Source: a virus
DNA length: 39,659 nucleotides
IMG/VR virus record: IMGVR_UViG_3300042868_005031
Span: 1-39,659 of that record
Strand: one strand, 5' to 3'
Of the stretch, positions 1 through 39,659 are shown piece after piece; position 1 is the stretch's first letter; every line of letters begins with the position of its first letter. The notes under the pieces were generated by a model that was not told the origin of the DNA, searched no databases, and was given only the letters and a program-made list of their open reading frames with translations. Made by a program: the position numbers and the translations under genes.

Positions 1-632
1 CCCATATCAACTGCGTGTTGTAATAAATCAAAATGCTCCTTGATCATCCAAGGTTCGCCGCCTGTAAATTCAAAATATTTGATGTTGGGCAACAAAGACT
101 TCATATTATCCCAGAATGTTTCTGTCTTACGGGGCCACGCACCTTCTTTTAACCAAGTGTATGCAATATGTTTTTTCTTATCTGCGCCTGCTGGTAGATA
201 TTTCATTTCTTCTTCGGCCCATTTGCTACTAGACCAAGACCCGCATATGCGACATTTGAGATTGCAAATGTTGCCCAACTTTAAATCTACAAACCAAAGC
301 TGGTCCGGATCGTCGTTGGACCAATCTACTTGTTTGTATAATTCTTTTAGTCTAACCTGACTGTGTATGCGTTTGCTGTCACGGCCGGCTGCTTCTTCGT
401 CCCAGCAACGACTACAAGTAGCAGGCTTTTCTCCGTTACGGAAGTCTTGTCGTAGTCGTTGCATATACTTACTATGGTATACTGTTTCGAGATCAGTTTC
501 TGTGAGATTATACTTTTTGCCTGCGTCGTCTGTTATTTCTTCGTGTGCCATACAGCAAGGACGTACTGTACCTAGCGGGCTAGTTTCAATGCTGACCCAC
601 GGTAGCATACAAATTGTTGAAGGTAATGTCAT
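1..632 (-). CDS. Radical SAM protein with N-terminal twitch domain (3' end off window)
   Basis: The visible part is 210 codons, and the gene runs off the left edge. It begins at an ATG that overlaps the stop of the preceding gene as ATGA, so the two are translationally coupled. Residues 8-27 carry the CMLPW segment and a paired PCC, and C73/C76 form a CxxC. This is the layout of an N-terminal half-SPASM (twitch) domain that binds an auxiliary iron-sulfur cluster. The core radical SAM motif CX3CX2C is at C123, C127 and C130, followed by a GGEP motif near residues 191-194 that contacts SAM. It is the last of five radical SAM genes in a row and is most like the 442-residue one upstream. The family cleaves SAM to a 5'-deoxyadenosyl radical; the substrate here is unknown. 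Family call is firm, function is open. Confidence 0.88.
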   Translation of the reverse strand, partial: MTLPSTICMLPWVSIETSPLGTVRPCCMAHEEITDDAGKKYNLTETDLETVYHSKYMQRLRQDFRNGEKPATCSRCWDEEAAGRDSKRIHSQVRLKELYKQVDWSNDDPDQLWFVDLKLGNICNLKCRICGSWSSSKWAEEEMKYLPAGADKKKHIAYTWLKEGAWPRKTETFWDNMKSLLPNIKYFEFTGGEPWMIKEHFDLLQHAVDM

Positions 633-1621
633 TTTCTTATACCACAAGTTTCGTTGCAGGTGTATAGTTTACCCTGCGGTACTGTTAATTGCCAAGACTG
701 TTCTATTTTGTTAAACCAATCAATGGCAACTTCAATGCCGTACTCTATTGCATTGTTGTTGCTAATAATAGGACGTAACTGTAAATTACTAGGTCTACTT
801 AATCCGTGTTGCGGATAAAATCCAAGCCAACAACAAGGATATACTTCTCCATTGGCATTTATATAAATTTCTTTATTACGAGATGAATAGCAATCTATTT
901 GTTTGTCATCTATTTCATTTTTCAGTGCTGTGTCTGGCTGTATTTTATAATACTGAGAAATAGTATGCAGTTCGTCAAAGTCTGTACTACCACGGTAATC
1001 CCCAATGATATGACTTAGTTTACGATCTGGAGTAAAGACAGGAAAACTGTTGCGGCCATTGTCTACTAGCCAAAATTTACCAAATCCCAATTCCTTGCTC
1101 AATTGCTCACAGGCATCAATTTGATGCTCGTTGTGTTTGAACTTAATCATTGCCCAGATTGCATTGCCACCAGCTGCAATAAACTTTTTAGCATTGTCTA
1201 TTACCAAATCCCAATCTGTATTTTGTCTGTACAAATGGTGTGTGTCTTTTAATCCATCTAATCTAAAATCCACAGTGACACCCAACTCGCCTAATCTTGT
1301 CCATATTTTAGGACGGGCACTGGCATTACTGCTAATTTCAATTTGTAATGCAGGATTACAAGATAAAAAATACTCTACTATATCTAGCCCATCTGCTGCT
1401 GTAACAAAATCTCCATAGTTGCCATTTATTAAAAGATTGTCTAGTTGTTGTACAAAATCAACAGGGAAGACTTTCTTTACTTGTTCTAGCTTCATATCTA
1501 AAACAGGATATGTGTCTACTACATCTACGCCGCGAAAATTGCGTGGGCAATCAGGACACGCTGCATTACAACGTGTGCTAACTTCGAGATGTACGCTGCG
1601 TATGTCTCGATATTTTATCAT
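629..1621 (-). CDS. Radical SAM protein with C-terminal SPASM-like domain
   Basis: 330 residues. The cluster motif CX3CX2C is very near the N-terminus at C18, C22 and C25, with no N-terminal twitch domain. The auxiliary-cluster cysteines are instead C-terminal: C244, the CC pair at 263-264 within VYPCCW, and C322/C326. This is the reverse domain order of its four neighbours. The usual GGE motif is replaced around residues 67-71 by GNYGD, as in some SPASM-type proteins. Both ends overlap neighbours as ATGA, which indicates tight translational coupling. The SPASM family includes peptide-modifying maturases and enzymes acting on sugars or alcohols; the substrate here cannot be read from sequence. 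It may work with the adjacent twitch-type enzymes on the same substrate. Confidence 0.87.
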   Translation of the reverse strand: MIKYRDIRSVHLEVSTRCNAACPDCPRNFRGVDVVDTYPVLDMKLEQVKKVFPVDFVQQLDNLLINGNYGDFVTAADGLDIVEYFLSCNPALQIEISSNASARPKIWTRLGELGVTVDFRLDGLKDTHHLYRQNTDWDLVIDNAKKFIAAGGNAIWAMIKFKHNEHQIDACEQLSKELGFGKFWLVDNGRNSFPVFTPDRKLSHIIGDYRGSTDFDELHTISQYYKIQPDTALKNEIDDKQIDCYSSRNKEIYINANGEVYPCCWLGFYPQHGLSRPSNLQLRPIISNNNAIEYGIEVAIDWFNKIEQSWQLTVPQGKLYTCNETCGIRK

Positions 1622-2946
1622 CTAATAGAATTAAATTCTGGAAAAGTTTTCCAGAAATCCTCATTTCTTAATACATCGAGTTTGTCAATTTCAACTTTAA
1701 ATTGATCCCACCCAGCAGGATTGTGATTGCTATCCATAAAGTTTAGTACACTCTTGAAGCCATTGGTAGCACGTTTTAAATCATCTTGTGGCTCTAGCCA
1801 CTCAATATGGCGTTCGTATGCTGGACGGATAACAGTATTCTTAAAGTCCTCAGGAAAGATATCAATGCGATACCATTCAGGGCCTTGACAAATGTTTACA
1901 TTAAAATCCTTGGGTTTAACTAGTCCCAAGTCGCACCATTCTCGGTGGAAATCTAATACGTGCAACACATTCATTGAACTGATAGTTGCAGCAATATAAA
2001 AATCCACGTGTGGTACTTGTTCCATCATACGACGGCGATTGTCTACTGTTTGCTGCCAGTCTGTACCTTTGCGTATCAATTCAGCACGGGCGCCACTGTC
2101 ATCTAAACTAGCACCAACACTGACATTCTTAAAATGTTTCCAGTATTCAAAAACGTGCTTATCCTTAAATGCCAGTTCACTGAAGTTTGTGTTGTAGTGT
2201 ATGCGCACATCCGTTTTGCCTAGCTCGATTAATTTTTCCAGCATCAAATAATGCTCTTTCATAATCAAGGGTTCGCCGCCAGCAAAGTATACTTGCTCTA
2301 AGTAAGGTATGTGCGGCATCATCTGGGCAATCATATCATCTTCGTCGCCAGTGGTGTATTCTACTCGTGCCATCGGACGACCCAGTACATCGGGATCACG
2401 GCCGTACATCTTTTTGTGATCATTAAACCAGTTACTACTAAAAATAGGCCCGCAACTGCGACATTTAAAATTGCACAAATTGCTAAAACGAACATCCCAG
2501 TAACGTATTTTAAATTCTGGATGCTCGCCATCTTCTGTTGTTTGATCTACTTCGCCGATGTGATGCCCGTAATTTCTATTAGCATCGTAACGCATACTAA
2601 AGAACCCGCTATCTTCTTGTTCGTAACATTTGGTACATTGTTTGCTAGGTTGATCGGACAGCATATTTTTGCGTAATTCTTTATACCCATCTTGATTCCA
2701 CACAGTTTCCATTGTGTCTTTACGAAGGTCTCCAACTGGATGCCAGTAGTCAGCTAAACAGCAAGGATATACTCGTCCATCAGGATAGGCGTGCATATGT
2801 ACCCAAGGTAGCATACAAAAGTTCTTACTTTCTGTTAATAGCCCTTTTTGTTTTTCTGATAAATCTTCTAGCTTGATAAAATAAGGAGCACGGGCCATAT
2901 AGTCGTACTTTTTATAAAAAGTTTTTACGTTACTTTCGTCGCTCAT
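1618..2946 (-). CDS. Twitch-domain radical SAM protein, 442 aa
   Basis: The N-terminal twitch region has C44 in CMLPW, the pair C62/C63 in VYPCC, and C104/C107. The radical SAM core has CX3CX2C at C158, C162 and C165, and GGEP at residues 223-226. The order of auxiliary-cluster half-domain first and TIM-barrel core second matches the phage-associated N-terminal twitch radical SAM family (NF033640-type, from memory). It overlaps both neighbours by 4 nt (ATGA). It resembles the left-edge radical SAM gene more than the 449- and 462-residue pair, so the array contains two sub-lineages. The reaction is expected to be SAM-dependent radical chemistry; the substrate is unknown. Confidence 0.9.
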   Translation of the reverse strand: MSDESNVKTFYKKYDYMARAPYFIKLEDLSEKQKGLLTESKNFCMLPWVHMHAYPDGRVYPCCLADYWHPVGDLRKDTMETVWNQDGYKELRKNMLSDQPSKQCTKCYEQEDSGFFSMRYDANRNYGHHIGEVDQTTEDGEHPEFKIRYWDVRFSNLCNFKCRSCGPIFSSNWFNDHKKMYGRDPDVLGRPMARVEYTTGDEDDMIAQMMPHIPYLEQVYFAGGEPLIMKEHYLMLEKLIELGKTDVRIHYNTNFSELAFKDKHVFEYWKHFKNVSVGASLDDSGARAELIRKGTDWQQTVDNRRRMMEQVPHVDFYIAATISSMNVLHVLDFHREWCDLGLVKPKDFNVNICQGPEWYRIDIFPEDFKNTVIRPAYERHIEWLEPQDDLKRATNGFKSVLNFMDSNHNPAGWDQFKVEIDKLDVLRNEDFWKTFPEFNSIR

Positions 2947-4292
2947 AGTGATTTATACCAATCTGCTAGTGCAGGAAATGTAGCACAGAAGTCTTTGCCT
3001 CGGCGCTGGTCGTATTGTGTATAGAAATTTTTAAAGTCTTGTTGTAGCACTGATTGTTCGGCTGCACCCATATGCGGTGTCTTGACTACATCTAAATAAT
3101 CAATGAGCCGTTGTAATTGATTGCGCTCCATTTGATGCAGAAACTCGTTGTCCATGTTGGCATCAAGCCAGGCCTGTAAGCGGTGTTGATATATTGTTCT
3201 CAGTTCCTCTGATAAGACCAACGGACTTTGAAAACTTGGAAATCTTAGTATGTTTAATGTGAACGTAGGGTAATCTTTACCAAACTCTGTTTTCCATTGC
3301 AAAATAATATCTAAGAATTGATCCAGCGAATCCAGACAAAGTGCATTAATAGTACACATCATATGGAAGCCTTCTATGCGCCCATTGGTCAAAACTTTTT
3401 CTACGTTATTGGCCCAATCATCCCAGACAATACCATCACGGATATATTCTGCTTGAAGTCCTACTGCTTCGTTGCTAGTGTACAAATGGAAATGTTTAAT
3501 ATTTTGGCTAGCGTCAATCATACGATCTATTAGATCGTCTTTGGCACCTAAATTACTATTCATTGCAAAACGCATTTCGGTGTCGTGTGTTTTAAACCAA
3601 TCTAATAGTTTCCACGTGTCCCCTGACATCAATGGTTCGCCACCTGTTAGTCTGAGTTCTTTGAGTGTTCTGTGGAGATCTGATTCCCACCATTTGAAGA
3701 ACGCATCTGCATACGGATTTCTTTCACTAAATCTATAAAGTTGGCTGCTAGAATGCTCGTGAGTAAAATGGTTACGACCGTCAGATACCAATCGGGTGTA
3801 CGGTCCATTCCTAGTAATATCATTAACCCAGGTGCTACTAAAAGCAGGGTTGCAATAACTACAAGCAAAGTTGCAGGTTCGATCAAAAGCAATTTCAAGC
3901 GTTTGAAGATCGACGTCTTCGTTTGCGTCAAGTTTGTATGCATATTCTAAATCCTCGTCTGAATAAATTACGGTTTTATAAACACGATCGCTTATATTAT
4001 CCCGTCCTATGTCTTCTATCTTCCAACAGTATTCGCAACCTGCAGGACGTTCTCCGTTCTGCATCTTTTTACGTTCTGCTTTTTTCTTGTGTGTGTTATG
4101 TAATGCTTTAAAATTTTCTTCAACTTCTTCAACAGTTACTTTATGCGGTAAGGGATGATGGCAGCTGGTTGTCATCCCTGAGCCTAACCAAATAGTAGCA
4201 TTATACCACTTGGCTCCGCAAAACGACTCTGACTTGATGTCGATTACACGGCGTTTATATTCTAAGTCTGTTTCGTTATTAATTCTGGGCAT
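2943..4292 (-). CDS. Twitch-domain radical SAM protein, 449 aa
   Basis: The N-terminal cysteines C25, C44, C86 and C89 would ligate an auxiliary cluster. The core CX3CX2C is C140, C144 and C147, followed by FSSTW, and GGEP begins at residue 217. It is clearly paralogous to the 462-residue gene two positions upstream, with shared CSYCxPxFSS and NPYxDAFxxWW segments. Its start lies inside the end of the SGNH gene (14-nt overlap), and its first residues, MPRINN, closely match the first residues of that SGNH protein, MPRIDN. This comes from a duplicated junction sequence rather than shared function. It overlaps the next gene as ATGA. Substrate unknown. Confidence 0.9.
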   Translation of the reverse strand: MPRINNETDLEYKRRVIDIKSESFCGAKWYNATIWLGSGMTTSCHHPLPHKVTVEEVEENFKALHNTHKKKAERKKMQNGERPAGCEYCWKIEDIGRDNISDRVYKTVIYSDEDLEYAYKLDANEDVDLQTLEIAFDRTCNFACSYCNPAFSSTWVNDITRNGPYTRLVSDGRNHFTHEHSSSQLYRFSERNPYADAFFKWWESDLHRTLKELRLTGGEPLMSGDTWKLLDWFKTHDTEMRFAMNSNLGAKDDLIDRMIDASQNIKHFHLYTSNEAVGLQAEYIRDGIVWDDWANNVEKVLTNGRIEGFHMMCTINALCLDSLDQFLDIILQWKTEFGKDYPTFTLNILRFPSFQSPLVLSEELRTIYQHRLQAWLDANMDNEFLHQMERNQLQRLIDYLDVVKTPHMGAAEQSVLQQDFKNFYTQYDQRRGKDFCATFPALADWYKSL

Positions 4293-4293
4293 A
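4270..4293. repeat. Junction direct repeat, copy 1
   Basis: 24-nt direct repeat, matching positions 4874-4897 with 2 mismatches (4272 and 4280). It spans the end of the SGNH gene and the start of the 449-aa radical SAM gene. It encodes the upstream C-terminus (YAQN) in one frame and the downstream N-terminus (MPRI-N) in another. Similarity continues beyond it: both upstream proteins end with a tryptophan a few residues before YAQN. Confidence 0.85.
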
Positions 4294-4896
4294 CATTGAG
4301 GTCCATTTATTATAAAGTCGGTTACTTATTTCTTGATGTGTGCTAATACCGTAATGCATTTTATCTGGTGCCCAATCTTGTACTACATTTTCCATTGAGC
4401 AATATTCTGGAAATTTATTTAACTCGTTTTCTATTTTATAATAAGTTTCGTGCAAATGAGATAATCTAAAAAATAAAAAATTAGCGTTGGCGTCGCGAAA
4501 TCTAGTAACAAGCCTATTAACAATTTTAATAAATTCGTATAATAAATAATTTTCAGTATAAAAAATTACATCATCTCGGCTATAGTCTCTACCTTGCTTA
4601 GTAAGCACTACATCTATTTTTGAATCGTACACTCGTAATCTAAAGACATCACTAAATTGTATTATTACTGATTTATTTCGTAGAGACAATTCAGTTAATT
4701 TTTCTTCAATTGCCATATTACCTTGCCCGGGCAATCCCAATATTAACGGATCGACAATGTTTAACATTTTAGAAAACAGTATTGGATATGTTGTGTCTCT
4801 TGATCGATGCCCTGTCCCCAATGTATGACTACAACCGATTACTAATAATTCATTTTCGATTGTTTTACGGGTTGTGTCGTTATCAATTCTGGGCAT
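4279..4896 (-). CDS. SGNH/GDSL-hydrolase-like protein
   Basis: 205 residues. Block I is GCSHTLG with candidate nucleophile S23, replacing the usual GDS. A Gly/Asn-bearing segment LPGQGN is at 55-60. A block-V-like DKMH gives D178 and H181 as the other catalytic residues. SGNH proteins hydrolyse or transfer acyl and acetyl esters on sugars, lipids or peptidoglycan. No signal peptide is visible, so it probably acts in the cytoplasm. The gene sits between two paralogous radical SAM genes and overlaps both by 14 nt. It is bounded by a near-identical 24-nt sequence at each end and reads more AT-rich than its neighbours, which suggests it was acquired as a cassette. Block III is not clear, so activity is inferred. 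Confidence 0.7.
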   Translation of the reverse strand: MPRIDNDTTRKTIENELLVIGCSHTLGTGHRSRDTTYPILFSKMLNIVDPLILGLPGQGNMAIEEKLTELSLRNKSVIIQFSDVFRLRVYDSKIDVVLTKQGRDYSRDDVIFYTENYLLYEFIKIVNRLVTRFRDANANFLFFRLSHLHETYYKIENELNKFPEYCSMENVVQDWAPDKMHYGISTHQEISNRLYNKWTSMYAQN

Positions 4897-4897
4897 A
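4874..4897. repeat. Junction direct repeat, copy 2
   Basis: Partner of the repeat at 4270-4293, 604 nt away. It spans the end of the 462-aa radical SAM gene and the start of the SGNH gene, in the same two frames as copy 1. Recombination between the copies would remove the SGNH gene and leave the two radical SAM genes with the same 14-nt overlap. Confidence 0.85.
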
Positions 4898-6271
4898 ATA
4901 TTTACATTGGTTCCAAAATTCCCGCATCTCAGGGAATGTTTTTAAAAAATTTGTGTTGCGACGTTTATCGTGTTCGTTAAAAAATCTATAAAAATCTGCT
5001 TGTTGTAGTGTAACATACTCTGGATCTAATTTGCTACCCTCTCTCATCCAATCAATGTCTCGACGCATACGTTGTACTTCGTAATCTTTAAATCCGTGAA
5101 ATGGATCATCGGGTGTTTCTAGATTTAGCTCCATCCAATCTGCTACTCGTTCCAATCTATCAGCATAAACAGATGGTAATATTTGTAAGCTTTGCCAGCT
5201 AGGAGTTCTAAGTAACGGAGTGTCAAACCAAACACGTTGATACGTTGTACTGTGCTGTCTACGCAAATCCAATATCCATTCCAATTGTCTTTGAATACCG
5301 AGCACACTAAGATTATTCATTGTAATAATAAAAGTTAAACTATTACGATACGGTATATCTGATAAGAATCTTCCTACATAATCGTTAAGTCTAACTGCAT
5401 CTAAACCGTTACGAATATATTCAGCGTGTTCAACAATTCCCGAATCGAGACTAACATATTGCATAAAATGTTCAATTTGGGTATTGCATAATTGTTTTAC
5501 ATAGCCGAGATACTTTTCAAATAATACTTCTTCTACACTAAAGTTTGATGTTACATTCAAATGCAGTTCTGGATTAGGCAATGCTAATACATAGTCAAAT
5601 ACTCGGTAAGTATTCCGATCCATCAGCGGCTCGCCGCCAGTCATACGAAAATGTTTTAGATGGGGGTAAAGCGTGGGCCACCACTGCCAGAATGCATCAA
5701 CATATGGATTATCTGCTCTAGTAGGAATTGGTCTATTACGGCCAGTAAAGTGGCTAGGATCATTGTGAATAACGCTAGTAGGATAACCACCCCAACGGTC
5801 AACTTCTTGTTGCCACGAGCTGCTGAACTGTGGACTACAATAACTACATTTAAGATTACAAGCGTGATTAAAATTAACTTCAACGTAACTAGGTATAGCA
5901 TCTTCATCTCCGGTACTGTTCATTATAGAGGTAAAATCGGATGCTGCCCATTTTTCTCCGCTGCGATAGTGCCTATCACTTAATTGCCCGTGTGCTTCTA
6001 TATTCCAACAGTACGAGCATTCAGATGGCTTCTCTTGACGAAGCATAATTTTTCGTTGCTCTTTTTTGTGTACTGTATTGTGTAATGCACCAGGATTGTC
6101 TTTTAATAAACGGGCATCAATTTCGTGTAAAGGCGGGTGATAACAACTATTATTTAATCCTGTGGGCAAGTGCAGGCTAACCTGTTTCCACTTTGCCAAA
6201 CACATTGCGTTGCCAAGATTATCTTTCATCCACTCGGCACTGGACATAAAATCACTTTTGGGTTGTGTCAT
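4883..6271 (-). CDS. Twitch-domain radical SAM protein, 462 aa
   Basis: First radical SAM gene of the array in transcription order. N-terminal auxiliary-cluster cysteines are C24, C43, C85 and C88. The core CX3CX2C is C138, C142 and C145, followed by SPQFSSSW, and GGEP begins at residue 212. It is a paralogue of the 449-aa gene and is separated from it only by the SGNH gene. The start overlaps the stop of the AMP-ligase gene as ATGA, so ligase and radical SAM translation are coupled. Its C-terminus (YAQN) is almost the same as that of the SGNH protein because of the duplicated junction. Substrate unknown. Confidence 0.9.
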   Translation of the reverse strand: MTQPKSDFMSSAEWMKDNLGNAMCLAKWKQVSLHLPTGLNNSCYHPPLHEIDARLLKDNPGALHNTVHKKEQRKIMLRQEKPSECSYCWNIEAHGQLSDRHYRSGEKWAASDFTSIMNSTGDEDAIPSYVEVNFNHACNLKCSYCSPQFSSSWQQEVDRWGGYPTSVIHNDPSHFTGRNRPIPTRADNPYVDAFWQWWPTLYPHLKHFRMTGGEPLMDRNTYRVFDYVLALPNPELHLNVTSNFSVEEVLFEKYLGYVKQLCNTQIEHFMQYVSLDSGIVEHAEYIRNGLDAVRLNDYVGRFLSDIPYRNSLTFIITMNNLSVLGIQRQLEWILDLRRQHSTTYQRVWFDTPLLRTPSWQSLQILPSVYADRLERVADWMELNLETPDDPFHGFKDYEVQRMRRDIDWMREGSKLDPEYVTLQQADFYRFFNEHDKRRNTNFLKTFPEMREFWNQCKYYAQN

Positions 6272-7356
6272 AATAGATTATACATCCGATTTAATAGTGT
6301 ACGGGAAGTTTTGCCTGCTGCGTTTTTAGGTATAGATGTTACTTGTTCTAGCAACTTAGGATAACAATATGGACTGATTGATAGTAGCTGTTTTTTAACT
6401 ACAGCAGGATCAATTTCACCAGTGTAGATACACATCAATCTATCTGTGCCAAAAACAACAACATCGCCAATCTCAGGAATAAAATTATACAATTGATTTT
6501 CGATACTCAATGGATCTATTTTATATCCGCGGATATTAATCCTATCAATTGATCTACCCAATATCCTAACATATCCATCCAAGTCCTGATCAGCCAGATC
6601 GCCTGTGTCAAACCATTCATTGGTGTATGCTGACTGTCCTTTAAGGAATAGTTTGCCTTGATCTATATAAAATTCTATTCCGCTGGGTCGTCCAATGGTT
6701 CCTATCTTTTGAGGACCGTGTATGGGATTAGTGAAGCAATGACTACAGGTTTCTGTCATCCCAAATGCTTCAATTACTGGAACAGACCATCTTTGTTTTA
6801 ATCCCAAATAAGTTGCCTCCGGTAATGCCATTGACGCTGAACGAACGAATCTTAATGTATTAAAATTTTGCTTAGTTGCCAACTTTAAAAAGTCAGGGAT
6901 AGCACTCAGATACGTTGGTTGAAAATCTATAGCATTTTTAAAATCGCCAACAGAGGCCATTTTTATTTCACATCCAGCTGATTGCGCAGCTAGATACATA
7001 AGTAATCCGTGAGCGTGCCAAAGTGGCATAACGCTTAGGTATCTATCGTTTGATGTTAAATCGTATGAGTTGATGATGTTGTCAATTGAATATTGTACTT
7101 TGTCTGCAGAAAAACCGTACATCTTACTATCGCCTGTGGTGCCCGATGTGCATAGCACTATGCGTTCGTCACTGTAATCATTTCCAAATCGTTTTTCTAT
7201 ATTACCGGGAGTTACTAATAAACTCCAATCGGCTTTATCTAATAGATATTGTTTTCTTGCTAGAGGTTCTGCAGGATTAATAATCACCAGACTATAGTTG
7301 CTGTATTGACTAATATAATTCCAAGGATCAGGCACACACAATGCTACTCTTTTCAT
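6268..7356 (-). CDS. Compact AMP-forming acyl/aryl ligase (ANL superfamily)
   Basis: 362 residues. The adenylate-forming motifs appear in order: the P-loop-like TSGTTGDSK at about 70-78, EAFGMTET at 196-203, DTGDL at 250-254, the hinge/A8 region GRSIDRINIRGYK at 267-279, and PKNAAGK at 343-349 with the C-terminal lysine K349. A catalytically complete enzyme is therefore likely. It is short because only about 65 residues precede the P-loop, where most ANL enzymes (about 500 aa) have 150 or more. The expected reaction is carboxylate plus ATP to acyl-AMP, then transfer to CoA, a carrier protein or another acceptor. No carrier protein is visible in this window. ATGA overlaps on both sides tie it to a glycosyltransferase-like gene and the radical SAM array. 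Substrate unknown. Confidence 0.87.
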   Translation of the reverse strand: MKRVALCVPDPWNYISQYSNYSLVIINPAEPLARKQYLLDKADWSLLVTPGNIEKRFGNDYSDERIVLCTSGTTGDSKMYGFSADKVQYSIDNIINSYDLTSNDRYLSVMPLWHAHGLLMYLAAQSAGCEIKMASVGDFKNAIDFQPTYLSAIPDFLKLATKQNFNTLRFVRSASMALPEATYLGLKQRWSVPVIEAFGMTETCSHCFTNPIHGPQKIGTIGRPSGIEFYIDQGKLFLKGQSAYTNEWFDTGDLADQDLDGYVRILGRSIDRINIRGYKIDPLSIENQLYNFIPEIGDVVVFGTDRLMCIYTGEIDPAVVKKQLLSISPYCYPKLLEQVTSIPKNAAGKTSRTLLNRMYNLL

Positions 7357-8252
7357 TCTCTTGACATTGGCCCTGTGTTTTTAAAATTTGCCTTATAATG
7401 ATGTTTGAAAAAACGACTTTGTTGTGCAGTCATATCTACAATATCAAGACCCAATCTTGTGCGTAGTGTTTCCCCAAGACTAGCACAGGCGTCAACACCG
7501 TCGTGGCTAAATGTTGTCCATAAATTGGCCAATGTATCAAAGTCTTGTACTTGTCGATGGTCCCACTCTCGCAGCATAGTGTAATAAGTTCCTAGTCGAG
7601 CACCATAAATGGCCCAAAATCCATTGTCGATATCTGCACCGACGCTTTGCCAAATGCATAAGTGATCATAATTGCGCTCGTGTACTCGTTGTTTAAACTG
7701 ATCCATTGAGGGCTTATGACCTCGGTCTAAACACATTTTAACACCCTCACGGAATCCGGCACGCCAGGCCTGGAATGGCGTAGCATTGGGGTAGGTTGTG
7801 CTATAACAATCATTCATTGCCCAGTAGTTAGGGTAGAAACAAAACTCAACATCATTGGCTTCGCTGCCGTCTGTGGCTTCGTGTGTACGCATATTGTAGA
7901 CAAATTCTCGAGTCCAGCAACTCATACCACCATTGCCATACATCAGTCCATTGATAACATTCCGAGCCCGCCAGCGGAAAACACAATCGCGGTTGCTGTC
8001 ATCAATTACTAATTGTAAGTTAAAAAAAGCAGGATCTGGTATATTATCGCCATCAATGAGAACAAAGCGATCAGTGTCGCTGGCGTCCGCTGCGGCTTTG
8101 TGCGCTGCATCCGAGCCTTTGACGCCGTCCACCCTTTTGGCCCAGGGCACCAAGTTTTGTATTTGTATCCAAAATTCTTCTTTTTTAGGTTCGTCATACG
8201 TTAGGTAAATGCAATCTAAGTCTGCTACATCAATTATTTGTTTTTCTGTCAT
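7353..8252 (-). CDS. Glycosyltransferase-like protein with DGDN motif
   Basis: 299 residues. The N-terminal half looks like a GT-A nucleotide-sugar fold: an early beta strand (residues 14-19), AKRVDGVKG at 38-46, and IDGDN at 66-70, where D67/D69 form a DxD-type metal-binding motif after a hydrophobic strand. Similar proteins with YDEP and a D-G-D motif recur in T4-like marine phages, where they are annotated as glycosyltransferases (from memory). The C-terminal half is rich in Trp, Tyr and His and is not recognised. It overlaps the upstream 134-aa gene by 23 nt and the downstream ligase by 4 nt. The likely role is sugar transfer to a surface or virion acceptor; donor and acceptor are unknown. 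Confidence 0.6.
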   Translation of the reverse strand: MTEKQIIDVADLDCIYLTYDEPKKEEFWIQIQNLVPWAKRVDGVKGSDAAHKAAADASDTDRFVLIDGDNIPDPAFFNLQLVIDDSNRDCVFRWRARNVINGLMYGNGGMSCWTREFVYNMRTHEATDGSEANDVEFCFYPNYWAMNDCYSTTYPNATPFQAWRAGFREGVKMCLDRGHKPSMDQFKQRVHERNYDHLCIWQSVGADIDNGFWAIYGARLGTYYTMLREWDHRQVQDFDTLANLWTTFSHDGVDACASLGETLRTRLGLDIVDMTAQQSRFFKHHYKANFKNTGPMSRE

Positions 8253-8634
8253 AGTATTCGATATCGTTATAAATTTCGTTTGAGTTTAATATAATTGCTG
8301 CGTGGCCTTTTACTACACAATATCCTTGAGACGATTTTGTTAAACGAAATTCCAGTTCTTTAACAGGGGGGGGTTCCTCTATATTAATTTTCCCATCTAC
8401 AATTGTTGTTCTATGAATTGGTAGTTCTTGAAATATCACTGGGTCTTTAATAACAATATAATTATCCCCCGCAGGATAATCTGTCGGGAACATTCCTAAT
8501 ATGGTGCCATCGTCTGCATTATAATAAATTCGGTATTCTTTTTTTGCTTCTAGCTCCATACGCCGATTAGTTTCTTCTTCGGCTATACGTAACCCTTCAA
8601 AGAATTCATCCCAACCGTCGTTCGTAGTAGTCAA
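8230..8634 (-). CDS. Hypothetical protein, 134 aa
   Basis: I do not recognise a family. The first 30 or so residues are acidic and probably helical (WDEFFEGLRIAEEETNR). The rest looks like a small beta-rich domain (YRIYYNADDGTILGMF, a PPPVKELEF segment, then GYCVVKGHAAIIL). There is no signal peptide or membrane segment. It is kept as a real gene because it fills the space between two overlapping glycosyltransferase-like genes (29-nt and 23-nt overlaps), in the same direction and without a competing frame. A partner or substrate-binding role in the glycan module is possible but unsupported. Confidence 0.65.
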   Translation of the reverse strand: MTTTNDGWDEFFEGLRIAEEETNRRMELEAKKEYRIYYNADDGTILGMFPTDYPAGDNYIVIKDPVIFQELPIHRTTIVDGKINIEEPPPVKELEFRLTKSSQGYCVVKGHAAIILNSNEIYNDIEYYDRKTNN

Positions 8635-9457
8635 TTAAATCTCCAGTTGCAAAGTCTTTATTATAGTAGTGTAAAGGATGATATTGATTAATGTTATTGA
8701 TTCGTATCATACCATTGTCAAATTCTGTATTAAATACATCGGTAAATTTTTGAGTTTCACTAAATCCGTTTATTGCAGGTTTCATATGCACAAAGTTTAT
8801 GAAATCCAAACTGGGCATTGTACAACGTTCTTCACCTAGAACCAGTGCAGTTAGTGCATACAGTAAGTCTGTGCTTGGGGTGTCTTCGTTACAACCTTTG
8901 ATTTGTTGCTTTACTGTTTGCCACTGTTCAAAAATATTTTGTGCAATATTAAAAAAATTTGCTGCGGTTTGACTATATCTGAAGTACATCAGTCCATTAT
9001 AAACATCAGGTAAATGATTATCGTCAAATACGGTTCGATATTTTCTAACGTTACTTGGTTCTTGTTGGTAGTTCCTGCACCCAGTACTTAAACACACATC
9101 CTGTAATCTAAAGGCAGTCCACCAATGATCAATGCTGCGGGTAAACAATAAATCACTTTCTAATTTAATTGTTTCTTTAAACGGAGTTAGACGAAAAGCT
9201 TGCCATTCGTTGGCTAACCGCCAATTAGAATCAGTGCTATTAAGATCGTATGTAATATCAATGATGTAGTCGAATATAGATAGATGTTTTTCATTTAATT
9301 GCGATTTGGTATTTTTGTCTACTGCTACTGCAAATTGATTATGTCGCTGTGTTGCTTTAATATTTAGTGCTTGAAGGTAGGCTAGTTGTAGATAATCTAC
9401 ATCATTGGTATTTTGTGCAAAAGTAAAATATCCTTGCTGTGCTTTATGCTGACTCAC
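8606..9457 (-). CDS. GT-A-like glycosyltransferase paralogue with altered DxD
   Basis: 283 residues, homologous to the gene just upstream (260 aa). The segment FRLTPFKETIKLESDLLF aligns with YELSPYDETLVIDADFLVF in that protein. The expected DxD metal-binding motif is ESD (E100, S101, D102) here. A second shared element is STDLLYA, matching RNDYAFA. The fold therefore looks like a nucleotide-diphospho-sugar transferase, but the metal site differs, so activity or donor specificity may differ too. It overlaps neighbours by 14 and 29 nt. There are no membrane segments. Acceptor unknown. Confidence 0.6.
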   Translation of the reverse strand: MSQHKAQQGYFTFAQNTNDVDYLQLAYLQALNIKATQRHNQFAVAVDKNTKSQLNEKHLSIFDYIIDITYDLNSTDSNWRLANEWQAFRLTPFKETIKLESDLLFTRSIDHWWTAFRLQDVCLSTGCRNYQQEPSNVRKYRTVFDDNHLPDVYNGLMYFRYSQTAANFFNIAQNIFEQWQTVKQQIKGCNEDTPSTDLLYALTALVLGEERCTMPSLDFINFVHMKPAINGFSETQKFTDVFNTEFDNGMIRINNINQYHPLHYYNKDFATGDLIDYYERRLG

Positions 9458-10226
9458 TGTCTACAAACTCCCTAAACTGTTCACTTTGCAAATATGCTTT
9501 ACTCATAACGTGCATATTAGTGCGCGGTATGACGAAAGCACGTGATGCATCTCTTACAATAAAATTATTGCCTTGTGCTGTAATGCTGGTTAACGGATTA
9601 TCTATGTGTAGCATAGGACCTAATAACGAATCCTGCTTGATTGTACTATATCCTTTTAGCACAATATCAGCCATAGCAAAAGCATAATCATTGCGAAAAT
9701 TATTATGTTCAATATTGAACAGCGCACAATAATAACTGTAATTTTCTTGAATACGTCTAACTAGTTGAAAGAAATTTTTTGCTGCTGGTGTTTTTCTAAA
9801 CACAAACGCGGTGGCCCAAACATATGGTAAACCGTGTGCGCTCATACGTTCTGGATACTGCTGAGTTAAACCAATTGCGTCTTTCATTATGAGCCAATCC
9901 CAATGACTTAGATCAAATGCTTGCACAAAAGTTTTATCAAATACGAGAAAGTCGGCATCAATTACCAGTGTTTCGTCGTAAGGACTTAGCTCGTACGCTT
10001 GATATCGACCAGCATTGCGCCATTGTACAAATTTACCAACATCGGTATCAAATCGTTGATTCTCGTAATCTTGTGCTGCATCAGTTATTAGTGTATACGG
10101 CAGGTTTAAAGTTTTGCTGGCCAACTTTAATGTTCGTTCAGCAATACTGACATAATTGGTGGTGTCAGTGTTATATGCGAATGACAAGATGCCTCTAGAC
10201 TTTTCGAATTTTTTTAAGTTCTTCAT
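9444..10226 (-). CDS. GT-A-like glycosyltransferase
   Basis: 260 residues. GILSFAYNT at 12-20 is the first beta strand and nucleotide-binding loop, and LPYTLITD (42-49) looks like the second strand. The motif DAD at D90-D92, within ETLVIDADFLVF, is the likely divalent-metal and UDP-sugar site. NDYAFA (179-184) and a late HID may complete the active site. The layout resembles GT8-like enzymes, though assignment to a CAZy family is not possible by eye. The start overlaps the upstream gene by 32 nt, and no later methionine is suitable. It is followed by its divergent paralogue. The likely role is sugar transfer to a surface glycan or virion protein. Confidence 0.62.
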   Translation of the reverse strand: MKNLKKFEKSRGILSFAYNTDTTNYVSIAERTLKLASKTLNLPYTLITDAAQDYENQRFDTDVGKFVQWRNAGRYQAYELSPYDETLVIDADFLVFDKTFVQAFDLSHWDWLIMKDAIGLTQQYPERMSAHGLPYVWATAFVFRKTPAAKNFFQLVRRIQENYSYYCALFNIEHNNFRNDYAFAMADIVLKGYSTIKQDSLLGPMLHIDNPLTSITAQGNNFIVRDASRAFVIPRTNMHVMSKAYLQSEQFREFVDSESA

Positions 10227-10542
10227 ATTGTTGATGCCAAGAATTCATTACTTGTTGGTAGTGTTGACAGGCTGTTTTGTAAAATTCTGCACAATCATCG
10301 ATGTGTATCGGATTGCCGTACGCATCTTCTACATACATACTATCACCGCCTCCCCAGGGCCATACTTCGCCTGCACTACGCCAGGCGTGTACAAATGCAA
10401 TCAATTCAGGACTGGCTTTAAACAGGCCGCCATTATGTGTAAAGTGAAGATCAGTCTGAATCTTTTCGTGTAGTAGTTTCTTATTGATTTGATGATCAGT
10501 GGATTGTTTTATTTGCTGTACAATATTTGAAATTTCTGTCAT
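10195..10542 (-). CDS. Hypothetical protein, 115 aa, first gene of the tailoring operon
   Basis: No recognised catalytic family. It is helical and charged at both ends (an N-terminal stretch of K, Q and E; C-terminal WHQQYEELKKIRK), with a central Gly/Trp segment, WPWGGGDSM. No signal peptide or membrane segment is seen. It starts 25 nt downstream of the predicted transcription start of the promoter inside the terminator, with a weak GGGA ribosome-binding site. Its place directly after the fiber and adhesin genes would fit a small chaperone or assembly factor, as gp57A is for T4 fibers. That is a positional guess only. Confidence 0.65.
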   Translation of the reverse strand: MTEISNIVQQIKQSTDHQINKKLLHEKIQTDLHFTHNGGLFKASPELIAFVHAWRSAGEVWPWGGGDSMYVEDAYGNPIHIDDCAEFYKTACQHYQQVMNSWHQQYEELKKIRKV

Positions 10543-10558
10543 TGAATTTCCCAGATAG

Positions 10559-10590
10559 AAAAAAGCATAGTAGATTTTACACTACTATGC
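10559..10590 (-). terminator. Intrinsic terminator ending the structural operon
   Basis: On the minus strand a perfect 9-bp stem (arms 10582-10590 and 10565-10573, GCATAGTAG with its complement) encloses an 8-nt loop. It is followed directly by six T residues (10564-10559). It lies 27 nt past the stop of the last virion gene and stops transcription arriving from the right. Confidence 0.85.
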
Positions 10591-10603
10591 CCTGTTTTGT
10601 CAA
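10574..10603 (-). promoter_or_regulatory. Sigma70-like promoter embedded in the terminator
   Basis: Minus strand: a consensus -35 TTGACA at 10603-10598, an 18-nt spacer, and a -10 TAAAAT at 10579-10574 (5 of 6 bases match TATAAT). The -10 lies in the loop of the terminator hairpin. Transcription would start near 10567, inside the second arm, so these transcripts cannot form the hairpin and should read into the tailoring operon. Inferred from sequence alone. Confidence 0.6.
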
Positions 10604-10616
10604 ACTCAATCGTTGA

Positions 10617-11546
10617 TTAAGTAATTGTTATTGCTCCGCCCCAAGAACTGGTCAAATAGGTGGTTTCTGGATAAACAATATCAACTCGGGAGTTTAATGT
10701 AATACTTAGTGTATCGTCCCAAGTCTTGTCTGGTATGTTGTAACTAATTCGAAAAACTACAGTAACACCTTTACTACTATTGGTAGTAGTACTATCGGAC
10801 GCATAGATACCAATTGATCCAACTGATGCTGTATATGCCGCGGTGGTATCAGTTACTGCAACAATAACTGTATTTGTATTATAAACCATATCATAATAGC
10901 CGATTGTTGTATCGTTGGTATTTAAAGTTATTCCTGTACCTGTTCGTCCAGTGTTATTAAGAGCTTTAACTCCAGTTCCGCCTAATCCGGTTATTATTCT
11001 CCCGAAACTAGAGCTAGATCCTGATCCGTTGCTACCACTAGTACTTAATACTAAATTTAGCTGACCGCCACAATTAAAGAAAAATCTCACTTGGTCAATA
11101 CTGCTAAATGTAACTGCACGATCAATATAAGTGTTGATACCGGTTGTGCTAGATATTGCAGTTGTAAAGTTTGATCCTGTGGTAGTTGTGCCCTGCGATG
11201 CAAAATCGGGACCTGCATAAAATGTTGTGATAATTGTGTTGTAAAAATCACCAATATAATTAATTTTACTACCAGCAGTCATTCCAACTGACGAAAACGC
11301 AGTTGGACTGCCGGTTTGATGCAATCTAGCATTGTTTAGTGCATTGATCATTGTTGCCCATTGTGTTGCGGTAACTGTGGACCCAGCTGCTACTGTTGAT
11401 ATTGCAGGTTGTCCATACCCATATCGTCCGTAAGCAGGAAATCCGTTTCCCCAAAATGACCGAATGGAATCTATCGTTCCGTTTACACCGAGTATAAACG
11501 AGTTGTAGTCGTATGCATCAATTTTTCCGCCTTGTATGTATGTCAT
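10617..11546 (-). CDS. Virion structural protein, tandem paralogue 2
   Basis: 309 residues, paralogous along its full length to the 299-aa gene immediately upstream. Both share an N-terminal motif (QGG-I-A-DYN-FI), the segment VTATQWA-INALNNARLHQTG, a Gly/Ser-rich middle (STSGSNGSGSSSSFGR) and a C-terminus built around DKTWDDTL-ITLNSRVDIV-PETTYL. Composition (Thr, Ser, Asn, Gly; few charges) fits a beta-structured virion surface or fiber-associated protein. I recall similar proteins in T4-like marine phages annotated only as virion structural proteins. It is the last gene before the terminator. Exact location in the particle is unknown. Confidence 0.72.
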   Translation of the reverse strand: MTYIQGGKIDAYDYNSFILGVNGTIDSIRSFWGNGFPAYGRYGYGQPAISTVAAGSTVTATQWATMINALNNARLHQTGSPTAFSSVGMTAGSKINYIGDFYNTIITTFYAGPDFASQGTTTTGSNFTTAISSTTGINTYIDRAVTFSSIDQVRFFFNCGGQLNLVLSTSGSNGSGSSSSFGRIITGLGGTGVKALNNTGRTGTGITLNTNDTTIGYYDMVYNTNTVIVAVTDTTAAYTASVGSIGIYASDSTTTNSSKGVTVVFRISYNIPDKTWDDTLSITLNSRVDIVYPETTYLTSSWGGAITIT

Positions 11547-11558
11547 TAGTTTGTTCCG

Positions 11559-12458
11559 TTAAGTAATTGTTGGGGTTCCCCACACATTGCTGAGATATGT
11601 GGTTTCTGGGAAGACTATGTCGACGCGAGAGTTTAATGTAATGCCCAGGGTATCATCCCAAGTTTTATCTGCGATCACATAACTGATACGGAAATTGACC
11701 TGATTACCATTGGATCCATTGGTAGTATCGTTGCTATTAGTATACAAGCCAATAGCCGCGGTTGATGCTGTATACGATGCTGTGGTGTCTGTTACTGCAA
11801 TGATATTGGTATTTGATGCGTAAACAATATTTCGATACCCAAATGCTGTGTTGTTGGTATTCAATGTGATTCCTGACCCAGTACGTCCTGAGTTGGTGGT
11901 GTTGAGAATTCCTACACCACCTAGGCCAGTAATTAATCTACCAAAACTTGAACTAGATCCTGTGCCGTTACTACTGCTAGTGCTCAATACCAAATTTAAT
12001 CGCCCACCTGCGTTAAAGAAATATCTTGCAGCATTTGCACTACTAAATGTAACAATACGATCGGTGAAGCTGTTAATACCAGTGGTACCGCTGATACTAG
12101 TTGTAAAATTTGAACCAGTGGTTGTACCGCCTTGCGAGGCAAAACTTGCTGCGCCACTGTATGCATTATTAATTTGTGTTGCCAGTGTTGATAGGTGATT
12201 TACAGTTGCCCCGGCAGTTACAGCACTGATACCAGACCCTGACCCAGTTTGGTGCAATCTAGCATTATTTAATGCATTAATTAAAGATGCCCACTGCGTG
12301 GCTGTAACTGTTCCTGCTGCGCTAACTGCGCTAACGGCAGTTTGCCCATACCCAACAGCGCCAGACCCAGTACTCCAAACCGTGTTTAGCTGGTTTGAGC
12401 CGTTGATAAAGTTGTTATAGTCTGCGGCTGCAATTGTGCCGCCTTGCGAGTATGCCAT
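11559..12458 (-). CDS. Virion structural protein, tandem paralogue 1
   Basis: 299 residues, the tandem partner of the 309-aa gene, separated from it by 12 nt. The two are collinear and align almost without gaps in the last 150 residues. They differ most at residues 15-60, where the downstream copy has extra Gly/Tyr residues. The protein is low in charge and Thr/Ser/Asn/Gly-rich, like secreted beta-strand proteins. It sits after the three fibers and the adhesin, suggesting a role at the fiber or baseplate periphery. Function not recognised. Confidence 0.72.
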   Translation of the reverse strand: MAYSQGGTIAAADYNNFINGSNQLNTVWSTGSGAVGYGQTAVSAVSAAGTVTATQWASLINALNNARLHQTGSGSGISAVTAGATVNHLSTLATQINNAYSGAASFASQGGTTTGSNFTTSISGTTGINSFTDRIVTFSSANAARYFFNAGGRLNLVLSTSSSNGTGSSSSFGRLITGLGGVGILNTTNSGRTGSGITLNTNNTAFGYRNIVYASNTNIIAVTDTTASYTASTAAIGLYTNSNDTTNGSNGNQVNFRISYVIADKTWDDTLGITLNSRVDIVFPETTYLSNVWGTPTIT

Positions 12459-12471
12459 TTAGTGTATCCGA

Positions 12472-13980
12472 TTACGAATTTATTTTTACAATCGCTTCAA
12501 TTACACCCTCGTCTTCATCGGTTTTGTTAACTAAACTGCGTCCGATCACGTTCCAAGGTGTTAATTCTGAAGGTTTACCAGCACGAGCTAATCCATTACC
12601 GGCACTAACTAGTCGATCACCTTTGGCGATAAATCCAGTTACTCTAACTGGAACTCGTCCGCTCATTGCAATTGGGGGATGAGTAGCATTTGTACCTGCA
12701 CCGGAATTCATTAGATATGCTGCGTTAGTACTTATGACTCCAAATACTGTATCGCTTAATTCATCAACCACTTTAGTAATTTCTGCTGCGCCGCCCATTT
12801 CAACTACAGTACCTGCTGGATATTCTGCATCTGCGTGAAAACGTTCTGCCAAGTCGGCGTATTTTGCTTGTACAGAAACACCATAGATGTTGTTAAACCA
12901 AGCACTGGTTGATCCAATATCTACTACTAGGTTTGCTGCAGGGATAATGCTTGTAGTTGCTGTTATTGTAGTAAATCTACCAGTACTGGCAGTTGCATTT
13001 CCAATTGGTGTGTTGTTGATCGAACTGAAACTTGCTGATCCACCAACTGTTGCAAGTTCTGAGCCGTTGTATGTACCGTATCCACTAATAGCAATTCCGC
13101 TTAGTGTTCCCAAGCTGGTAATGTTTGGCTGTGCTGCTGTTAATACTGCTCCACTAAATCCCGAGCTAGCTGTAACACCGGCTGCGCTAACTGTGGTTGC
13201 GTTAACTGTGGTTGCTGAAACGTTACCGGTTAATGTACCACTAAATGCACCTGTTAATGTAGTTGCTGCGACTGTGCCAGCAGTGACTGTGGTTCCTGTG
13301 ATGGCCGCTGCTGTAATACCCGCAGATCCATCTCGTTGTACCAAGGTGCTGGCTGTTGCGGCTGTTGATTGATTGCTTAGACCCCAAGTTGGACTAGCAG
13401 TTGTGTTAAAGTTAATACCAGCACGTATACTGGTAAATCCAGTTAACGAACTGTTAAATGTATCTTTTGAGAATATGGCATAAATTGTGCCAGAGATTTT
13501 AAACTGTATTACTACGTGTGTGCCCGACGAAGTGTCGGTCATGATAGCAGGAACAGTACCTGTGTCACCTGTTGCCGGAGTTGCTTGCGGTCCTACTGTA
13601 ATCCACGCACTGCCAGAATATACTTTCAATTGGCTGTTTGTGGTATCAAACCACAGATCACCGCCTAACGAGCTCAAATCGCCTGGTGGGCTTGCAAACG
13701 GACTACTAGTAGCACCAGTTGAAATTTTCCAGCTAGTGCCCGAATATACTTTTAAAATGTTGTTTGTTACATCCCACCACAATTGCCCAGTTAATGGATT
13801 GCCGGGACTAGTTGTGCTGGAGAAATTTTCCAGCATTCTGACAAAGTTGTCGTTTAAGTACTCGCCGTAACCGGCATAATTTTTACCAATTAGGACTAAA
13901 CTGGTACTATCATTATTAACTGTGCCGTCAGCAATAGTTGTTAACGTTTGTCCATTTGATTTGATAATTGTATATGCCAT
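12472..13980 (-). CDS. Tail fiber/structural protein with shared anchor domain and conserved C-terminal domain
   Basis: 502 residues. Residues 1 to about 190 match the N-termini of two other fibers in the window: a YTI-K-G-L-T-DGT-N opening, NY-GYG-YLNDNFVRMLENF, and two GQLWWD/GDLWFD-LKVYSG-W repeats. This is probably the particle-attachment domain. The middle (about 210-330) is a Thr/Ala/Val-rich repetitive shaft. The C-terminal part contains KYADLAERFHADAEYPAGTV, then VFGVIS and GRVPVRVTG. It recalls the Peptidase_G2-type C-terminal domains of phage fibers that act as intramolecular chaperones, though I cannot confirm family or cleavage. Start ATG has a nearby AAGGAA ribosome-binding site. 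Confidence 0.72.
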   Translation of the reverse strand: MAYTIIKSNGQTLTTIADGTVNNDSTSLVLIGKNYAGYGEYLNDNFVRMLENFSSTTSPGNPLTGQLWWDVTNNILKVYSGTSWKISTGATSSPFASPPGDLSSLGGDLWFDTTNSQLKVYSGSAWITVGPQATPATGDTGTVPAIMTDTSSGTHVVIQFKISGTIYAIFSKDTFNSSLTGFTSIRAGINFNTTASPTWGLSNQSTAATASTLVQRDGSAGITAAAITGTTVTAGTVAATTLTGAFSGTLTGNVSATTVNATTVSAAGVTASSGFSGAVLTAAQPNITSLGTLSGIAISGYGTYNGSELATVGGSASFSSINNTPIGNATASTGRFTTITATTSIIPAANLVVDIGSTSAWFNNIYGVSVQAKYADLAERFHADAEYPAGTVVEMGGAAEITKVVDELSDTVFGVISTNAAYLMNSGAGTNATHPPIAMSGRVPVRVTGFIAKGDRLVSAGNGLARAGKPSELTPWNVIGRSLVNKTDEDEGVIEAIVKINS

Positions 13981-14006
13981 TTGGTATTCCTTTTATTCCC
14001 TTCTTG

Positions 14007-14014
14007 TATTTATG
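14007..14014 (-). promoter_or_regulatory. Candidate T4-type late promoter box
   Basis: CATAAATA on the minus strand, one mismatch from the T4 late -10 box TATAAATA, ending 26 nt before the ATG of the 502-aa fiber gene in a 51-nt intergenic gap. A TATAAT sequence lies a little further upstream without a good -35. Weak evidence, since the box is AT-rich and short. Confidence 0.35.
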
Positions 14015-14031
14015 CTCGTATTATAGTATTA

Positions 14032-15771
14032 CTATGCTGCCATTTTCTGTATATAACACAAAGCATAATATGGCGGTAAATTGGCGTTTGTTCCGCTAAC
14101 ACCACGAGCGTTTGTTGTATACGAAACCGAACTATTGCCACTAAAGGGATGAGTATGTGAGGCGCTGTTGTTTATACTTAAAGTATGATCGTGAGATGCA
14201 TCTATTGTTAATAAGGATCCAGTGCCCGATCCTGCAGCACCAAGGATTTCGTTCGTTGTATATCCGCTAACGATCCCAGATAGATTCTGAGCGTTTCTAT
14301 CATCTCCGCCGTGTGTGCCCACTAAACTTTCTGTTATTGCAGTCCCACTGTGAGTATGTACTCCGCCTGCATCAGTGGTTCCTGAGAAATTGACTGTTGC
14401 TGTTCCTGTATGATCATGTGATACTACTACCGCATCCTTACTTCCGCCTGTTGCTGCCACTGCATAGGAACTTCCTGCACCTATGACAAATCTATCTCTG
14501 AGATCAGGAGTACCGTTTGTACCGTTACACAACTGCCATCCTGTTGGTATACTTGCTGCAGAACTATTCCACATAACAATAATGCCGGACGGCATATGGT
14601 TATATACAAATGCTGTTGTTGCTACTGTAGTAGAATCATCATCAGTTGATTGTGTTTGAGCAGTAATTTTAGCCGTGTTAGTCAGCATATAAGATGCCAC
14701 TTTGGCATTAGAATACACCTGAGTTTGCAATGAATTAATTTCTGTCTGCTGCGATCCTGCATTAGCAGTCCAAGCTGCTGTTATTGCTACGTTGGCTGCG
14801 TTTACGTTAGCTAATAGAGCAGTTGACTGAGCAGAATTTAGTGTTCCTACAAAGCTAACTACTGCACTATTGGCAGTAACTATAGCTGCATTTGCTGCAT
14901 TTACATTGGCCAACGCCGCAGTTGACTGAGCAGAATTTAGTGTTCCTACAAAGCTAACTACTGCACTATTGGCAGTAACTATAGCTGCATTTGCTGCATT
15001 TACATTGGCAACCTGCAAAGAGTTGACCGTGTTTACATAGCTAACTACTGCACTATTGGCAGTAACTATAGCTGCATTTGCAGCGGTCACATTCGCATTA
15101 ATTGCTACAATAGTTGGATCAGTGGGCAGATATAGTGCTGTATTTGCATTTGTATAAAATTGTTGTGCACCATCTATTAGCTCTAGATTAATAGTTAACC
15201 CGGGGTATATGTACGGAAATCCCTCAATTGCAGGGCTAGGAACAAATGCTCCTTCCGAAGAACTGAATATTGCTACAGTGGTAGATCCAAATTGTTGTTT
15301 TACAATATTGTGTGTTACACCGCCTGTGCTAGCGTCATTGACTGTTTCTGGTATTGCACCAGACACTCCCTGTGCTTTAGTGTATAGCGGAGCAATCAAT
15401 CTCCACGCTATATCATCGTAAACGGATAACTGATTTGTTGATGTATTAAACCACTGATCACCAATTTTGGCCACAGCTGGTTGTGAGCCTTGAATCTTTA
15501 CTCCCGAAACTGAAACATATCCTTGATCCGTAAAAACCTGTAAAGATTGGTCTGACTTATTAAACCATAGTTGCCCTTGTAAACTTGCACCCGATGGTAC
15601 TGTGTTGCTGGCAAAATTTTCTAATAAAAATACTAAGTTTTCGTCAAGATGTAGTCCATATCCAACATAGTTAGGACCGGGAAGATTTAAGTTAGTAGTG
15701 CTGGTATCCAACGATCCGTCAGTGATTGTTGTTAGTAATGTTCCGTCGCTTTTGTATATTGTGTATGCCAT
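14032..15771 (-). CDS. Tail fiber with shared anchor domain and C-terminal collar domain
   Basis: 579 residues. The N-terminal ~190 residues are the anchor domain shared with the other two fibers. Residues about 225-340 are a shaft of 33-residue Ala/Asn/Val repeats. From about residue 394 comes a phage tail collar domain (PF07484 type): GIIVMWNSSAASIPTGWQLC, then PDLRDRFVIGAG. The tip contains four HxH motifs (HDH, HTH, HDH, HTH) and ends LPPYYALCYIQKM. Collar domains occur in T4 gp12 short fibers, and HxH motifs in T4 fiber tips bind iron or zinc. It most likely forms a trimeric fiber that contacts the host surface. Confidence 0.86.
   Translation of the reverse strand: MAYTIYKSDGTLLTTITDGSLDTSTTNLNLPGPNYVGYGLHLDENLVFLLENFASNTVPSGASLQGQLWFNKSDQSLQVFTDQGYVSVSGVKIQGSQPAVAKIGDQWFNTSTNQLSVYDDIAWRLIAPLYTKAQGVSGAIPETVNDASTGGVTHNIVKQQFGSTTVAIFSSSEGAFVPSPAIEGFPYIYPGLTINLELIDGAQQFYTNANTALYLPTDPTIVAINANVTAANAAIVTANSAVVSYVNTVNSLQVANVNAANAAIVTANSAVVSFVGTLNSAQSTAALANVNAANAAIVTANSAVVSFVGTLNSAQSTALLANVNAANVAITAAWTANAGSQQTEINSLQTQVYSNAKVASYMLTNTAKITAQTQSTDDDSTTVATTAFVYNHMPSGIIVMWNSSAASIPTGWQLCNGTNGTPDLRDRFVIGAGSSYAVAATGGSKDAVVVSHDHTGTATVNFSGTTDAGGVHTHSGTAITESLVGTHGGDDRNAQNLSGIVSGYTTNEILGAAGSGTGSLLTIDASHDHTLSINNSASHTHPFSGNSSVSYTTNARGVSGTNANLPPYYALCYIQKMAA
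14819..15010. repeat. 99-nt tandem repeat in fiber shaft
   Basis: Two copies (from about 14819 and 14918) offset by exactly 99 nt, identical over about 90 nt. Weaker copies lie on both sides, to about 14758 and 15100. The period is 33 codons and keeps the frame. It encodes an Ala/Asn/Val-rich shaft repeat of the 579-aa fiber. Confidence 0.9.
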
Positions 15772-15812
15772 TTTGTTTCTCGTTATACTTTACTTATCAA
15801 ACAATTGTTTAA

Positions 15813-17039
15813 TTATGTGCCCCAGGATATTGTTACTGATCCGTTGGCCCCATTTCCCGGAGCACCCCCTGTAACTGTTGTACCTAATACTAATTCTGGA
15901 TAGTCAAGTATTTCACTGGCTGTGCTTCCGCTACCAAAACCTCTACCCAAGGCTGCTGCGCCATTCTGGCAAACATCTGCGTCTCCGGTTTGTAGTGCAG
16001 ATGTTACAAAAGCTACTGTTAACGCACCAAAATCTCGGCCGATTGCTGTATTGAAATAATTTACCCACCCAGCCAATCCATTGTAGTCAGGTTTTCTGTA
16101 TAAACCGTAATATGGGCCAGATAAAATAACATCCTGAGTTGTATATAAAGATGCACAAGTATTAACGTCACCAATGGTAAAATTATTATCAAGAGCAAAG
16201 TCTGCATAGGTGTACGGTCTAGTACTTGTAGAACTTGAAATTGTGCCCACTTGCCCGCCACCGGCTGTACCGTTAACAATAGTACAACCCGCTGGTGCTA
16301 AACTTCTTCCGTTTACTCCAGAAAATGCACCATCGTCGCCGTCGTACACATTTCCGCCAGCACCCCCGGGATTTCCACCACCACCGCCGCCTGCGCCGCC
16401 GCCGTCACCACTTTTACTTTGTCCGGGTTCCCCGCGAGTTCCTGCTGCTCTTGTTGAGCCGCCTGTTGGACGCCCTGGAGAATGATTTCCGCCGCCGCCT
16501 CCACCTGCACCGCCGCCTGCTACTAAAATTACAATATTATTCTTGGTAATTGATGTTGCTGCGCCACCGCCACCGCCTGACCCGGAATATCCTTCGGGAC
16601 CGGCTGCTCCGCCGGGTCCGCCGGCATACTCAATACTGAATCCACCTGTACCACCGGGTGCGCTACCGGCAGTCTGTCCACCTAACCCGCCACTGCCAAT
16701 GGATATAGAAAGTACATCGCCGGGTTCAACTTCAAATGATCCCCTAACAATTTGTCCAGGATACCCCGGATGTCCTGCATATGTGTCTGCGCCGCCGCCG
16801 GCGCCAGAGGCACCCTGACTTACTATGGTTAAAGAATGTATGCCATTGGGCACAGTAAATGTATAAGTCCCGGGCACTGTAAACGTTTGAGAACCGGTGT
16901 CTGGGAAAAATTGAACCCATACGTCATTTTGTCTAACAAATCCTTTTTTAACAGGTGCCCACGCACCCCGAACTTTAATTTTAGGATTTTTGACTTCGGT
17001 CCATTGTCCGTCGGAGTTTATATAAATGCCTTTGGCCAT
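15813..17039 (-). CDS. Glycine-rich tail adhesin with DUF4214-like insertion
   Basis: 408 residues. The N-terminus (GIYINSDGQWTEVKNPKIKV, then GAWAPVKKGFVRQNDVWVQF) is a short virion-attachment type region. A beta segment follows (QTFTVPGTYTFTVPNGIHSL). Residues 76-262 are a glycine-rich domain with runs of five to six Gly, as in fiber-tip adhesins where polyglycine helices pack in a sandwich (S16 gp38 type, and Gly-rich phage domains). The closing strand of that domain, GAPGNGANGSVTISWG, appears only at the C-terminus. Between them, about 270-385, sits an inserted segment whose LYRKPDYNGLAGWVNYFN resembles DUF4214. It is probably a receptor-binding protein. Start has an AGAGA ribosome-binding site. 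Confidence 0.78.
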   Translation of the reverse strand: MAKGIYINSDGQWTEVKNPKIKVRGAWAPVKKGFVRQNDVWVQFFPDTGSQTFTVPGTYTFTVPNGIHSLTIVSQGASGAGGGADTYAGHPGYPGQIVRGSFEVEPGDVLSISIGSGGLGGQTAGSAPGGTGGFSIEYAGGPGGAAGPEGYSGSGGGGGAATSITKNNIVILVAGGGAGGGGGGNHSPGRPTGGSTRAAGTRGEPGQSKSGDGGGAGGGGGGNPGGAGGNVYDGDDGAFSGVNGRSLAPAGCTIVNGTAGGGQVGTISSSTSTRPYTYADFALDNNFTIGDVNTCASLYTTQDVILSGPYYGLYRKPDYNGLAGWVNYFNTAIGRDFGALTVAFVTSALQTGDADVCQNGAAALGRGFGSGSTASEILDYPELVLGTTVTGGAPGNGANGSVTISWGT

Positions 17040-17049
17040 TAGTTATCTC

Positions 17050-18594
17050 TTATACCTTGAACCAGAAATCGCCGTTATTTCCACCAGTTGGATCTGACGT
17101 CGAAACAGTATAATTAAATCTTTGCTGTGATATTGCTGCGCCAACAAAAGCAGTAGTTGCTATTCTTGTGCTGTTATCATTAATAGGCGGATTCGGGGCT
17201 CTTGCATTACCAGTAAATAATGGACCGTTAATAGGTGCCAATGTTGCTGTTGCTGCTACCAAATTTGCCTGTGCAGTCTGTGCTAGCCCCAATATAACGT
17301 TTGTAAAGTTATTTGTAAGAGCAGTTGTTGTTGCACTTACATATGCAGTATTGGCTATAAGATTTCCATCTAGTGTGGCGTTTCCAGTCAACACTGGGTT
17401 AACTTGTGTTGCCAAATTGGCAATAACGTTTGCGATTGCGGTAATCTGGCCTTCAAGAGTAACTTCGTTGTTGTACAAAGTATTCACTGCGTTAACTGTA
17501 TATACTGTCAAATTTCCAATATTTGAGTATATAGCAGCATTCGATACCGCTGAGTTGGCATTTACTGTGGTAATTGCAGTTGTTAAATTTGCAGATGTAT
17601 CTGCTCTAACATTGGCAATATTACTGATAATAGTAGAATTAGTAACACCAATGCGTGTGTTTACAGTTGCAATTTCTGTATCAGCGTAGTTTTTACTAGC
17701 AGCGTGTGTTGGTGCAGTTGGATACGGAACATTAACTGAACTAGTACTAGCGTCTATAAACAACGGACGAGTATTTCCTGCTGGTCCGTTTACATAAAAA
17801 CTAATATTTCCATTGTATGCTGTATTTTGTATGTTTAATGTACTACCGGATGTGTATATATTTGAGTTTGCAAGAACAAGAGCCCCAGAGACTGATATAT
17901 CTCCAGCAAATGTGCTATTGACATCCACTCTGGCAAATACGTTAGCAAATAACCCACCAACTTTATTGCTGTTGGTTGCAGTTCCGTTTAATACAACATT
18001 GCTCAACAGGTTTACGCCCGGCCGGATTGTTGTGAATCCCGAATATCCACTACCAAGAATTGGTGTAAATTCAGAGTCAAAACTAGTAACTGAAATTAAA
18101 TTTCCATTTGTGTAGCTATTAATTACTGTATGAGATACAACATTAGCATCTACTATAGTCTCAACAATTGCTCCGCTTTTTCCTTGTGAGCTAGTGTATC
18201 CGGGGCCAACTAGCAACCACTGTGTGCCAGTATAGCTTTTAAGTTGATTAGCAGATGTGTCGTACCATTGATCGCCAATCTTGGCTGTTGTGGGTGTAGC
18301 GTTTGCTACAAAACGCTCACTAACAGGATTCCAATTGGTGCCATCAAATACTTTAATTTTTTCTGCGGTTGTATCGTACCAGATTGTACCTTCCAACGGA
18401 TTAAATGCAGAACTCTGACTAGGAGGTATGTTGTCGGCAAAATTTTCTAATAATCTAACAAAGTTTTCGTTTTGATAGTCACCAAAGTTTGTTGCATTTC
18501 GCCCAATTAACCATAGTCCAATTTCGCTATTAACAGTACCGTCTTGCAACGTTAGTAAAACTGATCCGTCTGTTTTATTAATGGTGTAGCTCAT
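17050..18594 (-). CDS. Tail fiber with shared anchor domain, 514 aa
   Basis: Residues 1 to about 195 are the anchor domain shared with the 579- and 502-aa fibers (YTINKTDG, NFVRLLENFAD, two IWYDTT/QWYDTS repeats followed by -K-YTGTQW). The middle is a long Asn/Val/Ala/Thr-rich shaft with helical heptad-like stretches. Near the end is NDNSTRIATTAFVGAA, a motif common just before fiber tips and also present in the collar fiber. The tip itself is very short and ends GGNNGDFWFKV. No collar domain is present. An AGGA ribosome-binding site precedes the ATG. It is probably a short structural fiber or an adaptor for another fiber. Confidence 0.8.
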   Translation of the reverse strand: MSYTINKTDGSVLLTLQDGTVNSEIGLWLIGRNATNFGDYQNENFVRLLENFADNIPPSQSSAFNPLEGTIWYDTTAEKIKVFDGTNWNPVSERFVANATPTTAKIGDQWYDTSANQLKSYTGTQWLLVGPGYTSSQGKSGAIVETIVDANVVSHTVINSYTNGNLISVTSFDSEFTPILGSGYSGFTTIRPGVNLLSNVVLNGTATNSNKVGGLFANVFARVDVNSTFAGDISVSGALVLANSNIYTSGSTLNIQNTAYNGNISFYVNGPAGNTRPLFIDASTSSVNVPYPTAPTHAASKNYADTEIATVNTRIGVTNSTIISNIANVRADTSANLTTAITTVNANSAVSNAAIYSNIGNLTVYTVNAVNTLYNNEVTLEGQITAIANVIANLATQVNPVLTGNATLDGNLIANTAYVSATTTALTNNFTNVILGLAQTAQANLVAATATLAPINGPLFTGNARAPNPPINDNSTRIATTAFVGAAISQQRFNYTVSTSDPTGGNNGDFWFKV

Positions 18595-18598
18595 ACTG

Positions 18599-19306
18599 TT
18601 ATCCTATTGAACTTAGATTTGTTAGTGTTTGAACTCTCACTGTGTAATCGATTTGTATTAGTCTGTTTAAAGATTTTTGTACTGGGTGAAAAATTACGTG
18701 TGTAAGCAATAAGCCAGTTGACGTTAACCCAGCTGACCCGTCGGTACTTCGTCCTCTAAGACCCAATTCGTCAAATACGTATTCACTTGACAAATTTTGG
18801 CTGTTATCAAACAACGCTTGGCCGCTAGGCTCACCGTAATCAAGCAAGCAACTTATTAAGATGTCAGTGTATACTCGCCCCGGAATGTGCGTGACAGTAA
18901 TTTTATTGTTAACAGGATCGGGATTAGCAATAGATGTATTGTCAACAATTTTGCTGTAAGTTGGATTGTATAAGTTGGTATTTTGTCCCACTGTGTTAGT
19001 GGGCAAATATGTAATAATTCCACTGGTATCTACGCTGGTTCCACCATTACCAAACGTCATTTCATAGATAAAGTTTTGATTTTTATTACCAACTGAGTTA
19101 GCTAATGCAACTGAGAAATTTTCGTAGTGGATCGCATTGGGTTTATCAATATAAACATCCCCAGATTCTGGATCAAAAATTTTGATATGCCCTCTAACGT
19201 ATATTCCAGATGATTCGTCTGGACGTTTTTGTGTGTTTTCCACTGCTGTTTCCTCTAATTTAGTTAAATTTTCATTCGTTGAACGTGATGTATCAGTATT
19301 TATCAT
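18599..19306 (-). CDS. Baseplate/tail structural protein in gp8 position
   Basis: 235 residues. The start overlaps the stop of the giant upstream gene as ATGA, with GAGGG as ribosome-binding site. The first ~30 residues are polar and probably flexible. The rest looks like beta domains: IYVRGHIKIFDPESGDVYID, then EMTFGNGGTSV, and near the end FDELGLRG and THVIFHPVQKSLNRLIQIDY. I recall such proteins following the large wedge protein in T4-like aquatic phages. Its order (after gp6 and the gp7-position gene) is that of gp8 in T4, but I cannot show homology by eye. Structural role likely; precise part uncertain. Confidence 0.65.
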   Translation of the reverse strand: MINTDTSRSTNENLTKLEETAVENTQKRPDESSGIYVRGHIKIFDPESGDVYIDKPNAIHYENFSVALANSVGNKNQNFIYEMTFGNGGTSVDTSGIITYLPTNTVGQNTNLYNPTYSKIVDNTSIANPDPVNNKITVTHIPGRVYTDILISCLLDYGEPSGQALFDNSQNLSSEYVFDELGLRGRSTDGSAGLTSTGLLLTHVIFHPVQKSLNRLIQIDYTVRVQTLTNLSSIG

Positions 19307-22300
19307 GGCGTATACCCTCTACTTGCCTTCAGGAATTCGGCTTGTGCTGTTGTGCTGTTTAGTAATCCGGTACCATCTGTGGCTGTTGTAATACCACGGT
19401 TATACCATATGTTACCAGTTACTAATGTTGTACCGGCTGCAATAGTTACTTCGCCGTTGGAGTCAACTGTTCCTAATTGCGCGGAATTAATTACATAACT
19501 ATTGGTTATATTACCATTGATGTATATTGGGTCTGACGTTTGATCAAAACCTATTCCGGCTGGATCTGGCTCGTATATACTCCACGATGATCCGCTCCAT
19601 TGGTATAGTACATTACTTGATGTATTCCACCATTGATCGTCGACTTGTAGATTGGCATTGAACCCGGGTTCGGTTGTGGTATTACCGGCAAATTTATAAA
19701 ACACATTAGAAACGTAAGGCTGTACATTTGATGCTACGTTGGCAAAATACTGCCCATAAACGTTACCGGTTGTTACATAAAACACATTACCGTTTGGTGT
19801 AATTATAGTACCTGTTGGTATTACTGAAATATTTGCGTTTGCGGTCCATAACGCGGCTGCTTCAACTCTTCCGTTATTATTAGTAACGTTAGCAAAACTT
19901 GGAAAGTATACATTGCCAACCACTTCGTATGTGTTGCCAGCATGATACAATGATGAACCGCGAGGTGAAGCAGTATTAGCTACCCAAGTTGGTATAATTG
20001 GGCTTGGTCTTACTGCTGGCGCTGAACTGGCAACGATTCGATATCCGCCTGCACCTTGGTAATCGTACCCCAATGAGTTATCAAACGAATCTGGTAAACC
20101 TTGTACTCCACCTTCTAGTAGAATTACTGGAACTACTGTAACGTTGCTGACTGTTTCTAATACACGCATAGATGCTATTGTTGCAGAAGAATTTGAATCA
20201 ATCTGAGAAATAGTATCTCCTATGTTTGCACTAATATTTGCAGTTAAGAATATCTTATAGCTAATATCATCAGTAACAGTATAGGTTGTGTTAACAGACA
20301 AAGTAACATTTTCAGTTTCCGTATCTGGCACTACTTGCTGTAATCCGGCGTCAACCACTCTTGAATCCACTGATTGTATAGTTGACGGTGCTGTACCATC
20401 AACAGCACGTCTGATTTGAGTCAGTATATTGACGTTTGCCAATTGTTTAACATTAGCTGAGATGTTGGCAAAGTTTTGAGTATATACGTTACCTAGTGTT
20501 AGGTAGGTATTGCTGCTGTAAGTAATCAGTTCACCGACTGATACCAGCAAATTGCTAGACCATGGTGTTGGAGTTTCCAACGCATAATTTCTATAGTATG
20601 TGATTTTTTCACCATTGATAAAAATCACGCCCGGACTTGCAATTTCTCTGTTTGGATTAGTTAATACGCTAGCATCATCGACATAAATGTTAGTGTCGCT
20701 CAGAGCCAAGTTTCCGGATAACACGGTTGTGTTGGCCGCTGCAATTCGATAGTAACTTAATGCATCGCCTGTGTTGCCAAAAATCTTAAATGCTAAATTG
20801 CTAGTATCAAATACCGATAAACTTAAAGAATTTAACATTCTGCCAGGAATCAGTTCTTGTGGTGCGTGACTCTCAAATGTGTCAACATACTCACCGCCGT
20901 CGATATAGATAGTACTAGGACGAACTCCCAAGTCATCTGTGTACAGACTTTGTATAATACTGTCTAATTCTGTTCCAACATAACTGCTAACGTTTGCATC
21001 AGTAATAGAAGTATTGCCATCAACTATAACTCCGGGATAGTCAATGCCATCTTGAGTCAATGACAGGTCAATATTACCGTTAAAGGCAGTGATCCTATCG
21101 TTGGCGCTATCAAATATGTTGGCATTAATACCAGAAACATTGCTTGTTGGGAATGTAACATTGGCATCGATGACATAAGTATTTGCTAACTTAAATAAGC
21201 TACCAGACAGCAGTATGATTGTATTGGCTGCAATAGTTTCTCCGACATTGGATGTAGTTAAATCAGTCCAGTTAACAAATACATTTGATGTAGTATAAGA
21301 TACTCTGTCAAATTTCATATTTGTTTTAATGCTTCTAACTACGTTATGCCCGGTGTCTGCACCATCGTTAATGTTACGCAGAACTGCGCGACCTGTTGCA
21401 CCAGTGCCGGTGCCATTGATAATAATATCTGGGAAAGTTGTATATCCAGATCCGCTTTCAATGATATAGATGTTGGCAATGCCGCCGCTGCTGTTGATAG
21501 TAGCGTATGCTGTGGCTCCAGTTCCCCCGCCACCACTGATGGTAATTTGTGGTGCAAACAAATAATCTTGTCCAGCATTTTCTACAACTACATCAACCAC
21601 TTGGTACTTATAGTTGCTGTTCCACTGAGAGTAAACACCTTGTGTCCATAAAGTAGAATCGTATGTCTGCTCGCCGCTGGGGCTACGGTAAACCTGTAAG
21701 TTTGCGTCCCAGTAGGGAGGCAAATCAAAGTCTGTTATATCTGCGCCGTAATTATCATTTCGTTCGTAGTTGACAACAAACTCTCTAAGTACAGTTCTGT
21801 AAGGTTTAACCTCGTTAATATATTCGCGATAATAATCTTGATTATCGGCAATGTAAGCAGGGAATTGTTCCAGTTTTCTAATATATTGTGTAGCTGTTAG
21901 GAAACTGGTTTTAAATACCCAATCAAGATTCTTTTGCTCTGTCAATGCGTACTTGATGATTGCAAAGAATATTTGATTATATTCGTATTCTAAGTCGTCA
22001 ATGAAAATTTCGTTTTGCATTGACAACATAATTTGTCGCATTTCCTTAGCAGGAATTGTGTCTGTGGAAATCTGAATAGTTCCGTTTTCGATTCCCACTA
22101 CAGTTAAACTTAGATCGGATTCAACGTAATAGATAATAAACTGATTATCAGCATCGTGAACAACTTTAACATATTGGTCAGCAACTAGAGTTAATTTACC
22201 TAGCTCAATGTTATTGGCAACAGTAACGTCCGGTGCTCTGGTGTAATCGTAGCCAGCTTCGTACCAACTTGAATTGGTCCAATACAATGTAGTCTTGTAA

Positions 22301-25300
22301 CTTTGTACTCTAGACAATATCCATTCAGTACCTGACCAAGAATAAATTGACCATTTGGTATCTTGTGACGAGTCATCAATTACTAAAACTTTATATCCAG
22401 ATGCAAAAGAATCTGTGTTTAGGTAACTTAGTTCTTCTTCAGTGTTAACAACCTGATCATATTCTTGAGTATTTTCGTTGGGTATTGGCTCGCTGCTGTT
22501 TAATAAATTTAAAACGCGACGCACAGTAACAGGATAATCTTGCAAATAGGTGTTAACAATGCTAAGGTAGTTGTCCCACGCTAACTGTCTGTCAATGAAC
22601 ATTGTTTGACGGGGACGAACACCAATTCCGTACCGCTGTGCAGGAGTAAGCACTGGATCCGGAACTACATTTCCCAGCTGATCTTGTCCAGCCAAACTGT
22701 CAATCATTTTACTTTCGATAAACGGAGGAATTCTACTTGCTGGATTTTTTTCTTGTACCAGTGCATATTCGCTGTGTATTAATCCGGCATTTGCAGCCTT
22801 GCTACCAATATGTAAAATAGTATTTTGCCCTGTCAGCTGATTGTTGATATTGTAAATTGCAATAGTGTCGTTGCGAGGAACCACTGCGTATGTAACCCCT
22901 TGACTGCCGGGATTGTCGATTGCCGCAGTGATACTGTAGACGCTGTTATTCTTTCCAGGGGCAATAGTATCTTTGTTTACTACCCAGAAATAATATTTTA
23001 TTTTTACAGCACCCGATTGATCAACATACCCATATGTACTATAAGCAGAATTGTTAGCAAATACCGGAGTTCCGGTGCCAGTGTAGGCACTGGGTAGGCT
23101 CATACTTTCGACCCACTCGTATACTTGAATTTGGCTTCCCGGAAATTGTTCTCCCCAGTGTGTTATTCTGTATATTAAAGAATCTTGTTCGTAATCAATA
23201 TATCTGACAGAATTCAAATCCCACCAAATTGTGCCAACCTGTTCAGGTCCCCAATGATAGTCAACAGAGACTGTACCGGAGCCGGCATTATAGTATGCTG
23301 GATCATTGTTACGCTGATAATCAATATCTTGCAATACTGAATTTAGTACTTTTCCTTTAGCAGGGTCTATGTAGTCAACTGTTGATAAAATATTGTCGTT
23401 TGTTTTATTATAAACAAATATTCTATTGATACTGTTAATATCCACACGAGGCTCTTGTTGTCTAGTCAAACTCCAGGCCTGACTGTTTATATCGTTAACA
23501 AATACGTGTGCAGATCCAATAGCAGATGTTTTAATTTCATTATTAGCCCATCGTTCGTCTGTCCCAGGGGCACCTGCTATAACTAAACTATCAGTTAGAT
23601 CAATGCTGTATCCAAATTCGTCGCCTGATTGTACCTGTACTGCAATTTCCTGTACATAGCTGTATACGTTTGAGTTATTGGTCAAATCTGTTATCAATTC
23701 AAATACGTAAACTGCTCCGCTGTTTGTTATGTAGTCAACAAATTGAGTAGTGTTTGTATCAATGATTGTAGTTGTTTCGTCAAATGTTGTTGTTTCATCT
23801 GCCGGGCTACCTTTGCTGCCAACTGCAAGAGTTTGCGCATCACCGGTTACACGTACACTAGTACCAAACGATCCAGTTGCACCCTGTGGATTTACCAAAT
23901 GTTCTTTGTACACATACGAACTGCCATTGTGTACCCAACGCTCGATTACGCCATTTGAATAAGTCAATAATTTGCTGCCAGGGACACCAACAAATAGGTT
24001 TGTTCCTGTTGCATCTGTGTCTAAGCTATAACCAAATTGTGCCCCAACATTTGAGCTGGTTGCTGTTGTAATTGTTTGCGCTAAACTAAATGTGTTTGCT
24101 GATCTATTATAGATGTAAACATTTCCATTTTCGTTTACTGTATTGTCTGCGTCTGACGCAGATACTATTAATACTGATCCTGTGCTGTTGGTTTTTATTG
24201 CTTGACCAAATAAGCTACCAACTGTACCGGATTGCTTCTTAACCCAACTATAGCTTGGTAACACAACGTTGGCTGTATAGTAGGCCTCAAACATATCGTT
24301 GTCGGCACCGCCAACATACAACCAGTGCCGGTCTGCACTTAGGCTAACACTTGATACTGCGGTAATATTAGCAGATGCAATAGTTTGCACCCAGGCCGGA
24401 GTTATACTGTTGGTATGGCGATATACCTGTACAGTATCAGCAGACCCAACAATTAATAAATTACCTTGCGCATCCAACACCTGACCAAATTGTGCGTTGG
24501 TATTGGCCACAGTTACGTTCGCTGAATAATCGTCCAGAGAATAAACTTTAACCTGCGATTGTCCCGGATTTCCAACATAGAAATATGATTCGCCAATACG
24601 TACAGCAGATCCAAATCGACTATTAGTCGTAACGGTGTTTGCAGTTAGTTGAGTATCTGAATCGTTATTCCACGGGAATGTAAATGAATATACTCCCCAA
24701 CCTTCGCTGGTAGCACGGTTAACCCATAGGCGATCATTATTTTCCCAGTGTCCTGCTGGTCGTACGCTGTTAACATCGGTTATTGAATTAACAATCGCAG
24801 AAGTTAACTTGTATATTATACCACTGCTTTCTGTTCTACTGCTAGTGGCGATCAGATCCAATGGATTCTGTAGTATGATTGTTACACTGGTTGCAGTAGG
24901 AACACTAACCACTCGGTATAAGCCGTCATATTTTTCGTCAAAGTCTGCAAGTATAAAATAATCATTGCGCACAAATGTATGCTGAATATCAAATGTCAGT
25001 TTAGCAAAAGAATCTAGTGCATATACCAGTGTTGTTGCTTCTAAATTAGTAATGGATATTCTAAATACATTCCATTGGTCATTGTAATCTTTTGCTACCC
25101 ATACTTTCTTACCGTCCCCGGGACTGGGTATTGATGTAACATTCTTGATGTCAAAATACGTATAGTCAATATCTTGTACGTTTACAAAGCCCGCGGTCGG
25201 CAAATCAGTTGTATAATTTGTTTGTGTTCTATTATCATACAAGCTAGTAGAAACATTTAAAATATTTCCAGCCGAGTATACGTTTGAAGTAATATTGCCT

Positions 25301-28300
25301 GTATAGGAATATGTATTCACCGCTAAGTTAGCAATAATATTGCCAGTGCTAAATGTATTGGCAGTTAATGTAAACGCAACAGGATCGTTTAAGAATTCAC
25401 TTTGATCTAAAACAAACTCTGTGTACTGATTGCCATTTAGGTCACCGTATGTGCCAACGTGAAACGCCCATTCTTCGTATGTCTTAATGTTACCGGACAC
25501 GTTATTAAATGTGGCTCGTGTTAGTGCTTCTACAGCATTTGCTGTGCCTTTTTGTTTGATATACCCTTGATAAAACTTGGTCTGAGTAGGAATAGACATT
25601 CCCAAGTCCGTTAGGTAAGGTCTTTCTCTAAATCCAATTAGACCAGAACTGAATGCTTGTAAAGTTTCATCTTGGGGCGGCAAATCTACATCGTAAATTC
25701 TTTCAAACGTTTGTGCCTGTGTACCAAGACTTGGTAATAGACCAGATCGTTCGTCAATACTAGACGCCACAGTCCAAAGAGAAAAGTTAAATGTTTGGCT
25801 AGCCGGAACATTATTAGCCGTTGCTGTATAGTATATTCCGTTATACTCTATTAGATCACCGCGTCTATAATCTTGTCCAGTTTTCCAGGCACTGATATCT
25901 AAGTTACTGTAAATATATCCGGCTGCACTTAATGCACCAGTCCACGCACCAGTTTTAAATCCAGTTACTTTTAATCTAAACTGACGTGTTCCTTGAGAAG
26001 GAACGTATATAACATCGCCGAAGTCACTGGCATTATCAAATATCAATACACTTTCGCTTTGTATCAAATTGAATCTAGCAAATCCGATGCTGGCGCCATT
26101 GAGAGCAGTAATTTGAAAGAAATTCTGTTCTGGTGATTCTGTTCGTAAAATATTAAATTGATTGCTTTTAATTGGAACAAAATTTTGATCCAGAATCATA
26201 CCTTTGTTAGGTAGGTTAGAAATTTCGTCTACCATTGATCCGTTGGATGAGAAGCTCAGTTTAGCAGCCATTGGATTCAATACCAATAATGTGCCAGAAT
26301 CCCAGCCTTGCTGTGCCCAATATAAAAATTCACGAACGCTCAGAGTCCAATTTCTTGGTAATCCCAAATCTGGATCTACCGTAGTAAATAAGAACCCGCT
26401 GGCTGTTAGCTGTCTTTCGTAACTGATCAAAAAGTCTGCCAATTGTTGTGGCGTTGCAAACGTTGCCCCATAAGGAATTGAAGTTACTGTTGTGCTGCTA
26501 GATTGATAAATCTTAACTGATAAATTGTTAACTGTAACTACCGCAGGGGCACTAGTATTAACTACGCTGGGTAATATATCAAAAAATGGTTGGTTGATGT
26601 TGTACCCAGACACGCTGTATCCAGCCTGTGTTTTTTCAACAATAACTGCGCTATAGGTAACGGTAGTAACTGGAACAGATTTCCCGAGATAAACATCATA
26701 ATTGTTATCTGGTAGCACTACGCTTGAATTGGTACTACCCGGACTTGTTTGCTCTGCAGAAACTGTAAGTATGTTTTTGTCTGTGAATCCTGCGGTTTTA
26801 TATGCCAAGTTAACATTTAAGTTTTGTAGATAAGAATTGATTTTAACCACAGGATCAATTCCTAGATTTTTTAAATAATCTCCAATCCAGTTAACATATC
26901 CGCTGGTACGCAACACAGTACCCGGTACAGTGGTAGTATCACCGTTTACTCTAAGAGCTGACGGAGTTACTTTTTTATTGTCTATATTAGAAAATTGCCC
27001 TGTTATTGCATTTTCAAAGAAACGACTTGTATCTATTTGTGTAGCAAAATACTCTGCAGGTCTAGCCAATGATAATGCTAATTGTAAAGCATAAGGAAAA
27101 TCGCTGCTGCGTCTCCACGCTACTTCGCTAGGAGATTGTTCACCCACACTAAAGTTGCTTGACGCACTTGTTATGTTATATTGCTTAACTAAATTTGCAT
27201 CAGTTGGCGATAATAAATTACCAGCTGCATCAGTTGGTATAAAATCTTTAAGATTGGGTCTAACAAATCTAGCATCAGTATACGACTGCCCATTGTTCCA
27301 CACATAGCCAGCAGCTAAATCGTCCCATAGTGTAGTGTTTCCATTTGTATATGGACCGGGGCCGTAACGATCTTCCCACCAACTTGGCTCAATGTCAAAT
27401 CCTAACATTTTCCAAGGAGTTGTATTTGGTGTATCTGTGTCAAACCAATATTGATAAATTGCTCTCCAGGATCCTTGTAAGAATGATCCGTCAACTATAT
27501 CAACAAATTTATTGTAGTTCCAGGTCCAGGAATCATTGGCATCATACCATTCATTGTTGGTGTAATCAATATTGTTTACGCCAACCCAGTTTAAAAAGTT
27601 TTGGCTTAACAATTGATTCCATTCGTTCAATGAGTAGTCAGTTGTTCTAAATCTACCTGGTATAACATCTTCTGGATCTATTATATTGTTTTCGTAGTTG
27701 GACTTAATATTATTATAAATTCTACGTTCAATTTCTAATAGATAGTCGTCGCGGAAATCACCAAACGCAGGTGTCAATGATCCATCGTGACCACGTATTA
27801 CATCTATGGGAGTTCTATAACTATCATCTGTGTAAATCTCAGGAGAGAACTTTGAGTATAACCCCAACTTGGTTGGAGTCTCAGGTATATAATTACCGTC
27901 AGTGTTGGCGTAGTCTCGTATGACTAAGGTGTCCCCAAAAGTCAATTGTTTTAATATAGTAACTGCCGGCACAGTTGAACTAAAGGTATAATCAACACCT
28001 TTGGTCAATTGCGAACCGTTATGGTATACTAATACTGCACGATTTCCCAGTGCTGTGTCGTCAAATATTGACGAAATTTCGTACTGAGTCTGTCTAGCAT
28101 TTAAAATGCTGTAGGATATCGAAGTGTACTCTGATCCGTAAGGGACCATATCGCTGTAATACCAAGGAAAGCTGCTGTTTTTTACCGAGTTGATACTAGA
28201 TAGAATTAAATCAACCCCTGTTACAGGATCATTATAATCTAATGTAGTCAGTGTTACGCAGGCCTGTAAAAACTTATTTTTAAAGCGTTGATATTCTTTA

Positions 28301-31185
28301 CGTGCCAAAGATATACCGTCAACAAAATTTAATTGTTGATCATTTAAAAAAGTCATTGCATACAGCAGAGGTCCGCTATGTTGCAATAGTGTACCACCTT
28401 GTGCTTTTACATATTGGTCCTGAATTGGTATATCGTTGTTAGATGTATTTTCAATTAATTTATTGTAATGAGTACGTATTTGTCCGAGTGTAATAGTGTC
28501 AAAAGTTTCATTAAGTGGATTATAATCTAAGTTTTCAGGAACAACATAGTATCCTGTTTTGCTAATGGTGTTGCTGTATACCGCCACATCTATCTTGGCA
28601 CCAATATTAGGTAACGTGGTTAGTAATACAACATCATAAATTCCCACTTTAGTAACAGTATAATCAGTGTCGGGGTCAAGTAATGCATTATCTAAGAAGA
28701 CTTTGATGTAGGGAACGGTTGCTTGATCCACAGGCAATATATCTATTTGCACAAACGCATATTGTTGACCGGAGACTGTTACCACTAGCCCGTCATAAAA
28801 CTTTGAGAACATTTGGTACTGATCGCTTATTTCTACGCTGTTGACCCAATTGTTAAGTTTTACAGAGGTAGTTAATCCTGAGTTTTTAACTATATAACCA
28901 GTACTGCATTTAACTGGTGCAGAAGCTCCTGTGTAAGTAAAAGACTCTACATCGTAATAGTTCTTAAAGACTATATCGCCAATGTTATTAAAGTTCTGAT
29001 ACTTTAACGGAAACCCCAGTAGTAGGTCATTATTGCCTGTGCCTACATCGTAACCAAAGAACTTTGTGCCTGTAAAAGTTGAAGCAGGATAAACGGTAGT
29101 ATCTGAAAAACTATACCCATCTGTGTCTACTAGATCAAACAATGGAGCTTGATTAAATGCTGTTTTATTTTGGCATTCACTCCACTCAGTTCCATCAAAG
29201 TAAAAAGTTTTATTTGCATACGTGCCTTGTGTTACTAGTACATTTTCGTAAGGCAGCACCGGATCATCAGTTGTTTCAATCAGTCTGATAAAAAACTGAT
29301 TATTAATTGTTTGTACATCCACTAGCCAAATTTTATTTGTGACATTAACATCGTAATCGTTAGCAAAAACAATTCGCTGCCCAGTTACTAGTTTGATGCC
29401 TTGTATGTACGCTTCAATTTGCCCAGCATATTCATTGAAAGCATCAGTTGCTGTAAATACAATCAGATTGATATTGTCTTTGGCCGACTTACCAAAATTA
29501 AACAATTGTAGGCTTGATTCAAATTCAATGATAGGACGCCGTCCTGCAATATTGGGTCCATAGTCTACTTCTGTTTTATTGTATTCAGCGACAGCATTTA
29601 ATACATCAACGTGGAACCAACGATTTGTGCGGCTCCAAGGATTATGATCTTGACTGGTACGGTTAACAGTAATATAGTCCGCTGTTGTTTCTATTAGAGA
29701 TGTGAAAGCTGCGGGCACAGTCAGCTGACTGACTGCAATCAATTGAATTGAGGTACCCACACCTTCTACATACCACTGACTGTTGGCATAGGAGCTAGGA
29801 ACAACCAAGCTGTCAAATTGGATTTTTAGTCCATTGGTGAATTTTATACCGTTTGGACTAGTATATCCTATTTTACCAAGTATATCGCTGTTTACATCAA
29901 TCGGCACACTGGCATTGTCGACTATTTTAATTTGACCCACAAATCCTGGATTTGCACTGTCTTGATAAAATAGATAATTTAACGGCGCTGTTATTACCGG
30001 AACAATATTGTACTGTTCGTTGTTGTTTAACCAAAATTGTGTGCTGGCATAAAGTGTGCCCGATTTAACAAAAACTTTTTCTTTAATTCCAACTGCGTCA
30101 ATTGGTACTAGTTGTATTAGATAGTCAGTTGTACCGACAGGGCTTAGTGTAATCTTCCAGCTGCCTCGACGATACTGTGTCGGTGCTATGCCAGGTAAGT
30201 ATCCGCCCGAGTCAAATGGCATAACGTTATTAAATCCGTTGGTGTCAAATGTTCCTTCTGCTGTCCACAAGTCGTCATCGACATCTGAGTTGATAAAAAT
30301 TATAGTTTTGTTTTGTAGTTGTGCATTAAGCCCGTCAATGCCTTCTGGAAATTCTCTCAAGAATTGGCTGAGCAATCTATTTTGTATCTGACTATAACTA
30401 AAAGTTGCTGCTGCATCAACCTGCGTAGCAATTGGCATTCTTACATAAAAATCTTGTGCAGTTGCTAATGGTACATTGAATGTTACCGCACCGCTATCTG
30501 TACCATTGTTTTTAACTCCAAATATTTCTCTTGTGCCCACTGTGGAGATGTTGGAATCTACTCCCGAAGTACCTACTTCATTTTGTAGCCAAAACTTAAA
30601 GCCTGGCTGATCTACTGTAAATGTGTAACGACCACCTCGTGCTAGTGTTAGTTGTGTATTTGGGTGCGGGCCCACACCGCTAAATGTATACCCGCCTACG
30701 TTAGTATTGCGTGTTACTACATAGTCTGCTCTTAGAGGAGTATCCCCTGCTGTGACTGATACTGCGGCTGTTCCGTTTGGTAACCAATAATAGTTGTTAT
30801 AGTTTACAAACTTGTCGTAATCTGTATGGCTGTCGTAGTTGTAGGAGTTAGTTCTAAATAGTCGTTGTTGATTGTCCGACTTACCATTATAATTTTCAAC
30901 GTTCTGTAACAAATCAGCGTAGGTAGTATTAAAGATTATATCAGCATCTTGATTGCGAATTACAACACTGGGCTCAAGTTGATACTTTGTGCGTTGCTGT
31001 GTTGGCTCAGGTATGTAATTATCCCCTTGCTTGTATGTGGGTGCGAAAGTTCTACCAATGTATCCATTGATCGGCACATTAAAAGAATCTGTCACTAGCT
31101 GATCTAGTGTGCTTCCAAAAAATCGTTGGTTAGTGTCGGATCTAAATACTTCAGGTAAAAAATTTAGGGTGCTAATTAATGCCAT
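19303..31185 (-). CDS. Giant 3960-residue baseplate/virion structural protein in gp7 position
   Basis: One uninterrupted frame of 11.9 kb, starting as TAATG at the end of gp6 with a GTAGGA ribosome-binding site. Residues 1-135 (FLPEVFRSDTNQRFFGSTLD, NGYIGRTFAPTYKQGDNYIP, YQLEPSVV) match openings I recall from large structural proteins of T4-like aquatic phages. Other parts: Trp/Tyr-rich segments at about 1160-1330, a CBM5/12-like module near 1767-1800 (YRRGDLIEYNGIYYTA), an FG-GAP-like repeat stretch at about 2185-2545 (FGSAV, FGQVL, FGQAI, FGYSL, FGTSV, FGYSI), Gly repeats at about 3195-3278 (ISGGGGTGATAYATI), and three GNVY-FANV modules at about 3540-3830. It probably joins wedge to fibers and contacts the host. 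T4 gp7 is about 1000 aa. Confidence 0.82.
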   Translation of the reverse strand: MALISTLNFLPEVFRSDTNQRFFGSTLDQLVTDSFNVPINGYIGRTFAPTYKQGDNYIPEPTQQRTKYQLEPSVVIRNQDADIIFNTTYADLLQNVENYNGKSDNQQRLFRTNSYNYDSHTDYDKFVNYNNYYWLPNGTAAVSVTAGDTPLRADYVVTRNTNVGGYTFSGVGPHPNTQLTLARGGRYTFTVDQPGFKFWLQNEVGTSGVDSNISTVGTREIFGVKNNGTDSGAVTFNVPLATAQDFYVRMPIATQVDAAATFSYSQIQNRLLSQFLREFPEGIDGLNAQLQNKTIIFINSDVDDDLWTAEGTFDTNGFNNVMPFDSGGYLPGIAPTQYRRGSWKITLSPVGTTDYLIQLVPIDAVGIKEKVFVKSGTLYASTQFWLNNNEQYNIVPVITAPLNYLFYQDSANPGFVGQIKIVDNASVPIDVNSDILGKIGYTSPNGIKFTNGLKIQFDSLVVPSSYANSQWYVEGVGTSIQLIAVSQLTVPAAFTSLIETTADYITVNRTSQDHNPWSRTNRWFHVDVLNAVAEYNKTEVDYGPNIAGRRPIIEFESSLQLFNFGKSAKDNINLIVFTATDAFNEYAGQIEAYIQGIKLVTGQRIVFANDYDVNVTNKIWLVDVQTINNQFFIRLIETTDDPVLPYENVLVTQGTYANKTFYFDGTEWSECQNKTAFNQAPLFDLVDTDGYSFSDTTVYPASTFTGTKFFGYDVGTGNNDLLLGFPLKYQNFNNIGDIVFKNYYDVESFTYTGASAPVKCSTGYIVKNSGLTTSVKLNNWVNSVEISDQYQMFSKFYDGLVVTVSGQQYAFVQIDILPVDQATVPYIKVFLDNALLDPDTDYTVTKVGIYDVVLLTTLPNIGAKIDVAVYSNTISKTGYYVVPENLDYNPLNETFDTITLGQIRTHYNKLIENTSNNDIPIQDQYVKAQGGTLLQHSGPLLYAMTFLNDQQLNFVDGISLARKEYQRFKNKFLQACVTLTTLDYNDPVTGVDLILSSINSVKNSSFPWYYSDMVPYGSEYTSISYSILNARQTQYEISSIFDDTALGNRAVLVYHNGSQLTKGVDYTFSSTVPAVTILKQLTFGDTLVIRDYANTDGNYIPETPTKLGLYSKFSPEIYTDDSYRTPIDVIRGHDGSLTPAFGDFRDDYLLEIERRIYNNIKSNYENNIIDPEDVIPGRFRTTDYSLNEWNQLLSQNFLNWVGVNNIDYTNNEWYDANDSWTWNYNKFVDIVDGSFLQGSWRAIYQYWFDTDTPNTTPWKMLGFDIEPSWWEDRYGPGPYTNGNTTLWDDLAAGYVWNNGQSYTDARFVRPNLKDFIPTDAAGNLLSPTDANLVKQYNITSASSNFSVGEQSPSEVAWRRSSDFPYALQLALSLARPAEYFATQIDTSRFFENAITGQFSNIDNKKVTPSALRVNGDTTTVPGTVLRTSGYVNWIGDYLKNLGIDPVVKINSYLQNLNVNLAYKTAGFTDKNILTVSAEQTSPGSTNSSVVLPDNNYDVYLGKSVPVTTVTYSAVIVEKTQAGYSVSGYNINQPFFDILPSVVNTSAPAVVTVNNLSVKIYQSSSTTVTSIPYGATFATPQQLADFLISYERQLTASGFLFTTVDPDLGLPRNWTLSVREFLYWAQQGWDSGTLLVLNPMAAKLSFSSNGSMVDEISNLPNKGMILDQNFVPIKSNQFNILRTESPEQNFFQITALNGASIGFARFNLIQSESVLIFDNASDFGDVIYVPSQGTRQFRLKVTGFKTGAWTGALSAAGYIYSNLDISAWKTGQDYRRGDLIEYNGIYYTATANNVPASQTFNFSLWTVASSIDERSGLLPSLGTQAQTFERIYDVDLPPQDETLQAFSSGLIGFRERPYLTDLGMSIPTQTKFYQGYIKQKGTANAVEALTRATFNNVSGNIKTYEEWAFHVGTYGDLNGNQYTEFVLDQSEFLNDPVAFTLTANTFSTGNIIANLAVNTYSYTGNITSNVYSAGNILNVSTSLYDNRTQTNYTTDLPTAGFVNVQDIDYTYFDIKNVTSIPSPGDGKKVWVAKDYNDQWNVFRISITNLEATTLVYALDSFAKLTFDIQHTFVRNDYFILADFDEKYDGLYRVVSVPTATSVTIILQNPLDLIATSSRTESSGIIYKLTSAIVNSITDVNSVRPAGHWENNDRLWVNRATSEGWGVYSFTFPWNNDSDTQLTANTVTTNSRFGSAVRIGESYFYVGNPGQSQVKVYSLDDYSANVTVANTNAQFGQVLDAQGNLLIVGSADTVQVYRHTNSITPAWVQTIASANITAVSSVSLSADRHWLYVGGADNDMFEAYYTANVVLPSYSWVKKQSGTVGSLFGQAIKTNSTGSVLIVSASDADNTVNENGNVYIYNRSANTFSLAQTITTATSSNVGAQFGYSLDTDATGTNLFVGVPGSKLLTYSNGVIERWVHNGSSYVYKEHLVNPQGATGSFGTSVRVTGDAQTLAVGSKGSPADETTTFDETTTIIDTNTTQFVDYITNSGAVYVFELITDLTNNSNVYSYVQEIAVQVQSGDEFGYSIDLTDSLVIAGAPGTDERWANNEIKTSAIGSAHVFVNDINSQAWSLTRQQEPRVDINSINRIFVYNKTNDNILSTVDYIDPAKGKVLNSVLQDIDYQRNNDPAYYNAGSGTVSVDYHWGPEQVGTIWWDLNSVRYIDYEQDSLIYRITHWGEQFPGSQIQVYEWVESMSLPSAYTGTGTPVFANNSAYSTYGYVDQSGAVKIKYYFWVVNKDTIAPGKNNSVYSITAAIDNPGSQGVTYAVVPRNDTIAIYNINNQLTGQNTILHIGSKAANAGLIHSEYALVQEKNPASRIPPFIESKMIDSLAGQDQLGNVVPDPVLTPAQRYGIGVRPRQTMFIDRQLAWDNYLSIVNTYLQDYPVTVRRVLNLLNSSEPIPNENTQEYDQVVNTEEELSYLNTDSFASGYKVLVIDDSSQDTKWSIYSWSGTEWILSRVQSYKTTLYWTNSSWYEAGYDYTRAPDVTVANNIELGKLTLVADQYVKVVHDADNQFIIYYVESDLSLTVVGIENGTIQISTDTIPAKEMRQIMLSMQNEIFIDDLEYEYNQIFFAIIKYALTEQKNLDWVFKTSFLTATQYIRKLEQFPAYIADNQDYYREYINEVKPYRTVLREFVVNYERNDNYGADITDFDLPPYWDANLQVYRSPSGEQTYDSTLWTQGVYSQWNSNYKYQVVDVVVENAGQDYLFAPQITISGGGGTGATAYATINSSGGIANIYIIESGSGYTTFPDIIINGTGTGATGRAVLRNINDGADTGHNVVRSIKTNMKFDRVSYTTSNVFVNWTDLTTSNVGETIAANTIILLSGSLFKLANTYVIDANVTFPTSNVSGINANIFDSANDRITAFNGNIDLSLTQDGIDYPGVIVDGNTSITDANVSSYVGTELDSIIQSLYTDDLGVRPSTIYIDGGEYVDTFESHAPQELIPGRMLNSLSLSVFDTSNLAFKIFGNTGDALSYYRIAAANTTVLSGNLALSDTNIYVDDASVLTNPNREIASPGVIFINGEKITYYRNYALETPTPWSSNLLVSVGELITYSSNTYLTLGNVYTQNFANISANVKQLANVNILTQIRRAVDGTAPSTIQSVDSRVVDAGLQQVVPDTETENVTLSVNTTYTVTDDISYKIFLTANISANIGDTISQIDSNSSATIASMRVLETVSNVTVVPVILLEGGVQGLPDSFDNSLGYDYQGAGGYRIVASSAPAVRPSPIIPTWVANTASPRGSSLYHAGNTYEVVGNVYFPSFANVTNNNGRVEAAALWTANANISVIPTGTIITPNGNVFYVTTGNVYGQYFANVASNVQPYVSNVFYKFAGNTTTEPGFNANLQVDDQWWNTSSNVLYQWSGSSWSIYEPDPAGIGFDQTSDPIYINGNITNSYVINSAQLGTVDSNGEVTIAAGTTLVTGNIWYNRGITTATDGTGLLNSTTAQAEFLKASRGYTP

Positions 31186-34100
31186 TAGTATGTTCCTACT
31201 AGGTTGTTGCCAAGATTAAGTTGTGCTGCGGTTACTGCACCAATGATGTCAATGTCGTTAACTGTTGCTGCACTGGTGATAATTTCCCAAGGTTCGCTGT
31301 TGATTTGAAAGTAATTACCAAATACTAAACTATCGCTAGCTGGTACAATTAAAATACTAGCTATGTTAGGAGCCAATGTTGAGTGCAGGTATGCTGATAA
31401 CTCTGAAAAATAGAATGTATCACCAAAATCCCAGTTGCCAACATCAAAGTATCTATTGATTGCTGAAATAACTTGACTCTTTATTTCGTTATCGGTTATA
31501 TTGACTGCTGGATTTTTCACTACCTGAAAACGTGCCTGTAATGAAGGGTCTGCTTTTGCGCCGAACAATGGTTTAAATTTGGCAGGATTATAGACTATGC
31601 TATCGCTAACAGTTTTGTAGTTATCTAACTCGCTGTAGTCAATTTCCAATGTACTTGAAGTAGGCGGAGTTGGCTGTGTTAGTGTACCAGTTAAATCTCT
31701 AAGCCAAGCAGCATATGTTCTAGTATACTCCGAAGTTAGAATATACAAATCAATGATGTTAATAGGCGTTGGATCAATTCTATTACGGCTAGGAGAATTG
31801 TGTTTGTATCTAAAATACAAATTGTCTCGGCTAGTGCTCGAACCAGCAGTGGTTGTATATAGATCGGGATCGTCCGGAACTCCCTCAAGGTGTGAACTTG
31901 GGGATTTAACTAATATTTTACTGTCGTCGACATATCCATCCACTGCTGTAATTATATCGTAAACTTGCCAAATTACATCAGTGTCCATTGGTTGTGCGCC
32001 ACCGGGCTTGGTATTAATTTTTAATAGTTTAATCGAATCTGTTATGTTCTCACCGCTCAACGAATCATAAACTTTAACAGTTGGATCGTAGTAGAATTTA
32101 GTCGATCCGGTACTGGAGAAAGTGTATGCCAGTGTCTTGTACTCGATATTATATAGCCCTTGATTGTAATTAAACTTCATCAACCATCCAGAATCTGGTG
32201 TTGTGCCAATGTTCGACGGTGGTATGTTTTTCCATACCTGATTTACTTGATCGTATGTTAATCCAAAATTAGTTTTTGCTGCAATCTGACTAACCATTGT
32301 GCTAATTAAACTGCTGGATAGATCATTTTTATATGTAGGAATAATACTTGAATTTCCCAATAGCCCAGGGCCAGTTATAACAGCTCCAGTGGGCACTACA
32401 TTAGCAAATCTAATTAAGTTTGGTGTGGTTGGATCAGTTGCTGCAACTACACCAGCGACCGCTGAGTAAAAAGTTGAGCTGTTGCTGGTGAACTGCACCG
32501 TGGCACCGGGTGCAATATATTGAAGGTTACCAGTTACTCCTGTGCCTACTTGCAAGGTATTTCCAGCATACTGTAAGTAGCCACTGCTGCTGACTGTGCT
32601 ATTTGCTGTTTGAAAAAACGTTACATTGGCATAAGGACTATTATAACGTTGGTAATTAGCATAATAATAATTACGCATACCAGTTGAATTGATTGCTGGA
32701 ATTACATCATTATAAATTGCATTATAAATGTCGTTAGAAGTCAAAAAGTCAAAATTCAATGACCTGGCAGCGGTATTTGCTGTAATAGTGCCATCTTCGC
32801 CAAATATGTTTGTGCTACTATAGCTCTTGGTTGGGTCCAATGAATCTAAATATAAACTAATTCCTGAACTAGTTCTGTTGACTGCTTTAACTTTTTGTAT
32901 GCTGGTAAATGTAGTCAGCGGAAGAATATTATAATCCTCACCGGTAATCATACGATTTTGTGTATAGTACTGTTGCGGTGCATACGACTTAATAGAATTC
33001 AATGATTGAGTTGATGTAGCATTAGTAACAGTATATTTCAAACTAGCAGTAACAGTTAATGTTTCTACTGTGTTTTTAGAACTGATATAGCTGAATGCCA
33101 CACTAACTGATGACATATCATCTGGCGTTACGCTATAGTTTGCACCTGTGTTGGTACGGTAATAGAATCTGAAGTTTCCCTGAGGAATATTACTAAAGCT
33201 ACCGTCGCCAAATACTAATCCAACTTGATCGTTGCTTAACGAATTAATTTGGTATAAGTTTTTATTTGATTCTTGATTGTAAATTACGTTGACACCGGTT
33301 AATGCAGGAACTGCGCCCCATAGTGTTTGCGTTGAGTTATTTGGGCCAAGTTGGTATAACCAATGGTCATTGTTGTTGATATTATTTGTAGCTATTTGTA
33401 CAAAGTTATTTGGGATAGCATTTTGAAAATTAATATCTGTTGCCTGCAGATTGCCTTGTTTAAAATACAAGAACATACCAGTATCATTACTACCGTTACC
33501 GTTGTTATCATTTCTGTATAAAATGTTAAATCTACCCGATACAGTTGGATCAACTTCGTATATGTAACTTTGCCCAACAGATGTTGCACTAACTGCTTCA
33601 AATGGTAAAGTAGTTGACAATAGATTTACGTTAAACTTGGCCACTGGCAAGCTGTTTGGATTTAGTCTTATACTGTATTCATCTGTTTGAATACCGTTTA
33701 ATACTTGGCTATTACCGGGCTTGCCCAGTGCTTGTCTAGAAACCAGTGCAGAATTAATAATTGTAGTAAACTGCTCTAACCAATTATCGTTAGTAAGATC
33801 GTTCCAATTAACTGTAACACCTGACAGGTTAATTCCGCTGCTGTCAGTTATAGTTTCTGTTGTTTGCACTGAATCAATTTTTACTAATCCAGTTGCACTG
33901 CTGCTGCGAGTTGGATTGTAACTTAGCATACGGGATAGCTTTAAAATACTATCTCTGCGCTGTGCTGTGTCTAAGAAGTTTTCCCGTGCATTTAAATCTG
34001 AGCGGAAAGAAAGGCTTTGCCCCAGGAATGCAATACAATCAATTAGGGCCAAATATTCAGAGCTTTCAATGAAATCATTGAATGTTTCTGGATAATATGT

Positions 34101-34235
34101 CTTAATGTACTCAATCATACTATTACGAAGTGTTTCAAAATCGTAACTGGTAAAATCAGCATTGCTGAAAGATTGGTATACTTTTGTCCAGTCCTGTTCG
34201 ACTAGTAAGTTAGTTTGACGAGTAGTTTGTGCCAT
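31185..34235 (-). CDS. Baseplate wedge protein, gp6-like
   Basis: 1016 residues. The N-terminal region (YDFETLRNSMIEYIKTYYPE, SSEYLALIDCIAFLGQSLSF, LNARENFLDTAQRR, LSRMLSYNP) is the hallmark of T4-type gp6, related to BaseplateJ proteins. The C-terminal region (VISAINRYFDVGNWDFGDTF, then LVFGNYFQINSEPWEI) also fits wedge proteins. In T4 two gp6 copies per wedge form the inner ring that triggers sheath contraction. It is about half again longer than T4 gp6 (660 aa), the extra length lying in the middle. It follows gp25 as in T4-like phages, with a candidate late promoter and an inverted repeat in the 48-nt gap before it. Confidence 0.88.
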   Translation of the reverse strand: MAQTTRQTNLLVEQDWTKVYQSFSNADFTSYDFETLRNSMIEYIKTYYPETFNDFIESSEYLALIDCIAFLGQSLSFRSDLNARENFLDTAQRRDSILKLSRMLSYNPTRSSSATGLVKIDSVQTTETITDSSGINLSGVTVNWNDLTNDNWLEQFTTIINSALVSRQALGKPGNSQVLNGIQTDEYSIRLNPNSLPVAKFNVNLLSTTLPFEAVSATSVGQSYIYEVDPTVSGRFNILYRNDNNGNGSNDTGMFLYFKQGNLQATDINFQNAIPNNFVQIATNNINNNDHWLYQLGPNNSTQTLWGAVPALTGVNVIYNQESNKNLYQINSLSNDQVGLVFGDGSFSNIPQGNFRFYYRTNTGANYSVTPDDMSSVSVAFSYISSKNTVETLTVTASLKYTVTNATSTQSLNSIKSYAPQQYYTQNRMITGEDYNILPLTTFTSIQKVKAVNRTSSGISLYLDSLDPTKSYSSTNIFGEDGTITANTAARSLNFDFLTSNDIYNAIYNDVIPAINSTGMRNYYYANYQRYNSPYANVTFFQTANSTVSSSGYLQYAGNTLQVGTGVTGNLQYIAPGATVQFTSNSSTFYSAVAGVVAATDPTTPNLIRFANVVPTGAVITGPGLLGNSSIIPTYKNDLSSSLISTMVSQIAAKTNFGLTYDQVNQVWKNIPPSNIGTTPDSGWLMKFNYNQGLYNIEYKTLAYTFSSTGSTKFYYDPTVKVYDSLSGENITDSIKLLKINTKPGGAQPMDTDVIWQVYDIITAVDGYVDDSKILVKSPSSHLEGVPDDPDLYTTTAGSSTSRDNLYFRYKHNSPSRNRIDPTPINIIDLYILTSEYTRTYAAWLRDLTGTLTQPTPPTSSTLEIDYSELDNYKTVSDSIVYNPAKFKPLFGAKADPSLQARFQVVKNPAVNITDNEIKSQVISAINRYFDVGNWDFGDTFYFSELSAYLHSTLAPNIASILIVPASDSLVFGNYFQINSEPWEIITSAATVNDIDIIGAVTAAQLNLGNNLVGTY

Positions 34236-34240
34236 ATGTG

Positions 34241-34271
34241 TTTACCTATATCATATATTTATTTAGGTAAA
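34241..34271. promoter_or_regulatory. Inverted repeat around a candidate late promoter of gp6
   Basis: Perfect 8-bp arms TTTACCTA (34241-34248) and TAGGTAAA (34264-34271) enclose 15 nt. The minus-strand box AATAAATA (34263-34256), 7 of 8 bases matching the T4 late box, lies between them and ends 20 nt before the gp6 ATG. It could be a promoter with an operator, or a leader hairpin. It has no T-run, so a terminator is unlikely. Confidence 0.45.
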
Positions 34272-34283
34272 TTATATGGTCAG

Positions 34284-34661
34284 TTAATATGATGATGTTA
34301 GGGATCTTGTGGTTTGATCAAACAATAAGTTGAAAGTTTCAGACTGATCTGTTGGTACATAAGTCAAACTTATTTGTATTTGTAAGCCGTTTGTTTGTTC
34401 CGTAATTGATACCGATTCTACTGCAAGTCGGGGATCATAACGAACTATACGTTTGACATCGTCTGATATAATCTGTTGGGAATCATCATCCAATGGTTCG
34501 AATAACATATCCCATATAATCGTGCCAAAATCAGGATTCATTAATCGAGAACCCTTTCTAGTATTAAAGTAGTTAAATAGATCCTGTTTAGCCAGAGCAT
34601 AATCCTCTAAGCTGTACTTTTTCTTGTTAACTAGTGTGCTAAAACCTCTGTATGTTGCCAT
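34284..34661 (-). CDS. Baseplate wedge protein, gp25-like (GPW/gp25 family)
   Basis: 125 residues, the usual length for gp25. The conserved block SRLMNPDFGTIIWDMLFEPLD at about 38-58 is the signature of PF04965, followed by DVKRIVRYDPRLAVESV and a C-terminal beta hairpin (LQIQISLTYVPTDQSETFNL). In T4, gp25 joins the inner baseplate wedge to gp6 and the sheath. It lies between a putative wall hydrolase and gp6. The start ATG lacks a clear Shine-Dalgarno sequence; an AATAAATA box stands only 5 nt before it. Confident family assignment. Confidence 0.93.
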   Translation of the reverse strand: MATYRGFSTLVNKKKYSLEDYALAKQDLFNYFNTRKGSRLMNPDFGTIIWDMLFEPLDDDSQQIISDDVKRIVRYDPRLAVESVSITEQTNGLQIQISLTYVPTDQSETFNLLFDQTTRSLTSSY

Positions 34662-34674
34662 ATATGTATTTATT

Positions 34675-35340
34675 TTAAATTAGTGTTTGTAGAGCATATC
34701 TACCACTGTTAAAGTTTGCAATTCCGTTGCCTTTGTTGAAAAATCTCCAGGCATATGCGCCTGTTCCCGACGGGTTATTCCTATTAGGCTTTTTACCTAC
34801 ACCCAAATCCCAAGCAACGTATACCATTCCGGCTGCAACATCATTGGTGTCGGTATTTTTAATAGCCCCAATATTTTGTAATTCCAAGTAAAGATCGTTT
34901 ATTCTTTGATATGCCAAGTGATCTTGCACTACCTGAGCTATCAGAAACGTATCTATATCCGGCACATCATAGAAGTAATAAGCATAAGAATTGGTATTAT
35001 TTCTAATGTATGTGGGTTGCCAGGTGTTACGATAGTTAACTGCATCAGTTCCATATTGATTGATTGCACCGGCTATCAATAGTCCATAACTTTCTAACTG
35101 TGCAGGTGTAATTTGATAGTAGCCAAGCTCATCATTTGCCCCAATCTTAGACAAGTTCCAGCCGCTTTTGTCGTAGGCAATTTGCGATTGTAAGCTTTGT
35201 AATTGCAAATTAGTCAAAGTACCAATATTGGCCCATGACGGCGGTAGTGTAGGTACGTCGGGGCGACCTAGCCAGCTGATTGGCATAGGGTTAGGAATAG
35301 CTTGTCCCACTGCATTTAGAAATCCAAGATCTTGTAACAT
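34675..35340 (-). CDS. Putative baseplate-associated peptidoglycan hydrolase
   Basis: 221 residues. ELGYYQITPAQLESYGLL at about 65-84 resembles the G-YQ segment of lysozyme-like transglycosylases. The C-terminal pattern VAAGMVYVAWDLGVG, then TGAYAWRFFNKGNGIANFNSGRY, resembles the A-H-L-G-G and D-NG-S-Y elements of muramidase-like phage domains. A catalytic Glu in the usual ES position is not evident; the segment there is YDKSGW, so activity is uncertain. It follows the gp5-like spike, which lacks a lysozyme domain, so it may supply the wall-cutting function that T4 builds into gp5. No signal peptide, as expected for a virion enzyme. Confidence 0.55.
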   Translation of the reverse strand: MLQDLGFLNAVGQAIPNPMPISWLGRPDVPTLPPSWANIGTLTNLQLQSLQSQIAYDKSGWNLSKIGANDELGYYQITPAQLESYGLLIAGAINQYGTDAVNYRNTWQPTYIRNNTNSYAYYFYDVPDIDTFLIAQVVQDHLAYQRINDLYLELQNIGAIKNTDTNDVAAGMVYVAWDLGVGKKPNRNNPSGTGAYAWRFFNKGNGIANFNSGRYALQTLI

Positions 35341-35341
35341 A

Positions 35342-36889
35342 TTATGGGAATCCAGAGCTGGCTATACTAGATGCTGCCGAGGCACCACTTGCAAAATTAC
35401 TAACAGCATTACTTATACCAACTCCTAATAATGCTAGAGAACCACCAAGTACTATATTTTTAAGAGCATTATTGCCAGAGCCGTTTGGACCAGGGCGGGT
35501 GCCGTCTGAGTTTTGCCATGGTTCGTGGCCAGGTACCACAGTACAGGTACTGGCCACGGCATCATCTTGCAGTTCCCAGCGTGTGCCACTGAATTGCACA
35601 TCCGGGAAATCTTTAGGCATAGTCGGTATCACAGGGATTGGTATTGGAGGTTTGCCGCTGTTTAGTTTCAGCATACCCAATCCAACAATGCTGGTGATAC
35701 TAGGCGAACCAATGGTCAATGGGCCGCCTGACGATATTGTTGTTGTTGCCATACCAGTGATACTTAAAAATCCATTGGTCTTTAGAGAGGCTCCAGTCAT
35801 ACCCGAAATACCAACAGATGCTAAACTAGATATGTTTACACCCTTTGACCCTTGTATGTTTACTGCTCCGCCGCTGTGTATGTTTACTAACGTGTCACTA
35901 TGTAAATTTAATGCCCCCACAGTGCGCAGATTAAATCCTGCATATCCGTACATATTAATCATACCGTTGTTACTAAATTCCATCCAATGGTATCCGCTAG
36001 CACTGCCTATATAGAATACTTGCTCAGTATCGTTCATTAATATCTGATGTCCCGCAGATGTGCGCAGTCTAATCAATTGATCTGTTCCGTCGGCGGCTGC
36101 CCCATCATCCATAACAAATTGGTGACCACCTTTGCGCATTATAACCTGCTGAGGATTGTCTTTGACTTGATCTGTGGTTGTAGCTTTGCGTCCCGGAGTA
36201 CTTATACCATATACATTACTAGGACTTTCTCTTAGACTACTTGAACTAATAGAACCGCGAATTTTATCTCTATCTAACCCTTGTCCTATTAACAAAGAAC
36301 TTTGGTATTCGTGAAAGTATCTGGGTGTTTTTTCCAAGCCGTCGGCATCAAATGCTTTAGGTGATGCTGTACTGGATTCTACCACTGGTAGTATACTGTC
36401 AGGTCCCAGGTATGGAGTTACTGGACTGTCTGTGGGTGCTGTAGTATTTTCTGAACCACCGATGTTTCTGGCTAGACCGGGAACCATATGGTGTGTTGGG
36501 CTGTCATAAACACAAGCGAACCAATAACCACGATCTCTCGATCCTGCAACAAATGTAACTAAAACTTGGCACCCAATATCAGGAGGTACAAACCACATAC
36601 CGTAACTTTGACCCACTGTGTTTGCATTATCAGGAAGAAGTTGACTATCTGTTCCGTAGGTTGTTCCATAGAACGGACTTGCATAACTAACTGTAGTTTG
36701 CGAATTTGGATCTTCTAGGTCGTCGCCCCAGTCCGGGATATAAACCAGTAGCTGTCCCATCCTTGAACCTTCAACGTGTTTTACTACCGTTGCCACATAC
36801 GGGCCTGGATCAATTGTGGTGCCGGCTTTTTTACTGTCAGCGGTATATGACGTACTGCCTGCCGACGATCGTTCTGCGTTACTTGCCAT
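35342..36889 (-). CDS. Baseplate central spike, gp5/VgrG-like
   Basis: 515 residues. Residues about 28-140 are an OB-fold spike-base domain (GPYVATVVKHVEGSRMGQLL, VYIPDWG, then GMWFVPPDIGCQVLVTFVAG, GYWFACVYD). Residues about 235-330 (KGGHQFVMDD, HQILMNDTEQVFYIG) lead into a repeat-rich region (NLHSDTLVNIHSGGAVNIQG, KGVNIS) typical of the intertwined beta-helix needle of gp5 and VgrG. The C-terminus is Ala/Ser/Gly-rich. There is no T4-type lysozyme domain between OB fold and needle. It would form the trimeric membrane-piercing tip under the hub. A candidate late promoter lies just upstream. Confidence 0.86.
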   Translation of the reverse strand: MASNAERSSAGSTSYTADSKKAGTTIDPGPYVATVVKHVEGSRMGQLLVYIPDWGDDLEDPNSQTTVSYASPFYGTTYGTDSQLLPDNANTVGQSYGMWFVPPDIGCQVLVTFVAGSRDRGYWFACVYDSPTHHMVPGLARNIGGSENTTAPTDSPVTPYLGPDSILPVVESSTASPKAFDADGLEKTPRYFHEYQSSLLIGQGLDRDKIRGSISSSSLRESPSNVYGISTPGRKATTTDQVKDNPQQVIMRKGGHQFVMDDGAAADGTDQLIRLRTSAGHQILMNDTEQVFYIGSASGYHWMEFSNNGMINMYGYAGFNLRTVGALNLHSDTLVNIHSGGAVNIQGSKGVNISSLASVGISGMTGASLKTNGFLSITGMATTTISSGGPLTIGSPSITSIVGLGMLKLNSGKPPIPIPVIPTMPKDFPDVQFSGTRWELQDDAVASTCTVVPGHEPWQNSDGTRPGPNGSGNNALKNIVLGGSLALLGVGISNAVSNFASGASAASSIASSGFP

Positions 36890-36914
36890 TTATGTGTATT
36901 CCGTATTTTACTTT

Positions 36915-36922
36915 AATTTATA
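36915..36922 (-). promoter_or_regulatory. Candidate T4-type late promoter of the spike gene
   Basis: Minus-strand TATAAATT, one mismatch from the T4 late box TATAAATA, ends 25 nt before the ATG of the spike gene in a 44-nt gap. Spacing gives a normal short leader. No further evidence. Confidence 0.45.
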
Positions 36923-36933
36923 GGGTGCCGGCG

Positions 36934-39159
36934 CTATTCATCTGTTCTTTCGGCTATAGCTGTACTTTGTGCTGGTGCAACAAAATCTGAGTTGATTAGC
37001 CTCGACATAGTTAAAACCTGCGTAAATTTACCACTAACAAACTTATTGTCAATATCTCTTATAACATATTGTCCCCCAAACAACGAAGGAGTTACACCAA
37101 TTGGGGGGTACACTAGCCCTTGACCTGTGATATCTAAGTCCATATCAATTGGGGTATTAATAATCAAACTAATAGGAACCATACCAGTATCAAATCTTAT
37201 ATGCCCGTATTTTTCGGCAAATTCAGCTTGGCTAACTCCGCTTATATTATTATAATTTATTGCATCTACAGGGTCGGGGGTATAAAACCAATCATCTTGT
37301 TTTAGTAGTGTAGGGTCGCCAAGTATAGTTAGTTTCACATCAATCATTGCAGCTTCGTTGTATACGCCGCGCCTAATAATATCCATCATTTGTTGTGCGT
37401 CAGAACTATCAATGATATTCAATCCAGCAGTGGAGTTTTGGTCGCCACGAACTGCTCTTACTCTACTTTCTGATACTGTACCCACTGCTCTAAATGCCGG
37501 GATAAGTGCTTTAAACAGAGACGGTGTTAACATGGGATTGGGCAATAGGCTTTTATATATTGAAAGAGCTGTTGACTTAGAAGCAGTTTGTGCGGCCACT
37601 GAATTTGTGTACTTCATGACTGTAACAAAATAGCTAGTATCAAAGTCTATTTTTAAATCAATTACATCACTGTTGCCACCAGTGTACAAATATTCGTATT
37701 TTTTAACAGTATGCGGACTAGAATCTACAAACTGCGGCAATGCCGGATGTTCAGTTCTCCAATTATCGTAGGGCCTGATATTAATGATCATTTTTTTAGC
37801 GCGGGTGTTACGCAAAGGATCTACATCTCCTATTTCCATCTTAGCTGTAGTTTTAAATGCTTTAAATACCTGAGTTTGAGTAAGACTATTAATTATCGTC
37901 GGAGTTGTACCTCCTGCTGGCGTTTGATTTGCCAATGCAATAGATAATTGATCATTGAGATATCTGCTATGCGACATTATTTTTGTAATGATTGACGTAA
38001 TCTTTGTACCGGCAGGTATGTTAAAAGAAGTTTCCTTAATATTAATTAAATTACTTCCAGGATCACCTCGGCTCAATGATATATTGGTTTCATTGAGTAT
38101 TTTTGAATCACCTATCACTGGATCAATTTTAAATTCAATTTGATCCGGTATTCCCATAAATCGTTTAGCAACTTGTGTTTTCCAGTAATCATTTAAGTTG
38201 GTTGCTAGACTGGTAAAAAATTCATTGACTGTCGACACTCCCTCGACACTGATATCCTTATCCAAGAATCCGTATTCTTTCATATACGACAAGTGAGCAT
38301 AAGGAGCAAAGGTAACCTTATACTCGGTTCCTTTATTGCTAAGATTTATCTTTACTTGGTTAAGGATTATAGGAAATCTTTTTCTAAATTTTTTATTAAC
38401 TGGCATCGGCCGACCTGCATCGTCATATCCTTTAAAATCTAACTGAAGTATAAATGGCTGTTCTGTCCAATTTTTAAATTGATATCCGTCGTAACTAGCA
38501 GCAACCAATTGATCAATGAATGTAATTCCAATTGGCTCAATTATTGTCATTGACCCTTGTATTAGATTTGTACTTTCTTGAGACAGGCCGCCTGTAGGGC
38601 CTGTCTTAAAATTAACTTCTTGTATATTATAATTTAATCCCAGAGTTCCGGGTATGCGTCGATTTGGATACAGCCCACTATCTTCAGCAACCACATAACT
38701 TTTTGGGCCAAATTCCCATTCTTGCGCCGTTGATACATCTTTGGCGGCGCCCAGTGTTTTAATTTCATCAACATCAGTCCACCACAAACTCCAGGAGTAT
38801 GTATACGAAGCAAATCTATGTAATGGATTGGGTACTAAATTCGTAGGTTTTTGTTGTTTTAATTGGCCAGGTACTGAGGTCGCTGGTGGCGCAGTATTTG
38901 GTGCCGGCTCTTCGTCAACTGTTAAATCAACTCCACCGGGGTGCATTGGTGCATTTCCGGGTATTGTGATATCGCTAGTAACACTGGTCACTGGCAGAAG
39001 CAACGACTGGGCCGATATTCGTCCTGCAGGATCAATGATTTGTTGTGTAGTTGAAGTAGTGGTACCGGATGCTTCTGTAACAACTACTGTGCTGGTTACA
39101 AGTTGGCCGCCTGGCCCCAAATCTGGAAGTGGTTGTACTGATTGAGAAAAGGTTGCCAC
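36934..39159 (-). CDS. Baseplate hub protein candidate (gp27 position)
   Basis: 741 residues with a GTG start 3 nt after the gp53 stop; the next methionine is about 70 residues in and leaves a large gap. The first ~110 residues are Thr/Pro/Val-rich and low complexity. The following region (MTIIEPIGITFIDQLVAASY, WTEQPFILQLDFKGYDDAG, RFPIILNQVKINLSNKGTEY, VTFAPYAH) is beta-rich and resembles tube- and hub-type domains of large T4-like aquatic phages. It directly precedes the gp5-like spike, the place expected for the gp27 hub that holds the spike. Homology to gp27 is inferred from position and fold type, not from a recognised motif. Confidence 0.6.
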   Translation of the reverse strand: MATFSQSVQPLPDLGPGGQLVTSTVVVTEASGTTTSTTQQIIDPAGRISAQSLLLPVTSVTSDITIPGNAPMHPGGVDLTVDEEPAPNTAPPATSVPGQLKQQKPTNLVPNPLHRFASYTYSWSLWWTDVDEIKTLGAAKDVSTAQEWEFGPKSYVVAEDSGLYPNRRIPGTLGLNYNIQEVNFKTGPTGGLSQESTNLIQGSMTIIEPIGITFIDQLVAASYDGYQFKNWTEQPFILQLDFKGYDDAGRPMPVNKKFRKRFPIILNQVKINLSNKGTEYKVTFAPYAHLSYMKEYGFLDKDISVEGVSTVNEFFTSLATNLNDYWKTQVAKRFMGIPDQIEFKIDPVIGDSKILNETNISLSRGDPGSNLINIKETSFNIPAGTKITSIITKIMSHSRYLNDQLSIALANQTPAGGTTPTIINSLTQTQVFKAFKTTAKMEIGDVDPLRNTRAKKMIINIRPYDNWRTEHPALPQFVDSSPHTVKKYEYLYTGGNSDVIDLKIDFDTSYFVTVMKYTNSVAAQTASKSTALSIYKSLLPNPMLTPSLFKALIPAFRAVGTVSESRVRAVRGDQNSTAGLNIIDSSDAQQMMDIIRRGVYNEAAMIDVKLTILGDPTLLKQDDWFYTPDPVDAINYNNISGVSQAEFAEKYGHIRFDTGMVPISLIINTPIDMDLDITGQGLVYPPIGVTPSLFGGQYVIRDIDNKFVSGKFTQVLTMSRLINSDFVAPAQSTAIAERTDE

Positions 39160-39162
39160 GAA

Positions 39163-39465
39163 TTACAGCCCCAGAGATATTTTTACTACTTCTTTGTTGG
39201 GCAAATATATCACCCTCGGGGCAATAAAATCAAACAATGGATCTTTAAGAATATCTGGATTTCTTAAAGTAAATACCCACCAAAGATTAGTATCGCCGTA
39301 TAAGTCATATGCTAAAAGATCTGGGCGACGGTTATATAATGTATCAATTTGATACAAGGCGTCGCTGGGGTCTGGATTTATTGTTTTACCAGCCCACAGG
39401 TCCAAAAATGTGCCCCATAATCCTGTTCCCGAATATAAACTAGTTTTAGAGTATGTAGCTGACAT
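39163..39465 (-). CDS. Baseplate wedge protein, gp53-like
   Basis: 100 residues. The conserved core RPDLLAYDLYGDTNLWWVFT, then RNPDILKDP and DFIAPRVIYLP, is the gp53 signature. In T4, gp53 bridges wedges and completes the inner baseplate. The start is placed at 39465 and not at the longer 39501 because the later ATG has a strong CGGAGGA ribosome-binding site 8 nt upstream and overlaps the preceding stop by one base (TAATG). The 12 extra residues of the longer frame would lie inside the preceding gene and look like its shadow. It opens the recognisable baseplate cluster. Confidence 0.9.
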   Translation of the reverse strand: MSATYSKTSLYSGTGLWGTFLDLWAGKTINPDPSDALYQIDTLYNRRPDLLAYDLYGDTNLWWVFTLRNPDILKDPLFDFIAPRVIYLPNKEVVKISLGL

Positions 39466-39659
39466 TAAATAAATCCTCCGGGTCCACCGCCTGTGGTCCA
39501 TTGACCACCTTGGCTAGTTCCATAAACAGTAACTCCGCCATTGGCAAATGGAGAATTAATAAGAGCACCTTTACTAAAGTCCCTGAGACTAAATCCTTGG
39601 CTCTGTGAAAGTCTGCTGTATATTGGCTGCAAGGTTAGTGTGATAGTACTCTTTGTTGG
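39465..39659 (-). CDS. C-terminal end of an unidentified, probably virion, protein
   Basis: A stop-free minus-strand frame of 64 codons entering from the right edge and ending in TAA, which shares a base with the gp53 ATG. The end is Gly/Thr/Ser-rich (GVTVYGTSQGGQWTTGGGPG), as in structural proteins, and its tail encodes the gp53 ribosome-binding site. The 5' part lies outside the window and the family is not recognisable. It is probably another tail or baseplate protein because it is co-oriented and coupled. Confidence 0.6.
   Translation of the reverse strand, partial: PTKSTITLTLQPIYSRLSQSQGFSLRDFSKGALINSPFANGGVTVYGTSQGGQWTTGGGPGGFI

Follow-up and report, generated by a model that had tools for sequence, protein, structure and literature searches.

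A sigma-70-type promoter overlapping a terminator-like hairpin at the border between late and sigma-70 genes in uncultivated T4-like phages

In the 39,659-nt stretch of viral DNA that we analyzed (the window), we found a sigma-70-type promoter and a terminator-like hairpin that are built from the same bases. We think it likely that this element is a compact insulator between two transcription units, which terminates the RNA arriving from upstream and starts the next block. The geometry, in which the –10 lies in the hairpin loop, had been read from the window alone; it holds there and is found again at this junction in relatives whose stems are unrelated in sequence.

The element and its gene setting

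The window represents part of the genome of an uncultivated T4-like myovirus. Its minus strand encodes a gp25-like baseplate wedge and a hub/lysozyme-like protein upstream of the junction, with radical-SAM proteins and an AMP-binding enzyme downstream of it. The features at the junction, in the direction of transcription, are as follows.

10617 to 11546, minus strand: the last gene before the junction, encoding a 309-aa tail-fibre-like repeat protein (no PHROG or Pfam match)
10598 to 10603, minus strand: –35 hexamer TTGACA, also present in L012, L046/L052, L060 and most other class A relatives (class defined below)
10582 to 10590, minus strand: arm 1 of the putative terminator stem, GCATAGTAG (from sequence and folding)
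10574 to 10579, minus strand: –10 hexamer TAAAAT, within the hairpin loop, 18-nt spacer to the –35
10565 to 10573, minus strand: arm 2, CTACTATGC, which holds the predicted transcription start (from sequence and folding)
10567, minus strand: predicted +1, 7 nt downstream of the –10 and placed from the position of the –10
10559 to 10564, minus strand: T6 tract 3' of the stem (from T-tract asymmetry across relatives)
10195 to 10542, minus strand: p115 (115 aa), which opens the downstream block with an ATG at 10542 (in all 80 relatives listed)
629 to 10226, minus strand: remaining downstream block, with two related proteins (260 and 283 aa), p299, the radical-SAM proteins and the AMP-binding enzyme

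The name 'GT-like' that we use for the 260- and 283-aa proteins is a working label only. PHROG and Pfam gave no match for p115, p299 or the 260-aa protein. Between 629 and 7356 (minus strand), four radical-SAM-like proteins, two of them with weak Pfam matches, and the AMP-binding enzyme adjoin tail-fibre genes. Cultured phage records gave no match to the junction by megablast or to p299 by tblastn, so our comparison rests on IMG/VR contigs. No confirmed relative of p299 was found in GTDB genomes, and the host therefore cannot be named.

The sequence-only reading had described TTGACA, an 18-nt spacer and TAAAAT inside the loop of a perfect 9-bp stem followed by six T; on the minus strand the match is exact, and hexamers, stem, loop and T6 all lie to the base where that reading had put them. 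The stem has four G-C pairs, is followed by TTTTTT and has a predicted folding energy of –11.7 kcal/mol; the loop is TGTAAAAT, and TTTTTTCT runs from 10564, after arm 2, on the minus strand. The hairpin is thus a stable G+C-containing stem-loop directly before a U tract on the transcribed strand, as in an intrinsic terminator. It has the most pairs among the minus-strand terminator-like sites of the window, and the 76-nt stretch around the element has a folding z of –3.2 relative to shuffles. Measured against a sigma-70-type promoter (TTGACA-like –35, 16–18-nt spacer, TATAAT-like –10), the site scores 11/12 with a spacer of 18, and no other promoter-like site on either strand of the window reaches that score. 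Promoter and hairpin coincide in the correct orientation and fill most of the 75-nt intergenic gap (10617 on the stop side, ATG at 10542). Within the window, promoter-like sites taken together are no more frequent than in shuffles (51 found versus 60.7 expected in one half, 73 versus 66.7 in the other); the promoter by itself is thus weak proof, and the case rests on comparison.

We propose that polymerase coming from the late virion genes would transcribe the full hairpin and the U tract and be terminated. Sigma-70 RNA polymerase would bind TTGACA and TAAAAT independently and, with the –10 forming the hairpin loop, would start in arm 2; the predicted start at 10567 is the third base from the end of that arm. 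The initiated RNA would carry only the last few stem bases, would be unable to fold the terminator and would escape, expressing p115 and the downstream tailoring genes. The mean predicted folding energy is –10.8 kcal/mol for read-through RNA versus –0.4 kcal/mol for initiated RNA. Termination and initiation at the junction are both predicted from sequence.

The same junction in relatives

The core sequence GTAGTGTAAAATCTAC was matched in 46 IMG/VR stretches, and in four relatives the match lies at the p115 junction (L002, identical to L035; L012 and L028, which have the same element; and L046). All four close relatives retain TTGACA, TAAAAT, the stem and the T run. The spacer is 17 nt in the three nearest relatives versus 18 nt in the window, and an A-to-G substitution in arm 1 of L002 leaves a G-U pair. 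The gene order fibre, p115, two related proteins, p299 is common to 80 loci around p299 homologues, and from 64 IMG/VR relatives together with the window we obtained 65 distinct junctions. A sigma-70-type promoter, called at a match of at least 9/12, is present at 54 of these 65. When we shuffled the junctions with hexamers fixed (mononucleotide shuffles within segments), the hairpin spanning the predicted start beat 95% of shuffles at 38 of the 54 promoter-bearing junctions and 99% at 35, where both counts come from rows with a hairpin only and the relatives are not independent samples.

These 38 hairpins comprise 27 of class A, in which the –10 is in the hairpin loop, and 11 of class B, in which the –10 is just before the hairpin and the start is in the first arm. 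At the 27 distinct class A junctions, the predicted start is in arm 2, so promoter-initiated RNA would lack the first arm. Escape in class B is predicted to depend more on the exact start; RNA that begins early would still carry a stem of up to –11 kcal/mol (L066). Class C junctions have a canonical terminator and then either a separate sigma-70 promoter in the same gap (for example L108, L120 and L125) or a late motif; in L062, L069 and L096 this motif is GATAAATA, just before p115, so that late control may extend to the downstream block in these relatives. Class D junctions (L065, L077 and L090) keep a promoter without a hairpin, so the terminator is not indispensable.

We found that the stems fall into about 15 families, many of them unrelated (for example GCATAGTAG, GGTGTAGAC, AAGGTTAGTGTA, GATAGGTATATATTA, AGTACAGGTATATA, CTGTAGCCTGTT and AAGGCCTATAGTA). 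These families (A1–A13, B1 and B2) were assigned by eye, and several A2 members with a mismatch or a large loop were classed by hairpin scoring and by eye rather than by the automatic classes. On a tree of the two best-conserved neighbouring downstream proteins, the stem label changes at least 23 times and the state fused or not fused changes at least 12 times. Class A is present in several well-separated clades; thus, the layout has persisted longer than the sequence. Two-sided changes affect 4 of 11 pairs in family A3, where 97% of cells are paired as compared to 27–47% when the arms are slid (six sequences only). The sequence-only reading would have been undermined by relatives that keep the hairpin and lose the hexamers, and it came through this comparison nearly intact; the exceptions are L058, which retains a B1-type hairpin and has no –35, and family A3, in which the –10 is retained and the –35 has decayed to TTTACA or worse. 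Hairpin and –35 are therefore not strictly coupled.

Across the junctions, the 8 nt after the stem hold 5.9 T's as compared to 3.7 A's in the 8 nt before it, with a background of 3.2 (Wilcoxon p 2e-7). This asymmetry speaks against the possibility that a dimeric repressor binds the inverted repeat as a DNA operator overlapping the –10, with the T run incidental. Dyads across –10 elements are typical of repressor sites, and several class A relatives with weak T tracts (L051, L055, L110 and L114) have near-perfect palindromes. However, the dyad has one clear copy each, at the junction, in the examined genome pieces of G002, G003, G004 and G010 and one in the window, a count that leaves out G011 (search arm too loose) and G008 (part of the genome, without the junction), and that sets aside loose two-mismatch matches in G002 and G004. 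Thus, repetition of the dyad at other promoters of the same genome, as expected of an operator, was not seen in G002, G003, G004, G010 or the window. The stem sequence has also been swapped repeatedly while the layout stayed constant, and a change in L060 breaks the symmetry of the DNA yet leaves G-U pairing in the RNA. Because the T tract is asymmetric, the dyad is single and ordinary terminators occupy the same gap in other relatives, we favour a terminator and regard an operator as unlikely.

The distance from the stem to p115 bears on whether the hairpin instead blocks p115 translation on read-through RNA without terminating it. This is how T4 e, soc and I-TevI work, where the late promoters lie within the hairpin's 5' strand (PMC3014915, PMC2988022), and a second locus in related aquatic phages (described below) has a sigma-70 promoter and then a hairpin with a Shine-Dalgarno sequence. 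At the p115 junction, however, the stem usually ends 10–23 nt before the ATG in relatives, and the second arms hold no Shine-Dalgarno sequence; the window has 22 nt between the end of the stem and the ATG, with the purine-rich GGGAAA falling outside the stem. We consider a translational block at p115 very unlikely. We give equally little weight to the idea that the hairpin is a processing or stability element of late mRNA (for example a 3'-end protector or an RNase III site) whose overlap with the promoter is due to the short gap. Although 3'-protecting hairpins resemble terminators and the intergenic gaps are merely about 60–90 nt, class C fits both elements side by side within 77–92 nt, and with hexamers fixed, hairpins spanning the start are far commoner than in shuffles of the same gaps.

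We scanned 64 distinct 12-kb loci (783 kb) for the fused element; 26 copies lie at the junction and 4 at other places. The same scan found none in 150 kb of T4 and 147 kb of HTVC008M. Six relatives (792 kb), with 501 promoter-like sites of at least 10/12, contain 8 fused elements versus 1–2 in each of three shuffles. Conservation in relatives is the decisive evidence against chance: that a promoter-like sequence and an AT-rich inverted repeat overlap fortuitously, as the lack of promoter enrichment in the window might suggest, is barely credible and is contradicted already by recurrence at one junction with unrelated stems and by the counts of 26 and 4.

Late and sigma-70 territory and a second locus

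Two copies of a T4-type late-promoter motif precede genes upstream of the junction.

34667 to 34674, minus strand: AATAAATA, T4-type late-promoter motif before the gp25-like baseplate gene
34256 to 34263, minus strand: AATAAATA, T4-type late-promoter motif before a gene of 1016 aa

The motif NATAAATA is the late motif given for cyanophage S-PM2 (PMC2984593). In the window and six relatives, its density is 0.5–2.3 per kb in the 70 nt before genes versus 0–0.04 per kb in gene bodies. In the region 1–4 kb upstream of the junction, we found 84 matches in about 172 kb; downstream it is nearly absent, and it does not occur at this junction. TTGACA-type sites peak in the final kb before p115 (31 matches). 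A sigma-70 peak 2–3 kb downstream of the junction looks like coding sequence of conserved genes and was not used. Matches to T4 gp55 in 7 of 8 relatives are weak but consistent (E 7e-7 to 7e-6), and these relatives appear to encode a gp55-like late sigma factor. Taken together, the restriction of NATAAATA to the upstream side, the sigma-70 peak at the junction and the gp55 matches indicate that the junction is the border between late and sigma-70 territory, which bears out the earlier proposal that late virion genes are here set off from genes driven by host polymerase. The G004 and G005 contigs have an unusually large number of consensus host-type promoters, with 12 and 16 perfect TTGACA-16/18-TATAAT sites that lie nearly all on the same strand, versus 0–2 in a reversed-pattern control.

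Among the 8 fused elements of the six relatives, 2 lie upstream of a dNMP-kinase-like gene (function predicted from sequence) between structural genes, in G002 and G011.

L146, 4431 to 4486 (G002): fused promoter-hairpin before the dNMP-kinase-like gene
L160, 7183 to 7238 (G011): fused promoter-hairpin before the dNMP-kinase-like gene

We compared 67 distinct regions upstream of homologues of the dNMP-kinase-like gene. A sigma-70-type promoter is present in 65, and 37 contain a hairpin across the predicted start that beats 95% of shuffles. In 31 of these 37 hairpins, a Shine-Dalgarno-like sequence is in the loop or second arm. Most of the hairpins resemble what is seen at T4 gene e, here with a sigma-70 promoter, and a few (L182, L200, L239 and L242) look like terminators. 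At many of the dNMP-kinase loci (L182–L261), the TGA stop of the upstream gene is inside the –35 (TTGACC). Another fused element, TTGACC-17-TATAAT inside a 17-pair stem (GCCCG/CGGGC), is found at 19357 on the minus strand of L162 (G010), before a gene starting MSKLFTFAGTC.

A host-type promoter fused into a hairpin that acts only on RNA from upstream may be a recurrent design rule of this uncultivated T4-like group, used as a terminator at the late/sigma-70 boundary and as a hairpin hiding the ribosome site before the dNMP-kinase-like gene, with stems rebuilt repeatedly under selection for layout; we see the odds of this broader claim as about even.

Comparison with known systems

In T4 e, soc, 49 and I-TevI, translation of early RNA is blocked by a hairpin whose first arm is missing from RNA started at the late promoter, and mobE of Aeh1 and segB have the same arrangement (PMC3014915, PMC2988022). 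The junction element is alike in that a start inside the hairpin would remove the first arm while upstream RNA would form the hairpin, and both are found in T4-type phages. In contrast, the promoter of the T4 e/I-TevI class is a gp55 late promoter (TATAAATA), whereas here TTGACA/TAAAAT is of sigma-70 type; the upstream RNA in that class is early or middle, whereas the upstream genes here have late promoters; and the hairpin in that class hides a ribosome binding site, whereas here it resembles an intrinsic terminator. Two defining features of the class that we looked for, one of them the gp55 late promoter, are absent from the junction, and we therefore set the element apart from the class though it would work like it.

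In L108, L120 and L125, the same two functions are served in the same place by an ordinary intrinsic (rho-independent) terminator and, after it, a separate promoter; in the window and class A, by contrast, the two share bases and the –10 is the terminator loop. The T4-like cyanophages S-PM2 and Syn9 have sigma-70 early promoters and NATAAATA late promoters, both of which types are found here too, and the available part of their description does not mention a promoter-terminator fusion (PMC2984593). Within open PMC text, we found nothing on point about promoter-terminator overlaps. The gene VIII/gene III region of M13 is a possible precedent.

A compact virus would here separate two transcription programmes in about 45 bp, with one DNA segment as the stop for the upstream polymerase and the start for the next block; the two would not interfere, as initiation takes away half of the stop. 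The stems that have replaced one another under a constant layout are natural variants for testing how much of the first arm initiation must remove, and the element could be used as a small insulated promoter part. Removal of the first arm by an internal start is already known from T4; a sigma-70 promoter inside an intrinsic terminator is a new variation on this principle, and it would extend the translational trick of T4 to transcription termination.
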